DNA from: a virus | Strand: one strand, 5' to 3' | Virus record (IMG/VR): IMGVR_UViG_3300007775_000001 | Coordinates: 1-64,000 of that record | DNA: 64,000 nucleotides | In this document: positions 1 through 64,000 of the stretch, one piece after another | Numbering within the stretch: the first letter of the stretch is position 1 | Layout: every line of letters starts with the position of its first letter | Made by a program: the position numbers and the translations under genes | Notes under the pieces: generated by a model | Seen by the model: the letters and a program-made list of their open reading frames with translations, nothing else | What the model was told of the DNA's origin: nothing | The model's database searches: none

Positions 1-66
1 GCCGTGAACAACGATCCGATCACGGGAATCCCACTGACCCCTTGTGGTGGGGTTGTGACTCAGTAA
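1..66 (+). CDS. C-terminal end of a truncated gene
   Basis: Frame 1 is open from the first base and stops at TAA 64-66, giving the last 21 residues of a protein whose start lies left of the window. It ends in PCGGVVTQ. The next gene starts 3 bases later, so the two are probably in one structural operon just before the baseplate genes. The function cannot be told from this fragment. Confidence 0.7.
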   Translation, partial: AVNNDPITGIPLTPCGGVVTQ

Positions 67-69
67 CAT

Positions 70-621
70 ATGGCTCTGTCGATCACTACCTATGCGGCAC
101 TCATCAAATCCAACATCCAGTCAGCACTTGGATCGTCTGGAGGAGGGAGCCTGGATGCGTTCTGCACAGCGGTTGCTACCGGTGTTGTTAACATAGCGAC
201 GGGTCTCACCGGTCAAATCGCTGCTCCAGCGGGAACGGGTACAAGCACAGGAACGGGGATCACATTTTCTGGTTCAGGGGTTGCAAGTGGAATTATTGCG
301 GCGAAGCCTGGGTCATGGCCGGGTGGTTCACAATTGTCTCCGATTGCGACCGCTATTGGGAACGCAACGGCAACGCATTTCGGAAGTGCTGCTCTTGCGT
401 CTGACGCAAATGGCACGGCTGCATTTGCATCGTTCCTTGGTGCAATTTCGTCCATGGCGTCAGCGATTCAGGCAGCGGCTTCATTTTCAGGTGGGGAATG
501 GGCAAACTTCTGTACGGCACTGGCGACGGGAATTTGCAATGAGATTGGAAACAACGGGGCTGGCACATTGAGCGGCGCGGCGCTTCCTGGAGCGGGTAGC
601 GGTGTTGTAACCATAGCGTAG
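70..621 (+). CDS. Small Ala/Gly/Ser-rich putative virion protein
   Basis: A 183-residue protein rich in Ala, Gly, Ser and Thr. It holds an internal duplication: a segment with FCTAVATGVVNIATG near residues 30-45 returns as FCTALATGICNEIGN near residues 150-165. Length, low-complexity composition and position directly before the baseplate hub gene suggest a small tail or baseplate component. No family is recognised. The 7-base gap to the next gene indicates co-transcription with the tail module. Confidence 0.7.
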   Translation: MALSITTYAALIKSNIQSALGSSGGGSLDAFCTAVATGVVNIATGLTGQIAAPAGTGTSTGTGITFSGSGVASGIIAAKPGSWPGGSQLSPIATAIGNATATHFGSAALASDANGTAAFASFLGAISSMASAIQAAASFSGGEWANFCTALATGICNEIGNNGAGTLSGAALPGAGSGVVTIA

Positions 622-628
622 GAAGAAA

Positions 629-2506
629 ATGGCCGGGATCGGTGATCTTGTCAATCAGGTGATCAGTACAGTCGCTACCAAGCTTGGTCTTTCTGGCACG
701 CCTGGAGCGGCTTATCCTCCCGAATTCACGCGGGTTACAAACACTCCTAAGTATAATCAGGGTGAATGGAAAGACAACCCTGGATACGGATTCAGGGTTG
801 TTCGTGTGAAGGATGATGGAAGTGGTGTACCTGTTGATGGATGGCGTCCGTTCATTCTCCAGGTTAATCCTCAGTCTCTTGATCAAGACGAGATTTTTGC
901 GATCAATGTGACACCCACTTTCAGAGGTGTGATCGTTGAGCATCAGGGCTCTGTGCTCAAGGACATCTCTATTCAGGGTACGACTGGTATCTCTCCTGGT
1001 CGTACAACCGGTGGTGCATTCTCGAAGACAGGGAAGCCGGTGCTTGGAATGGGTCGATCTGGATACGAGGAATTCAATGAGCTTCGGTCGTACTTCAGGG
1101 CGTACGTGGAAGCTAAGCGTATTGATGACCGGGTGAATGGTGAACTTCGTCTTGTGTTCGACAACAACAAGGACTATGAGTCCCTATACGTTGAACCTCA
1201 AAAATTCTCCATGCACCGTGCCAAGGGCTTTCTGTACAACTACAATATCGTCCTGAAGGCTATCGGTGTTGCGCACATCAATGCGACAGCCGAAGAGCCA
1301 AATGTTCTCAACAGGCTGTCGGAAACGCTTTCGGATGTGAATGATTTGCTTGCTACAGCTAATGCCTACATCAATGCTGGTGTTGGCATTTTGAATCAGG
1401 TCGAGCGTGGTTTCACAGACCTGATTCTTGGGCCGATCCGTGCTTTGACCAATATCGTGAACTCGCTCAATACAGCGGTGAACACGGTTTCAAACTTCGG
1501 TTCTGGGATCAAGAGTAGTGTCAACAGTGCTGGGACGCTCGCAACGCGCAAGGCGCGGAACCTGTCAGACTTTGGGGTGACCAGAACATCGTTGGAGACA
1601 CTGAAGGCCGATGTGGATCGTGTCCGCGACAACATGATCGAGTCTGTTGGAATCGATTTGACCTCTTACAACGAGGCCACTGGTCGTGTGACAACATCTC
1701 CGGGTGTGACGAGAGATGCAACATACCTAGAGCATAAAACTATTCATGGCATGATGCTTGTGAGCAAGTCCATTTCACTTTTGCTTGCGCAGAACAAGGC
1801 GTTCGTTGATGATGTCAGCGATGAGATCAATGACGTGGTGGACAAGTATGGTGGAACTATTGCTATTGCTACTCCGCGATCTGCGAAAGTATCTGTTGTC
1901 ATGGGTGGGGATACCATCCAGACCATTGCGGCGCGCGAGCTAGGAGACCCAGACAGGTTCAGAGAACTTATTTTGCTGAACAAGCTTCAGCCGCCATACA
2001 TTGATGATACTTCTGCTGAAGGGGTGTTGATTCCTGGTGACTCGATTCTCATTCCGCGTTTCACTTCAGCGTTGGATATGGGGGCTCGTGAGAGCAAGTT
2101 GTATCCAATCTCTGAGGCTCTGAGTGTCCAGGAAAGAGCTTTCGGAATTGATCTGAGGCTTGATGGCAAGAACGACATCGTTCTGACCAATAGGGGTGAC
2201 TACGATCTGATTGGCGGAATCCTGAATTTCACCCAGGCGTTGTTGATCAAGCTGAGCTTGGAGCCTGGGTCTCTGAAGAGACATCTGGCAATCGGTACGG
2301 GGCTTCAACCTGGGAACAAGATCACGAGCAGGAAGTTGGGAGAGATCAGGAATCAGGTGTACAACTCTCTCTTGGCGGATACAAGAACTCAGTCTGTGCC
2401 AAGTGTGATCATTAGTGTGGACAATTCGAAGGTTGAGATCGTAGTAGCGGTGAAGCCGAAGAGCTTGAATCAGGTCATTCCGCTTCCGATCACGCTTCCA
2501 AACTAG
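629..2506 (+). CDS. Baseplate protein with LysM and gp25-like regions
   Basis: A 625-residue protein. Residues about 420-475 form a LysM-like domain (GGDTIQTIAARELGDPDRF, then IPGDSILIP), the module that myophage baseplate hub proteins use to contact peptidoglycan or neighbouring hub parts. Residues about 515-620 (LTNRGDYDLIGGILNFTQAL and an NQV..SLLAD segment) resemble the gp25/gpW-like wedge fold. The N-terminal half is typical of a tail-tube or hub protein without clear motifs. The order hub/gp25-like then J-like wedge is the standard contractile-tail arrangement. Fusion of LysM and a gp25-like end in one chain is my reading, not verified. Confidence 0.75.
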   Translation: MAGIGDLVNQVISTVATKLGLSGTPGAAYPPEFTRVTNTPKYNQGEWKDNPGYGFRVVRVKDDGSGVPVDGWRPFILQVNPQSLDQDEIFAINVTPTFRGVIVEHQGSVLKDISIQGTTGISPGRTTGGAFSKTGKPVLGMGRSGYEEFNELRSYFRAYVEAKRIDDRVNGELRLVFDNNKDYESLYVEPQKFSMHRAKGFLYNYNIVLKAIGVAHINATAEEPNVLNRLSETLSDVNDLLATANAYINAGVGILNQVERGFTDLILGPIRALTNIVNSLNTAVNTVSNFGSGIKSSVNSAGTLATRKARNLSDFGVTRTSLETLKADVDRVRDNMIESVGIDLTSYNEATGRVTTSPGVTRDATYLEHKTIHGMMLVSKSISLLLAQNKAFVDDVSDEINDVVDKYGGTIAIATPRSAKVSVVMGGDTIQTIAARELGDPDRFRELILLNKLQPPYIDDTSAEGVLIPGDSILIPRFTSALDMGARESKLYPISEALSVQERAFGIDLRLDGKNDIVLTNRGDYDLIGGILNFTQALLIKLSLEPGSLKRHLAIGTGLQPGNKITSRKLGEIRNQVYNSLLADTRTQSVPSVIISVDNSKVEIVVAVKPKSLNQVIPLPITLPN

Positions 2507-2515
2507 GGGCAGAAA

Positions 2516-5500
2516 GTGGCCGAATTCACTCCGAAGACGTTCCCTCAGATTCTTGGGGATATGATTGCGACCGTGGTGGCTAACTCTCCACTCACGGATG
2601 CGAGTGTGGGTTCTGTGGTTAGAACCATGCTTGAGGCTGCGGCTCAGGAAGATGATGAGCAATACTTTCAGATGCTCAACATCCTGCGTAGCTTCTCGCT
2701 GGATACGACAACAGGATTAGACCTTGACGCGCGGGGTGAGGAGTTCGGTATCACGAGACAGCAGTCCCAACAGGCTACCACTGTCGTAACGTTGGGAGAC
2801 TCTTCTTTCTCGAAAGTGCAGACGGGTGTGTTCTCTGGCGCTGTTGGGCCGCTCTCTGGTGAGACCGCTGTCAAGGCGGATAGTTCGACAGGATTCCCGG
2901 TAAGTGGAAGCATCATCATTGGTCGTGGCACTCCGAATTCTGAAACGGTCGGATACTCTTCGATCACGGCTGGTCTTGGTTTTGTGACCTTCAACCTGTC
3001 TGCTGGCTTGTCTTTTGATCATGGGACGGACGAGAGCATCATCTTGTCTCAGGGAGGCAATCGGGTATTCACGGCTGGTCTTGTTGTGGCTGTTCCTGCT
3101 TCGGACTTGAGCGAAAAGATTGACTTTTCGCTCGATTCGACTGTGACTCTTCTTGATGGCGAGGTGTCTCTGACGGGTGTTGCTGTTACAGCGGTTGTTG
3201 GGGGGTCTGGTGTCAATGTCTCGATTGGTGCGATTAGCACTTTCGATTCACCTCCGTTCTCAACTGCGACGGTTACCAATCCCAACCGTGTAACAAACGG
3301 TAGAGACCTGGAGGGTGATCAGGAGTATCGCGACAGAATCAAAGATAGGATTCAGTCTCTATCTCGTGGAACGGGTTTGTCCATCATCTCAGGTGTGGCA
3401 GGTCTGGTTTCTTCGGAAGAGAACAAGCGTGTTGTGTCGGCTTCTATCGTTGAGCCAACCACTGTGCCTGACATTGTCAAGTTGTACATCGATGATGGCA
3501 CGGGATTCATCCCTTCGAGTTCCGGTGTTGGATTTGAGGAGGTTGTTGCGGTTGCAACGGGTGGAGAACAGTTCCTTGGAATAGACAACGTTCCGGTGAT
3601 GAAGGCTTCCTTGTTGTCAACGCTTTCTGAACCATTCGATTTCTCATCTGGTGGCGAAACGCTGACGGTGGACGTTGGGAACGATACCGAGACGGTGACG
3701 TTTGCAACGAGTGATTTTGTCGATCCTGCGAATGCCACTGCGGTTGAAGTTCAGGTCAAGTTCAACAAGGCTTCTTTGTTTGAAGCTCGTGTTGCATCCA
3801 ATGGCACGGTACGCATCTTCGCGAGACGGAACAAGGAAGATGACATCATCGTAACTGGCGGAACAGCGAATGCGATTCTTGGGTTCCCTCAGAGTTCGAG
3901 GCGGTACACAACACATCTTTACAAGTCGAATCGGAATGCTATTTCTTTGCTCAGTAAAGATGGTGCAACCGCTCGAATCGAATCTGGTAACGCTGAGACC
4001 TTCGATCTTTCTGGGACAACGTTCAATCTGTGCGTTGTGATCGATGGGAAGACTGACACGCCGATTCAGATTCCCTTGTTCACATCGGACTTTGTCGATC
4101 CTGCGAATGCCACTGCTGAAGAGGTTGTGGCAGCGATTGGTGCGCGTGCTCCTGGTCTCTCCAGTGAAGCTTCTTTGGTTGGGACACGGGTTAAGCTGTT
4201 CTCGCGGTTGCTTCTCAGTGTGGATTCGAAGATTCAGGTTGTGGAGAACTTCGATCAGGTCTTCAACGAGGAGAGCAGTGTTGACACAGACCGTACAACA
4301 GAACTGAGTGCTCTTGCCGGGACAGCGAATCTGTTTGCGGTTAATAGCGATTACGTTCATGTGGGTCACGATACGGTCAAGTTCAATTCGGTCTATGTCC
4401 AGATGAGCACTCCTTCATCTGATGACATTGGGTTGCTTGTCGAGTATTGGAATGGGAGCACTTGGGTTCCTGTCGGTGTTTTTGACGGGACTGCTGGATT
4501 CACCCAGAATGGGATCATCACGATTCCGCCACTGTTTGATTGGATGAAGACCGCTGGCCCCGGAACGTCTGCTTACTGGCTTAGGCTTCAGAGAACGACG
4601 GTGACGGTGACCACACCTCCTGTCGCACAATTGGTCAGGGTGTGTTCTGCGAACGCTGTATTGGCGTTTCCTTCGGGTGTTCAGTCCGGGGCCGATGCCG
4701 ACTATACGGTGAACCGTTTTGTGGGCCAGATAGAGCTTCTGACATCCCTCGTGGCTGGTGAAAAACTTGTTCTTGGATCGGATGACACACGGGCCTTTGT
4801 CACAACTGTCAACTCTGATACCTACAACTTCACAGGTGGTGGACAGGGATTGAACGTCACAATTGATGGGGTTGCTCAGAGCTACACCTTCCTTGTGGGG
4901 GATTTTGTTGATCCTGCGAATGGTACAGCCGCCGAAGTGGCAGCCGCTTTGAACGCTGGCTTGACAGGTGTATCAGCCGAAGTGGTTGATACTAACTATG
5001 TCAAGCTGACCATCAAGAGTCACGATTCGACAGGAACAATCATCGTAACTGGCGGAACAGCGAATGTGATTCTTGGGTTCCCAACGACTCAGGTGATTTC
5101 TCTCCAATCGCACTACGCTTTTGCTGAGTCTGGTTCTGCGGAAAACTACAGCTTCACAGTTGGCGATCTGGTCATTGTTGTGATCGATGGTGAAGATGTT
5201 GATCTGTTCTCAGTGCCATGTACACATGCAAGCGTATTGACCGGGGCGACAGATACGACGCATGTGATAGATTCCAATTTGTCATCGTATTTCCCGAATG
5301 CGACAGACCTTGTTGGTTTCGAATTGGAGATGACAAGTGGTGCTCAGAGTGGTGAGAGAAAGACGATCACTGCCTACGATCCTGGCACCGGAACAGTGAC
5401 GTTGAACGCTGCGTTGACTGGAACTCCGTTGGCGGCAGACACCTATGAAATCTTGCCTGTCACGGCAGAAGACGTGGTCTTCTTCTGGAACAACAAGAAA

Positions 5501-6052
5501 ATCACTTCGCTCAGCAATGCAGCAACAATCGAAGTGTCTGACGGTGGCCGAAGAGTCCAGATTGTAACTTTGACCATCGCTGCTTCTGGATCGGTACAGG
5601 TGACCGGTGGTGCAGGAAACGCGACACTTAATTTCTCTACCAGTAAGTTTGTTGGGGTAGATGGCTATCAGTTTCTCACTGGCCTTGCTCAGATCGCTCA
5701 GTGGGTCGTTGACGGGCGTCCTGACGATCAGGAGACATATCCCGGACTCCGCGCAGTTGGCAATCAGGTCGAGGTGCTTGAGCCAGCGTTGAGGAAGATC
5801 ACGATTGAGATCGATGTGACCACTCAGCCAAGCGTTTCTCTGACTTCTGTGATCAACGATGTGAAGTCGGCTGTTTCGGCATACATCAACGGTTTGGGGG
5901 TTGGCGAAGACGTGATTCTGTCCGATATAGTTGTAGCGGTGAAAGGTGTTGCCGGGGTGTTTGATGCGGTGATGCTTACACCGGTTGTGAATACTCCGGT
6001 TTCCGATAACGAGCTTGCGCGGATCAGCGAAGCGGATATTGCTGTCGTGTAG
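2516..6052 (+). CDS. Baseplate wedge J-like protein, enlarged with internal repeats
   Basis: GTG start at 2516, 1178 residues. The N-terminus (NSPLTDASVGSVVRTMLEA, then a DLDARGEEFGI segment) is the hallmark of Baseplate_J/gp6-like wedge proteins; RDRIKDRIQSLSRGT near residue 272 and the C-terminal 90 residues (ITIEIDVT, then SDIVVAVKGVAGV) also belong to that fold. Between them lies a long insertion with at least three copies of a module marked by DFVDPAN[AG]TA and IIVTGGTAN. Two module copies are nearly identical in DNA (3845-3888 and 5039-5082, one mismatch in 44), so the expansion is recent. Usual J proteins are 300-500 residues, making this an unusually large wedge. Confidence 0.88.
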   Translation: MAEFTPKTFPQILGDMIATVVANSPLTDASVGSVVRTMLEAAAQEDDEQYFQMLNILRSFSLDTTTGLDLDARGEEFGITRQQSQQATTVVTLGDSSFSKVQTGVFSGAVGPLSGETAVKADSSTGFPVSGSIIIGRGTPNSETVGYSSITAGLGFVTFNLSAGLSFDHGTDESIILSQGGNRVFTAGLVVAVPASDLSEKIDFSLDSTVTLLDGEVSLTGVAVTAVVGGSGVNVSIGAISTFDSPPFSTATVTNPNRVTNGRDLEGDQEYRDRIKDRIQSLSRGTGLSIISGVAGLVSSEENKRVVSASIVEPTTVPDIVKLYIDDGTGFIPSSSGVGFEEVVAVATGGEQFLGIDNVPVMKASLLSTLSEPFDFSSGGETLTVDVGNDTETVTFATSDFVDPANATAVEVQVKFNKASLFEARVASNGTVRIFARRNKEDDIIVTGGTANAILGFPQSSRRYTTHLYKSNRNAISLLSKDGATARIESGNAETFDLSGTTFNLCVVIDGKTDTPIQIPLFTSDFVDPANATAEEVVAAIGARAPGLSSEASLVGTRVKLFSRLLLSVDSKIQVVENFDQVFNEESSVDTDRTTELSALAGTANLFAVNSDYVHVGHDTVKFNSVYVQMSTPSSDDIGLLVEYWNGSTWVPVGVFDGTAGFTQNGIITIPPLFDWMKTAGPGTSAYWLRLQRTTVTVTTPPVAQLVRVCSANAVLAFPSGVQSGADADYTVNRFVGQIELLTSLVAGEKLVLGSDDTRAFVTTVNSDTYNFTGGGQGLNVTIDGVAQSYTFLVGDFVDPANGTAAEVAAALNAGLTGVSAEVVDTNYVKLTIKSHDSTGTIIVTGGTANVILGFPTTQVISLQSHYAFAESGSAENYSFTVGDLVIVVIDGEDVDLFSVPCTHASVLTGATDTTHVIDSNLSSYFPNATDLVGFELEMTSGAQSGERKTITAYDPGTGTVTLNAALTGTPLAADTYEILPVTAEDVVFFWNNKKITSLSNAATIEVSDGGRRVQIVTLTIAASGSVQVTGGAGNATLNFSTSKFVGVDGYQFLTGLAQIAQWVVDGRPDDQETYPGLRAVGNQVEVLEPALRKITIEIDVTTQPSVSLTSVINDVKSAVSAYINGLGVGEDVILSDIVVAVKGVAGVFDAVMLTPVVNTPVSDNELARISEADIAVV
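3845..5082 (+). repeat. Near-identical repeats within the J-like gene
   Basis: The 44-base segments 3845-3888 and 5039-5082 differ at one base and encode II.VTGGTAN-type motifs. A second motif, TTTGTCGATCCTGCGAATG, appears near 3716 and 4090, with a variant near 4903. They mark duplication of an about 90-130-residue module. Confidence 0.85.
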
Positions 6053-6053
6053 A

Positions 6054-6069
6054 GTTTCTACGTAGAAAC
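6054..6069. repeat. Dispersed palindrome copy 1
   Basis: Perfect 16-bp palindrome GTTTCTACGTAGAAAC, extended by one pair to 18 bp (6053-6070). It fills the junction between the J-like gene (stop 6050-6052) and the next gene (ATG 6075). No Shine-Dalgarno sequence lies between it and the ATG. It is one of seven copies in the window. Confidence 0.95.
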
Positions 6070-6074
6070 TGCTC

Positions 6075-7190
6075 ATGGTCACAAAGTTTAACAAAATGGT
6101 TCGGTATGTCCCCGGTATGTACAATCCGGGGAGCAATACTAACATCAAGGCTCTCCTGTCGGCTTGGGGTGGGTCTGATGATGCTGTTGTGACCCAGATC
6201 AAGGCTGCCAAGGATCAACTCTTTGTGACCAAGGCTAGCGGTGAATTCCTTGATCTGCTGGGAAGCAATGTCGGTGTTCTCAGAACGTCTGGGCTTGCGG
6301 TAAGCGATGATATCTATCGTCAGTTGATTCCACTGCTCAGCTTCTATCCGAAGCAGATCGCTCCAACGATCTACAAGCTGTTGGAGGTCTTCTTTGGAGA
6401 GGGCAATCCTGACATCGGCGTGTGGCAGACCAATACCAACGAGATCGTTGTGATCACGCCTGATGCGATTCTCTTCACGGCTGGGAGAGGTCTGAAGGGA
6501 GCGTTTTTTCTTCGCAGCTTTGGGGCCACTGTAGATTCGGTTAGTGTTCCTGGCAACACGGTGACGATTACGTTTGATGATCCGGATCAGACCGTAGCAG
6601 TCAATCAGTTGGCGGGTGCCAAGGTAGGAAACTACGGATACGAGTTGGTCATCGCGAGCAATACGGCTGGAAATAGTCCTGTGTTGACTCTGGCGGCTGG
6701 AGAAGATATATTCAGATTCACAGCCATGGAGAGCGTGAATCTGACTCTGCCTGGGTATGAGGGGCACTATCTTCATGACCCGGATGCAGCGTGGCAGATT
6801 ACAGGACAGAGAGGAATTCTTGGAGAGATCATTAACGCGACCGACATGAAGAATGCGTTGTTGATGAATGATACTTCTGGGATTCCCGACACAACAGGTA
6901 GTCTAGTGTTCGATTTTGGAGGGCAGCTTGAAGAAGTTCCAGTCCCCTATTTGGGGAGACCAAACAATTCGGTTCTGCTTATTGACCCGACCTACATTTT
7001 CACCAAGGATCATGCGATTGGGGCCGTGGTGAATTATGTCAATGAGCCTGCGATTGTTCCTGAGACGGATGGTGATGACTACGCGATTTATCTTGCTGGT
7101 ACGAGGTCATCCATCGAGATTGCGCAAGGTTTGATTAGACAGATTGTTGCAGCCGGTGTGGTAGTCCGGTTCATTGAGATTCCGGTTTAG
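6075..7190 (+). CDS. Baseplate/tail protein downstream of the J-like wedge
   Basis: 371 residues. By position (immediately after the J-like wedge and before the fibre gene) it should be the gpI-like or gp53-like component linking baseplate to fibre. The N-terminus (YVPGMYNPGSNTNIKALL, then FLDLLGSNVGVLR) fits tail proteins that open with a helical segment measuring distance to the wedge; no motif is diagnostic. The start ATG lies 5 bases after a dispersed palindrome with no visible ribosome-binding site, suggesting coupling to the upstream gene or an unusual initiation. Confidence 0.7.
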   Translation: MVTKFNKMVRYVPGMYNPGSNTNIKALLSAWGGSDDAVVTQIKAAKDQLFVTKASGEFLDLLGSNVGVLRTSGLAVSDDIYRQLIPLLSFYPKQIAPTIYKLLEVFFGEGNPDIGVWQTNTNEIVVITPDAILFTAGRGLKGAFFLRSFGATVDSVSVPGNTVTITFDDPDQTVAVNQLAGAKVGNYGYELVIASNTAGNSPVLTLAAGEDIFRFTAMESVNLTLPGYEGHYLHDPDAAWQITGQRGILGEIINATDMKNALLMNDTSGIPDTTGSLVFDFGGQLEEVPVPYLGRPNNSVLLIDPTYIFTKDHAIGAVVNYVNEPAIVPETDGDDYAIYLAGTRSSIEIAQGLIRQIVAAGVVVRFIEIPV

Positions 7191-7199
7191 GGGCACATC

Positions 7200-8801
7200 A
7201 TGCAGAGAAAGCAGCGTTTCGTTGCAGATCAGAGATGGGATTTGTCTCAATATGACTCTATGATGGGTTTCATAGAGGAATCTTTCAGGTCTTTGAATCA
7301 GTATTTTGTTTCTTCTGATTCAAAGGTTCTTGCTGGATGGGAAATTGAGACTATTTCTGGATTGAACATTCGTGTGAAAAAAGATCAGGTTTCTGTATTG
7401 GTTCTTTCTGATCGGTCTGGTCATGAGGAATTTCATTGGAGATTGGCGACAGAGAGTGATTTGTTTTTGTCTCTTGGAAACAATGATGTGCATTATGTTG
7501 AAGTTCAGTTTGTAGAATCAACTGAAGATTCTTCTACTGTTGCATTTTGGGACTCTCAGACTAATTCTGAATTTTCTCAGGCATCTGATCAAACTGTTGT
7601 TCAGATGCCTGTTCTTGTATCCAATACATCTGGATTTACCGGTGATCCTGATAAAGTTCCTCTTGCGGTAGTAACAACTTCTGGTGGTGTTGTCACGGGA
7701 ATAGTTGATTCAAGACCGTTGATATTTGCGTTGGATTCAGATTTTGATTTTGGTATTCCTCGTAGCGATAGAGCGATCAAAACTGTCAAGAATATGTTTG
7801 ATGCTCTTGCTACGTCTTTGAAAGAATTGAAGAATACAACAAATTGGTATGACGACGGAGGTTCTTTCCAAATAACGTCTGAGAAGGGCGCGGCTAACGG
7901 CTACGCGAGTCTGGACGGCAGCGGGGATGTTCCTGATGCGCAGATTCCGGTCGGTATCCAGCGCAAGAGCGAGCGCGACATCATCAATGGGTATCCCACG
8001 CTGATTGACAATGGTGGTTCACCGGCAATTGCGGCGTCGCAACTCTCGCTGGCGGAACTACTTAGCCGAAAGGACGCGGCCAGCGGTTATGCGGGGTTGG
8101 ATTCGTTGTCTCGCCTTGTCCGCTCGGCCTTCACCATTGGGCCGTTCTCTCTGCCGGACAGTGCTTCGCCCGCTGCGGATTTGGTGGCCGCAGGCGTACC
8201 GGATGACTGCTATTACATTGCGATTGTCGCTGACAAATTGGGGTATCCGGAGGCGGTCTACGGCACAGGCGGAATCCGATCATACGGCATGGTGACAGGC
8301 CGATATGCCACGAGCAATGCCTATTCCTATTGTTATCAAGAATTTCGCAGCGTTTCGGCATCCCTCGGAACCTACCGTCGATATTCTACCTCGGCTGGGG
8401 CCGCGTGGTCAGCTTGGGTTCAGACTTCTGACACCATCGACATCTCACGGATCGTCTACGGCGGCAACGCCAGCGCCACCACCAATCTCGCGAACGCAGG
8501 CGATTTGAATGCGGTTACGAAGTCCGGGTTCTACAAGGCTGACAATCCGTCGGTGACGGAAACCCCCGCAGCCGGGGGATGGGATATCATCCACGTCGAG
8601 CACGAGCCACTCAACGGCTACGGCTTCCAGATCGCCGTGCAGGTCGCAATGACGGATATCTGGATTCGGCAAAAGACGGCTGGCTCCTGGGGCTCCTGGG
8701 TATCATATGCCAAGGCGGCGGCAAACGGCATTGCGTCGCTGGACGGCTCATCCATATTGTTTCAGAGCACCTACGGGGCGCATTGTGGCAGGCGGCGGTA
8801 G
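7200..8801 (+). CDS. Tail fibre protein with pyocin-knob-like distal domains
   Basis: 533 residues. The N-terminal 215 residues are encoded in AT-richer DNA resembling the neighbours and probably attach to the baseplate. From about residue 225 (nt 7880) the DNA turns GC-rich and the protein carries ANGYA[SG]LD-type repeats followed by two segments resembling phage fibre or pyocin knob domains (GTYRRYSTSAGAAWSAW; GGWDIIHVEHE then GSWGSWVSYA). This mosaic, a conserved shaft base with a replaced receptor-binding end, is typical of host-range genes. The last residues (HCGRRR) look like an abrupt end after ASLDGS. Confidence 0.82.
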   Translation: MQRKQRFVADQRWDLSQYDSMMGFIEESFRSLNQYFVSSDSKVLAGWEIETISGLNIRVKKDQVSVLVLSDRSGHEEFHWRLATESDLFLSLGNNDVHYVEVQFVESTEDSSTVAFWDSQTNSEFSQASDQTVVQMPVLVSNTSGFTGDPDKVPLAVVTTSGGVVTGIVDSRPLIFALDSDFDFGIPRSDRAIKTVKNMFDALATSLKELKNTTNWYDDGGSFQITSEKGAANGYASLDGSGDVPDAQIPVGIQRKSERDIINGYPTLIDNGGSPAIAASQLSLAELLSRKDAASGYAGLDSLSRLVRSAFTIGPFSLPDSASPAADLVAAGVPDDCYYIAIVADKLGYPEAVYGTGGIRSYGMVTGRYATSNAYSYCYQEFRSVSASLGTYRRYSTSAGAAWSAWVQTSDTIDISRIVYGGNASATTNLANAGDLNAVTKSGFYKADNPSVTETPAAGGWDIIHVEHEPLNGYGFQIAVQVAMTDIWIRQKTAGSWGSWVSYAKAAANGIASLDGSSILFQSTYGAHCGRRR

Positions 8802-8802
8802 C

Positions 8803-9666
8803 ATGAATGCTAGCTTGATCGACGCCGGGACTTTCCCGCAGGCGAGAATCGGTGCCGGGGCCGTTGGGCAGTCGCAGCTAAAGACCGGCTTACAGCAGAG
8901 TACGTTGTTGATGACGCCGGGCACTACATCCATCACGGTCACGAGCGGGCCTTACGCGCTCAATGCGTTCTGGTCGGCGTCTGCTCCCGATTCACTGTGG
9001 CTGCGGCGCGTCGCCGGTATCACGGCGGGATACGCGTCGCAGGAGGGCGTTACCAACATTGACTCGTCTAACCACACCTATTACTTCCAGATTCGTTACA
9101 TCACGGCGAGTCCGCCCTACGACCTAGGGGACGGGGAAATCCCTGTGTTTGTATTCCTACTGCTGGACGCGAGCGGCAATGTGGTGGGGGTGGACGTGGC
9201 GCCAGACCCACCGTGGGCCAACAACGGCCCCACGCCGATCAGCCCGGCTCACCCACGCGTCAGGACTGCTGGTGACGGCAAGCGATATCTGCGTGTGCCG
9301 CTTGTACCGGCGCCGGGCTTGGGGGCGAGTGCCAGCGAGCGGGAAGCCTTCGCTGAATGTCTGTGCCAGCCATTTGATGACAATTCGGCATGGCAGGAAA
9401 TAGAGATTGATCAGAAGATCAAGAATCAGGACATGTCGCTGGTGCCGCACCCCTGGCAAGGAAACGATCTGGGCGCGCGCACGGTGGTGCTACTAGACCC
9501 GGTGAGTGCCATGGCTCATCGGATGGCGCGGCTGCACGATCTGCAAGAGCCCGACCAGCGGCCCAGAGACTTGCTGCTGGACGGTGCGCTGCGCGTGGAC
9601 AACACGTCGCTGCGGCGGGCTGGCCCGCCGGGTGTGCTTATCTGCGGGGCGACATGGGCGTCCTGA
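8803..9666 (+). CDS. Second tail fibre/receptor-binding protein
   Basis: 287 residues from ATG 8803, one base after the stop of the previous fibre gene; an in-frame earlier start at 8707 would overlap that gene and is less likely. GC-rich, like the distal end of the preceding gene, so both probably arrived together. Contains a beta-rich N-terminal segment (IDAGTFPQARIGAGAVGQSQ, a motif frequent where fibres pass from shaft to head) and no catalytic motif I recognise. Likely a fibre tip or adhesin. Confidence 0.68.
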   Translation: MNASLIDAGTFPQARIGAGAVGQSQLKTGLQQSTLLMTPGTTSITVTSGPYALNAFWSASAPDSLWLRRVAGITAGYASQEGVTNIDSSNHTYYFQIRYITASPPYDLGDGEIPVFVFLLLDASGNVVGVDVAPDPPWANNGPTPISPAHPRVRTAGDGKRYLRVPLVPAPGLGASASEREAFAECLCQPFDDNSAWQEIEIDQKIKNQDMSLVPHPWQGNDLGARTVVLLDPVSAMAHRMARLHDLQEPDQRPRDLLLDGALRVDNTSLRRAGPPGVLICGATWAS

Positions 9667-10157
9667 GCCAACCTCCAGCTATTATCGAAAGCATACCCTT
9701 TAGCGAGAGCGGACTGTTCGGCATGAAGGGATGGTCGAGCATGGATAAGGGAATGTTGGCAACAGCTATTGTTGCGACAATTGCGGATGTGGAGACCACG
9801 AAGCGGACGGACAAGCGCGTGCCGGAGCGCAACCCGTTGCTAGGCAAGCATCCCAGCAACGGGTTGTTGAACGCGGGCGGTCTGGCGGCAATTGCGGGCG
9901 GTACAGCACTGGCGGCGGCATTGCCGGAGGAGGAACGAATCCGGGCATTGGCGGCATGGGCCGCTGCGGAGGCGATTCTGGCTTACAACAATGCTCATCC
10001 GAAGGGACGCGGGTATGCTCCAGCCATTGTGGGAGGCGTCCTGGCGTACATGCTAGCGGGCCGTCTCCCTAGCACTGAAGCAACGTCTGGTCTAAGTTTC
10101 GGTCTAGAGGTTACTCCAGATGGGAGCCCTGCTCTGGCCATGCAAAAGAAATTCTAG
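9654..10157 (+). CDS. Putative membrane protein next to fibre genes
   Basis: 167 residues from ATG 9654, overlapping the end of the fibre gene by 13 bases; ATG 9723 or 9741 are alternative starts. Two Ala/Gly-rich hydrophobic stretches (around LNAGGLAAIAGGTALAAAL and AIVGGVLAYMLAG) could span a membrane. Located between fibre and lysis genes, so it may be virion- or lysis-associated; no family recognised. Confidence 0.55.
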   Translation: MGVLSQPPAIIESIPFSESGLFGMKGWSSMDKGMLATAIVATIADVETTKRTDKRVPERNPLLGKHPSNGLLNAGGLAAIAGGTALAAALPEEERIRALAAWAAAEAILAYNNAHPKGRGYAPAIVGGVLAYMLAGRLPSTEATSGLSFGLEVTPDGSPALAMQKKF

Positions 10158-10204
10158 CTTTCACCCACTCCAAGAGCATGAGACGTACTTATCAGGAGGT
10201 TGTC

Positions 10205-10687
10205 ATGGTTGATTTGAACATGCGTTTGAGCGAGAACTTTTCTCTGCGGGAGATGCTGTACAGTGAGACGGCAGCCCGTCAGGGGATCGACAATGTGCCC
10301 AACGATGAGCAGCTTGAGAACCTGAAGTTTTTGGTGAACTCGTTGCTCCAGCCAATCCGTACAGTGATTGGCAAACCACTTATCGTGAAAAGTGGGCTCA
10401 GGGTTCTGGAACTCAATCGTGCTGTAGGCAGTAAAGACACGAGTCAGCATGTGCTTGGAGAGGCAGCCGATATTGAAATGATCGGTATGAGCAACTACGA
10501 GCTTGCTCAGTTCATCCAAGACAACATGCAGCACGATCAGGTCATCTTGGAATTCTACACACCCGGCAATCCACATAGCGGGTGGGTACATGTTTCAGTG
10601 AAGCGGGACGCGGTCAACAGGAGTCAAAGTCTCACAGCATCGTTGGTCAGTGGGTCTGTCCAGTATCAAAATGGACTGATTGCGTGA
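10205..10687 (+). CDS. Endolysin, M15-type L-alanyl/D-Ala-D-Ala peptidase
   Basis: 160 residues; a strong AGGAGG at 10194-10199 five bases before ATG 10205 decides the start over the upstream ATG 10178. It matches the Peptidase M15A (VanY/M15_3) family: S-x-H-x-x-G-x-A-x-D (SQHVLGEAADIE; H82, D89) and the final zinc ligand in GWVHV (H129), with SGLR at about 63. These enzymes cleave peptide cross-links of peptidoglycan. It has no signal peptide, so it should need a holin, and it opens a cassette holding holin candidates and spanins. Confidence 0.88.
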   Translation: MVDLNMRLSENFSLREMLYSETAARQGIDNVPNDEQLENLKFLVNSLLQPIRTVIGKPLIVKSGLRVLELNRAVGSKDTSQHVLGEAADIEMIGMSNYELAQFIQDNMQHDQVILEFYTPGNPHSGWVHVSVKRDAVNRSQSLTASLVSGSVQYQNGLIA

Positions 10688-10763
10688 CATTCCGATAAGG
10701 GTGTGATCTATGTCAGTCTGCGGTGTATCAGAGCGTTACGGCTCAAAAAGGAGTTATGGACAG

Positions 10764-11048
10764 ATGAGCTTCGGGAAACTCATTGCCGCGTCGGTCGGAA
10801 TTGCCATGCTGATCGGCATGCCCATCGGGTATGACCGATACAGGGAAGGTCGGCTGGAGGCACATGTTGCGTCTCACGATCTGGTTGACCAGAGAGAGCG
10901 TGAGAAGATCGAATCCCGTGTTGAAAAGCAGGTCGAAGAACTCAAGAGTGATATGAACAGGCAGTTCGACAAGCTTGATCGACACCTTGTCTACATCAGG
11001 GAAAGGATCGATGCCGCCAGCGAAGCAGAAAAAAAGCCTTCTCGTTAG
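10764..11048 (+). CDS. Single-span membrane protein with coiled coil
   Basis: 94 residues from ATG 10764 (AAGGAG at 10748-10753; an in-frame ATG at 10710 has no good site). One membrane segment (LIAASVGIAMLIGMPIGY, residues about 5-22) is followed by a charged helical region (REREKIESRVEKQVEELKSD). Within a lysis cassette this fits a holin-associated or anti-holin-like protein, but that is inference. Confidence 0.65.
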   Translation: MSFGKLIAASVGIAMLIGMPIGYDRYREGRLEAHVASHDLVDQREREKIESRVEKQVEELKSDMNRQFDKLDRHLVYIRERIDAASEAEKKPSR

Positions 11049-11424
11049 ACTCTATGAGAGGGATTGGTCATGGGTTGACTCGTTCATTGCGGGCGGATTG
11101 ATGCTCGCGGTTGGGTATTATTGGGGACGAGCAAATCTCTTCCACGTATCCTTCAAAGAGTCCGTAGGGTTCTTGACTTTCATGGTCAGGATGTTTGGTG
11201 CGATGGCTTTTTGGATGCTGGCCTGGACAGCCGCAAGGGCTCCTCGTCCATCCAAGGACTACATCCAGTGGGAGAAGCTTTCGGCTGCACAGATGGTGGT
11301 GCTCAAGCTGAGCGACAACTATATCGCGATCACGGCTGCGTTGTGTACCATCGGGTTCATGATCAGCATTGCTCCCGGTGTGTCTGACATCATCGCTTCA
11401 TGGATTGTCAGAGGAGCGAAATGA
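11011..11424 (+). CDS. Multi-span membrane protein, holin candidate
   Basis: 137 residues from ATG 11011 (GGGAAAGG upstream), overlapping the preceding gene by 38 bases. At least three hydrophobic segments (FIAGGLMLAVGYYWG; FGAMAFWMLAWTAA; ITAALCTIGFMISIAPG) and a charged N-terminus (AKQKKS). Size, topology and place between endolysin and spanins suggest a holin. Confidence 0.65.
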   Translation: MPPAKQKKSLLVRLYERDWSWVDSFIAGGLMLAVGYYWGRANLFHVSFKESVGFLTFMVRMFGAMAFWMLAWTAARAPRPSKDYIQWEKLSAAQMVVLKLSDNYIAITAALCTIGFMISIAPGVSDIIASWIVRGAK

Positions 11425-11864
11425 GCTTGCTACTGAACAAGTACGTCATCGGCGGTCTCGTTCTGCTTGCGATCTACGGTGGAACTGTAGCGAAATACAA
11501 GATCGAGATCAGTGGACTTCACGATCAGATCACGCAACTGGAGAACGAGAAGATTGAGCTTGGCAACAGGTTCAATGTCGAGAAGGCACGGACTACTGAT
11601 CTGGCTCAACAGCTTGCCGCCGAGCAGGTGGCGCGGGTCAAGGTCGAGAAAGACCGTGATCGTTTGGCTCAGACTGTCCAAGATCAGAATGCTCAGATTA
11701 CAGGGCTCAAAGCGAGAGCCCTACAGGCTGAAGCCATGGCGAATCAGAAGGCGGCGGAAGCTTTGCTCGCCGGTGAGCGCGAACGTCGAGCAATCGACAA
11801 TCTTGCACATGGCTACGAGGTGATGAACTCATGGTTCAGAGACAAGTTTGGCTTTGGGTCGTAG
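11421..11864 (+). CDS. Inner-membrane spanin (Rz-like)
   Basis: 147 residues from ATG 11421 with GAGGAG upstream; ATGA overlap with the previous gene. N-terminal signal-anchor (VIGGLVLLAIYGGTVA) followed by about 100 residues of Ala/Glu/Gln-rich coiled coil (QLAAEQVARVKVEKDRDRLA). The outer spanin gene begins inside its 3-prime end in another frame, the classical Rz/Rz1 nesting. Spanins fuse inner and outer membranes at the last lysis step and imply a Gram-negative host. Confidence 0.85.
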   Translation: MSLLLNKYVIGGLVLLAIYGGTVAKYKIEISGLHDQITQLENEKIELGNRFNVEKARTTDLAQQLAAEQVARVKVEKDRDRLAQTVQDQNAQITGLKARALQAEAMANQKAAEALLAGERERRAIDNLAHGYEVMNSWFRDKFGFGS

Positions 11865-12184
11865 GTCTACTGTTGCTTGCGGGTTGCTCGAACGCGAAGC
11901 CAGAGAAGTTTGACTGTCCGACTCCTCCCCCTCCTGTCACGATCACATTGACCAAGAAAGTGAAGGTCGAGGTTCCCGTACCGGTGTATAGGACTCCTCC
12001 TCCTGAACTGATGAACGAGTACAAGCCCGATGGGATTCCGGAGTTTGTACCTCCTAGTGATCCACGGGCAACGAGCGCATTGACCGGAGACGAGGGCGAG
12101 AAGCCGCTTCTCCGTATCGTTCAAGACCTCATCAACAGAGACAAAGCATGGAGAGCGTGGGCGACCAAGCATCCAGACCAGTAG
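11831..12184 (+). CDS. Outer-membrane lipoprotein spanin (Rz1-like)
   Basis: 117 residues. Signal peptide with lipobox LLLLAGC, Cys19 being the lipidated residue after signal peptidase II cleavage, then a Pro-rich stretch (CPTPPPPV; VPVPVYRTPPPE) as in Rz1 proteins. It starts 33 bases before the end of the inner spanin gene in a different frame. It should bridge the periplasm with the coiled-coil partner. Confidence 0.87.
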   Translation: MVQRQVWLWVVGLLLLAGCSNAKPEKFDCPTPPPPVTITLTKKVKVEVPVPVYRTPPPELMNEYKPDGIPEFVPPSDPRATSALTGDEGEKPLLRIVQDLINRDKAWRAWATKHPDQ

Positions 12185-12456
12185 ACAGGAGACCGCTTCG
12201 CAAGAGAGCCAAGTTTATTGGCCCGATGATCTGTGCGATCATGAGTGTGACGGTCTTCCTTGGTGCGACGGTATTTGTGGGCGTCTTGGTCTATGAGAAG
12301 GGCGTGACCAGTGATGTTGTCGCACTGTCGAAGGAGGTCTTTTCTTTTGCCGGATCGACGGTGTTCGGATTGTTGGGCCTTGGTGCAACCATCGGTGGTG
12401 CTGCTGGATTGCACGATGGACTTCGGGACATGGGTTCGGCCAAAGCTGCAATGTGA
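12148..12456 (+). CDS. Two-span membrane protein, second holin candidate
   Basis: 102 residues, overlapping the outer spanin end by 37 bases. Two hydrophobic segments (MICAIMSVTVFLGATVFVGV and STVFGLLGLGATIGGAAG) separated by a short loop, with a basic N-terminus (RRPLRKRAK). Typical size for a class II holin or pinholin. Its stop codon (12454-12456) lies inside the extended palindrome shared with the convergent helicase gene. Confidence 0.62.
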   Translation: MESVGDQASRPVDRRPLRKRAKFIGPMICAIMSVTVFLGATVFVGVLVYEKGVTSDVVALSKEVFSFAGSTVFGLLGLGATIGGAAGLHDGLRDMGSAKAAM

Positions 12457-12478
12457 GTTTCTACGTAGAAACTCACAT
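12451..12478. repeat. Dispersed palindrome copy 2, extended to 28 bp
   Basis: The 16-bp core GTTTCTACGTAGAAAC (12457-12472) is extended here to a perfect 28-bp palindrome. It contains the stop codons of both flanking convergent genes (TGA 12454-12456 on the + strand; TGA read from 12475 to 12473 on the - strand). In RNA either strand would give a hairpin, so it may act as a bidirectional terminator as well as whatever the other copies do. Confidence 0.95.
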
Positions 12479-13816
12479 GCGCTCAGCCCTGATCCTGAAG
12501 GCGGGTTCGGATCGGTAGGAGGTGGCCCGCTCGACGCTGTGGTTCTTGAGGTTGCTTTGCCCCACCACGATGAAGTCAAACACTTCAGCGTACTCCTTCC
12601 CCTCTGCTTTCCTCAAAACCCTTCCAATTCCTTGCTTGGTCTGGATTTCGGTTGCTTGGAAGCGGCCATTGATCAACACGTCTACTGATGGGATGTCGGT
12701 TCCTTCACCGAAGATTTCTGTGGCGATCAGGCATGGGAATTCACGATTGATGAATCTCTTCTTCTGGTCTTCGCGGTATGAGACAGGAAGCTCGCCATGC
12801 AGGTAGACGGCTTCTGGGATCATATGGTTCAGAATTTTGCCATGTTCGACTCGTCTAACTAGAATGAGAACTTGCTTTCCTTCAGCGATCTTGGCCTGGG
12901 CGACAGCGGCGATCTTCTTGTTGGTCGGCTCGTAGCGGATAATTTCATCGTAGGCTGTAGCGTATTTGTGCTTTGACCATCCTTTGAGACGATGATGGAA
13001 GAGTGTGATTTGTGGTCGTACGAGATACCCCCGTTCAATCAGTTGCGAGGTGGTGACGCGGTAGATCACTTCACTGATGACCCCGTGCAAGGTCATGTTC
13101 TCACCATCTTGACGGACAAATGTTCCGGTCATGCCGTAGCGATGGTAGGCGTTGTAGCATGCCCGGTTGAGATCGAGGTAGGTCTTTGCCGCTGAGTGGT
13201 GAAACTCGTCTGTGAACAGAAGTTGGAATCGCTCGAAATCTGCTGGATTGGGTTTGGCAAGAGCTTGGATGTTTGTGACGATGATTGGCTTGTCATCGGT
13301 GATGTTGTTTGAGACCTGTCCTGGGAAGAAGATATCGAAGCTCTCTGTGACCTGTGAGCGAAGGCCCACGTTTGGTGTGATGAAAAGCGTTGGAACGTCC
13401 TTGTATGCGATGACCAGAGCAGATGTGAATGTCTTACCTCCACCAGTTCCGATGATGTATACACCACGGTTTTGCACAGAACTGATTTTGGCAGCTTCGA
13501 CTTGATAGGGTCTGGGTCGCATCTCTTCTGGGATGCTGATTTTGATGCCAGCCTTGCCGGTGGGTGGTACGCGTTGATCAACGATATCGTACGCGATGTT
13601 CTCTTTGTTGAGATACCGTTTGACCATGTGGACAAGGCCAAGTGGGAACTCTCCATTCTTGTTCATTAGGTACTCACGAGCATCCCAGAAGGGTCGTGAT
13701 CGTCTGGCGAATACGGCTCCCTTGATTTCATAGCTCATGAGTCTTCGAAGAACATCGAAGGTCTCATTTTCGGCTCCAGCGATTTTCCCGAATGTGTTCT
13801 GGAGGTAGATTTTCAT
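12473..13816 (-). CDS. SF2 helicase, UvsW/DEAD-like
   Basis: 447 residues from ATG at 13816 on the - strand; AAGGAG seven bases upstream supports it over a TTG at 13822. Walker A GTGGGKT at about 123-129, motif II DEFHH at about 203 and motif VI QGIGRVLR near the C-terminus make it a superfamily 2 ATPase. Phage relatives such as UvsW unwind branched DNA and reset forks and R-loops. It is the only clear minus-strand gene, convergent with the lysis cassette and divergent from 13901, so it is expressed independently. Confidence 0.9.
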   Translation of the reverse strand: MKIYLQNTFGKIAGAENETFDVLRRLMSYEIKGAVFARRSRPFWDAREYLMNKNGEFPLGLVHMVKRYLNKENIAYDIVDQRVPPTGKAGIKISIPEEMRPRPYQVEAAKISSVQNRGVYIIGTGGGKTFTSALVIAYKDVPTLFITPNVGLRSQVTESFDIFFPGQVSNNITDDKPIIVTNIQALAKPNPADFERFQLLFTDEFHHSAAKTYLDLNRACYNAYHRYGMTGTFVRQDGENMTLHGVISEVIYRVTTSQLIERGYLVRPQITLFHHRLKGWSKHKYATAYDEIIRYEPTNKKIAAVAQAKIAEGKQVLILVRRVEHGKILNHMIPEAVYLHGELPVSYREDQKKRFINREFPCLIATEIFGEGTDIPSVDVLINGRFQATEIQTKQGIGRVLRKAEGKEYAEVFDFIVVGQSNLKNHSVERATSYRSEPAFRIRAERM

Positions 13817-13900
13817 GCTCAATCTCCTTGCAATCTTTGACGGTGTAGGGTAAGATTATCAACTATCTAGGGATAAGTCCATCGAATTCGCGGGGCCGGT

Positions 13901-14284
13901 ATGGTTGATCATGTCCTTCTTCACCACAAGGACACAGAGGTTGTTTTTGTGGTGTCCAATATCTTCTGTATCAAACAGGAGACAAGTGAGCGTGGTGTCC
14001 TGGTTGTGCCAATCAATGGTGATTCGATAGGTGCCGTTGAGGTTAGGGAGAGCTTCGCTGATGTGATGGCACTGATGAAGGTTGGCGATGGCTTCAAGGG
14101 CGGCATGGCTCATGTCAGGGACTTCAAGACTGATGCCATGGCGTTGTTAAACCCGTCCAACGTCTTCTATCTCTACGAGGAAGGTGATGGGTGTGTTGTT
14201 TGTCCAGTTGCCGGTGGATTCGAAGAGAATGGCATGAAAATCAAGTCGGTGTCCTACCTGTTGCAGTATCTTTTCAAAGACTGA
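13901..14284 (+). CDS. Hypothetical protein, divergent from the helicase
   Basis: 127 residues; first gene of the replication run on the + strand, about 84 bases from the start of the divergent helicase gene. Mixed alpha/beta composition without recognisable motifs (VLVVPINGDSIGAVEV; VCPVAGGFEENGMKI). No strong ribosome-binding site precedes ATG 13901. It probably shares a promoter region in 13817-13900, where I see no convincing consensus. Confidence 0.6.
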   Translation: MVDHVLLHHKDTEVVFVVSNIFCIKQETSERGVLVVPINGDSIGAVEVRESFADVMALMKVGDGFKGGMAHVRDFKTDAMALLNPSNVFYLYEEGDGCVVCPVAGGFEENGMKIKSVSYLLQYLFKD

Positions 14285-14288
14285 GTCG

Positions 14289-14813
14289 ATGTTCTTCCCA
14301 CACTTCACGGAGTACAATGTCGTGCGTGCGGAGCCTCAAGGGATTGACCTTGAGGCAGAGATCAGACGTGCGAAGAAGAGGAACACTGCGATTGCTGAGA
14401 AGGTTGTCTTCAGGTTCCTAATGGACAAGAAGAAGATCAGAGAGACGCAGGCGAACAAAGCGATCCAGAAAGAGAACGAGTTCGATGTTCGTCTCCGTTC
14501 TGTGAGCGAGTTCATGTCCCTGTGGAATAGGTGGAGAGCCTTCTATCTGGGTCTTGGATCGATACAACCGAAAACGAGTTCTCAGCTTACTGCGATTGAG
14601 AATGCAATCGATATTGCGAATGCAAACTCGTTCAAGTTGACGGTGTTCATCGCGGCTATTCATCGCGAATTCAAGAGACGGAACGTGAATCCGGGCTTTC
14701 ACGATCTGGTCAGGTTCGGTGAAGAACACTACCACAAGCACTTCAATGGTGTCATCGCTGACCTGGATGATGTGAGCTACCAAGAGGAGGCATTGGATGG
14801 CGGCTCCGTTTAA
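14289..14813 (+). CDS. Hypothetical protein upstream of the replicative helicase
   Basis: 174 residues, mostly helical and charged (AEIRRAKKRNTAIAEKVV; IREFKRRNVNPGF-type segment). It overlaps the DnaB-type helicase gene by 17 bases, a position where phages often keep a helicase loader or primosome partner; I see no motif that proves this. Confidence 0.7.
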   Translation: MFFPHFTEYNVVRAEPQGIDLEAEIRRAKKRNTAIAEKVVFRFLMDKKKIRETQANKAIQKENEFDVRLRSVSEFMSLWNRWRAFYLGLGSIQPKTSSQLTAIENAIDIANANSFKLTVFIAAIHREFKRRNVNPGFHDLVRFGEEHYHKHFNGVIADLDDVSYQEEALDGGSV

Positions 14814-16146
14814 CTTTGGACAAGCTTTCCAGGAGGAAATGCTTGCCTTGATGCTGGCCGATGCTGGATTTGCACATCGGGCAGGGCAATACGTTCCAGA
14901 AGACAGACTGTATAGTGAGGTTCACAAATGGCTCTTCACGTTCGTTAAAGAGCGTGTTGACACATCGAATGAAGTCCCGTCCTACTCTGAGATCGAGAAC
15001 GAGATCATCCGCAAGGTTGATCGTTCAAAGCGACGGATGTATAAGGCATTTCTGGACGAGGTGTACACCAAACCGATTCCGAATCCAGGGTACGTCAAGA
15101 CGATGCTGACGGATTATGCGCGTCGTGCGTTTTTCTTGAACGTCTTCAGCACGGGCCAAACGCTGTGGAACAGTCGGAAATTTGACGAGGCATACATATC
15201 TGTCCAGGACGGAATAAACGAGCTTTACGGGATTGACTTCTCAGATGAGGTGTCGGTTTCGCTGAGTGAGTTTGAAGATGTGCGTCAACAGTTTGTGACA
15301 GACAGCACAACAACAAAGCGACGGCTTCCAACAGGTATCCCCGGTATCGATTCGGTGTTGCAAGGTGGTCTTGCCAAGGGCGAGATGGGGATCATCCTGG
15401 CTGAAGCTAAGCGCGGAAAGTCAATTTCACTGATACACATGGGAGCGATCTGCCTCATGATGCGGATGGGTCGTGTTGTACACTTCCAGTTGGAGGGTGC
15501 AGCCGATCAAACTACGATGCGTTATCAGGCAAGGCTATCGCATGTCCCGTACAATCGAATCAGGCGTGATGATCTGACCGATCCAGAGAGGGAAGCATTG
15601 CTGAAGTTCCCTCAACGGATCGGTGACAACCTCGAAGTGATACCTCTGAACTCAAGGTGGGACTACACCGTTGCCGATCTGGATGCTAGAATTGTTCAGA
15701 TGCAGAGGCGTGGTCGTGCTCCTGATCTTGTCATCGTTGACTATGGTGATCTTCTGACCACGGACAAGCATCGAGAGGTAAGATTGAAACAGATGCAGGT
15801 TTTCCGTGAGTTGAAGCAGCTTGCCATGGTGCGCAAGGTGGCATTGTGGACGGCTTCTCAATCACAGAGGCCATCGAAGGAACAGAGCGGTGCTCCGACC
15901 GTGCTCAGGAGCAAGGATATCGCAGAAGCGTACGAGAAGGTCAGGATCACGGACTTCCTGATGACGTTGAATCAGACCGCTCGTGAAAGGCTGATGGGTG
16001 TGATGCGTGTTCACATCGACATCTATCGGGACAACGAGGCCGACAAAACCATCATGCCTGTGGTGGACTTCTCCAGGATGGTATTCCATTCCGCCAAGTA
16101 TGGATGCATCGATCCTTCGACGGTGCCAAGATTCGGTAAGCGATGA
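14797..16146 (+). CDS. Replicative DNA helicase, DnaB/gp41-like
   Basis: 449 residues. RecA-type ATPase core with a Walker A variant AEAKRGKS near residue 201, Walker B-like PDLVIVDYGD near 308, and downstream SQSQRPSKEQ and RITDFLMTLNQT segments as in DnaB sensor loops. The N-terminal 150 residues form the helical primase-interaction part. It overlaps the primase gene by 4 bases (ATGA), so helicase and primase are made together as the primosome. Confidence 0.88.
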   Translation: MAAPFNFGQAFQEEMLALMLADAGFAHRAGQYVPEDRLYSEVHKWLFTFVKERVDTSNEVPSYSEIENEIIRKVDRSKRRMYKAFLDEVYTKPIPNPGYVKTMLTDYARRAFFLNVFSTGQTLWNSRKFDEAYISVQDGINELYGIDFSDEVSVSLSEFEDVRQQFVTDSTTTKRRLPTGIPGIDSVLQGGLAKGEMGIILAEAKRGKSISLIHMGAICLMMRMGRVVHFQLEGAADQTTMRYQARLSHVPYNRIRRDDLTDPEREALLKFPQRIGDNLEVIPLNSRWDYTVADLDARIVQMQRRGRAPDLVIVDYGDLLTTDKHREVRLKQMQVFRELKQLAMVRKVALWTASQSQRPSKEQSGAPTVLRSKDIAEAYEKVRITDFLMTLNQTARERLMGVMRVHIDIYRDNEADKTIMPVVDFSRMVFHSAKYGCIDPSTVPRFGKR

Positions 16147-17183
16147 TGGATGTGTTCTTCGAAGACGATCCGCACGAGACATTTGTCTCGTCACAGGAAC
16201 GGTATCCAAACTTTTCGCTCGAAGAGTACCTGAAAGAACTGGCGGTTCCGTTCAAGGTACATGCTTCGGACGATCACGAGGAGCATGCAATATGCTGTCC
16301 TGAGTGCGTCAATCGTGGTGAAGAACGTCCTGATATCAAGTATAGGTTGTGGATCAACCACGAGAAGGGGTCGTTCACGTGCTACAACTGCGACTGGAGT
16401 GGGACGCTCGTATCCTTGGTGCGTTCACTGTCTCAGGTGACGGTTGAGAAAGCAATCAAGATTCTGAGTGGTAAAAGTCTTGACCCTATGGAACACATGA
16501 ATCTGAAGCTCGTGATGGAGGAGCAGGAAGATGTGAGCTTCGGTGAAGACGATGTTCTGAAGCCCGTAGACCTTCCTTACGGGTTCGATCCGATCACGGG
16601 GCCACATCCATACCTGGAGAAGCGTGGTATCCCATGGGAATACGCGAGAGATCATGAATGGGGTCACTGTTCTGTCGGGTTCTACGCGAATCGGATCATC
16701 GTGCCTACCTTCATGAACAGTGTGCTCGTGTACTGGCAGGCGCGTGCTACCTGGGAAGATAACAGCAAGGACTTCAGGAAGGTGCTGAATCCCACACAGG
16801 CAAGCTCGAAACCAATTCTGTACCAGTATGATGATGCCAAGGAATTCTCACACATCATTATTGTCGAGGGGTTTACAGATGCAGTGAAGGTCGGGCCGGA
16901 TGCGGTAGCCACAAATGGCAAGCGGTTGCATGGAAAGCAGGTCGGGTGGCTTTCGAAGACAAAGGCTCAGACTGTCACGCTGATGTGGGATGAAGATGCC
17001 TGGAAGACTCGTAAGCGCAAGAACGGAGGGATCGTGCAGTCTCCTATCATGAGTGCTGCTGATCTGTTGAAGGTGCGTTTCCATGTCCGTTTGGCACGGA
17101 TGCCAGACGCGAACGATGCTGGATCATACCCCTACAAAAGTCCTGCTCTCCGTAAGATCATCGAGGATGCCACTCCAGCTTGA
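16143..17183 (+). CDS. DNA primase, DnaG-type
   Basis: 346 residues. N-terminal zinc-binding domain with CCPEC near residue 50 and CYNC near 82, followed by a TOPRIM domain marked by IIIVEGFTDAVKVG near residue 238 and a DED-like acidic site (MWDEDAWK). Makes RNA primers for the lagging strand. It is shorter than bacterial DnaG (about 600), lacking the C-terminal helicase-binding domain, as is usual in phages. Its stop codon overlaps the -35 box of the next promoter. Confidence 0.88.
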   Translation: MMDVFFEDDPHETFVSSQERYPNFSLEEYLKELAVPFKVHASDDHEEHAICCPECVNRGEERPDIKYRLWINHEKGSFTCYNCDWSGTLVSLVRSLSQVTVEKAIKILSGKSLDPMEHMNLKLVMEEQEDVSFGEDDVLKPVDLPYGFDPITGPHPYLEKRGIPWEYARDHEWGHCSVGFYANRIIVPTFMNSVLVYWQARATWEDNSKDFRKVLNPTQASSKPILYQYDDAKEFSHIIIVEGFTDAVKVGPDAVATNGKRLHGKQVGWLSKTKAQTVTLMWDEDAWKTRKRKNGGIVQSPIMSAADLLKVRFHVRLARMPDANDAGSYPYKSPALRKIIEDATPA

Positions 17184-17208
17184 CAACTCAGAATGAGTGT
17201 AGTACAGT
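17180..17208 (+). promoter_or_regulatory. Promoter for the WGR gene
   Basis: TTGACA (17180-17185), 17-bp spacer, TACAGT (17203-17208), with TGTAG just before the -10. A member of the window-wide sigma-70-like promoter family. Confidence 0.8.
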
Positions 17209-17230
17209 CATACCGCAACTACTCATTCTG
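17189..17230. promoter_or_regulatory. Inverted repeat straddling the -10 and start region
   Basis: CAGAATGAGT (17189-17198) and ACTCATTCTG (17221-17230) are perfect 10-bp inverted copies 22 bases apart. One lies in the promoter spacer, the other in the early transcribed region just before CTGAACGGAGAGAG. Placement suggests an operator; only the right arm is in the RNA. Confidence 0.65.
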
Positions 17231-17243
17231 AACGGAGAGAGCT

Positions 17244-17621
17244 ATGCCAATCCAAGTTCCAGAGAAGCTTCCGTTCGAGGAAGGCTTCTACGAGTGCGTG
17301 TCTGACAAGCACCAAAAGTTCTGGGCAATCGTCCAGAACAATGACACGGGTAGATTCACTACCTCGTGGGGGAAGTTGGGTCGCCCCGCACAGGGAGAGA
17401 AGTCCGGTCTGCTTCAGAGAGAAGCGACAGCCAAGGTCAACGAGAAGATTCGCAAGGGGTACAAGTTCAAGATGGGTGTCGGAGCGATGGCAAAGCATTG
17501 TGTATACGCGGCTTCGAAGGTGGAGATGAGGGAAGCTATTGCCTCTCGCGGGCTCATCACTCCGGAGCTTCGGAAGAAGCATACCGGTATGGACATCCTT
17601 GCAGAGCTTGCCAACATTTGA
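17244..17621 (+). CDS. WGR-domain protein with C-terminal tag
   Basis: 125 residues. FWAIVQNNDTGRF, then SWGKLGRPAQGE near residue 41, then a basic helix ending KIRKGYKF match the WGR domain known from PARP enzymes and some bacterial regulators, where it binds nucleic acid. Here it stands alone, without a catalytic PARP domain. The protein ends in MDILAELANI, one of the cleanest copies of the shared C-terminal motif. It has its own promoter with a flanking inverted repeat, so it is probably an early, regulated product. Confidence 0.78.
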   Translation: MPIQVPEKLPFEEGFYECVSDKHQKFWAIVQNNDTGRFTTSWGKLGRPAQGEKSGLLQREATAKVNEKIRKGYKFKMGVGAMAKHCVYAASKVEMREAIASRGLITPELRKKHTGMDILAELANI

Positions 17622-17634
17622 GTTCTCTTTTTTG

Positions 17635-17663
17635 TTGACAACCCTGTAGTCATGTAGTACAGT
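17635..17663 (+). promoter_or_regulatory. Promoter
   Basis: TTGACA (17635-17640), 17 bp, TACAGT (17658-17663), with ATGTAG before the -10. A leader containing AACCTGAACGGAG (17684-17696) follows before ATG 17705. Confidence 0.85.
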
Positions 17664-17704
17664 GGTTTTGAAGGATCAGATTGAACCTGAACGGAGTGGC
17701 GACC

Positions 17705-18592
17705 ATGAATGACATCCAGAACGCGGATCGTCGTGGAACGATGATCTATTGGGAAGTGAAGGACTTCGGGGCCACAAGAGATCAGTTGGAAGCTTTGGGC
17801 TTCGGGAATTATGTTCCCCGCAACAAGGCTCGCGCGGCTTTGATCAAGGCCCTGAAGAAGATCACAAAGGGCGAGCAGGAATTCTACCGTCGATTCGCGG
17901 ATGAGCCCACGTCGGTACGCTTCGCGGTCGTGAATCCGGAGACGGTGCAGACCCGTGATCACGCTGGCAAGGCCAACATCGACATCGAGTTCCACAAGCG
18001 GATCGTGATCCATCTGGACAAGAAGACGGAGAACCTGACCATCGTCTCTGGCGATGACATGACCTTCTTCAACGCGATCCAACGGGTCTACTACCGCGAA
18101 CGTGAAACTCTGGACGCTCAGCAATTCCGGGCCTTTGTAACCCGCGTGGTGTTGGAGGTGGGTCGCGGTGTGCCGATGCGAACGGCTGGCGGAATCTACT
18201 TTATCGACAACCGGAAGGTTGAGGTTCTGGATAAGCTGACTCAGATTTTCGACCAGTATCCGGGGACTTCGACACTGTACAAGGTGGGTCTGTACGGTGA
18301 CCCCGATTCGATGGTGGCTCTCCAAGAAGCTGTGTCCACCGATATTGCTTCGGAGATCGACACGATGATCCGTGAGATGTCTGAAGACACAGTAGAACCG
18401 ATGACTCCCCGGATGGTGCAGACCCGTAAGGATCGGTTGGATGAAGTGCTGGGCAAGGTGGAATTCTACCGGAACGTGCTTAGCAACCGGTCGGTAGAAC
18501 TCAAGACCCGTGCAGAGCAACTGAAGGCTGCGGTGACTGTCTACACGGGAACGACGCACCAAACCTTTCTGGACATGCTGGAAGACATCTAA
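17705..18592 (+). CDS. Hypothetical protein, individually promoted
   Basis: 295 residues from ATG 17705, which follows the shared CTGAACGGAG leader; an upstream in-frame start at 17681 lies inside that leader. Mixed alpha/beta N-terminal two thirds, then a helical C-terminus (MVQTRKDRLDEVLGKVEFYR). The end TFLDMLEDI is a degenerate match to the shared C-terminal tag. It lies between a WGR protein and the deacetylase; the function is not recognised. Confidence 0.82.
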   Translation: MNDIQNADRRGTMIYWEVKDFGATRDQLEALGFGNYVPRNKARAALIKALKKITKGEQEFYRRFADEPTSVRFAVVNPETVQTRDHAGKANIDIEFHKRIVIHLDKKTENLTIVSGDDMTFFNAIQRVYYRERETLDAQQFRAFVTRVVLEVGRGVPMRTAGGIYFIDNRKVEVLDKLTQIFDQYPGTSTLYKVGLYGDPDSMVALQEAVSTDIASEIDTMIREMSEDTVEPMTPRMVQTRKDRLDEVLGKVEFYRNVLSNRSVELKTRAEQLKAAVTVYTGTTHQTFLDMLEDI

Positions 18593-18593
18593 T

Positions 18594-18615
18594 AGGAGGG
18601 GCCTTGGCCCCTCCT
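18594..18615 (+). terminator. Strong GC hairpin after 18592, terminator-like
   Basis: GGAGGGGCC (18595-18603) and GGCCCCTCC (18606-18614) pair perfectly, extended by one A-T pair. There is no T run after it, so it may act as a processing or stability hairpin rather than a strict intrinsic terminator. The next promoter starts 17 bases later. Confidence 0.6.
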
Positions 18616-18631
18616 CTGTTCAGAGCTACCC

Positions 18632-18660
18632 TTGACCTTTTGTAGCACATGTAGTACACT
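18632..18660 (+). promoter_or_regulatory. Promoter for the deacetylase gene
   Basis: TTGACC (18632-18637), 17 bp, TACACT (18655-18660), preceded by ATGTAG. The leader variant CTGAACAGAGGAGA follows before ATG 18698. Confidence 0.85.
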
Positions 18661-18697
18661 ATAGGTGAAGGGTGGTTCTGAACAGAGGAGATTGACC

Positions 18698-19546
18698 ATG
18701 AAGAAGATTCGAGTGTTCTACAGCGACAGTCAGAGTGTGGATGATCGGACGCTCTTCAGTCCTTCGGTGCGCAAGCCACGGCTTGTGATGGTGGACTGGT
18801 ACAACAAGCAAGCGTTTCCGGTCAAGGTACTGAACTTCGATCCTGTGACCGCAAAAGACCTTCATCGCGTCCACGAGAAGCGGTATGTGAACGGCGTATT
18901 GAAGACCAAGCGTCAGAACGGGTTCGGGTCGCGTTCAAAAGCGATTGCTCAAAGTCTGCTCTGGACTTCGGGTTCGATGGTGGCTGCGACACTGGATGCC
19001 ATGAAGACTGGTGGTGTGGCTGTCAGTCCCACGAGCGGTTTCCATCATGCCGGATACTTTGGTGGTGGTGGCTTCTGCACGTTCAACGGGCTCATGCTGG
19101 CTGCTCTTAAGGCGTTCGATGCCGGTGCCAAGAAGGTTGCGATCCTGGACTTGGATCAGCACTACGGCAACGGGACAGACAGTATCATCAGAGAGCTTCG
19201 GCTGAAAGACAAGGTGGCCCACTGGACTCTGGGTAGCTCTGATGTTAACACGAGAAATGCCCACTTGTTCATTGACTGGCTCCCTGGTAAGATCGAGCAG
19301 TGCTTCGCTGGAGCGGACGTGCTGATCTACCAAGCCGGTGCGGATTGTCACAAGGATGATCCGCTGGGTGGCCGGTTCACTACTGAGCAGATGTTTCTTC
19401 GAGATCGCGCCGTCTTCCAGACGGCGAAACGGCTGGGTCTTCCCGTGGCGTGGAATCTCGCGGGTGGATACCAAGACCCTGTGGAAAAAGTTGTGGCAAT
19501 CCATCGCAATACGATGATGGAAGCTATCGACACGTATCTCAGCTAG
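18698..19546 (+). CDS. HDAC/arginase-fold deacetylase (histone deacetylase-like)
   Basis: 282 residues from ATG 18698. All key HDAC-superfamily elements are visible: the His-His charge relay in SGFHHAGY (H116, H117), zinc ligands in DLDQHYGNGT (D153, H155) and in GADCHKDDPLG (D216), and the active-site Tyr in LAGGYQ (Y258). Relatives (AcuC, acetylpolyamine amidohydrolases, sirtuin-independent lysine deacetylases) remove acetyl groups from lysine or polyamines using zinc. Nothing is missing, so it should be an active enzyme; the substrate is unknown. Own promoter and leader; cotranscribed with a small RHH protein. Confidence 0.88.
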   Translation: MKKIRVFYSDSQSVDDRTLFSPSVRKPRLVMVDWYNKQAFPVKVLNFDPVTAKDLHRVHEKRYVNGVLKTKRQNGFGSRSKAIAQSLLWTSGSMVAATLDAMKTGGVAVSPTSGFHHAGYFGGGGFCTFNGLMLAALKAFDAGAKKVAILDLDQHYGNGTDSIIRELRLKDKVAHWTLGSSDVNTRNAHLFIDWLPGKIEQCFAGADVLIYQAGADCHKDDPLGGRFTTEQMFLRDRAVFQTAKRLGLPVAWNLAGGYQDPVEKVVAIHRNTMMEAIDTYLS

Positions 19547-19557
19547 TGGAGATCGGC

Positions 19558-19827
19558 ATGTCGTTCAATGTGACAGAAGAGACGCTTGAGATCGATGCTG
19601 ACAACATGAAACCAACCAGTATTCGGTTTGACGCGGATCAGAAGAAGTACCTGAAGGCCCTGATGATTGCTTTCCGCAAGAAGACGGGCGAACGGGCAAC
19701 GCTGGGATGGCTGATCAAGAAGCTCATTGAGACAGCCGTCCCAGCGTTCCTAGAAGAGTACGGGATCACTTCGGAAGAGATCAGCGAGATTGAGAAGACG
19801 ATCAAGGTGGTCAAAAAAGAGGTTTGA
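19558..19827 (+). CDS. Ribbon-helix-helix-like DNA-binding protein
   Basis: 89 residues from ATG 19558, 11 bases after the deacetylase. PTSIRFDADQKKYLKALMIA followed by a helix (LGWLIKKLIETAVPAFLEEY) fits the RHH fold, with the short strand (TSIRF) for DNA contact. Probably a small regulator; the inverted repeat at 17189-17230 or the dispersed palindrome could be its target, which is speculation. Confidence 0.62.
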   Translation: MSFNVTEETLEIDADNMKPTSIRFDADQKKYLKALMIAFRKKTGERATLGWLIKKLIETAVPAFLEEYGITSEEISEIEKTIKVVKKEV

Positions 19828-19852
19828 CTTTCTGTATGACATGTAGTACAGT
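19824..19852 (+). promoter_or_regulatory. Promoter for the AAA+ gene
   Basis: TTGACT (19824-19829), 17 bp, TACAGT (19847-19852), preceded by ATGTAG. The leader AACCTGAACGGAGAGA (19873-19888) follows before ATG 19895. Confidence 0.85.
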
Positions 19853-19894
19853 TTGATTGTGGTTGAACGAGTAACCTGAACGGAGAGATTGACC

Positions 19895-20794
19895 ATGACA
19901 GAATTCAACGATCTGACCATCGGTGATCATACCCTGGCCGCTCGTGTGCCTGTGGTGGATTCGGAAGATGCCTTTGTTCCTGCCGTGAACAAGGCGTACT
20001 GTTGGCCCGACACGATCAGTGATATCACTCAGGACATCAACGAGAACAAGAAGGTGCTCCTGACGGGTCACACGGGAACCGGCAAGACCAGCCTCTTCAT
20101 GCAGTTGGCCGCTCGCATCGGGCAACCGGTGATGCGCTCCAACATGAACGGACAAATCACGGTCGGTGATTTTGTCGGTATGTGGACAGTTCAAGGTGGG
20201 CAGACGGTGTGGACGGACGGTGTCCTTCCCTACTGTATGCGTCACGGGTTCTGGCTCGTGCTGGATGAACTGGACTTCGCGGAACCTGCGATTCTGGCTG
20301 TGCTCAACAGCGTTCTGGAACCAAAGGGTTCCCTGATGTTGAAAGAGAAGGGTCATGAGGTTGTGCGACCACACAAAGACTTCCGGCTCTTCGCTACTGC
20401 GAACACGGTGGGCTGTATGCAGGAATACCGGTCGCTGTACCAGGGAACAGGAATCATCAACGAGGCGTTCCTGGATCGGTGGCGTGTGTATATGATCAAT
20501 TATCTGAAGCCGGAAGATGAGGCCAAGGTTATCGCGGAGTCGGTGCCTCGCATGCGTGAGAACATCACTCAGGTCATGGTGCGCGTCATGTCGCTCGTGC
20601 GCGAAGCTTTCAAGAAGGATGAAGTCCGCTGCACGTTCAGCACGCGACGTGGGCTGGATTGGGCGGAACTGATGGTACGTCACCGTCATCCACTGAAGGC
20701 CGCCGAATCGAGTATCTTCAGCAAGGTTTCCCCGGAAGATGCCGAAACGATCAAGGGGATCATCAAGCGGGTCATGAACCTGCGGGATGAGTAG
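19895..20794 (+). CDS. MoxR/CobS-like AAA+ ATPase
   Basis: 299 residues from ATG 19895. Walker A GHTGTGKTS (58-66), Walker B LVLDELD (121-127), sensor FATANTVG near residue 170 and an arginine finger region (GIINEAFLDRW). This is the dynein-related AAA+ clade that includes cobaltochelatase CobS, MoxR and RavA. Such ATPases work with a VWA-domain partner; here the CobT-like VWA gene is two genes downstream under an identical leader. Phages of several groups carry CobS/CobT-like pairs without the rest of cobalamin synthesis, so a chaperone-like remodelling role is more likely than chelation. Confidence 0.87.
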   Translation: MTEFNDLTIGDHTLAARVPVVDSEDAFVPAVNKAYCWPDTISDITQDINENKKVLLTGHTGTGKTSLFMQLAARIGQPVMRSNMNGQITVGDFVGMWTVQGGQTVWTDGVLPYCMRHGFWLVLDELDFAEPAILAVLNSVLEPKGSLMLKEKGHEVVRPHKDFRLFATANTVGCMQEYRSLYQGTGIINEAFLDRWRVYMINYLKPEDEAKVIAESVPRMRENITQVMVRVMSLVREAFKKDEVRCTFSTRRGLDWAELMVRHRHPLKAAESSIFSKVSPEDAETIKGIIKRVMNLRDE

Positions 20795-21161
20795 GGACAT
20801 GGAGAGGGTCATCCAGCCGGTTGATTTCAACAGGGTGAACAGGGTTGATTACCGTTGTTCATTCGACTGGCCGGATGACTTCTACCTTCAGTGTCATCGT
20901 AATCTGAGCTTTGATAATCAGTTGAAGAACGTGTTTGAGGTTTTCACGTCTGAGGGCGAGTTCATCAGAGCTTTCGCCACAAGTCTACAAGAAGCAGAGC
21001 GAGCAGCCTGGGATTACTACAACGAGATGGTGAAGGACTGTCCGCATCCGATGTTTGAGAAGGTGGAGGACAATACTGACGGGGCCGGGAATTGCAAGAT
21101 GTGTGGAGTCTTCAAGTCCGGAGTCTTCAGGCCGCAACAGACCCCGTCCTACAACGCTTGA
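20787..21161 (+). CDS. Small hypothetical protein with Cys motif
   Basis: 124 residues from ATG 20787 (overlapping the AAA+ stop); ATG 20799 is a good alternative. A C-terminal CKMC pair and an upstream DCPHP may form a zinc site. It lies in the MoxR/VWA cassette, so it may be an accessory of that pair. Confidence 0.68.
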   Translation: MSRDMERVIQPVDFNRVNRVDYRCSFDWPDDFYLQCHRNLSFDNQLKNVFEVFTSEGEFIRAFATSLQEAERAAWDYYNEMVKDCPHPMFEKVEDNTDGAGNCKMCGVFKSGVFRPQQTPSYNA

Positions 21162-21167
21162 GGGATC

Positions 21168-21410
21168 ATGGCCGAAGATATGGACACCGTTCTTGGGATG
21201 GCATTCGGGCAGAAAAAGCCCGCTAAACCGGAACGCAAGGGGTTCACGCGGCGGCTGGATGCACCTGATCGTGATCTGTCGTGGGCGCACCAAGTCGAGC
21301 TAGTTCAGGACGAGGAAAAGCTTGACACCAATGCCAAGAAGGCAGAATTCGACCGGCAGATCGATGAGGCCACTGCACCTGATTTCATGAGTGACCTACA
21401 AGACATTTGA
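21168..21410 (+). CDS. Small charged protein with C-terminal tag
   Basis: 80 residues, very hydrophilic (KKPAKPERKGFTRR; DTNAKKAEFDRQIDE), probably largely disordered. It ends in PDFMSDLQDI, a copy of the shared C-terminal motif. Its last codons overlap the -35 box of the next promoter. The body looks like little more than a carrier for the tag. Confidence 0.72.
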   Translation: MAEDMDTVLGMAFGQKKPAKPERKGFTRRLDAPDRDLSWAHQVELVQDEEKLDTNAKKAEFDRQIDEATAPDFMSDLQDI

Positions 21411-21435
21411 CATTCGAGGGAGACTGTAGTACAGT
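21407..21435 (+). promoter_or_regulatory. Promoter for the VWA gene
   Basis: TTGACA (21407-21412), 17 bp, TACAGT (21430-21435), with CTGTAG before the -10. The leader AACCTGAACGGAGAGA (21451-21466) follows before ATG 21472. Confidence 0.85.
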
Positions 21436-21471
21436 AGTACCGTAGTGAGGAACCTGAACGGAGAGATTGAC

Positions 21472-23325
21472 ATGAGCGGTTTTCATTTCCTCAGTGCGAT
21501 GCAGCGCATCGGTCGGACGATTGCCCGCCAATACGGGATCAACGTGATCTACGAGGGCAACAGTCCCGGCACCGATGGCAAGACCATCGTGCTTCCCGAT
21601 GTCCAAAACCTGACCGATGAACTTCGGCATGATCTTGATGGGTATCTTGATCATGAGGTCGGACATTGCCGACACACTGATTTCAACGTTCTGCGGAGCG
21701 TTGACAATCGGTTCCAATCGGAACTGCTGAGTGCGCTGGAAGGCGTGCGGGTGGATCGTGAGATGATTCGCGATTACCCTGGCAGTCAGTTCCACATCAA
21801 CGATTTGAACGACAAGCTTCGCGCCAAAGCTGCTGAGAAGTGGGTTGGCACTCCCACTGCGATTCGGCTTCTGCATGGTGTTCGTGACGGGATGCGTGGT
21901 CAACCCATTGTGAGTGACCACGACACAGCCCGTTATCTCGATGCCTTGGGTGATGAGATCAGCAAGCTCAACACCTACACTTCCACTGGTCAAATGCGAG
22001 ACGCTACCGCTCGCATCATGAAGATCATCCTGGAAGAACGAGAGCGCGAGCAAGAAGAGCAGCAACAGCAGCAACAGCAGCAACAGCAAGCCGGTGGTGC
22101 TGGTGGTGGTGATTCTCAATCCAAGGGTGGTGGTCAGAAGCAAGAAGATGGCGACCAGGATCAAGAAGATGGCGACCAGGATGAAGACCAAGATCGGAAG
22201 GGTGACGGTGATGGTGGTGGGGACAGCGAAGACCATGACCAGGAGGGTGAAGGGGACGGTGACCAGGATCAGCAAGCCGGTGGTGGTGCTGATGAGAAAT
22301 TCGATGACATGATCACTGAAAACAGCGGTGCCGACAATTCCGAATTCGACAACCATGCGACCAACCTTCAGCAATTGATGAACGGTAACATGGCTCCCGA
22401 AATTGAGGGTGAACCGGAAATACAAGGTGGTCGGCCCTGGCATGACGGTTTCAGTGATGCCAAGCACATTCCCCTGACTACCCGGTTCGATCAGATTCAT
22501 GACGTGTCGGGTGGTGGTGATCCTGTCCGGTACAACGTTCTCCGGAACAAGGTCAAGGGGATCATGAGTCCGATTCGCCGCGAGATGGAACGTGTTCTGA
22601 AGGTGAAAGAGAACGCGCGGTGGCGGATGGATCGTGAGCGTGGTCACATCAACAACCGGTCGTTGTCTCAATTGGTTGCGAGCCCTGGCTTCCGGACTCC
22701 CTTCAAGGAATTCCAGAAGACTGAGACAACCAACGTGGCGATTCAACTGCTCGTTGACCTGTCGGGTTCCATGGCTGGCTCTAAACTTCAGACGGCGAAA
22801 GAGGCTGCGACAGCCATGGCCGAAGTTCTTCGCTCCCTGGATATCCCGTTCGAGGTGACCGGGTTCCATAGCGAGGGTGACTACGACATGCAAAAGGTGG
22901 CGCGCGAAGTTGGCGATATCAGTCGCTTCAATCGGACTCATGAACGGCTCGATCATTGGGTATACAAGTCGTTCGGGGATTCGCGGATGGATGGTATCAC
23001 GCGGATGGAGTCCGGTGGCAACAACACCGATGGTGAGTCGGTGCGATGGGCAGCGGCCCGTCTGGCAGAGCAGAAACAGAAACGGAAGATCATGATTGTC
23101 TTCAGTGACGGTATGCCTGCCTGCCATGGCAACATGAGCATGCTCAACGGTGACTTGGTGCGCGCGGTCAAAGAGATCGACCGCTCCGGGATTGAAGTGG
23201 TTGGAGTGGGTATCGAGCACAATGGAGTGAGTCGGTTCTACCCTAACAACATTGCGATCAACAACGTGGAAGACCTGACCGGTGGTGTGCTGCGGAAACT
23301 CTCTTCGATGTTGACAGAGGCATAG
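21472..23325 (+). CDS. CobT-like VWA protein with HExxH-type motif and low-complexity linker
   Basis: 617 residues from ATG 21472. The N-terminal domain carries LDHEVGH (HEVGH at 61-65), as in CobT-like proteins and reminiscent of zinc metallopeptidases. A linker at about 195-277 starts with a run of Gln and turns into Gly/Asp/Glu/Gln repeats. The C-terminal VWA domain has a MIDAS motif DLSGS near residue 428 and a Thr (NNTDGES) near 515. It is the expected partner of the MoxR/CobS-like ATPase at 19895, sharing the same leader. In the cobaltochelatase family the pair drives metal insertion; in phages the target is unknown. Confidence 0.86.
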   Translation: MSGFHFLSAMQRIGRTIARQYGINVIYEGNSPGTDGKTIVLPDVQNLTDELRHDLDGYLDHEVGHCRHTDFNVLRSVDNRFQSELLSALEGVRVDREMIRDYPGSQFHINDLNDKLRAKAAEKWVGTPTAIRLLHGVRDGMRGQPIVSDHDTARYLDALGDEISKLNTYTSTGQMRDATARIMKIILEEREREQEEQQQQQQQQQQAGGAGGGDSQSKGGGQKQEDGDQDQEDGDQDEDQDRKGDGDGGGDSEDHDQEGEGDGDQDQQAGGGADEKFDDMITENSGADNSEFDNHATNLQQLMNGNMAPEIEGEPEIQGGRPWHDGFSDAKHIPLTTRFDQIHDVSGGGDPVRYNVLRNKVKGIMSPIRREMERVLKVKENARWRMDRERGHINNRSLSQLVASPGFRTPFKEFQKTETTNVAIQLLVDLSGSMAGSKLQTAKEAATAMAEVLRSLDIPFEVTGFHSEGDYDMQKVAREVGDISRFNRTHERLDHWVYKSFGDSRMDGITRMESGGNNTDGESVRWAAARLAEQKQKRKIMIVFSDGMPACHGNMSMLNGDLVRAVKEIDRSGIEVVGVGIEHNGVSRFYPNNIAINNVEDLTGGVLRKLSSMLTEA

Positions 23326-23326
23326 C

Positions 23327-23611
23327 ATGCTGAATGCGCGGCGGCTTCTGGAGTATTGCGAGGAGCATGACATCTATGTTCCGAAGGGTGCGACTCGCGC
23401 CTATCTGGAAGCCGCTGTTGCCAGACATGCATTGCATGGTAAGAAAAGCGATCAAAAGGGCTGCTTTGGGTTCTGGCAGCGCGAGTTGATGGATTGTATG
23501 ACTTGTGACTACGAGTCCCCGTGCTTTGAGGTTTCGATGGGTACAGAGCGCGACAAATACATGAGGGGAGTCGATAGTCAGGAGAACCCCAAGATTCGAT
23601 TCGCGAAGTAG
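23327..23611 (+). CDS. SAP-like small protein with Cys-rich tail
   Basis: 94 residues, starting 1 base after the VWA stop. The first 35 residues (LNARRLLEYCEEHDIYVPKG then AYLEAAVARHAL) resemble a SAP/HeH helix-extended-helix DNA-binding fold. A Cys-rich part (CFGFWQRELMDCMTCDYESPC) may bind zinc. Cotranscribed with the VWA protein. Confidence 0.68.
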   Translation: MLNARRLLEYCEEHDIYVPKGATRAYLEAAVARHALHGKKSDQKGCFGFWQRELMDCMTCDYESPCFEVSMGTERDKYMRGVDSQENPKIRFAK

Positions 23612-23624
23612 AGGCCGCGCCCAA

Positions 23625-23663
23625 TGTCCGGTACTGTTCTCTCTCCGTTCAGGTTGCCGGACA
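23625..23663 (+). ncRNA. Stem-loop displaying an antisense copy of the shared mRNA leader
   Basis: TGTCCGG (23625-23631) pairs with CCGGACA (23657-23663), closing a 25-nt loop. The loop contains TCTCTCCGTTCAGGTT (23640-23655), the exact reverse complement of the leader AACCTGAACGGAGAGA found before the AAA+ gene (19873-19888) and the VWA gene (21451-21466), and a 14-nt complement of the WGR leader (17228-17241). It lies in the 3-prime untranslated part of the VWA transcript. The layout is that of an sRNA seed loop; an inverted leader remnant is the alternative. Confidence 0.6.
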
Positions 23664-23723
23664 AAGGGTGCGGTTTCTCATTTTGAGATGTGAAAATGAC
23701 AGTCAAGATTTCATTGACGCAAG

Positions 23724-23757
23724 GCAAGGTCGCCAAAGAGTATCATGGTGACCTTGC
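23724..23757 (+). promoter_or_regulatory. 11-bp hairpin in the non-coding region
   Basis: GCAAGGTCGCC (23724-23734) pairs with GGTGACCTTGC (23747-23757) with one G-T pair. No T run follows. It lies between the VWA operon end and a possible promoter, so it may end or protect the upstream transcript. Confidence 0.5.
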
Positions 23758-23773
23758 AAGAGTAAGATAGGTA

Positions 23774-23802
23774 TTGACACTCTCTGTAAGGTGTGAGACG
23801 AT
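23774..23802 (+). promoter_or_regulatory. Possible promoter of a non-coding RNA
   Basis: TTGACA (23774-23779), 17 bp, GACGAT (23797-23802). The -35 and spacing are ideal, the -10 is weak. No gene starts for 345 bases downstream. Confidence 0.45.
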
Positions 23803-23808
23803 GTCACT

Positions 23809-24140
23809 CCCTCAAGGCCGGTAAGCTTTGAGAACAGCCAACCAAGAGCCCGTCTGTAACCTCTAATGAAGAGGGTGGTGACGGGGGGTATGCGGTGCAA
23901 TTCCGTATGGTCACATGGTTGACCTGAGAGCGGCTGGAGCGCAGTCCCTAGCTCGAATAGCTCAGACAGGGGTGCCGTTAGGGAACGGCAACGTGGGGTT
24001 GACAGCCCGTAGTCGCGGAACCCATCCGTCCAGACTAGACTGATAAACTGGAAGAGAAAAACCAGTCCCTATGGTCTGCGTCGGTGAAGCTCAGGTGAGC
24101 CCATGCCCGTTGGGGGTAGGGGGGAACTGTTTTCCAGAGC
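23809..24140 (+). ncRNA. Candidate structured RNA
   Basis: The whole stretch 23612-24146 has no supportable gene. From about 23809 many compact helices can be drawn: CTCAAGG/CTTTGAG, a two-tier stem CCCGTC/GACGGG enclosing CCTCT/AGAGG, ATGCGG/CCGTAT, GCCGTT-AGGG-AACGGC, GGGTT/AACCC and GCTCA/TGAGC. That density of perfect stems is unlike the coding DNA around it. No family is recognised; a group I intron was considered and rejected. Boundaries are approximate and I see no clear terminator. Confidence 0.5.
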
Positions 24141-24146
24141 TTCCTG

Positions 24147-24410
24147 ATGGAAGACTTAACTACTAAACAACTGTTACTAGAGGTATGCTTAGAAATGAAC
24201 ACTCAGAAAGTAAATGACGAGAAGGAAGAGGGAGTGGATGGAAATGGATGGAGTCCAACACTGGAGCTTCGGTTTTTGAAGAAGAAGGTGAAGCTTGTTG
24301 AAGGTGGTGATGCGTTCGACAGGTTTATTCTCCAGCAGAAGTGGATCGACATGAACAACATCTCGAAGAAAGAATGGCGTGATGTTCCCTCTGTCAAAGA
24401 AGGGTCATGA
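24147..24410 (+). CDS. Small hypothetical protein
   Basis: 87 residues from ATG 24147; ATG 24195 is possible. Charged and helical (EVCLEMNTQKVNDEKEEG; FDRFILQQKWIDMNNISKKEW). ATGA overlap with the following gene supports it as real. Confidence 0.6.
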   Translation: MEDLTTKQLLLEVCLEMNTQKVNDEKEEGVDGNGWSPTLELRFLKKKVKLVEGGDAFDRFILQQKWIDMNNISKKEWRDVPSVKEGS

Positions 24411-24979
24411 AAACCTGTGCCGCTGGAAGGGATTTGATCAGCATGGGAGACGGTGAGAGCTATCTCCATGCTGACGATGGATCGAGTTGCACGCATGGCT
24501 CCGTGCGAAGTGTCCAGATAGGGAATGAGGCTCTTCATGTGTCTGGGTATGATCCTGAACAGGGGAAAGTGATAGACCCAACACTTGAGAAGGCTCCAGA
24601 GTCTACCTATCGTGGTGAGTCGTACTCGTTGTTCGATGCAGCCTACCTACCTCTCGTTGCAGAGGAAGCAGCCGAAGTCATCCAGGCCATTACCAAGGCG
24701 ATGCGCTTCGGGCCAGATCACAGATATAGAAAGGGTTCACATGCAGGTCGCACCAATGTCGAGGCGATAGCCTACGAGGTGGGTGATCTGCTCGCTGTCA
24801 TCGATGAGCTTGGTCTTCCGGCAGACTTGATCATTGCGGGTCGGACGAGGAAGATCGAGCGTCTGAGAACCTATGGCCCGCATGTGTGGGAAGAAGGGAT
24901 GTGGGCCAAGGAAGACATGGTGGACAATGAAGGGTCTGATCCTGTTGGCAAAACGAGTGTTCAGACTGAAGAAGCCTGA
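24407..24979 (+). CDS. MazG-like NTP pyrophosphohydrolase
   Basis: 190 residues. The segment EEAAEVIQAITKAMRFG near residue 86 and EVGDLLAVIDELG near residue 125 carry the EExxE...ExxD metal-binding pattern of all-alpha MazG-like enzymes. These hydrolyse (d)NTPs, and in phages are discussed as nucleotide-pool or alarmone modifiers. The N-terminal 70 residues are extra and without motif. The start overlaps the previous stop (ATGA). Confidence 0.78.
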   Translation: MKTCAAGRDLISMGDGESYLHADDGSSCTHGSVRSVQIGNEALHVSGYDPEQGKVIDPTLEKAPESTYRGESYSLFDAAYLPLVAEEAAEVIQAITKAMRFGPDHRYRKGSHAGRTNVEAIAYEVGDLLAVIDELGLPADLIIAGRTRKIERLRTYGPHVWEEGMWAKEDMVDNEGSDPVGKTSVQTEEA

Positions 24980-25109
24980 GTCCAAGAAGCTGTGCTCTCA
25001 GTCCGAAACAGTAGTCGTTTCCCCTGAGATCACACCGGGCCAATGGTGCCTCAAGCATCAAAGAGGCCAGCCGCATTACACTGATGGAACCTTGCCCAAG
25101 GGAGCTTGA
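24927..25109 (+). CDS. Small basic protein, overlapping start
   Basis: 60 residues if started at ATG 24927, which overlaps the MazG-like gene by 53 bases in another frame; the body after 24980 is unique. Features: RVFRLKKPESKKLC and a C-terminal WCLKHQRGQPHYTDG, possibly metal-binding. It ends 1 base before the next small gene. Confidence 0.45.
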   Translation: MKGLILLAKRVFRLKKPESKKLCSQSETVVVSPEITPGQWCLKHQRGQPHYTDGTLPKGA

Positions 25110-25110
25110 C

Positions 25111-25188
25111 ATGATCACAGAAGAGAAGATCGATCAGAAGGTCAACCCGAAGTGCCCACATCATGGATTGGAGGAGTATCGGTGGTGA
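25111..25188 (+). CDS. Very small ORF (25 residues)
   Basis: ATG 25111 after GGGAGCTTGAC; codes for MITEEKIDQK then a CPHHG segment and stops at TGA 25186-25188, overlapping the start of the next gene. It fills the only gap between two genes and has a ribosome-binding site, so it may be real, but there is no similarity to judge by. Confidence 0.4.
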   Translation: MITEEKIDQKVNPKCPHHGLEEYRW

Positions 25189-25712
25189 TTGAGCGAACAG
25201 GCTCATGTGCGTACTGCAATGAGCGAGCACCCTGGCCGGTGGGTCAGGAGTTGCCCGCTCATCCTGAGTGCGAGAAGAAGGAACGAGAGGCCATGGATAA
25301 CAGTGAGGTCAATTGTGGTGGGATCGTACCTTCCGTGGTCATGAAGGAGACAGTGCGCCAGCGCGTAAAGAAGACGGTCTTCCTAAATCCAACCCTGATC
25401 GAGCAACAGCAAATCACGCCAGAAGGCGTGGAGAAGATCATGACCTTGCACATACGCAAGCTCATGATCATAGACGCCATGGAGGCGTGCAGCCCTATGA
25501 CCGATGGGGCGAAGTTGCGCGAGTTGGCGGATCAGGTGACAAAGATCGAGTTCGAGCTTCAAGAAGCATGGCGGTTCCCTCGCAACATCGACTACCACAA
25601 GTTCTGGGAATTGCCCCATTGCTCGTGTCCGAAGATGGACAACAACGACAATTGGGGGACGCCATATCACGTCTATTCTGAGAAGTGTATTTTGCATGCC
25701 GATGAGGGATGA
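25182..25712 (+). CDS. Hypothetical protein with Cys pairs
   Basis: 176 residues if started at GTG 25182; ATG 25293 is the safer internal alternative, after GAGAGG. The N-terminus has CAYC plus a PECEKK segment, suggesting a zinc knuckle that is lost with the later start. The middle is helical (MTLHIRKLMIIDAMEAC; LRELADQVTKIEFELQEAW) and the C-terminus has HCSCPKMDN. Function unknown. Confidence 0.6.
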   Translation: MVIERTGSCAYCNERAPWPVGQELPAHPECEKKEREAMDNSEVNCGGIVPSVVMKETVRQRVKKTVFLNPTLIEQQQITPEGVEKIMTLHIRKLMIIDAMEACSPMTDGAKLRELADQVTKIEFELQEAWRFPRNIDYHKFWELPHCSCPKMDNNDNWGTPYHVYSEKCILHADEG

Positions 25713-25917
25713 ATACCGGGTGACCGGCGCGGATTCGAGATGCGTGGGATGCGTGTATGCAGAGTCGATGTTCTGCAACCATCCTGAAGAGGTGAACAGC
25801 AGACCGATGGCGATCTTCCAGTTCGAGGCAAGAGGGGAAGATGATCCATGTGGGCCAGACGGTTTGCTCTACGAGAAGAGCTTTGTGTCTGAGCTAGGGG
25901 AGACATTGGATGCCTAA
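25696..25917 (+). CDS. Small Cys-containing hypothetical protein
   Basis: 73 residues, overlapping the previous gene by 17 bases. CVGCVYAESMFCNHPEE looks like a four-Cys metal site of the kind common in small phage proteins (CxxC...C...C). Ends in SELGETLDA. Confidence 0.65.
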   Translation: MPMRDEYRVTGADSRCVGCVYAESMFCNHPEEVNSRPMAIFQFEARGEDDPCGPDGLLYEKSFVSELGETLDA

Positions 25918-26011
25918 AAAAGAGAAACCAATTCGGGACATTCTAGAGAAAGAAATGCGCCAATGGGAAGTGCATACCGCAAATTCAAGAGGGTTTGACG
26001 ACTGTCGTTAG
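25910..26011 (+). CDS. Short ORF (33 residues)
   Basis: ATG 25910 overlaps the end of the preceding gene by 8 bases and follows GCTAGGGGAG. Encodes a charged helix (KKEKPIRDILEKEMRQW). Ends at TAG 26009-26011 before palindrome copy 3. Overlap with the upstream gene and the ribosome-binding site support translation. Confidence 0.5.
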   Translation: MPKKEKPIRDILEKEMRQWEVHTANSRGFDDCR

Positions 26012-26031
26012 TAATCCGAAAAGGGGTTGCT

Positions 26032-26047
26032 GTTTCTACGTAGAAAC
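26032..26047. repeat. Dispersed palindrome copy 3
   Basis: Exact GTTTCTACGTAGAAAC in the 66-base gap before the structural island (ATG 26078). Here a normal GGAGAACAGAA ribosome-binding site lies between palindrome and gene. Confidence 0.95.
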
Positions 26048-26077
26048 TGACTGTGTGCCTCATCATGGAGAACAGAA

Positions 26078-26509
26078 ATGTCTAAGGGCAACACGTTTGA
26101 AAACGATCTGCTACAGTTGATTTTCAACGCTGTAGCGATTGCCAACATCGCGGACGATGCGGGCACCGGCCCGCTGACCGACCTGTATGTGTCGCTGCAT
26201 ACATCCGATCCTGGTGAGGCTGGAGACCAGAGTACCAATGAGATTGCTTACACGGGTTACGCTCGTGTGGCAGTCGCTAGGACTTCGGGTGGATGGACTG
26301 TGTCTGCGAACAGTGTGTCTCCAGCGGCAAATATTGATTTCGGTGAGATGACAGGTGGCGCGGGTGGTACAGTCACTCACTTTGCTATTGGTACTCTTAC
26401 CTCTGGCGCGGGTAAGCTCCTGTACAGCGGCACTGTGTCTCCCAATATTGTTGTGTCAACGGGTGTGACTCCTCGCCTTACCACGGCTAGTGCAATTACA
26501 GAAGATTGA
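26078..26509 (+). CDS. Conserved phage structural protein (small virion protein)
   Basis: 143 residues. The composition and motifs (NTFENDLLQLIFN, LYVSLHTSDPGEAG, YTGYARVAVARTSGGW, then TPRLTTASAITED) match a widespread family of phage virion proteins of about 140 residues that I recognise from many tailed phages, where it is usually annotated as a tail or decoration protein. It opens an island of three virion-like genes far from the baseplate cluster. Confidence 0.75.
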   Translation: MSKGNTFENDLLQLIFNAVAIANIADDAGTGPLTDLYVSLHTSDPGEAGDQSTNEIAYTGYARVAVARTSGGWTVSANSVSPAANIDFGEMTGGAGGTVTHFAIGTLTSGAGKLLYSGTVSPNIVVSTGVTPRLTTASAITED

Positions 26510-26510
26510 T

Positions 26511-26921
26511 ATGTTCCCACGATTTGAAATCCGCTATGCGGATGGGACAGTGGTTCGTGGAGGAGGGTCGGAAGACACAGAGATGGTGACGTTGACATTT
26601 CCTCGCTCGTGGATTGAGGCTCCGGGTGACGGGGTTGTCACTGTCTTTGTAGAGAATGCAACCGCTGGAAGAATTGCCTTACATCCGCACGAGAGGTACT
26701 ACTGTATCCCTCCTGAATGTGAAGGTGGCCCAGACTTTGGATTCACAGAGCCGGAAGCTGGTCTTGGGCCATACGTGAGAGGTCAACTCAAGATCGTCAA
26801 AGAAGGGTTGTGGGTTAACGACGAGAAGTATCGTCGGATTGTAGCAGAGGCGAAATCCAGTGATTTTGCCAATCTTCAAACATCTGGTCATCCACGTCAT
26901 AATTTCAAGGCAAGAGACTGA
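26511..26921 (+). CDS. Hypothetical protein in the structural island
   Basis: 136 residues from ATG 26511, 1 base after the previous stop. Beta-rich first half (EIRYADGTVVRGGGSEDTEM), then HPHERYYCIPPECEGG. Overlaps the next gene by 1 base. Probably cotranscribed with its virion-like neighbours; no family recognised. Confidence 0.72.
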   Translation: MFPRFEIRYADGTVVRGGGSEDTEMVTLTFPRSWIEAPGDGVVTVFVENATAGRIALHPHERYYCIPPECEGGPDFGFTEPEAGLGPYVRGQLKIVKEGLWVNDEKYRRIVAEAKSSDFANLQTSGHPRHNFKARD

Positions 26922-28732
26922 TGTCTGGAAAGCGTGTTTATACCAATATTATTTGGGATCATGAGGGCAACCTTGTTGATTCCAAGTGGTATGAATACGA
27001 GGGTGTGTGGTCTCTGGCGCATAATACTTTTGCTGGAGATCAGGTTCGATTCCGGTTCCGGAATGATGATGGAAGTGAGTCGGCTGCTTCGTGGCGTCAA
27101 GCTCTCAATGCGTCTGACACACAAGATGTAGACACAGTCTATCGTGTTCGCTTCGAGCTAGAAGACGATGGAGCGGGAGCTTCTTCGAATCATACTGTTC
27201 AGTTCGAGTACAATTTGAACGGTGCTGGATGGAACGCTGTTGGTAGTGCATCCAGCGTGGTTCGGTCTGCCGCATCTCAGTTGGTTGACGGATCAGATAC
27301 CACCCAACAGTTGAGTGCTGGATCAAATTTTCTTACCACAAATGCCGGGCAGGACGATGTTGATGGTCAAGCAGGTGGCTCGAATCTTGATTTCGCTGAC
27401 GGTGTCAATGACCGTGCTGAATTGGAGTTTTCTTACACTATTGTCTCTGGTGATGTTGTCAATCTAGATGACATCCAGCTTAGAATCACAGACGGTGGGA
27501 CTCCGTACACCACGTATACTAGTGGTACTGCCGGGATTACCGTCAGTGAAGCGAATATCCAGTCTGGCGTAGGATCGTCTGACGGACTTGGCACCGCTAC
27601 TGCCGATAGTGATGCTTTCTTTGCAGGAGCGGGGTCTTCTAGTGGTACAGGGGTAGCGTCCGGTTCTGGTACAAGAATTGTAGGAGGGATAGGATCGTCT
27701 AGTGGGACATCCACGACAAGCGCGGAAGGTGCTGAGGCTGGCTCTGTTGTAGAAGGAGCGGGGTCTTCTGATGGGTTGAGTGCCGCTACTGCTGTTGGTA
27801 AATCCACTGCTTCAGGCGATGGATCGTCTGATGGGATTAGCACTGCTACCGCCGATAGTGATGCAATTTCAAGTGGTGATGGGTCTTCTGATGGGTTGAG
27901 TGCCGCTACTGCTGTTGGTAAATCCACTGCTTCAGGCGATGGATCGTCTGATGGTTTAGGAACTACATCGGGTGCTGGTGCTGGAATCAAGGGTGGAGAT
28001 GGCTCTGTATTCGCTTCTGCCAGCGTTTCTGGTGTGGGGGAAGCCCTGTCATCAGGTGATGGATTATCTGCTGGTATAGCGACTTCTAGTGCGTCTGGCG
28101 CGGCTGATTTTGCAGGCTCAGGATCGTCTAACGGTGTTGCGACCGCAAGTGGCGTGGGACGATCTGTGGCGGAAGCTGTTGCATCATCTAATGGTCAGGG
28201 TTTGGCTAGTGCTGAAGGTGTTGCTCTATCGGTAAGCGGCACTGGTTCATCGAACGGTGTGGCAACATCGAACGGTGTTGGTGCGTCTATTGCTGCTAGC
28301 GCCGGTCTAGTGAATGGTGTTTCATCGTCTTCAGGTGTTGGTGTAGCGTTGTTTAGTGGTTCGGGTGTTTCTTCTGGTATATCGACAGGACTCGCTGATG
28401 GTGCTAAGATTGCATCCTGTATTGCGTCAGCATTCGGTGTATCAATAGCTGTTTTTGAAGGTGATTCTTTTGCAATTCTTGTTGGAGCAGGGTCTTCCAG
28501 TGGATTAGTGTCTTGTGATGCTGTGGGCGCTTCTATTATTGGAGCCATGTTTCAATCTTCTGGTGTTGCAGTTGTTTTTGGGGTAAGCGACGTAACAGAA
28601 TTGGTCGTCGAAATAGGTGCGGAGATAGTTGTTGGGATTACTGTTTCTGGCGATATGTCTGAATCTAGTCTCATTAGTGGCGATATGTCTGCATCTAGTC
28701 TCATTAGTGGCGATATGGAGATCGGTAACTAG
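26921..28732 (+). CDS. Large Ser/Gly/Ala repeat structural protein
   Basis: 603 residues. An N-terminal beta-sandwich-like domain (about 1-205) is followed by about 16 repeats of 20-25 residues built on GSS[DSN]G[LTV]...A[TS], for example GDGSSDGLSAATAVG. The pattern suggests a repetitive fibre or surface decoration. A 74-bp block is duplicated exactly (27761-27834 and 27881-27954), and the end holds tandem 30-bp repeats encoding DMS[EA]SSLISG. AT-richer than the distal tail fibre genes. It may be a head fibre or Ig-like decoration protein. Confidence 0.72.
   Translation: MSGKRVYTNIIWDHEGNLVDSKWYEYEGVWSLAHNTFAGDQVRFRFRNDDGSESAASWRQALNASDTQDVDTVYRVRFELEDDGAGASSNHTVQFEYNLNGAGWNAVGSASSVVRSAASQLVDGSDTTQQLSAGSNFLTTNAGQDDVDGQAGGSNLDFADGVNDRAELEFSYTIVSGDVVNLDDIQLRITDGGTPYTTYTSGTAGITVSEANIQSGVGSSDGLGTATADSDAFFAGAGSSSGTGVASGSGTRIVGGIGSSSGTSTTSAEGAEAGSVVEGAGSSDGLSAATAVGKSTASGDGSSDGISTATADSDAISSGDGSSDGLSAATAVGKSTASGDGSSDGLGTTSGAGAGIKGGDGSVFASASVSGVGEALSSGDGLSAGIATSSASGAADFAGSGSSNGVATASGVGRSVAEAVASSNGQGLASAEGVALSVSGTGSSNGVATSNGVGASIAASAGLVNGVSSSSGVGVALFSGSGVSSGISTGLADGAKIASCIASAFGVSIAVFEGDSFAILVGAGSSSGLVSCDAVGASIIGAMFQSSGVAVVFGVSDVTELVVEIGAEIVVGITVSGDMSESSLISGDMSASSLISGDMEIGN
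27761..27954 (+). repeat. Exact 74-bp direct repeat within the structural gene
   Basis: Bases 27761-27834 and 27881-27954 are identical, 120 bp apart (40 codons), so the reading frame is kept. They encode GSSDGLSAATAVG-type units and indicate recent unequal exchange. Confidence 0.92.
28651..28718 (+). repeat. 30-bp tandem repeat at the gene end
   Basis: Units 28651-28680 and 28681-28710 differ by one base, and a partial third begins at 28711 (CGATATGG). They encode DMSESSLISG, DMSASSLISG, DMEIGN. Confidence 0.9.
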
Positions 28733-28751
28733 ATTTGCCGATATAATAACT

Positions 28752-29072
28752 ATGGACAAAATATATATTGGCAACGATCTTGTTGTTAGTGTCAGTAATC
28801 TCAAGAATATTATTACCGGTTCTCCGATAGCTGGAGCTACTGTTGAACTTAGAATGTTTGATCACTTGGATGTATTGGTAACTGGTTCTGTTGCTTGGCC
28901 GCTTGCTGTACCCGCTGTAGGTGGTTCTCCGGGTAGCTATTCAGCCACAATTGGGTACGATGAGATTAACCTTGTCAGACGATATATCTACAAGATTCAG
29001 ATAGATGTGGATGATGGTGCTGGGAATAATGCCAGATTTGTGAAGCGTGTTTTTTGTGACGAGCAAGCGTAA
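28752..29072 (+). CDS. Ig-like small structural protein
   Basis: 106 residues from ATG 28752; upstream in-frame starts lie inside the previous gene. Beta-rich sequence (IYIGNDLVVSVSNLKNI; GATVELRMFD; GSYSATIGYDEIN; FVKRVFCDEQA) typical of an Ig-like fold. No good ribosome-binding site; TATAAT at 28742-28747 just upstream has no matching -35. Last gene of the structural island. Confidence 0.7.
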   Translation: MDKIYIGNDLVVSVSNLKNIITGSPIAGATVELRMFDHLDVLVTGSVAWPLAVPAVGGSPGSYSATIGYDEINLVRRYIYKIQIDVDDGAGNNARFVKRVFCDEQA

Positions 29073-29101
29073 AAAGGAGATACAAGCGTAAAAAGGAGAT
29101 A
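29064..29101 (+). repeat. 19-bp tandem duplication carrying a ribosome-binding site
   Basis: CAAGCGTAAAAAGGAGATA occurs twice in direct succession (29064-29082, 29083-29101). The first copy holds the stop codon of the upstream gene, and both hold AAGGAG. Only the second is well placed for ATG 29103. Confidence 0.93.
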
Positions 29102-29102
29102 T

Positions 29103-29354
29103 ATGATCTCTGATAAGCGACCAGAGACATTGAAGGACTATCAGTACATCGTTGGCGAAGCTTACATGGTCGCCATGAGGGAATGGCTAAGCTTGCCTCG
29201 TGATGAACAGACGAGTGAAACACGAGGCAAGCTGTTCCAACCCGTCTTGGATTACATAAAGGAGCATACCCTGAGATGGCCGCTCAAAGCCGTGGACAAG
29301 TTGGGAAACGTCATAACAGATGTGGATGTCATGGAAGAGCTAAAGGCTCTGTAG
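29103..29354 (+). CDS. Small hypothetical protein with C-terminal tag
   Basis: 83 residues, mainly helical (KDYQYIVGEAYMVAMREW). Ends in VDVMEELKAL, a copy of the shared C-terminal motif. Preceded by a duplicated ribosome-binding site. PyrF follows 8 bases later. Confidence 0.78.
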   Translation: MISDKRPETLKDYQYIVGEAYMVAMREWLSLPRDEQTSETRGKLFQPVLDYIKEHTLRWPLKAVDKLGNVITDVDVMEELKAL

Positions 29355-29362
29355 GAGTGGGT

Positions 29363-30061
29363 ATGGCAAAGTTGATCGTGTCCATCAATCAGATCGAAGA
29401 CGCTGAACGGCTCCAGGAAGTGAATTCTCTGATCTGGGGTCTAAAGGTGCATACGCTTGTGCTCAAGCATGGCGCACCAAAGTTGATCGACCGACTGAAG
29501 GTCATGGGGTTCCAGAACGTGTTTGTCGATCTGAAGCTTCGGGATATTCCAGAGATCATGGGAGAAGAGGTCTTCGAATTGATCAACGCGGGCGCGGATA
29601 TCGTGAGTGTCGATGGCGATGCTGAGAACAGGGGTCTGAAGATAGCTTCAGCCGTTGCTAGTGGAGAGAAAAAGGGACGACTTGCCTGTACCACTACCAC
29701 TGCACTGAGCAGCGACCATGTGACATTATCGGATGCAGAGATCATGCAGAAGATGTTCGAGTCATCGATGAAGGCGGTGGTGGCGGACATCCCTATGGTG
29801 ATCGGCAATCCACGGTTCTTCAAGGATGTCGCCATTCCTGAGAAGTCGTTTGAGATCATCACACCGGGTATACGTCCTACATGGTATGAAGGTACGAGTG
29901 AAGGTCATGTTCGCACGATGACCCCTTACGTGGCGGTTGAAGCTGGGTCTGATTATCTCGTGGTGGGAAGGCCCATCACGCTCAACGAGAACCCCGCACG
30001 AGCAGTGTGGACGATCCTGAAGGAGATGAGTAATGGCAAAGGCAACGTTCAAGCGGTCTGA
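29363..30061 (+). CDS. pyrF: Orotidine 5'-phosphate decarboxylase
   Basis: 232 residues from ATG 29363. The family's catalytic array is present: Lys in GLKVH (K28) and D-x-K-x-x-D in VDLKLRDIP (D56, K58, D61). GIRP near residue 171 and VVGRPIT near 205 bind the phosphate. The enzyme makes UMP from OMP, the last step of de novo pyrimidine synthesis. Usual length is 210-240, so it is complete. It sits among phage genes on the same strand, overlapping the next gene by 29 bases, so it is a fixed phage gene rather than a passing insertion; with ThyX and the MazG-like protein it fits control of the pyrimidine pool. Confidence 0.88.
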   Translation: MAKLIVSINQIEDAERLQEVNSLIWGLKVHTLVLKHGAPKLIDRLKVMGFQNVFVDLKLRDIPEIMGEEVFELINAGADIVSVDGDAENRGLKIASAVASGEKKGRLACTTTTALSSDHVTLSDAEIMQKMFESSMKAVVADIPMVIGNPRFFKDVAIPEKSFEIITPGIRPTWYEGTSEGHVRTMTPYVAVEAGSDYLVVGRPITLNENPARAVWTILKEMSNGKGNVQAV

Positions 30062-30611
30062 TCAGAACGAGACGCGAACGCTTGCATTACAACCAGGGAT
30101 CGTCGGATCATGTGGATTCTCAGAAGACCGGCGATACCGGTACTGGCTTTTGCGTTCCTGGAGCACAGAGGGTGGTCTGTACGGAAAAGGGATGGTTGTC
30201 TTTGTGATGTTGAATCCATCCAAGGCGAATCATACGGTTGATGATCCAACCATCCGTCGCTGTACGGACTTCGCACGGGCATGGGGATACCAAGCTTTGT
30301 GTATCCTGAACATCTATGCATACGTCGAGACGGTGTCGGGCGATCTGCTGAAGACGGAAGACCCGATTGGGGAGAAGAACGATCAGACGATCAGGGGACT
30401 TCTGTACAACAGGTGTCGGACTGTGGTGGTTGCATGGGGTGCCCTAAAAGGTAGCCAGGAGCGTGCTGGAGAGGTGTTGGAAGAGCTTCGCACGCATGGC
30501 CCTGTGTACTGTCTGGGAACCAACAAGGATGGGTCACCGAAGCATCCTCTGTATCTGAAGGGTGACACAGAACTTCGGGTGTACCGTGAAAGAGCTACTA
30601 TTCAGAGTTGA
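30033..30611 (+). CDS. DUF1643-family protein
   Basis: 192 residues. VMLNPSKANHTVDDPTIRRC, then FARAWGY and NIYAYVET, then DPIGEKND and VVAWGALKG are the characteristic blocks of DUF1643, a family found in bacteria and phages without established function. Length is normal (150-200). Starts inside the end of pyrF, so translation is coupled. Confidence 0.85.
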   Translation: MAKATFKRSDQNETRTLALQPGIVGSCGFSEDRRYRYWLLRSWSTEGGLYGKGMVVFVMLNPSKANHTVDDPTIRRCTDFARAWGYQALCILNIYAYVETVSGDLLKTEDPIGEKNDQTIRGLLYNRCRTVVVAWGALKGSQERAGEVLEELRTHGPVYCLGTNKDGSPKHPLYLKGDTELRVYRERATIQS

Positions 30612-30765
30612 GGCCCCGTTTTTTGTGGCGGGGTTTGTGGTGAACCCGATTAACAGGATGGTGATTGTAGCCGCACCAATCGTCAAGTATCTGGTCGGGT
30701 TCAGTATGCGGAAAGCAGTGCTGTACTGTCGTGGAAGGGGTTGGGATATCCAACTCCTGAAGTAG
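30586..30765 (+). CDS. Small hydrophobic protein
   Basis: 59 residues from GTG 30586, overlapping the DUF1643 gene by 26 bases; an in-frame ATG at 30562 overlaps further. One or two hydrophobic stretches (FFVAGFVVNPIN; MVIVAAPIVKYLVGF), probably membrane-associated. The final G of its TAG stop is the first base of palindrome copy 4. Confidence 0.5.
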   Translation: MKELLFRVEAPFFVAGFVVNPINRMVIVAAPIVKYLVGFSMRKAVLYCRGRGWDIQLLK

Positions 30766-30780
30766 TTTCTACGTAGAAAT
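30765..30780. repeat. Dispersed palindrome copy 4, one changed end base
   Basis: GTTTCTACGTAGAAAT: 15 of 16 bases match the consensus. It overlaps the stop codon of the upstream gene and precedes a normal AAGGAGA site and ATG 30794. Confidence 0.93.
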
Positions 30781-30793
30781 CGAAGGAGATCGG

Positions 30794-31087
30794 ATGCTAA
30801 CCAAGACGCAATTCGCCAAAGCGGTACTTCAGAACCTCGCGAGTGTGAAAGGGCATGATGCCCTGCGCTTCGAGGAGGCTTTCACAGAAGAAGATGCCAA
30901 GGATGGCGGGATTGCTCTGTGTATGAAACAGGTTGGTTTGCTCAACGGCAAGGAGATCGATCCACGGGCGGACAGTGCGGTGTTCCTCTGTGCTGAAGAG
31001 CTTCCTGGTGGTGACGATGTCTCTGTGCTACAGTTGACAATAGGTGAGATCATGGACTTGCTCTCCGATGAAGCAACAGCCGGATAA
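30794..31087 (+). CDS. Hypothetical protein
   Basis: 97 residues, acidic (FEEAFTEEDAKDGG; LCAEELPGGDDVSV), with a strong ribosome-binding site after palindrome copy 4. No motif recognised. Ends 9 bases before the next gene. Confidence 0.7.
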   Translation: MLTKTQFAKAVLQNLASVKGHDALRFEEAFTEEDAKDGGIALCMKQVGLLNGKEIDPRADSAVFLCAEELPGGDDVSVLQLTIGEIMDLLSDEATAG

Positions 31088-31096
31088 GGAGACATC

Positions 31097-31585
31097 ATGG
31101 AGACTACCAAGATTGATCTGGGTGGAGTCCGGGTTGAAGTGGACACGGATTGTGGTGTGCTTCACGTACACGACAAGGGGAATGGTCACACGCTGTTGCG
31201 GATGTGTGGTCTGAACCATGCTCCTGTGTGTGATCACGACAACATTGACAACGCTGAAGTGACCAGAATGGAGACAGGCAAGCTGGTGATCTGTGGGACT
31301 GTCACAGAGGTTAGTTATCCGTTGCCGGAGGGTCACATATCTCCGGTGTACAGTTCGAGAACTCTGTATGCGGCGGGCTGGGAAGACTCAGATGGCAACA
31401 TGGGAATGTTTGCCGGCCCTGTGGCGGATATCAACGATCTGTTGACACTGGATGCTCCAGCGAGTAAACCGGTTGGAGGTGTTGCGAAGATTGTGCGGTT
31501 GGTACTCTCCACGGAAGGTGAGACAGTACCCATGTACCAATGGTCTTCCGAATCGCATTCCTGGGAAAAAATTACACAGGGGTAG
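31097..31585 (+). CDS. Hypothetical protein
   Basis: 162 residues, beta-rich (KIDLGGVRVEVDTDCGVLHV; KLVICGTVTEVSY). GGAGAC precedes ATG 31097. Function unknown; cotranscribed with its neighbours. Confidence 0.72.
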   Translation: METTKIDLGGVRVEVDTDCGVLHVHDKGNGHTLLRMCGLNHAPVCDHDNIDNAEVTRMETGKLVICGTVTEVSYPLPEGHISPVYSSRTLYAAGWEDSDGNMGMFAGPVADINDLLTLDAPASKPVGGVAKIVRLVLSTEGETVPMYQWSSESHSWEKITQG

Positions 31586-31586
31586 C

Positions 31587-32162
31587 ATGGCTCTTTCATT
31601 AACAGAGAGGTCGAAGCGGTATCGTCTTCGGCACCCTGAGAGAGCCGCAAGGATTCGGCGCAACAACTATCGCAAGAACGCGAGTAGGCGTGCGGCTGAT
31701 GCGCGCGCCTACTACCGTGCTCATAGGGAAGAAGTTAAGGCCAAGAAGAAGGCGTACTACCGGGTTCACCGCGAACGAGAGGTTGAAAACGCTCGTGAAC
31801 GGAGAGCCAATAGGACTCCTGAACAGCGGGAAGCGGATCGATGGAAGGATACGAGGCGTCGTTATCTGAGGCTGTATGGCCCGTTGATGGCGATCCTAAT
31901 CTTCAAGGAATTCTACAAGGCACCGCGCGTTGTGATCAAGAAGAGGCGTCCGCTTAGCAAGGAATATCTACAACCGGGCCGCACCAATGATCAACCGGAC
32001 GAGCAGGAGGTGAAAGATGCGGTTGCGACTTTCTTGAAGAGAGGTGGTCAGATCAAGAAGGAAGAGCTTGACAAGTCGGTGAGTGGTAGGCTAAGAAAAA
32101 GCAAGTCTATCGATGATCTTCGCAAGAAGTTGAACTCGACTGGATGGGAACCGCTGATGTAA
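31587..32162 (+). CDS. Highly basic protein with YYR-H-RE repeats
   Basis: 191 residues from ATG 31587, 1 base after the upstream stop. Arg/Lys-rich with repeated units (AYYRAHREEVKAKKK; AYYRVHREREVENA), a pattern seen in some phage DNA-binding proteins and HNH-associated N-termini, but no HNH residues are present. Probably binds nucleic acid. The tRNA-Arg begins 1 base after its stop codon. Confidence 0.7.
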   Translation: MALSLTERSKRYRLRHPERAARIRRNNYRKNASRRAADARAYYRAHREEVKAKKKAYYRVHREREVENARERRANRTPEQREADRWKDTRRRYLRLYGPLMAILIFKEFYKAPRVVIKKRRPLSKEYLQPGRTNDQPDEQEVKDAVATFLKRGGQIKKEELDKSVSGRLRKSKSIDDLRKKLNSTGWEPLM

Positions 32163-32163
32163 T

Positions 32164-32237
32164 GTCTCCGTAGCTCAACTGGATAGAGCATGGGATTTCT
32201 AATCCCACGGTCGAGGGTTCGAGTCCTTCCGGAGACG
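32164..32237 (+). tRNA. tRNA-Arg (anticodon UCU)
   Basis: Full cloverleaf: acceptor GTCTCCG/CGGAGAC, D arm GCTC/GAGC, anticodon stem TGGGA/TCCCA with loop TTTCTAA (anticodon TCT), T arm GAGGG-TTCGAGT-CCTTC with one G-T pair, discriminator G. No encoded CCA. It reads AGA/AGG codons, often rare in Gram-negative hosts. Confidence 0.95.
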
Positions 32238-32238
32238 C

Positions 32239-32267
32239 TTGACATGCCAAGGATGATGTAGTAGAGT
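32239..32267 (+). promoter_or_regulatory. Promoter of the non-coding tract
   Basis: TTGACA (32239-32244), 17 bp, TAGAGT (32262-32267), directly after the tRNA-Arg. It drives a stretch of about 470 bases without a gene but with several folded elements. Confidence 0.75.
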
Positions 32268-32304
32268 GACGTTACCCTTGAGAGTTACGGAGCCTAGCTA
32301 TTTG

Positions 32305-32333
32305 CCCGTACCTGCTTGTGGTGCGGGTACGGG
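32305..32333 (+). ncRNA. Leader hairpin of the non-coding tract
   Basis: CCCGTACC (32305-32312) and GGTACGGG (32326-32333) form a perfect 8-bp stem about 30 bases after the expected start. Followed by ATTTG, so not a terminator. Confidence 0.6.
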
Positions 32334-32354
32334 ATTTGATAGCAGCGGGCCGGT

Positions 32355-32426
32355 AGAACAGTAGCTCAATGGTAGAGCGTCCCCCTTGAACGGGGAAGGT
32401 AGCTGGTTCGACTCCAGCCTGTCATG
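32355..32426 (+). tRNA. tRNA-like element, anticodon UGA, degenerate acceptor
   Basis: D arm GCTC-AATGGTA-GAGC, anticodon stem TCCCC/GGGGA with loop CTTGAAC (anticodon TGA), 5-nt variable loop and T arm GCTGG-TTCGACT-CCAGC are all canonical. The acceptor pairs only 5 of 7 (AGAACAG with CTGTCAT). UGA would be serine, but serine tRNAs need a long variable arm, absent here. It may be a decayed tRNA, one needing repair, or a tRNA-like domain of a larger RNA. Confidence 0.55.
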
Positions 32427-32470
32427 TGTCGCGAGACATAGCGGCCTGTTATGTGTCGCGAGACATAGCG
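32417..32470 (+). repeat. 27-bp tandem repeat at the 3' end of the tRNA-like element
   Basis: Units 32417-32443 and 32444-32470 differ at one base. Each starts with the acceptor end (GCCTGTC or GCCTGTT) and contains ATGTGTCGCGAGACAT, a near palindrome. The second copy would pair slightly better with the 5' acceptor strand. Confidence 0.9.
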
Positions 32471-32517
32471 CCGGAACAACCCCTTTAGCTTTCAAGAGCA
32501 TTGTTGTTTTCAGACGG

Positions 32518-32595
32518 GTGAGTCGTAAAGCTGGCTGTCGAGGGTCGGAGTGGTAGCGCGACAGACATGTGGTGATTCCACCGACCACGGCTCAC
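32518..32595 (+). ncRNA. Structured RNA with possible pseudoknot
   Basis: GTGAGTCGT (32518-32526) pairs with ACGGCTCAC (32587-32595), one G-T. Inside, CTGTCG (32535-32540) pairs with CGACAG (32559-32564), and the loop sequence GGTCGG (32543-32548) can pair with CCGACC (32581-32586) outside it, a pseudoknot. GTGG/CCAC forms a further hairpin. No coding frame runs through. Confidence 0.55.
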
Positions 32596-32617
32596 AGATG
32601 TAGAGTAGAAAGGATAT

Positions 32618-32682
32618 GCCGGTGCTCTAAGTCTACCTCTCGTACAGGTGGAAACGGGAGCGAGAGTTCCCCACCGGCTCCA
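32618..32682 (+). ncRNA. tRNA-like element ending in CCA, lacking a D arm
   Basis: GCCGGTG (32618-32624) and CACCGGC (32672-32678) form a perfect 7-bp acceptor-like stem followed by T and encoded CCA (32680-32682). TACCT/AGGTG encloses a 7-nt loop CTCGTAC (CGT in the anticodon position). A short GGGA/TCCC arm stands where the T arm should be but lacks TTCGA. Only 7-8 bases take the place of the D arm. It resembles an armless tRNA or a tRNA mimic. Confidence 0.45.
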
Positions 32683-32695
32683 ATATCTGACGATG

Positions 32696-32736
32696 CTCTC
32701 CTGGCGGCAATGAAGCTGCACACGAGAACAGGAGAG
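32696..32736 (+). promoter_or_regulatory. Hairpin hiding a ribosome-binding site
   Basis: CTCTCCT (32696-32702) is fully complementary to AGGAGAG (32730-32736), which is the ribosome-binding site of the gene at 32742. Pairing would block initiation, so translation may depend on an upstream RNA switch or processing. Confidence 0.5.
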
Positions 32737-32741
32737 GCAAC

Positions 32742-33014
32742 ATGAAAAGACAGTATACGGTGGGGCAGCACGTCATCTTCATTGACGAGCATTTTCAGAG
32801 GCACGATGCGCTGATCCAACACTGGTGGCCTGCGGAGAACGTTCCTCAGTACGTCAACGAAAAGGGTGAGCCGGGTTGCAATCTGGTGTTTGTCAGTGCA
32901 GACCCCAAACGGGATGACTCGTATGGACGGCAGACAGAGCATGCAACATCCGTCGTTCACAAGTCGATGAACCCCGCACGAGGGTATTGTTGGTGCTGGC
33001 CTGACGAGGTGTAG
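32742..33014 (+). CDS. Small hypothetical protein (KOW/Tudor-like length)
   Basis: 90 residues. Starts YTVGQHVIFIDEHFQRHDALI, resembling a small beta-barrel that opens with a GQxVxFID-type strand, and ends WCWPDEV. The AGGAGAG site lies in a possible sequestering hairpin. A terminator follows at 33084. Function unknown. Confidence 0.75.
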   Translation: MKRQYTVGQHVIFIDEHFQRHDALIQHWWPAENVPQYVNEKGEPGCNLVFVSADPKRDDSYGRQTEHATSVVHKSMNPARGYCWCWPDEV

Positions 33015-33083
33015 TCGATCCTGTGAAACGGACGGGAACCGAGCAGGAACCTGGGGTTTCATCGTCGCCAAGAGAGCATCGTT

Positions 33084-33110
33084 CAGAGCCCGAAGGGGCT
33101 CTGTTTTTTT
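33084..33110 (+). terminator. Rho-independent terminator
   Basis: CAGAGCCC-GAAG-GGGCTCTG (33084-33103) followed by seven T. It ends the transcript that includes the tRNA-like tract and the gene at 32742. Confidence 0.93.
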
Positions 33111-33148
33111 GACCTGGGACGAGAAGATTGTCCAAAAAGGAGAAGAGC

Positions 33149-33670
33149 ATGGAATACTTCCAACCCGCCGTGCTCACAAATATTCCGAGTGCTCAAACTT
33201 TGGCTGAGCAACACAGTATCTCCGTCAAAGAGGCTCAGAAACTCATCGACGAGATGATGAAGGAACAGGTCTTCATCAATGATCAGTATCAGGTCAACGT
33301 CAGTAAAGAGGGGTCGAGCATGCCGGGATGGCCCGACTTGCTTCACCTCTCTATCAAGCGACGTGACAAGAAGTCCATCCGTGATTGGAGAACACTTCAG
33401 GAGATCAAGAACCTGATCGTTGGGCCGGAAGCTGAAGCAGTCGAGTTGTTCCCCGCCGAATCCCGGTTGGTAGACACTGCCAACCAATACCATCTGTATG
33501 CTCTATTCGATCCTGAGTCTGGGAAGCCGATCAGGTTCCCTTTTGGGTTCACGTCCAGGATGATGATGGATGGGGATGGGGAATTTCGGGCGGATGGGTC
33601 AAGACAACGCCCCTTTTCAAAGAGGGAGCAGAAACCCTTCAAACGCCAATCTGGAAGGAGAAAGCGATGA
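33149..33670 (+). CDS. Conserved phage hypothetical protein
   Basis: 173 residues from ATG 33149 (AAGGAGAAGAGC upstream; an in-frame TTG at 33128 is weaker). The middle block (HLSIKRRDKK, RTLQEIKNLIVGPEAEA, VELFPAESRLVDTANQYHLY) recurs in many phage proteins I recognise by pattern, where it is without function. The N-terminus has a helical HTH-like part (TLAEQHSISVKEAQKLIDEM). The C-terminus is basic (KREQKPFKRQSGRRKR). Confidence 0.78.
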   Translation: MEYFQPAVLTNIPSAQTLAEQHSISVKEAQKLIDEMMKEQVFINDQYQVNVSKEGSSMPGWPDLLHLSIKRRDKKSIRDWRTLQEIKNLIVGPEAEAVELFPAESRLVDTANQYHLYALFDPESGKPIRFPFGFTSRMMMDGDGEFRADGSRQRPFSKREQKPFKRQSGRRKR

Positions 33671-33975
33671 AGATGTACCGTGGGAAGCGTGATGCCCAAG
33701 GCGAGCCTACAGTGACCGTTTTGGACGGCACGGATGAGAAGCCCCTTGACCCTCGGCACGATGTCCGGGATCACAGTCCCTTGGGGTTCGAGTGGGGGTA
33801 CTATGGGTCTGGCCCCTGTCAACTTGGACTGGCGATCCTATGTGACTGTGTGGAAGTCGAGAAAGCCGCCATGCACTACCAAGGGTTCACTCGCAATATC
33901 ATCGCCAATCTGAATGCTCAGAATGGATGGGAACTGAGCGAAGACGATGTCAAGCGTATGGTGCCTTTCCCTTGA
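33667..33975 (+). CDS. Hypothetical protein
   Basis: 102 residues, ATGA overlap with the preceding gene. Contains GFEWGYYGSGPCQLGLAIL, a motif found in several small phage proteins (GYGGSGPxxLA-type), and a C-terminal helix. Its last codons overlap the -35 of the next promoter. Function unknown. Confidence 0.75.
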   Translation: MKMYRGKRDAQGEPTVTVLDGTDEKPLDPRHDVRDHSPLGFEWGYYGSGPCQLGLAILCDCVEVEKAAMHYQGFTRNIIANLNAQNGWELSEDDVKRMVPFP

Positions 33976-34000
33976 CATTCTGTAGTACCTGTAGTACACT
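33972..34000 (+). promoter_or_regulatory. Promoter for the HD/ART pair
   Basis: TTGACA (33972-33977), 17 bp, TACACT (33995-34000), with TGTAGTAC occurring twice. The CTGAACGGAG leader is absent; instead GATTCAAAGATTCAAAGAGAGAGA precedes ATG 34034. Confidence 0.87.
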
Positions 34001-34033
34001 GGATTCAAAGATTCAAAGAGAGAGAGAAAGCAC

Positions 34034-34603
34034 ATGGAAGTCAAGAGCTTTGTGAACAAGATGACTCAGGCAGTCACATTCGCTGAGATCATGCACGGTG
34101 ATCAGAAGTGGGGGGTTTATCCCTACATGGTTCACTTGCGGGATGTCTGGCGGATTATCGTGGAGAGTGGGTTCAGCGATCCGACCAAGGAAACGCACCA
34201 AACTCTTCAGATTGCGGCATACCTGCATGATGTGGTGGAAGACACGGATGCCACGAGTCTCATGGTTGGTCAGGATTTTGGCGGGAAGGTTGGCGATCTG
34301 GTGTGGGCTGTGACCGGAACAGGCAAGAACCGGAAGGCTCGTCAGCAAATGATCTACGAGTGCATCCATCAGGTTCCGGATTTCCAAGCAGTGATCCTGA
34401 AGGTGGCGGATCGTATCTCCAACGTCGAGGGTTCGCTTCGCGATCCTGGCTGCAATACAGACTATCTGGAGGTTTACCGTGGGGAGTGGGAGAAGTTCAG
34501 CACCATGCTCCATCGGGGCAAGGAGGGTGACACGCGGCTCAGTGCAATGTGGACACGGCTTGATCGTGCTCTTCATTTTCACAAGGGGGTATTCGAGAAA
34601 TGA
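34034..34603 (+). CDS. HD-domain protein, RelA/SpoT hydrolase-like
   Basis: 189 residues. H21 in EIMHGDQKWG, H34 in YPYMVHL, H65-D66 in AAYLHDVVEDT and Asp in KVADRISN near residue 127 reproduce the HD fold of (p)ppGpp hydrolases (SpoT N-terminus and small alarmone hydrolases), including the ED after HDVV that marks this subfamily. It would remove pyrophosphate from ppGpp or a similar nucleotide. No synthetase domain. ATGA-coupled to the ART-like gene. Confidence 0.8.
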   Translation: MEVKSFVNKMTQAVTFAEIMHGDQKWGVYPYMVHLRDVWRIIVESGFSDPTKETHQTLQIAAYLHDVVEDTDATSLMVGQDFGGKVGDLVWAVTGTGKNRKARQQMIYECIHQVPDFQAVILKVADRISNVEGSLRDPGCNTDYLEVYRGEWEKFSTMLHRGKEGDTRLSAMWTRLDRALHFHKGVFEK

Positions 34604-35286
34604 TTCTATACCACGGAACCGGTGAGCACAATCTTGCGTCGATCCTGAAGGATGGGCTTCTTCCGCGCAACATGCGCAAGATCAAGAAGGGCAACTGGAA
34701 GAGTATGCCGTCGAATCCAAACGCGACGTACTTGACCAGTGTGTATGCTCCATACTTCGCCTTTGGCTCAACTACCAAGAAGGGTGAGCGATGGGTGATT
34801 TTGGAGATCGACACGGATAAGTTGGATCAGAACAACCTCTGTCCGGATGAAGATTTCCTGGAGCAAGCAACACGGGGAACAGCCCAGGTGCCGGAAGCTG
34901 GTGTGGGCATGAAGGCTCGAACGATGTGGTTCAGGAACCATATCCGGGAGTTCTTCCATCTGTTCCACAAGTCGATTCGACACATGGGGACGTGCTGTTA
35001 CTACGGTAAGATTCCCCTCGAAGCGGTCAACAAGATCGTGCTGTTCGATCCGAAAGTCTGTGCCAGTATGACTCTGATATGTCTTGATCCGTTGATCAGC
35101 ATCGTGAACTTTCGCTTCATGGAAGCGAAGTATAAGGCTGTGACGGACTGGATGATGGGTCGAGATATCAGTGACCAATACGGTCACTTCATCAACATCA
35201 TGGCGTCGGAAGAAGAGCAGAAGGAAGGTATCGATTATCTTGTTGTTGCTCAGAAGAAGGCGTTGGAGGTGGTGTTGGAACGGTAG
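34600..35286 (+). CDS. Putative ADP-ribosyltransferase-fold protein
   Basis: 228 residues. The N-terminus MILYHGTGEHNLASILKDGL followed by ATYLTSVYAPYFAFG matches the opening of ART-fold enzymes (Tpt1/KptA, DarT and related toxins: H-G-T...I...GL...Y-L-T). The third catalytic residue is not obvious. Phage ARTs often modify host RNA polymerase or ribosomal proteins. Coupled by ATGA to the HD gene, which suggests a joint role in host nucleotide signalling or takeover, but that is inference. Confidence 0.65.
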   Translation: MILYHGTGEHNLASILKDGLLPRNMRKIKKGNWKSMPSNPNATYLTSVYAPYFAFGSTTKKGERWVILEIDTDKLDQNNLCPDEDFLEQATRGTAQVPEAGVGMKARTMWFRNHIREFFHLFHKSIRHMGTCCYYGKIPLEAVNKIVLFDPKVCASMTLICLDPLISIVNFRFMEAKYKAVTDWMMGRDISDQYGHFINIMASEEEQKEGIDYLVVAQKKALEVVLER

Positions 35287-35319
35287 GTTGAACCCAAAAC
35301 GGTAGGTTGAACCCAAAAC
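35282..35319 (+). repeat. 19-bp tandem duplication before a ribosome-binding site
   Basis: GGTAGGTTGAACCCAAAAC occurs twice in succession (35282-35300, 35301-35319), then a partial third unit (GAGAGGTTGAA) carrying the working ribosome-binding site for ATG 35331. The first copy includes the stop of the ART-like gene. Confidence 0.93.
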
Positions 35320-35330
35320 GAGAGGTTGAA

Positions 35331-36011
35331 ATGGTGACCCCGAAACCGAAGTCGTATCGCATTCTGAAGATGGATCGTGAGTTCATCGCGAAAGTGGTTG
35401 TGGAAGCGATGTTGAACGAGGAGTACGAAGCCCTGAAGGAAGAGCTTCGCAAGCTGGTCGAGAAGTTGTACGCGGTTTGCTATAAGCCGTTTTTGGCTAC
35501 CATGGACAAGCTCCCCAAGGGGGCATTCTCCATGGACAGTGGTTTTACTGTGACCGTGGGGGGTGACAAGAAATTGCAGCATGTGTGTCTCCCTTATAAC
35601 TTCGACACCTACGTGCGCCCAAGGGATTTCCGGGTGTTCCAGTGTGCTGTGCCTCTGCCAAAGAGCTACGCGGCACAGGTCGCCAGGGCCAAGGAGTTGT
35701 GGGACAAGATTTACGCGCAGGGGAAGAAACGTCGCCAGAAGGAACGCGAGATCATGTCCCTGCTTGAAGCCAACAGGGTCACGAGCACCAATCGTCTTGA
35801 AGAGACGTGGCCGGAAGTGGTGCCGTTGTTCAAAAAGACGCACATCTATGGGAACATGTTGCCGAAGGTCAAGGATGAATCGCGTCTGAGCGTCACCGAA
35901 CAAAGGCAGCGTGACGAGCAAGCTCGGCTGACATCGTTGCAGAAGGTAAAGCAGGAGGCAACGGAGATAGTCAAGAAACATCTCCAGAAGGCGGGTTCCA
36001 AGAAGAGCTAG
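35331..36011 (+). CDS. Hypothetical protein, Lys-rich
   Basis: 226 residues from ATG 35331 (GAGAGG upstream; a TTG at 35307 lies inside the tandem repeat). Helical, with a conserved-looking central part (PYNFDTYVRPRDFRVFQC) and a coiled C-terminus (EQRQRDEQARLTSLQKVKQE). Function unknown; starts a run of four tightly spaced small genes. Confidence 0.8.
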   Translation: MVTPKPKSYRILKMDREFIAKVVVEAMLNEEYEALKEELRKLVEKLYAVCYKPFLATMDKLPKGAFSMDSGFTVTVGGDKKLQHVCLPYNFDTYVRPRDFRVFQCAVPLPKSYAAQVARAKELWDKIYAQGKKRRQKEREIMSLLEANRVTSTNRLEETWPEVVPLFKKTHIYGNMLPKVKDESRLSVTEQRQRDEQARLTSLQKVKQEATEIVKKHLQKAGSKKS

Positions 36012-36014
36012 ATC

Positions 36015-36482
36015 ATGGCTGCGAAGTTGGTTGAGGAGATAGTCGTTGAAACTGTTGGTAGTCGTGTGAAGGAGCTTCGCGACTATCTCCAACACCGTGT
36101 CTCGTGTCCGTTGGCATATTCAGAAGACGGTGAGTGTACCTGTAGTCTGGATAAGCTAATGTACCTGGGAGAAGACAGTGAGCTTGTCAACACCATCATC
36201 GCTGAGGTGGACAAAGTAGTTGATGAGCGTGTAGAAGATGCCATAGGCGAAGAGGAGAAGGAGTCGAACAATCTGGCGTATCAATTGGACAGCATCAGTT
36301 TCAGGGTCAATGATATTGACAAGGCCATGCGTGTTGAGCTTCCTGAATTGATCTGGCGTGCTAAGTACGACAAAGAGATGACCATGGATCGATTCATTCA
36401 GGAGATCGGTTATATACACGAGGAGATCATGGTCTGTCTTGGAGACGCTTACCCTGAGATGTCGAAGAAAGACGAGTCATGA
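36015..36482 (+). CDS. Hypothetical protein, paralogue A
   Basis: 155 residues. Contains YLQHRVSCPLAY followed by GECTCSLDKL, a Cys motif common in small phage proteins (H...C...C.C.LD.L) that could bind zinc. The next gene has the same motif at the same place, so they are tandem paralogues. The rest is helical. ATGA overlap with 36479. Confidence 0.78.
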   Translation: MAAKLVEEIVVETVGSRVKELRDYLQHRVSCPLAYSEDGECTCSLDKLMYLGEDSELVNTIIAEVDKVVDERVEDAIGEEEKESNNLAYQLDSISFRVNDIDKAMRVELPELIWRAKYDKEMTMDRFIQEIGYIHEEIMVCLGDAYPEMSKKDES

Positions 36483-36901
36483 CAGATCGATCATTCAATT
36501 TTGCTGTCAAGCAGAGCACCAATCTGCTTTCCAAGGCATTTGAGGGATACCTTCAACATCGGGTTGAGTGCGCAAAGGCATACGACGATGGTGCCGAATG
36601 TTCCTGTGGTCTTGATGCACTCAAGACGGCTGGTGAGAAGGGTGGATATCTCAGAGAGATTGATCATATTTTCGAGGAGACTCTGAGCGGTTTGCAAGAT
36701 GAGGCTCAGTACGAACACAAGAAGATCATCAAGAACTACGATGAATTCCAGGCAACGGTGATCGATCTGGACATTGTCGCCAACGATATCCTGGACAGCG
36801 TGAGAATCATCGAGCAGAGCTATAGCAGTGCGGCCTTGGATGACATCCGGGCATGTGCTCATCAGGTCAGGAAGATTTTTAACCATGTGAGCAAGCTGTG
36901 A
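36479..36901 (+). CDS. Hypothetical protein, paralogue B
   Basis: 140 residues, with YLQHRVECAKAY and AECSCGLDAL matching paralogue A. The remainder has diverged but keeps the helical pattern. Overlaps the following GTG start by 4 bases. Confidence 0.78.
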   Translation: MTDRSFNFAVKQSTNLLSKAFEGYLQHRVECAKAYDDGAECSCGLDALKTAGEKGGYLREIDHIFEETLSGLQDEAQYEHKKIIKNYDEFQATVIDLDIVANDILDSVRIIEQSYSSAALDDIRACAHQVRKIFNHVSKL

Positions 36902-37320
36902 TTCCGTCGAAGACACGCGAAGAGATTAACGAGATCGTAATGGGGATCGTGGAGAATCGTATCTTCACGCACCTTCATATCCATGATCAGCAACGCGATC
37001 TAACCACGGTGTTCATGGTGTTGCTACTCATGGAGTCAAAGGATATCGAGTGGTTGAAGAAAGCTCGTGTCGGGTTGATCTACGAGTATATGGACAAAGC
37101 TGCACCTCGTTCGATCAACGGATATCCATGCTTCTTTAGTTGTCAGTACACCAACGAGGAAGATATGGAGATCATTAAGAGGAAGGTGTTGTCTGTTCGG
37201 AAGAGCATGAAGGAGGCTCTTCGCGGAAACGTACAGGAAGCTTTGAACTTCGGCACAAGGGAAGGTGTGCATGGCACTCTTCAAGAGGCAATCGGGGGCG
37301 ACGAGGGAGAGCAGGCATAG
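36898..37320 (+). CDS. Hypothetical protein
   Basis: 140 residues from GTG 36898 overlapping the previous stop. Helical (TREEINEIVMGIVENRIF; LLMESKDIEWLKKARVG), acidic C-terminus (GGDEGEQA). Function unknown; same tightly packed operon. Confidence 0.7.
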   Translation: MIPSKTREEINEIVMGIVENRIFTHLHIHDQQRDLTTVFMVLLLMESKDIEWLKKARVGLIYEYMDKAAPRSINGYPCFFSCQYTNEEDMEIIKRKVLSVRKSMKEALRGNVQEALNFGTREGVHGTLQEAIGGDEGEQA

Positions 37321-37582
37321 GAAGTTCGGCAAGCCACGGTTCAAGAGAAAGTCTGATGCGATCAGGGTTGCTCAGCATCGGAACTTTGGCAAGCCAAGGC
37401 CACGTTCGAGAGTCCCGATCACGAGCGATCTGATCAGGGACGAGGTTGCTCTGTTCTTGTCGAGGGGTAGAATTATCAGACAACTGCCTGAACAGGCGGT
37501 TGTGCGACGTGATATTCTTGCTCCCAGAGCCAAGGGTTACGATTCGATCCTGGCCTATGGATTCAGCATTGTGGAAGACTGA
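37271..37582 (+). CDS. Small basic protein
   Basis: 103 residues from ATG 37271, overlapping the previous gene by 50 bases. Contains two FGKPR-type units (RHRKFGKPRFKRKSD; QHRNFGKPRPRSR), rich in Arg and Lys, so probably nucleic-acid binding. The C-terminal part resembles small phage proteins of unknown role. Confidence 0.6.
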   Translation: MALFKRQSGATRESRHRKFGKPRFKRKSDAIRVAQHRNFGKPRPRSRVPITSDLIRDEVALFLSRGRIIRQLPEQAVVRRDILAPRAKGYDSILAYGFSIVED

Positions 37583-37584
37583 AA

Positions 37585-37848
37585 ATGGCAAGAAACTTCA
37601 GGTGGAAGGATTCTGGTGTTGATCTGTCGAGGAGAAAGTTTCTCAATGATCTTGATGCTGAATCGAAGGGAAGGCACGATTTTGGAGAGTTTAGAACCAA
37701 GAGTGGCGAATATAAACAACTCCCGTCAGACGGTGATGGGTTTGTGGACTGTCCACCAAAGATGGTAAGGTATGTTTCACCGATCAAACAGAGAGGGAAG
37801 GATGCTGCAAGCGATATCGACATCCTTGCGGAACTGAAAGATATTTGA
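37585..37848 (+). CDS. Small protein with C-terminal tag
   Basis: 87 residues, hydrophilic, probably partly disordered. Ends in IDILAELKDI, one of the closest matches to the shared C-terminal motif. Two bases after the previous stop. The body has no recognisable motif. Confidence 0.78.
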   Translation: MARNFRWKDSGVDLSRRKFLNDLDAESKGRHDFGEFRTKSGEYKQLPSDGDGFVDCPPKMVRYVSPIKQRGKDAASDIDILAELKDI

Positions 37849-37865
37849 CATCTTTCTCTTTCTTC

Positions 37866-37893
37866 TTGACCTTGGCTAAGCTTTTGCTATGAT
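37866..37893 (+). promoter_or_regulatory. Promoter for the HTH gene
   Basis: TTGACC (37866-37871), 16 bp, TATGAT (37888-37893). The family sequence TAGTACAG follows the -10. ATG 37924 is 31 bases downstream. Confidence 0.7.
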
Positions 37894-37923
37894 AGTACAG
37901 GCTTATTCAAGCGGTGGATCATC

Positions 37924-38148
37924 ATGGAAAGAGGTTCTGTGGATCAAGCCAACGGAAACGGTGGCGGCGACCGAAACTGGTATTCGGTCAGGGAGACCGC
38001 CGAAATTCTGAGGGTGTCGGATAAGACGGTGTACAGGTGGCTATCTGACAATCGCATCCCCGCAAGTGAATGGTTTCCTGTGGGTGGGGCAAAGCGCATC
38101 TTCAAGAGGTTTGTGGATGATGTCGCCCAGGGTCGGAGGTCAATCTAA
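37924..38148 (+). CDS. MerR/excisionase-type HTH protein
   Basis: 74 residues. WYSVRETAEILRVSDKTVYR then WLSDNRIPASEW and a basic tail (AKRIFKRFVDDV) is the HTH_17/excisionase-like winged helix. With its own promoter and no integrase nearby, it is more likely a transcription regulator than an Xis. Overlaps the next start by 1 base. A possible binder of the dispersed palindrome. Confidence 0.82.
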   Translation: MERGSVDQANGNGGGDRNWYSVRETAEILRVSDKTVYRWLSDNRIPASEWFPVGGAKRIFKRFVDDVAQGRRSI

Positions 38149-38750
38149 TGTACATCGCGGTTTGTGGTGCTCCAGGGACATGCAAGAGCAAGGTGCGTGA
38201 ATTCCTTGGAACCAAGGGAATTGATGACCTGACTATGGCTGTTCAGAATCCGACTCTCGATCAGTGCATATCGATCACTCTGGATGCCTTCATCGCTCAG
38301 ACATCAGCCGAAGACAGGTTGGATCAAGGGGATTGTGATGTCGTGCTTTCGAGCACGGTATGGGAGACCTACGAGGTGTATGTCAACCTCGCTGTCCAGA
38401 AGGGTTTTCTGTCTGCTCGTGATGTCCTGGCACTTCAGCGGATGTACGACAGGTACTTCAGGACGGGGTTGCGTTCTCCTGATTTCGCAATCTGTTTACG
38501 GTCGGATTACTTCACGTCGGCTCATCATATGGGTATGTATGGGGGTCTGATTCCGCATCATGAATGGGACGAGATTCGGGATCGGTACGATGCCTTCTTT
38601 GATAGGATTGGTGTGACCAAGCTGGTATTTGATATTGGCCCCGACATCGCACCGATTCTTGAAGAGATTGATATTCTCGTTCAGTCCACGAGACTTCAGC
38701 TTCGGCAAGAGACAAATACAATCTGGGGAGATAGGACATTCATCCTATGA
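38148..38750 (+). CDS. P-loop nucleoside/nucleotide kinase-like protein
   Basis: 200 residues. N-terminal P-loop GAPGTCKSK (7-15), in which the usual Gly before Lys is Cys (C12). A DR-x-LDQGDCDVVLSS segment near residue 55 and a late arginine-rich region (RSDYFTS) recall deoxynucleoside kinases and thymidylate-type kinases. If active it would supply dNMPs or dNDPs. The altered P-loop makes the activity uncertain. Confidence 0.65.
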   Translation: MYIAVCGAPGTCKSKVREFLGTKGIDDLTMAVQNPTLDQCISITLDAFIAQTSAEDRLDQGDCDVVLSSTVWETYEVYVNLAVQKGFLSARDVLALQRMYDRYFRTGLRSPDFAICLRSDYFTSAHHMGMYGGLIPHHEWDEIRDRYDAFFDRIGVTKLVFDIGPDIAPILEEIDILVQSTRLQLRQETNTIWGDRTFIL

Positions 38751-39025
38751 GCGATCATCCTGGCTTCAGTTGGAACAGTAGGGGTATCGAGGTTGGACGC
38801 AAGCTTCCGCAAGGTGGAGTTCAGAGAGTCCGTGCGACTCCGAAAGAGATAGTCCAGCAACCATCTGGCTATGAGCTTGAGAGCGTTGTCTACGCTCTGT
38901 GTCTGTGCGTGGGGGAAATGATCGACATGCACGAGGCTCAGGCACAGGTTCTCCAGAACATGCAGTCCATACGCCAGATTGGGGGCAAGGAGCCCATCGA
39001 AAAGCCTTCAGAGGAGGAAGGATAG
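38747..39025 (+). CDS. Hypothetical protein upstream of the polymerase
   Basis: 92 residues; ATGA overlap with the kinase-like gene and 1 base before the polymerase start. N-terminal half basic, C-terminal half acidic (ESVVYALCLCVGEMIDMHEA; EKPSEEEG). Might accompany the polymerase; no motif. Confidence 0.7.
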   Translation: MSDHPGFSWNSRGIEVGRKLPQGGVQRVRATPKEIVQQPSGYELESVVYALCLCVGEMIDMHEAQAQVLQNMQSIRQIGGKEPIEKPSEEEG

Positions 39026-39026
39026 C

Positions 39027-42000
39027 ATGTTTGTGCATCTGCACAACCATACCGAATTCAGCATTGCAGACGGCTTGTTCGCCCCGAAAAAATGGGTCGA
39101 AGCTATTGCAGATGCCGGGTTCAAGGGACATGCTCTGACAGACCACGGGAACGTGGGTGGTCATCTTCCGTTCTACAAGGCCATGAAGGACAAGAAACTC
39201 ACGCCGCTCCTTGGGTGTGAGTTTTATTTTGTGGATGACCCGTTAGAGAAGATCGTCGAGAACAGGCGGTCGAGTCATCTGATCCTTTTGGCGCAGAACT
39301 ACGATGGATACCGAAATCTGCTGAAGCTGCAAGCCTTGTCTTACGAGGAGGGATTTTATTTTCGGCCACGAATCGGGCTCAAGTGGTTGAAGGAATACCA
39401 CGAGGGATTGGTTTGCTTGACGGCATGCCTGGGTGGTGTGCTAAGCACCGAAGTCTGGCGCGAATTTGCTGCGAATGACGCGGGGACGATGTACAAGGGT
39501 CTTGAAGATCGCTTCAGGCTCTTGTACTCCATTTTCAGTGACGATCTGTACGTTGAGTTTCAGGGACATGAACTTGACGAGCAGGTTCGGATTCAAACAG
39601 AGTTCTACAATCGGTTGCGCAACCTGCCTGGGTTCCAGCACGTCATTACAAACGACTGTCACTACATCCTGCCTGAGCATGCACCAATTCAGACCATGCT
39701 CAAGGACTCTGCTTACAAGAAGCAGAACACCGAAGCTGGTCAGAGCTATACGACTACCGATAGTCTATGGCTGAAGCCGCCGCTGGAAGTTCTGAAATCG
39801 TTCCTCAGAAAGCATACCTACATGCCGAAGGAATTTGTTCTTGATGGTATGCGACGTACAGAAGAGGTGTTCGACAAGTGCTCGAAATTGGAATTGCCTT
39901 CTGGACAGCGATATCTTCCACGATACAGGACAGAGATCGATTCGAAGGAGCACTTCAAGGCTCTCACCGTTGGTCGGTTGCGAGAGTTCTTGAAGTCGGA
40001 CTTGCTCAGGGCTCCCCGACAAGACTACATTGACCGGTTCGCCAAGGAGTACAAGACGATCAGCAAGTACGATCTGGAAGATTACTTCCTGATCGTATGG
40101 GATATCGTCAGATTCGCTCAGGAACGCGGAATCTACACGGGTTTGGGCCGGGGGAGTGCAGCGGGTAGCCTGATCAGTTATCTCCTTGGGATCGTGCGTA
40201 TAGACCCACTAGAGCATGGTCTTTTCTTCGAGCGGTTCCTGAACGAGAATCGTTGTGAGAATGGGGAGCTTCCAGACATCGATCTGGATTTCGAATCGAG
40301 TCGTCGCGAGGAAGTGAAGGAGTATATCTACCAGACCTACGGTCATGACAAGGTCTGTGAGATCGGAACCTACGGTCGGATGAAGCTGAAGACCGGGATC
40401 ATCGATTTTGGGACGATGCTTGGTGTGAGCGACCGGTCAAGTTTGCTCAAGATTACTACTGCCCTGGAGCTTGATCGGGCACACGCTGACAATCTTGATG
40501 AGGCTATGGCGGTTGATCCGGCTCTTCAGAATCTCGTGGAAAAGAATCCTCAGTTTGGATTTTCGATTCGGGAGTTGTTGGGGCAGATCAAAAGCCAAGG
40601 CGTTCACCCAGCCGGGGTGCTCATCGCCAATCAACCCATTGATGAAATTGCGGCTGTCAAGACACAGCGCGCCAAAGATAGTGGCGAGAAGGAGCGGATT
40701 AGGGTCACTCAGTCGGAAGACAAGTACCTCATCGCTCAGGGTCTTGTGAAGATGGATGTACTTGGGATCAAGGAGTACGATCAGCTTCGCTACGTGGTTG
40801 AGAACGCTCCAGACAAGCCGTTCACAATGGAGAACTATGTTGAACGGATCATGGATGACGAGCGCGACTACCAAGCTGCCAAAGCTCGTGGCGTGGATGT
40901 GGAGCGCAAGTATCCCATCCAGACAAAGGTCTGGGAGATGTTCTCCTCCGGTCAGACGGACGGTGTGTTTCAGTTTGCATCCGACGGAATGCGAGAGCTA
41001 CTGAGATTGATGGAAGCCAATACACTGAACGATCTGATTGCCGCGAATGCTCTGTATCGACCTGGATGCCTTGAGAACGGATGGCATACCCTGTACTGCA
41101 AGCGCAAAAGCGGTGAAGAAGCAGTGGCATACGTGCATCCAGACTTGAAGCAAGCCTTGGGGTCTACCTATGGTGTGATCGTGTTCCAAGAGCAGTTCAT
41201 GGAAGCGATTCACAAGCTTGGTAGCATCCCTTTGGTTGATGCCGACACAATCCGGAGTGCGTTGGGCAAGAAGGATAAAGACAAGCTCGCAAAATTCAAA
41301 GGTCAGTTTGTGAGTGGCGCGGAGTCCAAGATTGGGAAGAGTGAGGCGGAAGAGGTGTGGGATCAGATCGAGAAGGCGTCTGGGTATACCTTCAACCGGT
41401 CTCACTCCGCCGCCTATTCAACGCTGGCGTACCTGTCACAATATATGAAGGTGAGGTATCCAGGACTGTACTGGGCGGCTCAGCTTCATTGGGATACGGC
41501 CAAGAACAAGCATGACGAGGTACTTCTTGATAGGCGTGCTGCACAGGACATGGGGATCGAGTTCAAGCTTCCGTCCATCAACACATCGAAGTCCAGTTTC
41601 TACGTAGAAACTGCGAGCGGTAAGATCGTCTGGTCGCTGATTGGTGTGAAGGGGGTGGCGGAAAATACCGCCAAGGAGATTGAGGCCCATCAACCGTTCT
41701 CGTCATTTGAAGACTTTCAGAAACGAGTCAACAAGTCCAAGGTACGCTGGAATCACATGGTTTCGCTGGCGTACGCGGGACTCTTTGATGAGTTCGGTGA
41801 CCGGCGAGAGATCGTCAAGCTTATTCATGAGCAGAAGAAGAAGCCCGTCCCTAGCTTGTCTGAACAGGACATGATCTTTGCGTACTATGAGCAGATGGGT
41901 TTCTTCGAACGCAAGCTGAAGAGGGTGTTCAGCGGGTTTGATTCGGAGACGGTAACAGAACGTGATCTGGTGTCTCATCTGAATGGCGCGGATATGTCTG

Positions 42001-42242
42001 TTGGAGGGATGATCACAGCCGTCAAACGCATCACGACAAAGAATGGTGATCGGATGGGATTTTTGACCCTGTCCGATCTGGACGAGAGTATTGATGTTAC
42101 GGTGTTTCCTGATCAATGGTCGAAGCATGTGACTGATCTGAAGGTCGGGAACATCGTTGAAATCTGGGGACAGAAGAACAATTACCGTGGCTCTGAACGC
42201 ACATTGGAGCTTAGAGACCTCAAGGTGATCAACACGAGATAG
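39027..42242 (+). CDS. dnaE: DNA polymerase III alpha subunit-like (family C)
   Basis: 1071 residues from ATG 39027. PHP domain (HLHNHTEFSIADG at 4-16; LTDHGNVGG near 38), palm with GRGSAAGSLISYLLG near 373 and the catalytic pair in PDIDLDFE near 415, fingers with HPAGVLIAN near 527, and a C-terminal OB domain (MGFLTLSDLDESIDVTVF near 1011). Close in length to bacterial DnaE (about 1160). This is the phage's replicase, used here in place of a T4-type family B enzyme. Palindrome copy 5 lies in its coding sequence, encoding SFYVET near residue 858. Confidence 0.93.
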   Translation: MFVHLHNHTEFSIADGLFAPKKWVEAIADAGFKGHALTDHGNVGGHLPFYKAMKDKKLTPLLGCEFYFVDDPLEKIVENRRSSHLILLAQNYDGYRNLLKLQALSYEEGFYFRPRIGLKWLKEYHEGLVCLTACLGGVLSTEVWREFAANDAGTMYKGLEDRFRLLYSIFSDDLYVEFQGHELDEQVRIQTEFYNRLRNLPGFQHVITNDCHYILPEHAPIQTMLKDSAYKKQNTEAGQSYTTTDSLWLKPPLEVLKSFLRKHTYMPKEFVLDGMRRTEEVFDKCSKLELPSGQRYLPRYRTEIDSKEHFKALTVGRLREFLKSDLLRAPRQDYIDRFAKEYKTISKYDLEDYFLIVWDIVRFAQERGIYTGLGRGSAAGSLISYLLGIVRIDPLEHGLFFERFLNENRCENGELPDIDLDFESSRREEVKEYIYQTYGHDKVCEIGTYGRMKLKTGIIDFGTMLGVSDRSSLLKITTALELDRAHADNLDEAMAVDPALQNLVEKNPQFGFSIRELLGQIKSQGVHPAGVLIANQPIDEIAAVKTQRAKDSGEKERIRVTQSEDKYLIAQGLVKMDVLGIKEYDQLRYVVENAPDKPFTMENYVERIMDDERDYQAAKARGVDVERKYPIQTKVWEMFSSGQTDGVFQFASDGMRELLRLMEANTLNDLIAANALYRPGCLENGWHTLYCKRKSGEEAVAYVHPDLKQALGSTYGVIVFQEQFMEAIHKLGSIPLVDADTIRSALGKKDKDKLAKFKGQFVSGAESKIGKSEAEEVWDQIEKASGYTFNRSHSAAYSTLAYLSQYMKVRYPGLYWAAQLHWDTAKNKHDEVLLDRRAAQDMGIEFKLPSINTSKSSFYVETASGKIVWSLIGVKGVAENTAKEIEAHQPFSSFEDFQKRVNKSKVRWNHMVSLAYAGLFDEFGDRREIVKLIHEQKKKPVPSLSEQDMIFAYYEQMGFFERKLKRVFSGFDSETVTERDLVSHLNGADMSVGGMITAVKRITTKNGDRMGFLTLSDLDESIDVTVFPDQWSKHVTDLKVGNIVEIWGQKNNYRGSERTLELRDLKVINTR
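41594..41613. repeat. Dispersed palindrome copy 5, inside dnaE
   Basis: Core GTTTCTACGTAGAAAC (41596-41611), extended to a 20-bp palindrome. It is read in frame as S-F-Y-V-E-T. DnaE relatives commonly have an S...F.VE..I pattern here, so the site fits without an insertion. Confidence 0.95.
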
Positions 42243-42255
42243 GTTGACAAAGCAA

Positions 42256-42720
42256 ATGGCCGAGAGTACAACTGATGTCAGCATCGAGATCGATGAGTTG
42301 GTTTCTGACCCCATCAAACTGAAAGTCAGAGAAGCTCTTCACATTTCTGAAGACATCGATCACGAGATAGACAAAGCAGCCGGTGATTACGGCTACTATG
42401 CCGTGCTTGCGGAGAAAGCAAACTCGAAGCTTCAGCGAATTGAGTATGGCTATATCCAGTGGCGCGGTACTGCTGAACACAGCAAGCAAAGAGAGAGGGA
42501 AGCACAACGATTGAAGCCTTTGACCAAAGAGCAGATGGTTTCCTACATCCACTCTCTCCCACGATATGCAGCGTTTAGGTTGACACTCGTGAAGCTCACT
42601 GAGCAAGCAGGCTCTCTGAGAGCGATTGCAAAAGCCTTCGAGGTGAAGGCTGGATTGGTGCAAACCAAGGCTAGCAATCGCAGGAAGGAGATGGGAATAT
42701 CTAAGCGTCCAGGTGCTTAG
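42256..42720 (+). CDS. Hypothetical protein after the polymerase
   Basis: 154 residues from ATG 42256 (a TTG at 42244 is possible). Helical with a basic C-terminus (VQTKASNRRKEMGISKR) and a central LTKEQMVSYIHSLPRYAAF. Position between polymerase and SSB suggests a replication or recombination accessory, unproven. A short hairpin follows the stop. Confidence 0.74.
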   Translation: MAESTTDVSIEIDELVSDPIKLKVREALHISEDIDHEIDKAAGDYGYYAVLAEKANSKLQRIEYGYIQWRGTAEHSKQREREAQRLKPLTKEQMVSYIHSLPRYAAFRLTLVKLTEQAGSLRAIAKAFEVKAGLVQTKASNRRKEMGISKRPGA

Positions 42721-42726
42721 ATTGTC

Positions 42727-42742
42727 AGCGCACTCGTGCGCT
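42727..42742 (+). promoter_or_regulatory. Small GC hairpin
   Basis: AGCGCAC-TC-GTGCGCT immediately after the stop of the preceding gene; no T run follows. Confidence 0.5.
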
Positions 42743-42765
42743 CAACTCTAGTTTGTGAGGTCGTG

Positions 42766-43806
42766 ATGGAAGGTCAAGCAAAGCCGGTGGCCGTCAGTGA
42801 AGAACAATTCGCTGAAGACCCTCGTGGTGATGGAGTTGTCGATGAATCCGAAGCTGTGTTCCAGGCTTCGGAAGAAGCGGAAGCTCAGCCAGAAGATCAG
42901 AGCGGTGATGAGGAAGCCGCTGCTTCTGGTGAGGCGGCTCCTTCGGAAGATGCTGCTGTACCGGCAGTGGTGGAACATGCTGTTCCTCCTCAACAGGCTG
43001 AGGCGATGCGTGACCAAGCGCGCAATAGCTATCGGTCTCTTCAGCGTGGCTGGTTCGAGTTCGCCAAATCGATCGCTCAGATCGTGGACACATCGGCGTA
43101 CACAAGCCTGGGCCACGAGTCCTTCAAATCTTTCTGCGAAGCAGAGTACCCGGACATTGCATACTCGACGTTGACCAAGTACGTCGCGGTGGTGCATCAG
43201 TACGGGGAGGAGATCGAAACTCGTCTGTCTGCGAATCCGGAGACGGTCGTTCCCGCTCTGGAGTCCCTGTACCAACTCGCGTCGGCACAGGGCCGGGTGG
43301 AAGAGGGCGACCGCTCCACGGCTCGCAAGCTGAGCAACCTGATCAAGAAGGTGTTCGAGGGCAATCTGTCCTATCACAGCTTGCGTGACAAGCTGGCAGA
43401 ACTTCGCGAAGCCTCGACGGGAACCGATCAAGCTTCTTCGACCGAAGCGGAAGTACACGGGATCGAAGAACAGCTTGCAGGTGAGGTTGTCGATGAAGTG
43501 ATGGCCGAAGGTGAAGAGGTCTCTGCTGTCGAGGAGGGTGCCGTCCCGAATGCGGAGCGGATCGTGAGCATCATCATGTCACAGATCGTGCCGCTGAAGG
43601 ACAACATCGCCATGCTGGAAAATGTCCTGACCACTGACCAGAGTCAGGTCACTGATGAGGTGGTGAGCGGCATTACGGAGATCGAGAATTTCCACAATCG
43701 GGTGAACGACTTCCTCAACGCCATGGAGAGATTGTCCAATGGTGGAGAAGAGCCGTCCGTCGATGCTCCCGTGGAAGTATCTCAGGGTGAAGAGGCAGGC
43801 GAATAG
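42766..43806 (+). CDS. Acidic protein with a helical DNA-binding-like core
   Basis: 346 residues from ATG 42766. Acidic, Ala/Glu-rich N-terminus (EEAEAQPEDQSGDEEAAAS), then a helical core (SYRSLQRGWFEFAKSIAQIV; GHESFKSFCEAEYPDIAYST) that resembles a helix-turn-helix type found in phage and plasmid proteins, and an acidic C-terminus. Upstream of SSB and RecA, with a hairpin at its stop codon. Function unknown; a role as a recombination or partition-like accessory is possible. Confidence 0.75.
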   Translation: MEGQAKPVAVSEEQFAEDPRGDGVVDESEAVFQASEEAEAQPEDQSGDEEAAASGEAAPSEDAAVPAVVEHAVPPQQAEAMRDQARNSYRSLQRGWFEFAKSIAQIVDTSAYTSLGHESFKSFCEAEYPDIAYSTLTKYVAVVHQYGEEIETRLSANPETVVPALESLYQLASAQGRVEEGDRSTARKLSNLIKKVFEGNLSYHSLRDKLAELREASTGTDQASSTEAEVHGIEEQLAGEVVDEVMAEGEEVSAVEEGAVPNAERIVSIIMSQIVPLKDNIAMLENVLTTDQSQVTDEVVSGITEIENFHNRVNDFLNAMERLSNGGEEPSVDAPVEVSQGEEAGE

Positions 43807-43814
43807 CCTGCCTC
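43792..43814 (+). promoter_or_regulatory. Hairpin over the stop codon before ssb
   Basis: GAGGCAGGC (43792-43800) and GCCTGCCTC (43806-43814) with loop GAATA; the TAG stop (43804-43806) is in the loop and stem base. No T run. It may limit or protect the ssb mRNA. Confidence 0.6.
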
Positions 43815-43852
43815 CGTGTCGGTAAGCAGTTCTCACCGAAGAGAGATTGGAC

Positions 43853-44788
43853 ATGAGTCTGACTGACAAGCTTCAAGAAGAAGCGAAACGACAGAAGGAA
43901 CGCAAGGCTGAACAAGGCGACTTCGAGAAGGTTGACTGGTTCAAGCCCAAGGATGGTGACAACATCATCCGGATCATGCCTCACTGGAGGATTCCCGAAG
44001 AGCTTTTCTTTGTGTCGGTGATCCTGCACTTCAGTATCGAGGTGCCCAAACAGGACGGATCGGGAACCATCCCCATTCCGGTACGGTGTCCGGCCAATGA
44101 GACACCGGCTCGCAAGTGTCCTATCTGTGAACTGATCGACAAGGCCAACAAGGAGCAGAAGGCGTTCTTCAAGGACGTGCGTCCTGTGGAACGCTACCTG
44201 TACAACGTCTTTGTGGCCGCCGAAGAGAAGATCAAGCCGTATCCGGCTCCTCTCACGGTGCACCAAGGAATCTTCGAATGGATTGAGGAGATTCCGAATC
44301 CGGTCGATCTGGACACGGGACGGGCATGGAAGTTGGTCAAGGAGGTGGACAAGACCAAGAGTGCTGCGTTCGGCACCAAGTACAAGGTGCGGCCAAGCAT
44401 GAATCCGTCTCCATTCCCAAGCAAGTTCCGCGAGCTTGTGCGGGATATGACCGACCTTTCCAAGCTGTATGGTGAAAAGCACGACGACGCTCTTAAGCGT
44501 GTCGCTGTGTCTCTTGCCAAGAAGGCTGGGATGATTGCGGTGAAAGATGATATCCCGTACGAGACAGGCCCGAAGTCAGATGAATTTGCTGAGGCACCCA
44601 AGCAGGCCGCGAGTGCTCCAGCGAAAGATGAGTTCGGTGATGCCGCTCCTGCAAAGGACTCGAAGCCTGAGTTTGCGGATGATTCTCCTTCCGAAGAAAG
44701 TTCTGAAGAACTCTCTCCAGAAGACATGGGTATCCAAAGCAGTGATGCTGAACTGAACGCTGAACTGAAGGCTCTGGGTATCGAGTAG
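43853..44788 (+). CDS. gp32-like single-stranded DNA-binding protein
   Basis: 311 residues from ATG 43853. Zinc site with spacing close to T4 gp32: H59, C79, C89, C92 (VRCPANETPARKCPIC). The OB-fold core runs to about residue 230, and an acidic C-terminal tail (DDSPSEESSEELSPEDMG) follows, the usual partner-recruiting end. The tail contains DAELNAELKALGIE, a near match to the C-terminal tag of eight other proteins here. Followed by RecA/UvsX, as in T4-like recombination modules. Confidence 0.87.
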   Translation: MSLTDKLQEEAKRQKERKAEQGDFEKVDWFKPKDGDNIIRIMPHWRIPEELFFVSVILHFSIEVPKQDGSGTIPIPVRCPANETPARKCPICELIDKANKEQKAFFKDVRPVERYLYNVFVAAEEKIKPYPAPLTVHQGIFEWIEEIPNPVDLDTGRAWKLVKEVDKTKSAAFGTKYKVRPSMNPSPFPSKFRELVRDMTDLSKLYGEKHDDALKRVAVSLAKKAGMIAVKDDIPYETGPKSDEFAEAPKQAASAPAKDEFGDAAPAKDSKPEFADDSPSEESSEELSPEDMGIQSSDAELNAELKALGIE

Positions 44789-44806
44789 CAACCAAGGAGG
44801 GTTGAC

Positions 44807-45778
44807 ATGGCTGCTGGATTCAAAAGGGGTGGTGCGCAATCTGCCGCTGCCCCTCCCTCTACGGTTGTCAAGCCAGAGGGCTCCCCTGTTTCGAAGTTGG
44901 TCAATTCTGTTGGTCAAGAAGACAAGTTGCTGTCGCTGTTGAAGGAAGACAAGATCGATGATGTGATCTTGCCGGACAGTGACAGCATGAGTCTTCTGGA
45001 GGTCGCGGGATGGGTTCCGATGCCTGAGCCTATCTCGAAGGTGATGGCATGCCCTGGAATCCCTATCGGGCTTGTTACGATGGTGCAAGGCAAGAAGGAT
45101 TCTGGCAAGACCACGTATGCTACAGAGGCTCTTCGCTCTGTTCAAGAGGAGGGCGGCATTGCTGTTCTTCTGGACACAGAGAACAAGTTCAATCTGAAGC
45201 GTGCGGCAATGATGGGGGTGGATGTCAAGCGTCTGCTGATCATCAAGGGTGAGACCATCGAGGACATCTTCGAGAAATTCATCGGATTCCTCAAGCGTCT
45301 CGAATCTGATGACCGCTACAAGCTGTTCCGTTCCAAGAAGATTCTGTTTGTGTGGGACTCTCTTGGAGCGACACCGTCCAAAGCGGAGATGGATGATAAG
45401 ACAACTGACTTTTCGATGACCGCTGCCAAGGTGATCAAGGGATACATGCGCAAGCTGATCACACGGCTTCGCAAGGCCAACGCTGCTTTCTTGATCATCA
45501 ATCAGGTGTATGCGAACATGAACACCTTCGGGAAGAAAACAACTGCGTACGGTGGGTCTGGCCCGGAGTATCACAGTGCTGTCATCCTGGAATGTACCAA
45601 GAAGAGTCGCATTCGACCGAAAGGTGCTAAGAAGGATGCAGAGTTCGCTGGCACTGAAGTCGAGATCGAATGCACCAAGAATCACATCGGTCAACCGTTT
45701 AGGAAGGTCGATGTGCAGATCGATCACAAAGGTTTTGTGATTGGTCGTGAGGTGGAGTACGCTCCAGAACCTGTTTGA
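44807..45778 (+). CDS. RecA/UvsX recombinase
   Basis: 323 residues. Walker A VQGKKDSGKTT (93-103), Walker B ILFVWDSLGA near 181, an L2-like loop region with TAAKVIKGYMRKL and INQVYANMNTF. Strand-exchange protein for recombination-dependent replication. Shorter than E. coli RecA (353). It acts with the upstream SSB and downstream SbcD/SbcC. Confidence 0.88.
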   Translation: MAAGFKRGGAQSAAAPPSTVVKPEGSPVSKLVNSVGQEDKLLSLLKEDKIDDVILPDSDSMSLLEVAGWVPMPEPISKVMACPGIPIGLVTMVQGKKDSGKTTYATEALRSVQEEGGIAVLLDTENKFNLKRAAMMGVDVKRLLIIKGETIEDIFEKFIGFLKRLESDDRYKLFRSKKILFVWDSLGATPSKAEMDDKTTDFSMTAAKVIKGYMRKLITRLRKANAAFLIINQVYANMNTFGKKTTAYGGSGPEYHSAVILECTKKSRIRPKGAKKDAEFAGTEVEIECTKNHIGQPFRKVDVQIDHKGFVIGREVEYAPEPV

Positions 45779-45790
45779 TCGGGGTCTCTC

Positions 45791-46846
45791 ATGCCAAAAG
45801 CATTGCTGTACTCTGATCTGCACATCAGGCCAGAGCGTCTAGCTGACTGTGATCATGCCCTGACTGTTATCGGACAGGCCGCCAAGGAACATGGTGTCGA
45901 GTACATCATCAACCTGGGTGACACGTTCGATGTTCGGGGCATTGTTCACACGGGCTGTCTGGAGACGTTGCGTAATCACTATCTTCAGTGGGCCAAGGAT
46001 GGTCTGAAGCAGATCATTCTTGTGGGTAACCACGATCAGGAAGACCGCGAAGGTGTGGTTCATCCCATGAGGGTGTTTGCGTCATATCCGGGTTGGGTGG
46101 TTGTTGATCGTCCGATGGTGATCAGACGAGCATCGAATTGGGCGTTCTTCCCCTACATGCACAAAATCACTGAGGCGGATATCGATGCGGTTGTGAGGGC
46201 ACGTAACATCGACTATGCCTTTGTCCATTGGGGAATCAAGGGTGCGAAGCGCAATGACAAGAACGTGGACACGGATGGGGTTCCTCCTGAATGGATTGCC
46301 AAGAAGGTAGGCACGGTATTCAGTGGTCACTACCACTATCGTTCTACATTTGGGATGCATGGGATTCAGTATGTAGGGAGCCCGATCCAACAGGACTTCG
46401 GTGAACGGGATCAAGAGAAGGGGTACATGATCTTCGATGAGGTTGAACGTTCTTCGAGGTTCTATCCCATCATGGGGACACGGAAGCATCATCAGATCGA
46501 GGTGCTGTTTGATCCTGACGGAAATCCAGCCGTCAGTGGCGACATGAGCGACATTCAGAAGGGTGATTTCCTCAAGGCTACTATCAAGGGTGAAGAAGCG
46601 ATTGTGTCTGGGTTTTCAGATGCCGATCTTCGAAAGCTCATTCCCAAAGAGGCGAATCCTGGCAGGCTTCTGATCGAGCGCGACATTAACGATGGATCAT
46701 CTTCCCGGATTGAGTTGACAGGGACAGAGATTCATTCCACACGCACGGTTATGCAGAAGTATGTAGATCACGTTGACACCGATCTTGACAAGGAACGGTT
46801 GTTGAATATGGGATTCGAAATGTTGGAGGGCCTATCTCATGAGTGA
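45791..46846 (+). CDS. SbcD/gp47-like nuclease subunit
   Basis: 351 residues. Metallophosphoesterase motifs in order: SDLHIRPERL (D8, H10), NLGDTFD (GD near 42), GNHDQED (GNH near 79), AFVHWG near 137 and FSGHYHYRS (GHxH near 177). The Mre11-like nuclease that, with the SbcC subunit three genes downstream, resects ends for recombination. Overlaps the next gene by 8 bases. Confidence 0.9.
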   Translation: MPKALLYSDLHIRPERLADCDHALTVIGQAAKEHGVEYIINLGDTFDVRGIVHTGCLETLRNHYLQWAKDGLKQIILVGNHDQEDREGVVHPMRVFASYPGWVVVDRPMVIRRASNWAFFPYMHKITEADIDAVVRARNIDYAFVHWGIKGAKRNDKNVDTDGVPPEWIAKKVGTVFSGHYHYRSTFGMHGIQYVGSPIQQDFGERDQEKGYMIFDEVERSSRFYPIMGTRKHHQIEVLFDPDGNPAVSGDMSDIQKGDFLKATIKGEEAIVSGFSDADLRKLIPKEANPGRLLIERDINDGSSSRIELTGTEIHSTRTVMQKYVDHVDTDLDKERLLNMGFEMLEGLSHE

Positions 46847-47090
46847 ACAATTGAAGGCTCCCTGGACTCCAGACGATGTTAGGGCTCTTTTCGATTCTCA
46901 GACGGAAGGAGTATTCCATCCCTACACTTGTCCCAATCGTGGAGATGGAAATCATCGTCATGTTGGGAGAGACCTTGGGATGCTGATTCCGACCATCAAG
47001 GGATGGGTGTGTCTGTTCTGTGATTATACTCAGGATTGGGCTCACACATTCAGCACAGAGGGTCATAGGAAAAATGCCGGTTCTGCGTGA
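46839..47090 (+). CDS. Small zinc-binding protein
   Basis: 83 residues. Cys/His sites: YTCPNRGDGNHRHVGR and VCLFCDYTQDWAH, likely one zinc ribbon. It lies between the nuclease subunit genes, overlapping the following gene by 17 bases. No specific function recognised. Confidence 0.75.
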   Translation: MSEQLKAPWTPDDVRALFDSQTEGVFHPYTCPNRGDGNHRHVGRDLGMLIPTIKGWVCLFCDYTQDWAHTFSTEGHRKNAGSA

Positions 47091-47385
47091 TTTTGTCTGC
47101 GGGTCATGCGATTACACCAAAGATGACTTCGCTGAGATTGATGATGTACTCGCTTGTCCCAGATGTGGCAAGGAGATGCGTCATGCTTGGTTGTCTGCCC
47201 CCAATTCGAATCAGTTGGGTGCAGAAGGTTCTTCTAGTTCAATCGCTGCCATGCAACAGTCGTTCCGTGAGAGGTTTGTCAAGAAGGAAATGGACGATGT
47301 TCGAAATAAGCATGGGAGCAATTTTGATGAGTCGCTAGTCAGTGCAGAAGCGGCGCGGATCAGAAAGGACAAAGGGCTGTCATGA
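47074..47385 (+). CDS. Zinc-ribbon protein (FmdB-like type)
   Basis: 103 residues from ATG 47074. N-terminal ribbon FVCGSCDY...LACPRCGKEM with CxxC pairs, then a helical basic C-terminus (RERFVKKEMDDVRNKH). Resembles the small zinc-ribbon family found in many phages. ATGA overlap with thyX. Confidence 0.78.
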   Translation: MPVLRDFVCGSCDYTKDDFAEIDDVLACPRCGKEMRHAWLSAPNSNQLGAEGSSSSIAAMQQSFRERFVKKEMDDVRNKHGSNFDESLVSAEAARIRKDKGLS

Positions 47386-48182
47386 AACCAAGTCTTCGGA
47401 AGCAGTACGTTGGGAAGGAGTTTTCAGTTCTCGACCATGGTTTTGTGCAACTGGTCGATGTGATGGGGGATGATGGTGCTATCGTTTCTGCTGCTCGTAC
47501 TTCAGTCCACAATGTCAAGACGAGTCGTGATACGCGGGGTTTGATCAACTATCTCATGCGGAACATGCATACGTCTCCGTTCGAGATGGTTGAGTTCAAG
47601 TTTCTCTGCAAGATGCCAATCTTTGTGGCCCGTCAGTGGGTGCGTCATCGGACAGCTTCGATTAATGAGCAGTCTGCTCGCTACGGTGTGATGGACGATG
47701 AGTTCTACATGCCTGAACAGTGGCGTGTGCAATCCAAGAACAACAAGCAGGGATCATCTGAAGAGGTTGTGGATCAGTTCTACACGGGTCGCATCCAGAC
47801 CAGGGCTCAGGAGATCAGGAAGGAAGCGTACGATCACTATCAGAATCAATTGAACATTGGTGTTGCTCGCGAAGAGGCGCGGATCGATCTACCCCTTTCT
47901 CTCTACACCAAGTGGGTGTGGAAGATTGATCTACTGAATCTGTTCCGGTTCTTGAAGCTTCGGATGGACTCACACGCTCAGTACGAGATCAGGGTCTATG
48001 CGAACGCCATGGCAGAGATCGTGCGTGCTTTTGTTCCGATAGCTTGGGATGCGTTTGAGGAGCACTGGCTATACGCCAAGACGCTTTCTCGCAGTGATTA
48101 CGATGCGTTGAAGAAATTCGCTGTGACAGGAAGCCTTCCAGCCGAAGCAATGCGAATCCTTGGGATGCCACTCGCGACATGA
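47382..48182 (+). CDS. thyX: FAD-dependent thymidylate synthase
   Basis: 266 residues. The ThyX signature RHR-x7-S is exact (RHRTASINEQS near residue 87), with SARY following and a C-terminal catalytic region SLYTKWVWKIDLLNLFRFL, then HAQYEIRVYA. Converts dUMP to dTMP with methylene-tetrahydrofolate and FAD. Length is usual (220-270). With PyrF, the MazG-like protein and a kinase it forms the phage's pyrimidine supply. Confidence 0.93.
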   Translation: MKPSLRKQYVGKEFSVLDHGFVQLVDVMGDDGAIVSAARTSVHNVKTSRDTRGLINYLMRNMHTSPFEMVEFKFLCKMPIFVARQWVRHRTASINEQSARYGVMDDEFYMPEQWRVQSKNNKQGSSEEVVDQFYTGRIQTRAQEIRKEAYDHYQNQLNIGVAREEARIDLPLSLYTKWVWKIDLLNLFRFLKLRMDSHAQYEIRVYANAMAEIVRAFVPIAWDAFEEHWLYAKTLSRSDYDALKKFAVTGSLPAEAMRILGMPLAT

Positions 48183-48610
48183 GCAAGCTGCTTCGATTCA
48201 TTGGTGCATTCATCAGAATGTGGTGGGTGTACCAATGGGTCAACATGGATTCGGTGGTTCCGCGTCACGATTTCGATCCACGGCGCACGCGGATTTATAT
48301 GCTCAGCGTTGCTGGTCAGATCGTTCTTAAGCCTCGTTCTCAGGTTCATCTATCGAAGATGCGTGATCGCTGGGTGAACGAGATGCAGCGGGTGATGGAT
48401 TCGACGGGGTTTCTGATCAGGCGACGGGTATTTTGGGGAAGCAAGTTCGTCTCTCAAAAGCGAGCCTTCTTCATCTTGTTCAGGCGCATCAAGAAGAAGG
48501 AGAAGTGGAGACTGCGGTCGTACCGTGCTACCATGAGAACACGGCTGCGTTCATTCGGATATTGGTTGCTGGACGGGACACCAGAAACGGTTCTTACCTT
48601 CAGAGATTGA
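48179..48610 (+). CDS. Hypothetical basic protein
   Basis: 143 residues, ATGA overlap with thyX. Arg/Lys- and aromatic-rich (FIRMWWVYQWVNMD; RRVFWGSKFV; RLRSFGYWLLDG). Basic throughout; might bind nucleic acid or membrane. No family recognised. Confidence 0.68.
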   Translation: MSKLLRFIGAFIRMWWVYQWVNMDSVVPRHDFDPRRTRIYMLSVAGQIVLKPRSQVHLSKMRDRWVNEMQRVMDSTGFLIRRRVFWGSKFVSQKRAFFILFRRIKKKEKWRLRSYRATMRTRLRSFGYWLLDGTPETVLTFRD

Positions 48611-48611
48611 C

Positions 48612-50411
48612 ATGAAGATCACTAGACTGAAGCTCAACAACTTCCTGAGCTACAAGGAGCAGGAATTCTCCGACTTCGATGGGCCAGCATTGATTCTGAT
48701 CGAGGGTCACAACAAGGATCAGGGTGATTCGAACGGTTCTGGCAAGAGCAGTGTCTTCGACGGAATCTCGTGGGCACTATTTGGTCAGACTCTTCGGGAC
48801 TCGAAGACCGATAACGTCATCAACAGAGATGCAAAGAAGGCAGGTTGCTCCGTTGAACTCGATGTGGAGGTGCAGGGCAAGGTCTTTCAGATCGTACGTT
48901 TCTACGGTCATCCGTCTGAGAAGAATAACCTTTACCTGAAGGAAGATGGGACAGATGTCACATTGGGCACAACAACCCTGACCCAAAAGTTTCTTAAGAA
49001 GGCTATTGGGATCGATTTCGATCTGTTCCGCTGCACAGTTGTCTTCGCTCAGGGCGAAACATTCAAGTTCATAGACGAGACGGACAAGAAGCAGAAGGAG
49101 ATTCTGTCGAAGATCATGCGGATCGATTTTGGCCCACTCTTGGATAAGTCCAAGAAAGAAGTCTCTGGACTGGAGTCAAAGCGATCCGACGTTGAACGGG
49201 TGATTGTGTCCCTGGATGCCAAGCTGGAGATCAATCCTGAAGAGACCTACAAAGACGAGGTCGAGAAGTGGGAGAAAGAGCACCAGGAATCGATTTCCAG
49301 GGCTGAACGGATTGTTTCTGAGGCACAGGATAGGCTTGATGGAGAAGGTTCCTTGAAAGTCGATGTAGAGGCCCTGAAGGTTACTCGTGAGAAGATCGTT
49401 GATCGTATCTCGGCAATCGAGAAGTCCATCGATGAGATGCAGGACATGCGTACCAACAATCTTGCCGATCAGCGGTCGTTCGACAGTGAGTTGAATCGCT
49501 TTAACAAGCTCGTTGCTGATGGCAAGTGTCCTACTTGTCTCCAGGCCGTTGAGGCTCATGATCTGAAGAGCGAGATTGATACCCTGAAGATCAAGCGCCA
49601 TGTGGCTACGGATGCTGCTCAGAAGGCAGAGAAGGTGATCGTGGAGTGCCGTAACTCCAAGACTGAATTCGAGGCCAAGAAGGATAAGATCGATACGGTC
49701 ATCGCTGAAACAGAAGCCCACAAGAAACGGTTGGCTAATCTGGCCGATGTGCTTGAGCAGGGCAAGAACGCTCTGAATACCATCAAGACAGAGGTCAACC
49801 CGTGGGCGGATCGGATCAAGCGTGAGATGGAGGAGTACGAGAAGACCAAGTTCAAGCGTCAAGAGGCAGAGAAGAAGGTAGCGGAGATCGATGAGAAGCT
49901 TCGTTATGCTCGTTTTTGGGTGACTGGATTCGGTGATTCTGGCATGAAGTCCTTTATCTTCGATCTGGTATGCTCGTCTCTCACATCGAAAGCCAATCGG
50001 TACGTTGGTATCATGACGGATGGAATGGTATCCATCGTGTTCACCACACAGACCAAGCTCAAGAGTGGAGAGGTCAGGGAACGTTTCTCGTGCGACATCA
50101 TTACAAACGGTGAGCGTATTCCGTACGAGAGCTACAGTGGTGGCGAGAAGACGCGTATTTCACTTGCGGTTGATCTTGCTCTGTCTGACGTGATGTCGGA
50201 TTACTATGGGTCTCAATTCAATGTTGCTGTGTTCGATGAGCAAGACCTGTACATGGACAACAAGGGGCGAACGAGCTACATGAATCTGCTGAAGGAGGTT
50301 GCTCAGCGGAAGCGTGTGTTTGTTGTGGCTCACGATGACGTGTTCAAGGGTGCTTTCAGTGACTCATGGATCATCGAGAAGGAAGGTGGTTTCTCGAAGA
50401 GGGTGGCGTGA
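48612..50411 (+). CDS. SbcC/gp46-like recombination ATPase (Rad50-like)
   Basis: 599 residues. Walker A NGSGKSS (41-47), long coiled coils flanking a zinc hook (GKCPTCLQA near 305), ABC signature YSGGEKTRISL near 505 and Walker B-like VAVFDEQD near 540. It pairs with the SbcD-like subunit at 45791. In T4 this complex creates single-stranded ends for recombination-driven replication. Overlaps the resolvase gene by 4 bases. Confidence 0.92.
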   Translation: MKITRLKLNNFLSYKEQEFSDFDGPALILIEGHNKDQGDSNGSGKSSVFDGISWALFGQTLRDSKTDNVINRDAKKAGCSVELDVEVQGKVFQIVRFYGHPSEKNNLYLKEDGTDVTLGTTTLTQKFLKKAIGIDFDLFRCTVVFAQGETFKFIDETDKKQKEILSKIMRIDFGPLLDKSKKEVSGLESKRSDVERVIVSLDAKLEINPEETYKDEVEKWEKEHQESISRAERIVSEAQDRLDGEGSLKVDVEALKVTREKIVDRISAIEKSIDEMQDMRTNNLADQRSFDSELNRFNKLVADGKCPTCLQAVEAHDLKSEIDTLKIKRHVATDAAQKAEKVIVECRNSKTEFEAKKDKIDTVIAETEAHKKRLANLADVLEQGKNALNTIKTEVNPWADRIKREMEEYEKTKFKRQEAEKKVAEIDEKLRYARFWVTGFGDSGMKSFIFDLVCSSLTSKANRYVGIMTDGMVSIVFTTQTKLKSGEVRERFSCDIITNGERIPYESYSGGEKTRISLAVDLALSDVMSDYYGSQFNVAVFDEQDLYMDNKGRTSYMNLLKEVAQRKRVFVVAHDDVFKGAFSDSWIIEKEGGFSKRVA

Positions 50412-50929
50412 AGGAATCCGTTTTTCAGAAGGAAGTGATCAAGTCTTTCCGCGAAGCGGGGGGATGGGCAGAGAAATTCCCAGATTTCCCAACGTCTCAG
50501 ATGGACAGTGCCAACCTGGACACGGTTCGGTTCACTCCAGAGAAGCCATTCGATGTGATGGGGATGTTTAGGTTCAGAGCTTTCGCGGTGGAATGCAAAC
50601 AGATGAAGGGCTTCAAGGCTCTGAATCTTGGTATGATGCGTGACAGTCAGATCAGGGTTCTGACGGAAGTGACAGAGAGGCAGGCTGCTCACGCTTTTGT
50701 GTTCTTGAATGTGCGGATTGGCAGAACGATCAATCGTCTGATCATCTTGCCATGGGCAGACCTGTACAACAGGCTCCAAGTCAGAAGCATTGCGGCAGAT
50801 GAGTTGAGATCGATGCCTTACTTCCAGGGCAAGTTTGGGATGTTCAACATTCAGCCGTGGCTTCTTGAGAAGACCAATGCCAAATTCCAACGGAGACAAC
50901 GCATCATCAGAGCTAGAGCGAGCGGTTAG
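50408..50929 (+). CDS. RecU-like Holliday junction resolvase
   Basis: 173 residues from GTG 50408 overlapping the SbcC stop. Pattern KEVIKSFREAGGWAEKFPD, then PFDVMGM and FAVECKQM-K near residue 60, is the PD-(D/E)xK core of RecU-type resolvases (D in PFDV, E-x-K in VECK). It would cut branched intermediates made by the recombinase. Position directly after sbcC supports this. Confidence 0.75.
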   Translation: MKESVFQKEVIKSFREAGGWAEKFPDFPTSQMDSANLDTVRFTPEKPFDVMGMFRFRAFAVECKQMKGFKALNLGMMRDSQIRVLTEVTERQAAHAFVFLNVRIGRTINRLIILPWADLYNRLQVRSIAADELRSMPYFQGKFGMFNIQPWLLEKTNAKFQRRQRIIRARASG

Positions 50930-51251
50930 TCGTTTTGGCGAGATGGGAATGGCATACGGTCATTCCGATGTGTCGGTCGAAGAGGTGCCACGGGCAATTT
51001 TCGCTGCAACAGCGAGCACAACACGCCACTTTGGTCATATCGGTATCAGCATTCATCCGGAGAGTGGAAGAGCCTTTGTCCGGATCACGCTGAGATGGTA
51101 TGCTCGATGGAATTGGATCGTGTTGAGATGGCTTCTGAAGCGAAAGAGAGAGCGTTGGTTGAACCGGGCTGAAACACGATGCAGGATGGTTGTACCTAAC
51201 GGAATCCGTTTGGTCGTGTACTATGGCAAGCGTAAAATCGAAGACGAGTAA
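50877..51251 (+). CDS. Hypothetical basic protein
   Basis: 124 residues if started at ATG 50877 (overlapping RecU); ATG 50943 or 50949 are alternatives. Arg/Trp-rich (RITLRWYARWNWIVLRWLLK), possibly amphipathic. No family recognised. Confidence 0.55.
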   Translation: MPNSNGDNASSELERAVSRFGEMGMAYGHSDVSVEEVPRAIFAATASTTRHFGHIGISIHPESGRAFVRITLRWYARWNWIVLRWLLKRKRERWLNRAETRCRMVVPNGIRLVVYYGKRKIEDE

Positions 51252-51600
51252 TTTGTTTCTTCAGATGCTCGTAACTATCAGGAAGGATCGTACCTACTTC
51301 CCGAAGGTCATTGATCAGTTCTGGGAACTGAACCATGAGCATCGCATCGCCCTGGTCAGGTATCTGATGGATCAGGTAGGCAAGGAATCGTGGAAAGAAT
51401 GGGCCGCCGATCCGACTCAGCATGTAGAGATCATCAAAGCGTTGTTGATGGCATACACGGGTCGCAAGGAACTCGATGAGCCGTCGCGCATTGATTTGGC
51501 AAAGCTGATCGGTGGCTATACTCAGACCAAGGAGTATCGCGAGATTGAGATATCGCTTTCTTCTTCTGTGAACGTCACAGAAGCTTTGGAGAACTTGTGA
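51223..51600 (+). CDS. Hypothetical protein
   Basis: 125 residues from ATG 51223, overlapping the previous gene by 29 bases; ATG 51265 is an alternative. Helical (PKVIDQFWELNHEHRIALVR; AAKLIGG-type C-terminal part). The end NVTEALENL is loosely like the shared C-terminal tag but not counted. ATGA-type overlap with the next gene. Confidence 0.62.
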   Translation: MASVKSKTSNLFLQMLVTIRKDRTYFPKVIDQFWELNHEHRIALVRYLMDQVGKESWKEWAADPTQHVEIIKALLMAYTGRKELDEPSRIDLAKLIGGYTQTKEYREIEISLSSSVNVTEALENL

Positions 51601-51818
51601 TGACCGTGCTTGAACTATTGAAGATCGGGAAAGACCCGGTCAATTTCGCTCTGGAACTGACAGAAACCGAGACCCAGAATTCTGTGTCTGTCAACGTGGC
51701 CGTCTTTGGCGGGAGCTACGATACGATCCTCCGTAGTTTGACCACGGCTGTTCGACAGGGTCTTGCTCAAATGGGGATCACAGAAGAGACCATCGATGGA
51801 CAACGAGCAGAAGGGTAG
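51600..51818 (+). CDS. Small hypothetical protein
   Basis: 72 residues from ATG 51600, sharing one base with the previous stop. Beta-rich middle (SVSVNVAVFGGSYDTILRSL). Function unknown. Confidence 0.62.
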   Translation: MTVLELLKIGKDPVNFALELTETETQNSVSVNVAVFGGSYDTILRSLTTAVRQGLAQMGITEETIDGQRAEG

Positions 51819-51969
51819 GGAGTTCAGACAGGAGGAGACTCAGAATCTCCAGAAGTCAGAGAGACCTGATGCGAAGTATATGCAGGATCGTCATCTCTGT
51901 ACTGTCTGTCACGGTGTAGCTCGTGTGTGCGAGCGTGGGGATTGTCCCCAAAGGGGTATTGGAGGTTGA
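51796..51969 (+). CDS. Very small Cys-containing protein
   Basis: 57 residues from ATG 51796, overlapping the previous gene by 23 bases. Charged N-terminus and a zinc-like C-terminus (LCTVCHGVARVCERGDC). Ends 1 base before the next gene. Confidence 0.55.
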   Translation: MDNEQKGREFRQEETQNLQKSERPDAKYMQDRHLCTVCHGVARVCERGDCPQRGIGG

Positions 51970-51970
51970 C

Positions 51971-52456
51971 ATGTCTGGCGGATTGACCAATCGTCGTACT
52001 CCCTCGAAGAAGAAGCCCGGCGTGCGTCAACGCATGCGTGGGCTTCAAGGTATCGCTCAGCACAACGCCAGTCTCGCTCAAGCGAATGGCAAGAAACTTT
52101 CAGAGGCTTCTCATTGGATTGCTGCCCTGGCTGTGACAATTCATGGACTGAAGGAGAGATTCCCCGGTCTGGAAGAAGAAGTCGTTTGGAAGTGGGCGGA
52201 TTGGTTTGTCAATGCTGGCAACTACACCAAAGAGCAGATTGAGGAGCTTCAGGGTGTGGTGGCAAAGCTGCCCATCGACAAACTCAGAGTGGTGGAGAAA
52301 CCAAAGCCGGAAGTTACGCCAGAGTCAAAGCCAAGGGCTCGATTCACAAGGAACCGGGATGGCAACAATCAGAACGTGCAAGGTGGCGGACTACCTCAGA
52401 TTGGATCAGGTGGTCATCCATCCGGAGAACACAGAGCTTCGAAGGATCAGTCCTGA
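51971..52456 (+). CDS. Hypothetical protein upstream of the ParB-like gene
   Basis: 161 residues from ATG 51971 with GGAGG upstream. Basic N-terminus (SGGLTNRRTPSKKKPGVRQR), a helical middle (WIAALAVTIHGLKERF), a Pro/Lys-rich linker and a low-complexity Gly/Gln end. Its 3-prime end overlaps the ParB-like gene by 98 bases in another frame, a long overlap that suggests the extreme C-terminus is unconserved. Confidence 0.65.
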   Translation: MSGGLTNRRTPSKKKPGVRQRMRGLQGIAQHNASLAQANGKKLSEASHWIAALAVTIHGLKERFPGLEEEVVWKWADWFVNAGNYTKEQIEELQGVVAKLPIDKLRVVEKPKPEVTPESKPRARFTRNRDGNNQNVQGGGLPQIGSGGHPSGEHRASKDQS

Positions 52457-53081
52457 GAAGTGGGAGTCTCTGAAGAAGTCGATCCTTGAGCATGGTGTCT
52501 ATCGTCCCATCCATGTGTGGGAACAAGAACGATGGGCTTTGTCTGGCAACCATCTCCTGAAGGCGATTCGGGAGTTGGTGCAAGAGGGTCACACTCTTGA
52601 ATCGCCTTCAGGTCGTGGTTTTGTGCCGGTGATCTTCCATGATGTAGGGGAGAAAGAAGCCAAGGCGATCTTCTTCCAGACCAACAATACGTTCGCAGAT
52701 TGGGTGGAAGACAATCTGAGCAACGCGATCAAGCGATACAACGAGATCGGTGGGGATGTGTATGGCCTTGGTTTTCCTCAAGGGGAAATCGAAGCGATCA
52801 TGGGTGTGGTTGATCAGGCGATCAAAGAGACTGCACCCATCATGGAGAAGGTCGAGGAGTTGAACGAGCAGGTTATCCAAGATGCTGTCAACGATCCGCC
52901 TGTCGAGGCTCAACGGACTTTGACACTGAGCGAGGGTGTGTACGATCAGCTTGAGGGTGTGCTGATCGACATTGCAAAGCGGCTCAATCCAGATTGGAAG
53001 AAGGGCGACTCCTTCAATGAGGCGGTTGCTGCTCTGGTTCAGATTTGGCGAGAACGACAACTGTCTTCACAGGTCGCATGA
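52359..53081 (+). CDS. ParB/sulfiredoxin-like N-terminal domain protein
   Basis: 240 residues from ATG 52359. The segment VVIHPENTELRRISPEKWESL, then SILEHGVYRPIHVWEQ and ALSGNHLLKAIREL is the ParB/Srx fold: box I and the GNHR-like catalytic strand (here GNHL). Such proteins in phages usually sit directly before a DNA methyltransferase, as here (ATGA overlap with 53078). CTPase, nuclease or specificity roles are possible. Also a formal candidate to bind the parS-like dispersed palindrome, though it lacks an evident HTH. Confidence 0.78.
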   Translation: MATIRTCKVADYLRLDQVVIHPENTELRRISPEKWESLKKSILEHGVYRPIHVWEQERWALSGNHLLKAIRELVQEGHTLESPSGRGFVPVIFHDVGEKEAKAIFFQTNNTFADWVEDNLSNAIKRYNEIGGDVYGLGFPQGEIEAIMGVVDQAIKETAPIMEKVEELNEQVIQDAVNDPPVEAQRTLTLSEGVYDQLEGVLIDIAKRLNPDWKKGDSFNEAVAALVQIWRERQLSSQVA

Positions 53082-53806
53082 TCAAGGTCGAGGAGTGGGA
53101 CGGTCTTCAGACCAATGTGGTCATCCACGGTGCTTTCGAAGAGGTCTACAAGAAGGCACAGATCAGGGCTGATCTTCTGGTTACGAGTCCGCCCTATCCA
53201 ACGTCTACCACGAGATACATCCCCTCACTTGGCGGGAATGTGAATGACCGTACGGTGACGCGGAACAGGTTGTACAGCAAGAGTCATGCGAAGGTTGGGG
53301 AGTCCGACTATCTCAGATGGGCTCAGCTATGCATCGGTTTCGCTCCTCTGGTGTTCTTCAATATTCCTGCTCGTGTGCTTGATTACGATCTTGGTGCAAA
53401 GCCGTTTAACCATGTCGTGTGGGTGAAGACCAATGGAGCGGTGCCATTTGCTCACAAAGGGGTGGTACGTTTCCATGAGTTTATATTGCTTTTCGGTGAT
53501 CACAAGCGGTTGAACAAGCCGATGCGCTCAGTTTGGGAGATGGCTTCACAACGAGGGTCAGATCATCCAGCACCGTTCCCGATCAATCTTCCGGCGAGAG
53601 CTATTCATTATGGTAGCAAGCCTGGAGACCTTGTGTTCGATCCGTTTGGAGGAAGCGGGACTACTGCGGCGGTAGCCAAAGCCATGAATAGGCGTTGGCT
53701 CACATGCGACACAGAACAGGAGTTCTGCGAGATGATGGATGATCGAATTGCGAGGGTGAGAACTTCAGGCGACGGGAGCCAACTTGGGGGAAGGGAGGGA
53801 AACTGA
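53078..53806 (+). CDS. DNA methyltransferase (N4-cytosine/N6-adenine type)
   Basis: 242 residues. Catalytic motif TSPPYP near residue 36 comes before the SAM-binding motif FDPFGGSGTTAA near 187, the beta-class order. The TSPPY form is typical of N4-cytosine and some N6-adenine enzymes. It would protect phage DNA from host restriction or mark it. Paired with the upstream ParB-like gene; no restriction gene next to it. A non-coding unit follows. Confidence 0.87.
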   Translation: MIKVEEWDGLQTNVVIHGAFEEVYKKAQIRADLLVTSPPYPTSTTRYIPSLGGNVNDRTVTRNRLYSKSHAKVGESDYLRWAQLCIGFAPLVFFNIPARVLDYDLGAKPFNHVVWVKTNGAVPFAHKGVVRFHEFILLFGDHKRLNKPMRSVWEMASQRGSDHPAPFPINLPARAIHYGSKPGDLVFDPFGGSGTTAAVAKAMNRRWLTCDTEQEFCEMMDDRIARVRTSGDGSQLGGREGN

Positions 53807-53852
53807 CCCCCGTCGCCTTCGGTGCCGGTAAGCATGGTCAGATTCGCATGCG

Positions 53853-53893
53853 ATTTTTCCAAAGTCAAGAACTATTTTTGGTATTGGAAAAAT
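53853..53893. promoter_or_regulatory. Inverted repeat upstream of the RNA promoter
   Basis: ATTTTTCCAA (53853-53862) and TTGGAAAAAT (53884-53893) are perfect inverted copies ending 3 bases before the -35 box. Could be an operator or the end hairpin of the methyltransferase transcript. Confidence 0.6.
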
Positions 53894-53896
53894 TTC

Positions 53897-53925
53897 TTGC
53901 GTTCTCGAAGGTGTTCTGTTAGGAT
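53897..53925 (+). promoter_or_regulatory. Promoter of the 0.6-kb non-coding unit
   Basis: TTGCGT (53897-53902), 17 bp, TAGGAT (53920-53925). Confidence 0.6.
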
Positions 53926-53931
53926 GATGAT

Positions 53932-54534
53932 CACGATGACACGGGCCTAGCATGGTGGTGGACGTGTCGGGTCAGTCTGTGGTGCAGGGCAAGGCTCTGC
54001 ACTTCGCTCAAGATGAAGAAGTGCAACACGTGATGACACAGATCAGTCATGCCTAACTGATCTTTGGGAAAGCGGGGAGACCGCTGACTCTAACGTGCCG
54101 GGTAGGGACGATGCGCTGATTCGCATTTGAGACTGGCGATAAGCGTTCCCGAGTCCCAGAAAGGAGGTGAGTCCCATGCTTAGTAATTGATAAACACTGC
54201 GCACTTGCGCGACCTTGAGTCTATTGAGGGGCCTAGACGGATATGAGTCTATCACTATTACGATGTGTTTAGACCATCGGTCTGTGACAGCGTGGAGGCA
54301 GATAGAAGATCATTTGGGGTCTTCTCGCAGTAGCCTTTGAAGCGTACCGCCCGTTGAAGCCAAACACATGCGATGAGAAGTATACGAGGAAAGCCCCGCT
54401 ATTGGATGCAATAGGATGGGGAAATACTGATGGGAAGGTACTGCGTAGTAGTGTCGTTTATGGATCGCCCCGAAGAGGAAAGGGCGTGGGAGCCCTGCCA
54501 TTGAAGACATTCGTTGGCAGGGTTTCTTTTTTCC
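53932..54534 (+). ncRNA. Large structured non-coding RNA
   Basis: The stretch 53807-54549 has no supportable gene but holds a promoter, many helices and a terminator. Helices read by eye: AGATCAGT/ACTGATCT (54040-54063), AGCGG/CCGCT, ATGCG/CGCAT, GTCTA/TAGAC, AGACC/GGTCT, a three-tier element AGTAT...CCCC.CTATTG-GATG-CAATAG...GGGG..ATACT around 54370-54430, and CGCCC/GGGCG. Size and isolation recall large phage RNAs such as GOLLD and ROOL, but I cannot assign a family without a covariance search. Confidence 0.68.
54493..54534 (+). terminator. Rho-independent terminator of the non-coding unit
   Basis: CCCTGCCA (54493-54500) and TGGCAGGG (54515-54522) followed by TTTCTTTTTT. Confidence 0.9.
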
Positions 54535-54549
54535 GGACAGGGAGTCGAG

Positions 54550-54780
54550 ATGGCAGAACAGGTTGATCGTCCCACCCATTACGGGGGAACAGATTGCATC
54601 GAAGCAATGGAGAAGATGCTGTCCAGAGAAGAGTTCATTGGTTTCCTTCGAGGAACCATCTTCCGATATCAATGGAGATGGCGTCAGAAGAACGGCGAGC
54701 AGGATTTGGAAAAGGCTCGTTGGTACGATAGGTATCTCAAGGAGTACATGCAGAGATGCTCTGAACCAGTTTCTACGTAG
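54550..54780 (+). CDS. DUF3310-family small protein
   Basis: 76 residues from ATG 54550. RPTHYGGTDCIEAMEKML, then GFLRGTIFRYQWRWRQKNG and DLEKARWYDRYL match DUF3310, a phage family often annotated as nucleotide-kinase-like without proof. Its TAG stop (54778-54780) lies inside palindrome copy 6, so the protein ends in EPVST encoded by the repeat. Confidence 0.87.
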   Translation: MAEQVDRPTHYGGTDCIEAMEKMLSREEFIGFLRGTIFRYQWRWRQKNGEQDLEKARWYDRYLKEYMQRCSEPVST

Positions 54781-54784
54781 AAAC
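54769..54784. repeat. Dispersed palindrome copy 6
   Basis: Exact GTTTCTACGTAGAAAC. It supplies the last codons and stop of the DUF3310 gene and lies 2 bases before the next ATG (54787). No ribosome-binding site lies between. Confidence 0.95.
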
Positions 54785-54786
54785 CC

Positions 54787-55656
54787 ATGGCTGCCAAGTT
54801 TGTTCGCACGACATCCAAGCCAGAGGGCAAGAAACCCTTCGATGTGAAGTCTCTTCGCTCGAATCGACCAGTGTTCAAGCGTCGGTCTTCTGTTGCGTTG
54901 GCGACCTCTCCGGTTCCCAAGCATGGCCCGAAGATTGCTCGCATCGAAGACCTGGATGCACTCATGGTTGAGCGTGGTGTTTTGTTTCCGCACGCTTCGA
55001 TTCGCGATTACCTCATCAATGTGAAGGGGTATTCAGAGAGTCAGTACCATATCTTCATGAAGTTCGCTCCAGCAATGGATTGGGACGAGCGCAAGCGTCT
55101 TCTTCAAGACCAGATCACACAGCAACTCGTGGCACGGCACATCGATGGAATTGCCGAAGCCCATGATATGTTTCTGAAGGCGTCCAAGCTGGGTATTGGG
55201 CGTGCTCTTGAAATGCTTGCTAGGCTTCAGGTGAGCGATGTTCCTGTCGAGGTGGAAGTTCCCGACTTGAAGAACCCTGGCAAGACCAAGGTGGTGAAGA
55301 AGTTCTCCTTGCGGAGCGTTGATCTTCTCAACATCTTGTCTGCTTTGAAGAGTGCTCAGGAAATCTACCGCAAGGCCATGGGGATTAACGACGAGGAAGA
55401 CAGCATGGTAAACCTCATGGAGCGGTTCCGACAGACCGTTGGTGCGCAATCACGGTTGAACATCACTCAAGTCAACGTCAACTCTGGTGGTGAGTCGAAA
55501 TCGGTATCTGTCGAGGGTGTTGATTACGATGACGTGAAGCTCATCCTTGAGGCGTTGCGTCAGGCCAAAACAGAGTCCAAGGATGAAGATGAGGAAGAAG
55601 TAGCGGGAGAACTCATCATCCATGGTGATCCTGTCGTGACCAAGGTTGTGAACTGA
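54787..55656 (+). CDS. Hypothetical protein, possible terminase small subunit
   Basis: 289 residues. Basic N-terminus (MAAKFVRTTSKPEGKK), then helices with an IRDYLINVKGYSESQYHIF segment near residue 75 and an acidic C-terminus (ESKDEDEEEVAGELI). The layout (helical DNA-binding part, oligomerisation helices, acidic tail) would suit a terminase small subunit, but no motif proves it and the large subunit is not next to it. Followed by a strong terminator, so it ends its operon. Confidence 0.62.
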   Translation: MAAKFVRTTSKPEGKKPFDVKSLRSNRPVFKRRSSVALATSPVPKHGPKIARIEDLDALMVERGVLFPHASIRDYLINVKGYSESQYHIFMKFAPAMDWDERKRLLQDQITQQLVARHIDGIAEAHDMFLKASKLGIGRALEMLARLQVSDVPVEVEVPDLKNPGKTKVVKKFSLRSVDLLNILSALKSAQEIYRKAMGINDEEDSMVNLMERFRQTVGAQSRLNITQVNVNSGGESKSVSVEGVDYDDVKLILEALRQAKTESKDEDEEEVAGELIIHGDPVVTKVVN

Positions 55657-55670
55657 CTGTCGCCCCCCCT

Positions 55671-55711
55671 CCCCTTGCGTCAGTCCGTGCAACTGACGCA
55701 AGGGGTCTTTT
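55671..55711 (+). terminator. Strong rho-independent terminator
   Basis: A perfect 14-bp stem: CCCCTTGCGTCAGT (55671-55684) with ACTGACGCAAGGGG (55692-55705), then TCTTTTT. Confidence 0.96.
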
Positions 55712-55729
55712 TGACTCCTCGTTTTCTTG

Positions 55730-55758
55730 TTGACTTCCGCTGTACTCCCTGTCATACT
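55730..55758 (+). promoter_or_regulatory. Promoter
   Basis: TTGACT (55730-55735), 17 bp, CATACT (55753-55758). The leader variant CTGAATGGAGAGAG precedes ATG 55803. Confidence 0.72.
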
Positions 55759-55802
55759 GTAGTCGTGGGAAGGAAGTGAGAACTCTGAATGGAGAGAGGG
55801 TC

Positions 55803-56075
55803 ATGAACAGCGCACTGCATGAAGAAAATCACGAGGAGTTTCGAGCGAAACTCCAGAGTGAGCGTGACCGGCTCCTTCCTATCTTCAACCGGGTCGCGAA
55901 TCCGGATGACTGGAAGGCTCCGATCAGCGCATGGGTGGATGCTGCCGAAGTGGACAACGTCGTGCAAGCAATCGGGTACTTCACGGCAACGGTGGCGAAG
56001 GTCGCTTGGGGTCTGAAACCGGGCAAGGCATACGTGACTTCGGTCGGCTACAGGGTTGGCCCGGCTGGGCCATAA
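55803..56075 (+). CDS. Small hypothetical protein
   Basis: 90 residues from ATG 55803 with the shared leader. Helical (HEEFRAKLQSERDRLLPIF) then KPGKAYVTSVGYRVGPAG. First gene of an operon between two terminators. Function unknown. Confidence 0.75.
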   Translation: MNSALHEENHEEFRAKLQSERDRLLPIFNRVANPDDWKAPISAWVDAAEVDNVVQAIGYFTATVAKVAWGLKPGKAYVTSVGYRVGPAGP

Positions 56076-56097
56076 CACGGGAAAAGAGGAGACTCCC

Positions 56098-56280
56098 ATG
56101 AAGAATTGTACATGCAAGGGGACGGGAAGACAGAGGGTCTACAACGGGAAGACCAATTTCACCATTCCTTGCACAACCTGCAAGGGTTTAGGCAAGCTCC
56201 CGGTGCGACTGGAGACGGGCAATCTCCAATCGCCGTTGGCGAACGTGCGCGTCTTCGAGGAAGGAACACAAGTCGGTTGA
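56098..56280 (+). CDS. DnaJ-type zinc-finger small protein
   Basis: 60 residues from ATG 56098 (AGAGGAGA upstream). Two CxxCxGxG-like units (CTCKGTGRQ and CTTCKGLGK) make a single DnaJ-like zinc-binding module without J domain. In phages such mini-proteins are common; the role is unknown. Confidence 0.78.
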   Translation: MKNCTCKGTGRQRVYNGKTNFTIPCTTCKGLGKLPVRLETGNLQSPLANVRVFEEGTQVG

Positions 56281-56292
56281 CAAAGGAGAAAC

Positions 56293-56694
56293 ATGACTGA
56301 ACCACTGTTCACCGAAGCGGATGTGATCTACGCGGTCAATCTGCGAGACGTGGTGGAAGACGGCTGGCTGGATGGCAATGCTGGAACGCTTGCACCAATC
56401 AGCCGCAAGTTCTTCAAGCATCCGGTGTGGGCTTCTCCGGGTGTGTACACGGTGATGGAGAAGGCGGTACAGGAAGATTCGAAGTTCTATACTTTCGAGT
56501 CGCTGTGGGCGTACTTCCTATTCCGTACCGTTCGCTTCGCGGAAGACGTGAATGAATCAACTCGTAAGTTCACGTTCCAGCGTAGGACTGATGGGATGCA
56601 TCATCGTCCGGTTGAGATCATGGTCTGTGTCCAGGCGTGGGCGGTCGATGACCCCAAGCCTGTTGTGACGCTCTATCTCCCGGAGGAAGACTAG
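56293..56694 (+). CDS. Hypothetical protein
   Basis: 133 residues. Contains LTEADVIYAVNLRDVVEDGWL-type start and ends in a beta-rich part (VCVQAWAVDDPKPVVTLYLP). AAGGAG precedes ATG 56293. Last gene before a terminator; no motif recognised. Confidence 0.74.
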   Translation: MTEPLFTEADVIYAVNLRDVVEDGWLDGNAGTLAPISRKFFKHPVWASPGVYTVMEKAVQEDSKFYTFESLWAYFLFRTVRFAEDVNESTRKFTFQRRTDGMHHRPVEIMVCVQAWAVDDPKPVVTLYLPEED

Positions 56695-56716
56695 GGGCTC
56701 TCTCTCCCCTGCCACG

Positions 56717-56753
56717 AGAGCACTCAGGAGAAATTCTGAGTGCTCTTTTTTTT
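56717..56753 (+). terminator. Rho-independent terminator
   Basis: AGAGCACTCAG (56717-56727) and CTGAGTGCTCT (56736-56746), perfect 11 bp, then a T run. The next promoter begins 3 bases later. Confidence 0.96.
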
Positions 56754-56756
56754 GCC

Positions 56757-56785
56757 TTGACATCATGTAGTACATGTAGTACACT
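56757..56785 (+). promoter_or_regulatory. Promoter
   Basis: TTGACA (56757-56762), 17 bp, TACACT (56780-56785); ATGTAGTAC occurs twice. The leader variant CTGAATAGAGGA precedes ATG 56830. Confidence 0.88.
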
Positions 56786-56829
56786 GTAACTGTGGCTGAG
56801 AGAGAAACCCTGAATAGAGGAAAGAACCC

Positions 56830-57042
56830 ATGGAACATTATTCACATCTCATGAGTGGATGCGCTGCGAAGTTTCCTTTCTGTTACGGTGACTGTGGAGA
56901 CGATGTGAAGAAAAACGAGAAGACCGGTCGGTGGTATATCACGATGGGTCATCCGGGCTTCAATAGCACGGCCAACAACGGTAACGGGTATTCGACCGAA
57001 GCCAAGGCTCGCAGTGAACTGAAACGCTACGCACGAGCGTAG
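56830..57042 (+). CDS. Small hypothetical protein
   Basis: 70 residues with a Cys pair (FCYGDCGDDV) and a GRWYITMGHPGFN segment. Conserved-looking small phage protein; function unknown. Confidence 0.72.
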   Translation: MEHYSHLMSGCAAKFPFCYGDCGDDVKKNEKTGRWYITMGHPGFNSTANNGNGYSTEAKARSELKRYARA

Positions 57043-57064
57043 CGTTCTGGTCGAGAGAGAGATC

Positions 57065-57361
57065 ATGTCAACAACCGTGGCGCAGACGATTCTGAAGCAG
57101 TTGGGTGGTGGTCGCTTTGCACTGATGACGGGTGCCAAGGGCTTTACGAGTACCGGCAACGGAGTGTTCTTCCGGATCGGTCGCAATCATCGAAGCATCA
57201 ACAAGGTGTCGGTCGATCTGATGGGCGATGACACCTACACCATGAAGTTTTGTCGTGTGCGCAAGAGCGTGGCAACGGTGGCGAAAGAAGTCAAAGGGCT
57301 GTACTTCGATCAGTTGCAAGAGGTCTTCACACGGGAAACTGGGATGTACACTCACTTGTAG
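57065..57361 (+). CDS. Conserved small phage protein
   Basis: 98 residues. The pattern TILKQLGGGRFALMTGAKGF, then FFRIGRNHRSINKVSV and a C-terminal EVFTRETGMYT belongs to a family of about 90-100 residues that I recognise from many phages, with unknown function. AGAGAGAGATC precedes the ATG. Confidence 0.82.
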   Translation: MSTTVAQTILKQLGGGRFALMTGAKGFTSTGNGVFFRIGRNHRSINKVSVDLMGDDTYTMKFCRVRKSVATVAKEVKGLYFDQLQEVFTRETGMYTHL

Positions 57362-57370
57362 GGAAACGAG

Positions 57371-57910
57371 ATGACCAAATATACGAGGTTCCAAGACATC
57401 CCTCAGATGGTCGAAGCCGGGAGTTACGAGGTAGACATCCCGTGGGACTATTTGGAAAAAGGGCTGGCAGGCTACCTGGAGCAAGGTTTGGTGCTTGAGC
57501 CGGACTTCCAGCGTGGTCATGTGTGGAGTGATGAGAAGCGCACGGCATACGTGGAGTTCTGTCTTCGCGGTGGTCGTGGAAATCGTACGATCTTCTTCAA
57601 CTGTCCTGGCTGGCATTCGGTGCGTCGATTGACTGCGGGGAGTTTTGTGCTCGTAGATGGTTTGCAGCGGTTGACCGCCGTGCGGATGTTCATGAGGGAT
57701 GAACTGAGAGCATTCGGTTCTTTCTTCAGCGAGTACACGGATCGGATGTGGTTGTTCGGTCTGTCCGCTTCATTCCGTTTCAACGTCAATCGGTTGGAAA
57801 CGCGGGCCGAAGTGCTCCGGTGGTATCTGGACATGAACACAGGCGGCGTGGTGCATGCGGAGAGCGAGCTTGACCGTGTGCGTGAACTGCTCAGCAAGGA
57901 GACGGTATGA
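57371..57910 (+). CDS. DUF262-like (ParB/GmrS-related) protein
   Basis: 179 residues. EPDFQRGHVWSDEKRTAYVE, then LVDGLQRLTAVRMFM and MNTGGVVHAESELDRV are the blocks of DUF262 (DGQQR-type catalytic motif, here DGLQR). The family includes GmrS of type IV restriction and Dnd/BREX-like systems. This one is short and stands alone. The Gln-to-Leu change in DGQQR might mean inactivity. ATGA overlap with a 24-residue ORF. Confidence 0.8.
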   Translation: MTKYTRFQDIPQMVEAGSYEVDIPWDYLEKGLAGYLEQGLVLEPDFQRGHVWSDEKRTAYVEFCLRGGRGNRTIFFNCPGWHSVRRLTAGSFVLVDGLQRLTAVRMFMRDELRAFGSFFSEYTDRMWLFGLSASFRFNVNRLETRAEVLRWYLDMNTGGVVHAESELDRVRELLSKETV

Positions 57911-57981
57911 AAGTCAAAGGGCATTTGTTCACGATCAATCAGAACGTCACGCAAGGTGATCTGAACCGGCAAGTATATTGA
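57907..57981 (+). CDS. Very short ORF (24 residues)
   Basis: ATG 57907 overlaps the DUF262-like stop (ATGA). Encodes MKVKGHLFTINQNVTQ... ending in RQVY. Could be the truncated remnant of a longer gene, since its start context is that of a coupled gene but it stops early. Confidence 0.4.
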   Translation: MKVKGHLFTINQNVTQGDLNRQVY

Positions 57982-58050
57982 ATGTCGGGGTCTGGGTTGC
58001 GGCTGAAGCTCAAGGGGAATTCCGTCTTGCAAGAACTGGCTTCTCTGTAG

Positions 58051-58079
58051 TGGACATTTTTCGCGCAACGTGGTAGGCT
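58051..58079 (+). promoter_or_regulatory. Promoter for the bL12-like gene
   Basis: TGGACA (58051-58056), 17 bp, TAGGCT (58074-58079), then ACGGGAGATTCC before ATG 58104. Weaker than the other family members. Confidence 0.55.
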
Positions 58080-58103
58080 GAATCACAAAACGGGAGATTC
58101 CAC

Positions 58104-58658
58104 ATGAAGCAAGAATTGACATTGCGACACTATTTGAAGAGTGTCTCTCAGCTTGAGAAAGACGAGGAGGTACTTCAAGCTTTGGCCGATGCGGTTATGG
58201 GTCTGGAGGCCCATCAGTTTCTTGTCTTCATGGCGCGAGTGAAGGATACCGTCAAGACGGATGCAGGATACCGCGAATTTATCTCGTCGCTCTTCGGGGG
58301 CAAGCGCAAGGTCAATCCGCGCGACGTGACCATCTATATCAAAATAGATGGTGCGCATGAGACCACTCATAACAAGATCAGTGCGATAAAGCATTGTCGT
58401 GCAGTGACGTATGGCGAGAACATGGGTTTGGTCTGTGATCCTGACAGGATGGGTCTAAGGGAGGCCAAAGACCTCGTGGAAGCGTCGAAGATGGGTGAGG
58501 TCAAGGTCGTTCGGCTTTCTGGCAAGGGAGCCAAAGAGGCTTCCGTCCAGTTTGCGAACAATATCATGGCGTGTGGATATGACGTTCGCGTCGAGGGTGG
58601 GGACGAGGAGTATGAGAGCGAAGTCGATGACTTCATTGCGGAGCTAAAGGCACTCTGA
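58104..58658 (+). CDS. Protein with ribosomal bL12 C-terminal-like domain and C-terminal tag
   Basis: 184 residues. Residues about 91-165 (KISAIKHCRAVT, then MGLREAKDLVEASKMGE and ANNIMACGYDVRVEGG) resemble the L7/L12 C-terminal domain, where K-x3-IK-x2-R-x2-T and GL-EAKDLVE form the helix that binds translation GTPases. A 10-residue insertion sits between the two helices. The N-terminal 90 residues are unrelated to L12. It ends in DDFIAELKAL, the shared tag. It may capture elongation factors or stalk partners; inference. Confidence 0.7.
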   Translation: MKQELTLRHYLKSVSQLEKDEEVLQALADAVMGLEAHQFLVFMARVKDTVKTDAGYREFISSLFGGKRKVNPRDVTIYIKIDGAHETTHNKISAIKHCRAVTYGENMGLVCDPDRMGLREAKDLVEASKMGEVKVVRLSGKGAKEASVQFANNIMACGYDVRVEGGDEEYESEVDDFIAELKAL

Positions 58659-59017
58659 TGACACGAGAAGAAAACGACAAGCGGGAACGCCAGATCAGAT
58701 GTGTACGTAAGATGCTGGTCACCCTAGACCAGTTGTTGACTAGGAATACGTTCGATCAGGCTGAGAAGCATTACTATGGCCGCAAGAATGAGATTGTTGG
58801 CGGTGGCAACAACAGTATTTTTACGGGTTTGCGCAACGCTGCGTTTAGTGGTCAGCCATTCTACAAGTTCTCAGACGGTCAGACTGAGGTGGCTTATGAC
58901 TATCTGGATGAACGATTGGTGCTCGTGAATCCCAGCAAGCCTGACATGGAAGAGCGTCTGAAGAGAGACGGGGCCATGTTCGTTCCGCTCGTGGAACTGA
59001 TCAAGAAGTCGAGCTAG
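58658..59017 (+). CDS. Hypothetical protein
   Basis: 119 residues, starting on the last base of the previous stop. Charged and helical N-terminus, then a FTGLRNAAFSGQPFYKFSDG segment. The G of its TAG stop starts palindrome copy 7. Confidence 0.74.
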   Translation: MTREENDKRERQIRCVRKMLVTLDQLLTRNTFDQAEKHYYGRKNEIVGGGNNSIFTGLRNAAFSGQPFYKFSDGQTEVAYDYLDERLVLVNPSKPDMEERLKRDGAMFVPLVELIKKSS

Positions 59018-59032
59018 TTTCTACGTAGAAAC
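59017..59032. repeat. Dispersed palindrome copy 7
   Basis: Exact GTTTCTACGTAGAAAC, extended by one pair (59016-59033). Overlaps the upstream stop codon and lies 2 bases before ATG 59035, with no ribosome-binding site between. Confidence 0.95.
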
Positions 59033-59034
59033 TC

Positions 59035-60033
59035 ATGAGCAAGAAACAACCACGTATGGGCAAGAGCCTGAAAGAAGCCCTGGACAAGAAGGTGCGTGAC
59101 CAAGCTATGATCGCCGTCATGGATCATGACTTGGGTGGCGATATGTCGGATGCTTTTCGGTATTTGCTCAAGCCCATGATAGAGATTCCGGAGAAGAAAC
59201 CCAAGGAGAATAAGCCTGTTCCTCCTCTTGTTCCTATTGTGGTCGTGGCTGTGATGATGGAAGAGATGCCCATTGACAATCACGGTGGGCATGCGTGGGG
59301 CTTCAGGTCGGTTGTGCGTCATTTTGGTCAGGGGAGCAATAACGCTCGTACATACGCTGAAGACGATCTGTCGTTGGTGTGGAGAATCGAAGGTGAGGTT
59401 TATTATCAATCGTGGGAGTACCATCAAGCTCTTGGCTACGCGATGAACTACGTAGCTCAGAAGTTTGGTGCAAAGCGATACGAGCTACGAGTTGTGGGGC
59501 CGATGAAGTCCATGGAAAGTCTTTATCCATATCTGCATTGGGACTCTCTCCCCGTGTCTGCCAAGAGTTTCACATTGAACTGTTCTGGGATCGGTGACTG
59601 GCCTGCATTCAATAACTTCGCCATGAAGGAGTTGGGTTGGAAGAAGCATGAGGTCAGTGACTTCGTGACCAATCCACCACGGTTTCCTGTGGCTTTGTTG
59701 ACCACGAGAACCCTTGATTCTGCATTTGTCTATGCTGCGAAGCTATTGAAGGTCAAGGGCACTGCCCATCTGATGACCGATCAGGTTGCTTCTCGTCTGC
59801 CTGGACATCCGCAATCGGAGCGTGACAAGTACACCTACCAGGAAGGCGGAATTACAGACGAGAAGGGAATCCGTCAAGCCGTCGTGTTACGGAGACAGTG
59901 GTCGGTTTGGCGTCGTGAGTTGGCGTCTGGCAAAGTGACTCTGAAGGAGATCGAGAAGATCATCGAAATCAACAATGGGATCGATGACCGCGAGACAGAG
60001 ACCGATATGCTCAAAGAGCTAGGGAGTCTGTGA
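59035..60033 (+). CDS. Hypothetical protein with C-terminal tag
   Basis: 332 residues. Basic N-terminus (SKKQPRMGKSLKEALDKKV), a Pro/Lys-rich stretch with a Val-rich segment (VPIVVVAVMMEEMP), and a mixed C-terminal domain (AVVLRRQWSVWRRELASGK). Ends in TDMLKELGSL, a copy of the shared C-terminal motif. No function recognised. Starts directly after palindrome copy 7. Confidence 0.76.
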   Translation: MSKKQPRMGKSLKEALDKKVRDQAMIAVMDHDLGGDMSDAFRYLLKPMIEIPEKKPKENKPVPPLVPIVVVAVMMEEMPIDNHGGHAWGFRSVVRHFGQGSNNARTYAEDDLSLVWRIEGEVYYQSWEYHQALGYAMNYVAQKFGAKRYELRVVGPMKSMESLYPYLHWDSLPVSAKSFTLNCSGIGDWPAFNNFAMKELGWKKHEVSDFVTNPPRFPVALLTTRTLDSAFVYAAKLLKVKGTAHLMTDQVASRLPGHPQSERDKYTYQEGGITDEKGIRQAVVLRRQWSVWRRELASGKVTLKEIEKIIEINNGIDDRETETDMLKELGSL

Positions 60034-60034
60034 C

Positions 60035-60346
60035 ATGGTCTTTGGAATGAGAGACGCGGTTGAAAAGGAAACGAGAGACATGGCTGCTCATGAGCCGATC
60101 TTGATGAGTTCTTACATCGTGCGTCTCATTGAGGCGTATAGTGATCATCCGGCGGCGGCTGCCCAAACCATAAGCGATTTGAGATGTGCATTGGATGCTC
60201 AGTTGGCTATGGAGCTTTGGTTATTACGAGATGGATACGATTCGGCAACCGGAATCAAGCTCGATCTGAAAACGGGCAAGCCGGTCGCTGCACCAAGAAG
60301 AGGGCCAACAGCAATTGACATCCTAGCGGAGCTTGATCAGCTATGA
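60035..60346 (+). CDS. Small protein with C-terminal tag
   Basis: 103 residues, 1 base after the previous gene. Helical (SYIVRLIEAYSDHPAAAAQT). Ends in IDILAELDQL. Two tagged genes in a row. Confidence 0.78.
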   Translation: MVFGMRDAVEKETRDMAAHEPILMSSYIVRLIEAYSDHPAAAAQTISDLRCALDAQLAMELWLLRDGYDSATGIKLDLKTGKPVAAPRRGPTAIDILAELDQL

Positions 60347-60858
60347 GCATGAGAATCTATGACCACTACGAGTGGAAGAGGAATCTGAACTCTCTGTTTG
60401 CCTTCTGTATCGAGCTACGCAAGAAGGAGCATGCTCGTCTGAAGGCTGAGTTCATGAAGATGACCAAGGAGCAACGCGGCAAGCTGTACGATGAAACCCA
60501 TGATCGAAGGAATTTCATGCAGCGTGGGTCGTGGGAGTTCGATACGAGCATCATGATCTACCCGTATGGGCAGCGACTGTTCTTCGGGTTGTTCGGCTTC
60601 AACTACAGCAATCCGATCCTGGAGACAGTGCAGCAAGATTCGCGGGTGGTGGACTTCCATTATCAGAATCAGTCAGATCGTCCAGACCATATCTCTCCGC
60701 AAGAGTGGCGTGCGCGTCGAAGGGTGTGGGACAAGATCGGTGAGCGAAGTCATGTTTTCGCTGAGATGGGCTTGTCCTTCCAGGTCACAAGTCTGGACAC
60801 GGCAACGATCATGCTCATCATGTGTGCCCACGAGGAGAACCAATGCAACGAGAACTGA
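60343..60858 (+). CDS. Hypothetical protein
   Basis: 171 residues from ATG 60343 (ATGA overlap). Helical N-terminus (EWKRNLNSLFAFCIELRKKE) followed by an aromatic-rich part (YPYGQRLFFGLFGFNYSNP). Function unknown; overlaps the next gene by 16 bases. Confidence 0.76.
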   Translation: MSMRIYDHYEWKRNLNSLFAFCIELRKKEHARLKAEFMKMTKEQRGKLYDETHDRRNFMQRGSWEFDTSIMIYPYGQRLFFGLFGFNYSNPILETVQQDSRVVDFHYQNQSDRPDHISPQEWRARRRVWDKIGERSHVFAEMGLSFQVTSLDTATIMLIMCAHEENQCNEN

Positions 60859-61109
60859 CCATCCGGTATCACATCAATCAGGATGGGCTCGATGTGATGT
60901 TCGAGTTGGAAGATCGGATCATCGCTGCAATCGAGCCGTACGGTTGCAAGATGGTGAGTGCAGGTACGATGGTGGTGGGTCGTTGGAACCGGGGTTTTCA
61001 GGTACGCGGTGACGGTGTAGAATTGGCACTCGCGAAGATCACGGAAATCATGAAGACCGCGCGTGTTGAATTCGGTCACGAGTGGCGAGACATTCAAGAG
61101 GGGTCATGA
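60843..61109 (+). CDS. Small hypothetical protein
   Basis: 88 residues from ATG 60843. Alternating alpha/beta (MQRELTIRYHINQDGLDV; GRWNRGFQVRGDGVELALAK), of a ferredoxin-like size. ATGA overlap with 61106. Confidence 0.7.
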   Translation: MQRELTIRYHINQDGLDVMFELEDRIIAAIEPYGCKMVSAGTMVVGRWNRGFQVRGDGVELALAKITEIMKTARVEFGHEWRDIQEGS

Positions 61110-61330
61110 ATAACAAGGAATTGTGGGTCGAGGTCGGAAAGACAGTGTGGTGGTTTATCATGGTTATTCCCGCTCTGCTCTTGTTGTTCGCTGTGGCTGC
61201 TCTGGCTGATGTGGTTGAGAAGTGGGTCAACACCAACAGTGTGTGCAGGCTATACAGGGTGATCATCCCATTCCCTGGGTGGATGAAACGAGACATGAGG
61301 CGGTATGTTGATCGGAATCGTGGGAAGTAG
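61106..61330 (+). CDS. Single-span membrane protein
   Basis: 74 residues from ATG 61106. One strong membrane segment (TVWWFIMVIPALLLLFAVAA) near residues 10-30 and a basic C-terminus (KRDMRRYVDRNRGK). Overlaps the next gene by 26 bases. Confidence 0.7.
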   Translation: MNNKELWVEVGKTVWWFIMVIPALLLLFAVAALADVVEKWVNTNSVCRLYRVIIPFPGWMKRDMRRYVDRNRGK

Positions 61331-61706
61331 ATCGATCACTGACTACACGCTCTTCAAAGAAGAGCTTGAGAAGGTCATGGTGCCAGACCCCAAGCAGGAC
61401 ATGATTGTGTCTGGTGGGGCAAATGGGATAGACTCGCTGGCAGAGCAGTATGCACGAGCGCACGGAATCCAACCGGTGATTCTGCCCGCCTTGTGGGACA
61501 ACTTCGGCAAGGGGGCGGGAAAGATCAGGAACAGTAACGTGGTGAAGGTGGCACACATCATCATCGCATTCTGGGATCAGGAGTCACCGGGAACCAAGGA
61601 CACGATTGATAAGGCTAAAGCCAATGGGAACCTTTTCGAAGTCATCCGACTCAGACCAGGGCAAACAAGCGAGAACTCGATTGCGTGTGGTGAGTTCTTC
61701 GAGTAG
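61305..61706 (+). CDS. SLOG/DprA-like nucleotide-binding protein (YspA-type)
   Basis: 133 residues. IGIVGSRSITDY, then IVSGGANGIDSLAEQYARAHG and AGKIRNSNVV are the Rossmann-like elements of the DUF2493/YspA SLOG family, thought to bind or sense nucleotide ligands in antiviral and NAD-related contexts. Length is typical. Phages carry stand-alone copies with unknown function. Confidence 0.8.
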   Translation: MLIGIVGSRSITDYTLFKEELEKVMVPDPKQDMIVSGGANGIDSLAEQYARAHGIQPVILPALWDNFGKGAGKIRNSNVVKVAHIIIAFWDQESPGTKDTIDKAKANGNLFEVIRLRPGQTSENSIACGEFFE

Positions 61707-61953
61707 ATTGCTCAAGATCAACTGGTGGTTCAGGCTGAAGAGCTGGGTCGGGTTCTGGATCGGTGAGCTAATCGCTCTGGTGCTGATCGTTGTTATCTTC
61801 TTCGGTAGTGTGGTTGCAGCGGTGGCGATAGCTCTATGGATGTTGCTGGCGATGGCTCTATGGATGTTGCTGGCGTTCCTGTTCGCGAATCCAAGGGGTA
61901 TAGCATTCATGATCATCGCTCTGGCAATCGCCTACTGGATCATCACGCACTGA
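61687..61953 (+). CDS. Two-span membrane protein with internal 24-bp repeat
   Basis: 88 residues from GTG 61687 (or 61690), overlapping the SLOG gene by 20 bases; an ATG at 61606 would lie mostly inside it. Hydrophobic segments IGELIALVLIVVIFFGSVV and WMLLAFLFAN then MIIALAIAYWII. A 24-bp tandem repeat (61824-61847, 61848-61871) gives the repeated IALWMLLA / MALWMLLA. Confidence 0.58.
   Translation: MVSSSSRLLKINWWFRLKSWVGFWIGELIALVLIVVIFFGSVVAAVAIALWMLLAMALWMLLAFLFANPRGIAFMIIALAIAYWIITH
61824..61871 (+). repeat. 24-bp tandem repeat in a membrane segment
   Basis: Two 24-bp units (61824-61847, 61848-61871) differing at one base lengthen a hydrophobic helix by 8 residues. Confidence 0.9.
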
Positions 61954-61962
61954 GTGTGAATC

Positions 61963-62826
61963 ATGGCGATGCATAACGATTTTCGAGACGATTTTCGAGA
62001 CGAGGAGCGCAAGGCCAAGGAAGACAAGGTCAGCACTCTTGCCAGAGATGCACTGGATAAGGCGCACGAGATCATTGCCAAAACGGCAGCGATCACGGAC
62101 GAGAAATTCCAGGAGGAGATCAAAAAACTGGCGAAAAAGAAAGCTCTGAAACGTTTGAAATTCAAGTTGAAGCCGCATGGCAACTACGGTGTATTGGGGG
62201 GTGTGCTCTATCCAAACCAGGATGGTAGTGGTCAGGAGTCACACTTCAAGTTTTTCGATTCGCATCTGAGTAGGCTGATCGGGAAGATGATGGCGGCGAT
62301 CACTTACGATTGGTATCCATCCTTTGTGAGTGACAAGGAGATACCGGATCATCATCACTTCACACTATATCCAATCGAGATCGACACAAGCGAGTTGGAA
62401 GGCAGACTGTGCAACGTGGTAGTGTATAGGTTTGGTCTGGAGCGAGTGAATGGCAAGCATGACGAGTTTGTGTCGAATGCGCTGGATGGAACCTATACCA
62501 AAGAGAACAGCCAGATCGTGCGGTTCAATGGGTACTCACGGCATCGGGTGATCAACAGACAGGCGTTACTCGATCACATTCGGGAAGAAGAGCGTGAGCA
62601 AATCCTGAATGTGAAGCGGTACTATCAAAGCCTTGACGCGCGGAACGGTTGGTCGTTGCATCACAATGTACCGTATAGCAAGAGCTTGGCGCGTTATGTA
62701 GAGCAACTGAGACGGTTGTGTGAGGAGGGGGATATCGAGATCGTATTCAACTCTGCATTGGCGCCTAGCACGGAACCAGAGTCCGAAAAGGGGCCTGACT
62801 TCATCGAGGAGTTGAGCAAGCTGTGA
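61963..62826 (+). CDS. Hypothetical protein with C-terminal tag
   Basis: 287 residues. Starts with a duplicated DFRD unit (MAMHNDFRDDFRDEE), a Lys-rich helical N-terminus, then a central part (HHHFTLYPIEIDTSELEG; VVYRFGLERVNG) and a helical C-terminus. Ends in PDFIEELSKL. Function unknown. ATGA-type overlap with the next gene. Confidence 0.78.
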   Translation: MAMHNDFRDDFRDEERKAKEDKVSTLARDALDKAHEIIAKTAAITDEKFQEEIKKLAKKKALKRLKFKLKPHGNYGVLGGVLYPNQDGSGQESHFKFFDSHLSRLIGKMMAAITYDWYPSFVSDKEIPDHHHFTLYPIEIDTSELEGRLCNVVVYRFGLERVNGKHDEFVSNALDGTYTKENSQIVRFNGYSRHRVINRQALLDHIREEEREQILNVKRYYQSLDARNGWSLHHNVPYSKSLARYVEQLRRLCEEGDIEIVFNSALAPSTEPESEKGPDFIEELSKL

Positions 62827-63080
62827 AAGTGCGTGGTCATTGCTATCGATGCGACAAACCCATCAATGGATCGACCCAGATGATAGAACCAAAAGATTGC
62901 TGGGAATGCCAAGTCCGAATGAAATGGTGGTGGTGGCTCCTGGAGCTTGTTTGGGTTCTGCTAGTGTTGGGTACTTGTACCTATATAGTCTTTTGGTTAG
63001 GCCATAGTGGGTTGTGGTATCTTTTTGCCCTTCTTTTGTGTGGATCGTCCCACGACCATGAGAAACAACAGCACTGCTGA
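62823..63080 (+). CDS. Membrane protein with Cys motif
   Basis: 85 residues. N-terminal zinc-like site (CYRCDKPING; CWECQVRM), then two membrane segments (WWWLLELVWVLLVLGTCTYI; GLWYLFALLLCG). Overlaps the last gene by 23 bases. Confidence 0.68.
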   Translation: MKVRGHCYRCDKPINGSTQMIEPKDCWECQVRMKWWWWLLELVWVLLVLGTCTYIVFWLGHSGLWYLFALLLCGSSHDHEKQQHC

Positions 63081-64000
63081 AGAAGCCAAGTTCAAGCAGT
63101 ACCAGGATGAGAACTTCGGTGAGGTTGCATCCTGGGTGATGCGATCACGGATCGATGGTGCTACGGAGATGTTCTTAACGGACATCTATGGCAACAAGAA
63201 GGAGATCATCACGCTACCCGATGGCAAGAAGATCATTCGACAAACAGAGTATGTGAAGATGGAATCGATTACTCAGAAGTCAGCCAAAGTAGCCAAGAAG
63301 CGCAATCAGAAAGAGGCACCTAAGTTCTCTTCATCAGAGTTCAAGCGTGCTGTCTTGCCTACGATCAAGCCACGGAAGGATAAAATCTTCCCGTTGACCA
63401 AGAATGATAAGTGGGAAGCGGTAGCGTACTCTCCTGATTCGCCTGAAGCGATCCAAGATGAGCGTCAAAACAGTCGCAAGGATTTGAAAGCTCGCATTCA
63501 AGCGATGGATCGTGTCATCAAGAAGCAGATCGTGGAGAGAGACAAGCTTGCGCAAGAGCTACATGACGTGGGCAAAAACGAAGAGGGTGTCAATGCTCAG
63601 TTGTCGAAACTGCTGGGCAATGCTCGCGTGTCTCAACTGACGGTGGGGGCGGCACATCCTTATGTTGACCCGCCAAGCGACATGAACACGGATGATAAGC
63701 TTCCGTGTCCCATGATGTTCTTTCATGCCGATGATCAGGTTTCGGTGTATGCTCACTCGTTGGAGAGTGCGTATGGTTTGGCTGTGATGGTGGCACTGGT
63801 TAACGAGTTCAGTGAAGGTGAAGTGGTTGAAGATAAGGAAGACCTGTCTAATTGGGATCAGGTGAATGCGCGGGCTGCTATCTCGCTTGCTAATACGGGG
63901 CTGAAGAAGTTGGCTGAGATGTCTGTCGCGGTATACGTGTGGGGCGTCCAATGCTCTCATGGGATGTTCATTCCGATCATTCAGAAGTGTTTCGGTGACC
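63058..64000 (+). CDS. Partial gene running off the right end
   Basis: Open from ATG 63058 to the window end without a stop (314 codons). Lys-rich first half (KKEIITLPDGKKIIRQTEYV; QKSAKVAKKRNQKEAPK) with a coiled region (DLKARIQAMDRVIKKQIVER), then a C-terminal part without motifs (NEFSEGEVVEDKEDLSNW). It overlaps the preceding membrane protein gene by 23 bases in another frame. The function cannot be judged from the part seen. Confidence 0.72.
   Translation, partial: MRNNSTAEEAKFKQYQDENFGEVASWVMRSRIDGATEMFLTDIYGNKKEIITLPDGKKIIRQTEYVKMESITQKSAKVAKKRNQKEAPKFSSSEFKRAVLPTIKPRKDKIFPLTKNDKWEAVAYSPDSPEAIQDERQNSRKDLKARIQAMDRVIKKQIVERDKLAQELHDVGKNEEGVNAQLSKLLGNARVSQLTVGAAHPYVDPPSDMNTDDKLPCPMMFFHADDQVSVYAHSLESAYGLAVMVALVNEFSEGEVVEDKEDLSNWDQVNARAAISLANTGLKKLAEMSVAVYVWGVQCSHGMFIPIIQKCFGD

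Follow-up and report, generated by a model that had tools for sequence, protein, structure and literature searches.

The question raised by this locus is whether a hairpin that lies past the last gene of a phage gene group, and whose loop is complementary to a leader shared by several genes, acts as an antisense element on those genes or has some other origin. The window is the whole 64,000-nt stretch analysed; it forms part of an IMG/VR record of 114,950 bases (the 115-kb contig, IMGVR_UViG_3300007775_000001). The genes of this phage include a baseplate J-like protein, a primase, a DNA polymerase, SbcCD and a replicative DnaB helicase, the last having SPO1-like phages as its top INPHARED matches (~27% identity).

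Gene group ahead of the hairpin

The gene group comprises a CobS-like AAA+ gene (19895-20794, + strand; Pfam matches AAA_5 and CbbQ_C), a CobT-like VWA gene (21472-23325, + strand; Pfam matches CobT_C and CobT) and, between the VWA gene and the hairpin, a 94-aa gene (23327-23611, + strand) with four conserved Cys, homologues in five other records (38-46% identity) and a stop codon that overlaps the base of the outer stem. No family match was found for the 94-aa protein, and a fold search of its AlphaFold model against the PDB gave no significant match; the model has a pLDDT of 73, and the conserved residues are C46, C57, C60 and C66. Putative early-type promoters, identified by consensus match only, precede the AAA+ gene (TTGACT-N17-TACAGT, 19824-19852, + strand) and the VWA gene (TTGACA-N17-TACAGT, 21407-21435, + strand), with similar ones at 17180 and 17635. 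A separate promoter of the form TTGACN-N17-TACA(G/C)T precedes most of the genes whose leaders match the loop, and it is from this promoter type that these genes are inferred to be early. As a separate observation, the -10 regions of the promoters at 17180, 17635, 18632, 19824, 21407, 33972 and 56757 carry a TGTAGTACA-like element, often repeated (GTAGTACATGTAGTACA), and similar elements are found in the promoters of two relatives described below (TGTCGTACAGTGTCGTACA in G005 and AATACACTGTAATACACTGTATTC in G007), so that an operator may overlap the promoters of these three phages.

Hairpin structure and complementarity to leaders

The whole 3'-UTR hairpin (23610-23678, + strand) consists of a 13-bp outer stem (AGAGGCCGCGCCC, 23610-23622, with GGGTGCGGTTTCT, 23666-23678), an AA/AA internal loop, a 7-bp inner stem (TGTCCGG, 23625-23631, with CCGGACA, 23657-23663) and a 25-nt loop (23632-23656). 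Its fold energy is -41.7 kcal/mol against -20.5 for shuffled sequences (z = -7.25), and none of 200 shuffles was as stable. Within the loop, the anti-leader TCTCTCCGTTCAGGTT (23640-23655, + strand) has a mean unpaired probability of 0.71 and is the exact complement of AACCTGAACGGAGAGA, which occurs at 19873-19888 before the AAA+ gene and at 21451-21466 before the VWA gene. No canonical terminator was found 3' of the window hairpin by a terminator scan. At the Rfam gathering score only two tRNAs were detected in the window and nothing credible near the hairpin, and a known RNA family was ruled out as its identity for want of an Rfam match. Beyond it lie ~500 bases (23680-24190) that lack a convincing gene and contain several local hairpins, with an ORF of 24 codons at 23697 and the motif TTGACA at 23775; this region has no Rfam match and its overall fold is ordinary (z -1.4).

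The leaders adjoin the start codon and overlap the Shine-Dalgarno sequence, and the main target leaders lie 2-6 kb from the hairpin. On the + strand, the loop pairs with the Shine-Dalgarno-containing AAA+ leader over 18 bp with wobble (start 19895; duplex -30.4 kcal/mol), with the VWA leader over 16 bp (start 21472; -32.0 kcal/mol), with the leader of a WGR gene at 17225-17241 over 14 bp (start 17244; -27.8 kcal/mol), with that of a DUF6744 gene at 17684-17699 over 13 bp (start 17708; -26.9 kcal/mol) and with that of a further small gene at 55782-55797 (ACTCTGAATGGAGAGA, then ATG) in an 18-bp run with wobble (-29.4 kcal/mol). A leader at 64504, beyond the window on the contig, pairs over 12 bp. 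Duplex energies of the loop with the leaders range from -25 to -32 kcal/mol, and the best 1% of random windows begin at -22. Seven matches to the 16-mer were counted in the window at ≤3 mismatches where 0.81 were expected (0/100 shuffles reach 7), and across the 115-kb contig the 23632-23656 loop is the best same-strand antisense for the WGR, DUF6744, AAA+ and VWA leaders. A chance origin of the match was rejected by the shuffles and by the cognate specificity given below. Use of the loop copy as the leader of a minus-strand gene was also rejected, there being no matching promoter and no credible ORF at the site; the 128-aa minus-strand ORF there is antisense to the conserved 94-aa gene. An initial annotation made from sequence alone had described the 7-bp stem, the 25-nt loop, the exact complement in the AAA+ and VWA leaders and 14 nt of the WGR leader, all of which held exactly; it had missed the outer 13-bp stem and the conserved 94-aa gene between the VWA gene and the hairpin.

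The same element in related phages

Relatives were sought in IMG/VR via the DNA polymerase, AAA+, VWA and 94-aa proteins. The hairpin was looked for 3' of the gene group, so its position is partly a condition of the search, whereas complementarity to the cognate leader is not. In five diverged phages a hairpin is found at the equivalent place, past the last gene of the operon and ahead of a terminator-like stem, and each loop complements the AAA+ leader of its own phage, which is the target common to all six. In G004 (3300020186_000001) the arms TTCCGGTG and CACCGGAA enclose CTCTCCGTTTAGCCACTAAGAAC, a terminator follows, and the AAA+ leader is GGCTAAACGGGGAG. In G005 (3300032770_000029) the arms CCACGTC and GACGTGG enclose a loop with GCGTTTTAGCC, again before a terminator, the hairpin overlaps the 3' end of the reading frame of the 94-aa homologue, and the leader GGCTAAAACG precedes four genes, the AAA+ and VWA genes among them. 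In G006 (3300023179_000001, also L043) the arms TTTGAGGATG and CATCCTCAAA enclose a loop with TAACCTTTGTTTTGGCG, followed by a long stem with a short T-run; here the leader GCCAAAACAAAGG was predicted from the loop first and then found before the AAA+ gene and a minus-strand gene. An 18-nt antisense match at 4330 of the same phage was rejected, being the leader of a minus-strand gene. In G007 (3300037851_000102, also L084) TGGTGT and ACACCA flank a loop with TTCCTTGTTAGCCC, a terminator follows, and the AAA+ leader is GGGCTAACAAGGAG, the core of which also stands before five other genes, with a near copy before a seventh. The last relative, L121 (3300035099_000048), was found by a whole-locus scan for loops matching the AAA+ leader region and not by a test fixed beforehand; its hairpin (ACCGGA and TCCGGT around a loop with TTAGCTCCTCCTCC) lies directly after the VWA gene and before a terminator-like stem, its stem stability is at shuffle level (z 0.06), its leader AGGAGGAGCTAA precedes the AAA+ gene and the next gene, and no 94-aa gene was seen. 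L040, whose hairpin sequences are identical to those of G004, was excluded from the count.

Per phage there is thus a single antisense loop, matched by between one and seven leaders: only one clear leader was found in G004, and four to seven leaders on separate promoters in the window phage, G005 and G007. The element was absent from five relatives tested in which the AAA+/VWA pair is present (G002, G008, G010, L119 and L120). In L119 (record G011, IMGVR 3300017987_000063) the sequence AAGGAGGACAGGA occurs eight times exactly on one strand and thirteen times at ≤1 mismatch, with no exact antisense copy, that is, a leader repeat without a loop. No relatives were found in INPHARED by DNA, and none by the 94-aa protein. 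A pattern hunt of viral contigs for the promoter plus leader was at chance level, its one match proving unrelated on reading, and a hunt for the anti-leader gave five matches, also chance level.

Covariation of leader and loop

The longest Watson-Crick complement was determined between the AAA+ leader (40 nt plus the start codon) and the 3' UTR (75 nt) of each phage. In five phages the cognate runs were 16 (window), 10, 10, 13 and 13 nt against 4-9 nt for non-cognate pairs, among 120 permutations the cognate assignment ranked first (62, with 56 for the runner-up), and dinucleotide shuffles reached the cognate run in 0, 1, 3, 0 and 0 of 1500 trials (window first). The cognate run in L121 is 12 nt, reached by 0/400 shuffles. 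When leader and loop of the five phages are aligned by hand, compensatory changes on both sides are seen in 9 of 15 columns, among them C-G to G-C, G-C to A-U and U-A to C-G. The G005 and G006 leaders have one A more, which is mirrored by an additional U in the loop, and G-U pairs occur in the pairing of G004 and G007. In G005 the pairing spans 10 nt, and its value, alone among the five, falls short of significance once G-U pairs are admitted (123/1500). Parts of some loops are predicted to be paired. A general scan of 1.9 Mb for complementarity between loops and leaders gave 789 11-mer matches against ~325 in each of two controls; most of these reflect chance, palindromes and inverted leaders, and the scan does not count as evidence on its own. 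Matches of 11 nt between a loop and a leader are common anywhere in phage DNA, so the test carries information only when the place is fixed.

In five of the six phages the Shine-Dalgarno sequence lies within the paired stretch; in G005 the pairing abuts it. The claim of the initial annotation that the complementary region includes the ribosome-binding site held in the window, with a partial exception in G005, and its refuting condition, leader changes not mirrored in the loop, was checked: in the five other phages the loop mirrors the changes in the leader. Of the two routes it had offered, the 3' end of the mRNA as source of the antisense is supported by the 3'-UTR location, which in the relatives is immediately ahead of a terminator-like stem, and action in trans is favoured by the several separately promoted leaders per single loop; that the RNA is a stable species, and the direction of its effect, have not been shown.

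Proposed mechanism and alternative explanations

The element is probably an antisense regulator carried in the 3' UTR: by pairing at the ribosome-binding sites of its operon and at those of sister early mRNAs it would repress both, chiefly in trans, a reading for which there are no expression data. The hairpin, its place, the complementarity, the covariation and the several targets per loop are established by sequence, and the production of the loop as a stable RNA, repression as the effect and action in trans are inferred. The loop would be transcribed as the 3' end of the mRNA of the CobS-like/CobT-like/94-aa gene group and would pair with 13-18 nt of leader, including the Shine-Dalgarno sequence, in the genes of the group itself and in separately promoted sister genes. 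Such pairing would block ribosome binding and initiation and would perhaps expose the duplex to RNase III. Being made last, the loop would provide delayed negative feedback on the early regulon, and it would act mainly in trans because the targets sit on separate transcripts.

A cis-only arrangement would have the 3'-UTR loop pair with the 5' leader on its own transcript, as in icaR, with the other leaders alike for unrelated reasons. It is supported by G004, L043 and L121, in which one compact gene group lies between the first-gene leader and the hairpin, by the AAA+ leader being the target in all six phages, and by the single clear leader of G004. It is nevertheless considered unlikely, as four to seven separately promoted leaders all match the single loop in the window, G005 and G007, and one L043 target lies on the other strand. 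Much less room is left for a positive or processing role, in which pairing of the leader with the 3' loop would stabilise, circularise or process mRNAs and not block translation. The sign of the effect is not fixed by pairing alone, but the Shine-Dalgarno sequence is covered in 5/6 phages, and such pairing usually represses (icaR, PMC3868564).

The repeat could also be the DNA or RNA binding site of a phage protein, with the hairpin an extra inverted site, and co-change of site and protein would then mimic covariation; genome-wide co-change of sites is indeed expected for protein-binding sites too. Against this very improbable reading, all six phages have the odd copy in antisense orientation to the gene group, within a hairpin loop that follows it, G-U pairs occur in G004 and G007, and the position of the leader is constant relative to the start codon and the Shine-Dalgarno sequence. 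The remaining possibility, a functionless relic left by inverted duplication of a leader or by the leader of a lost minus-strand gene, draws some support from the antisense-looking match at 4330 in L043, which is a real leader of a minus-strand gene. It can be set aside almost entirely, as the window site has no matching promoter or credible minus-strand gene, and a relic would not follow the leader changes in five other phages.

Comparison with known systems

OppZ and CarZ of Vibrio cholerae are 3'-UTR-derived autoregulatory sRNAs that are Hfq-dependent and released by RNase E (PMC7398697). By analogy, the present hairpin would likewise end an operon mRNA with an antisense element directed at translation of that operon; unlike them, it is phage-borne, sits in the loop of a strong hairpin and matches several leaders of one shared sequence. 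Location between the last stop codon and the terminator, as in OppZ and CarZ, is met in the relatives, and the window hairpin lies after the stop with no canonical terminator; complementarity to the start of the own operon is met by 16 nt each for the VWA and AAA+ genes and for the AAA+ gene in the five relatives. In Staphylococcus aureus icaR, a 3'-UTR anti-Shine-Dalgarno motif of 7 nt (UCCCCUG) pairs with its own 5' leader, the one known target (PMC3868564). The likeness is a 3'-UTR motif complementary to the Shine-Dalgarno leader of its own gene group; the differences are a length of 10-18 nt, a leader-specific sequence, several leaders and co-evolution across phages. The icaR-type layout, with leader and hairpin on one transcript, is likely in G004, L043 and L121, and in the window the AAA+ and VWA genes are separately promoted. 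The hairpin is not filed as a member of either type because sRNA release and transcript bounds could not be tested here.

Among phage antisense RNAs, P22 sar and lambda OOP come from the strand opposite their targets (review, PMC12197685). P1 c4 and P4 CI RNA are phage antisense RNAs that serve immunity. The resemblance is that a phage-encoded RNA would pair with an mRNA of the phage at its translation start or close to it; the differences are that the present loop lies far from its targets, shares a strand with most of them and matches several genes through a common leader. The layout is not described in the relevant section of that review of phage sRNAs, and no phage example of a 3'-UTR loop paired with leaders was found in the open-access literature searched. 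Leader hairpins are known for T4 genes e, soc and 49 (review, PMC3014915); the gene e type has a local hairpin with the promoter between its arms, an arrangement that the 23625 hairpin, 2-6 kb from its main targets, does not have. The T4 gene e layout is seen at an HDAC-like gene of the window phage, where an antisense at 18611-18633, upstream of the promoter, is followed by the promoter and the leader at 18669-18691. This leader and its private antisense form a 23-bp run (21 Watson-Crick), so that a read-through mRNA would bury the Shine-Dalgarno sequence (-62 kcal/mol) and the mRNA from the promoter itself would not (-8.6).

Parallel in Cluster K mycobacteriophages

Start Associated Sequences (SAS), 13 bp long and of unknown function, were described at gene starts of Cluster K phages by Pope et al. 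2011 (PMC3203893), who noted four phages with one copy in opposite orientation, not obviously at a gene start. In Adephagia (JF704105; L217) this opposite-strand copy (58682-58694) lies, read on the + strand, in the loop of an intergenic hairpin of ~20 bp (58662-58711; z -5.9), and in Anaya (JF704106; L218) the copy near 59870-59882 likewise lies in the loop of an intergenic hairpin of ~20 bp. Because the anti-SAS lies in the loop, RNA made from the K1 hairpin would be complementary to ~16 SAS leaders in the phage that encodes it. Five pairs of the stem show two-sided changes over seven Cluster K phages (0/500 shuffles), and the loop is kept in five Anayavirus phages. Outside K1, the loop of DarthP has lost one base with the SAS unchanged, and that of Unicorn has diverged. 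No anti-SAS hairpin was found at the expected place in the stretches examined of ZoeJ and Pixie; ZoeJ has a single opposite-strand copy, located where a minus-strand gene starts, and the stretch examined of Pixie showed none. Some records annotate a small ORF over the hairpin. Neither a hairpin nor antisense is mentioned in a 2025 survey that covered SAS in 188 Cluster K phages (PMC12699233), and the anti-SAS hairpin may be undescribed, an earlier report not being excluded.

The two systems share a repeated Shine-Dalgarno-containing leader before a subset of genes and a single opposite-strand copy in a hairpin loop. They differ in sequence (window leader AACCTGAACGGAGAGA, SAS consensus GGGATAGGAGCCC) and the phages are unrelated; the SAS hairpin, unlike that of the window, does not follow a CobS/CobT gene group, and its loop has diverged outside K1. 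A bolder reading, for now doubted slightly more than it is believed, is that phages carry 'leader codes', each a shared Shine-Dalgarno leader and one antisense loop forming a co-evolving regulon, which arose at least twice (in the CobS/CobT phages and in K1). If true, it would explain SAS, whose role has been open since 2011. If the main reading holds, one phage 3'-UTR loop would tune an early gene set through a common ribosome-binding leader, and leader and loop would be rewritten jointly in each lineage. A sequence rule for other phages follows from it, namely a repeated Shine-Dalgarno leader with a single inverted copy in a hairpin loop, as does a testable SAS hypothesis for Cluster K in M. 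smegmatis mc2155, a host with easy genetics.

A further repeat in the window phage

A palindrome, TTTCTACGTAGAAA, has thirteen exact copies in the contig, most within the longer CAGTTTCTACGTAGAAACTG. Such palindromes resemble parS-like sites, a function that is untested here. The copies, 4-14 kb apart across the whole contig and both within and between genes, lie at 6055, 12458, 26033, 30766, 41597, 54770, 59018, 68603, 76424, 81727, 90824, 98367 and 109433.
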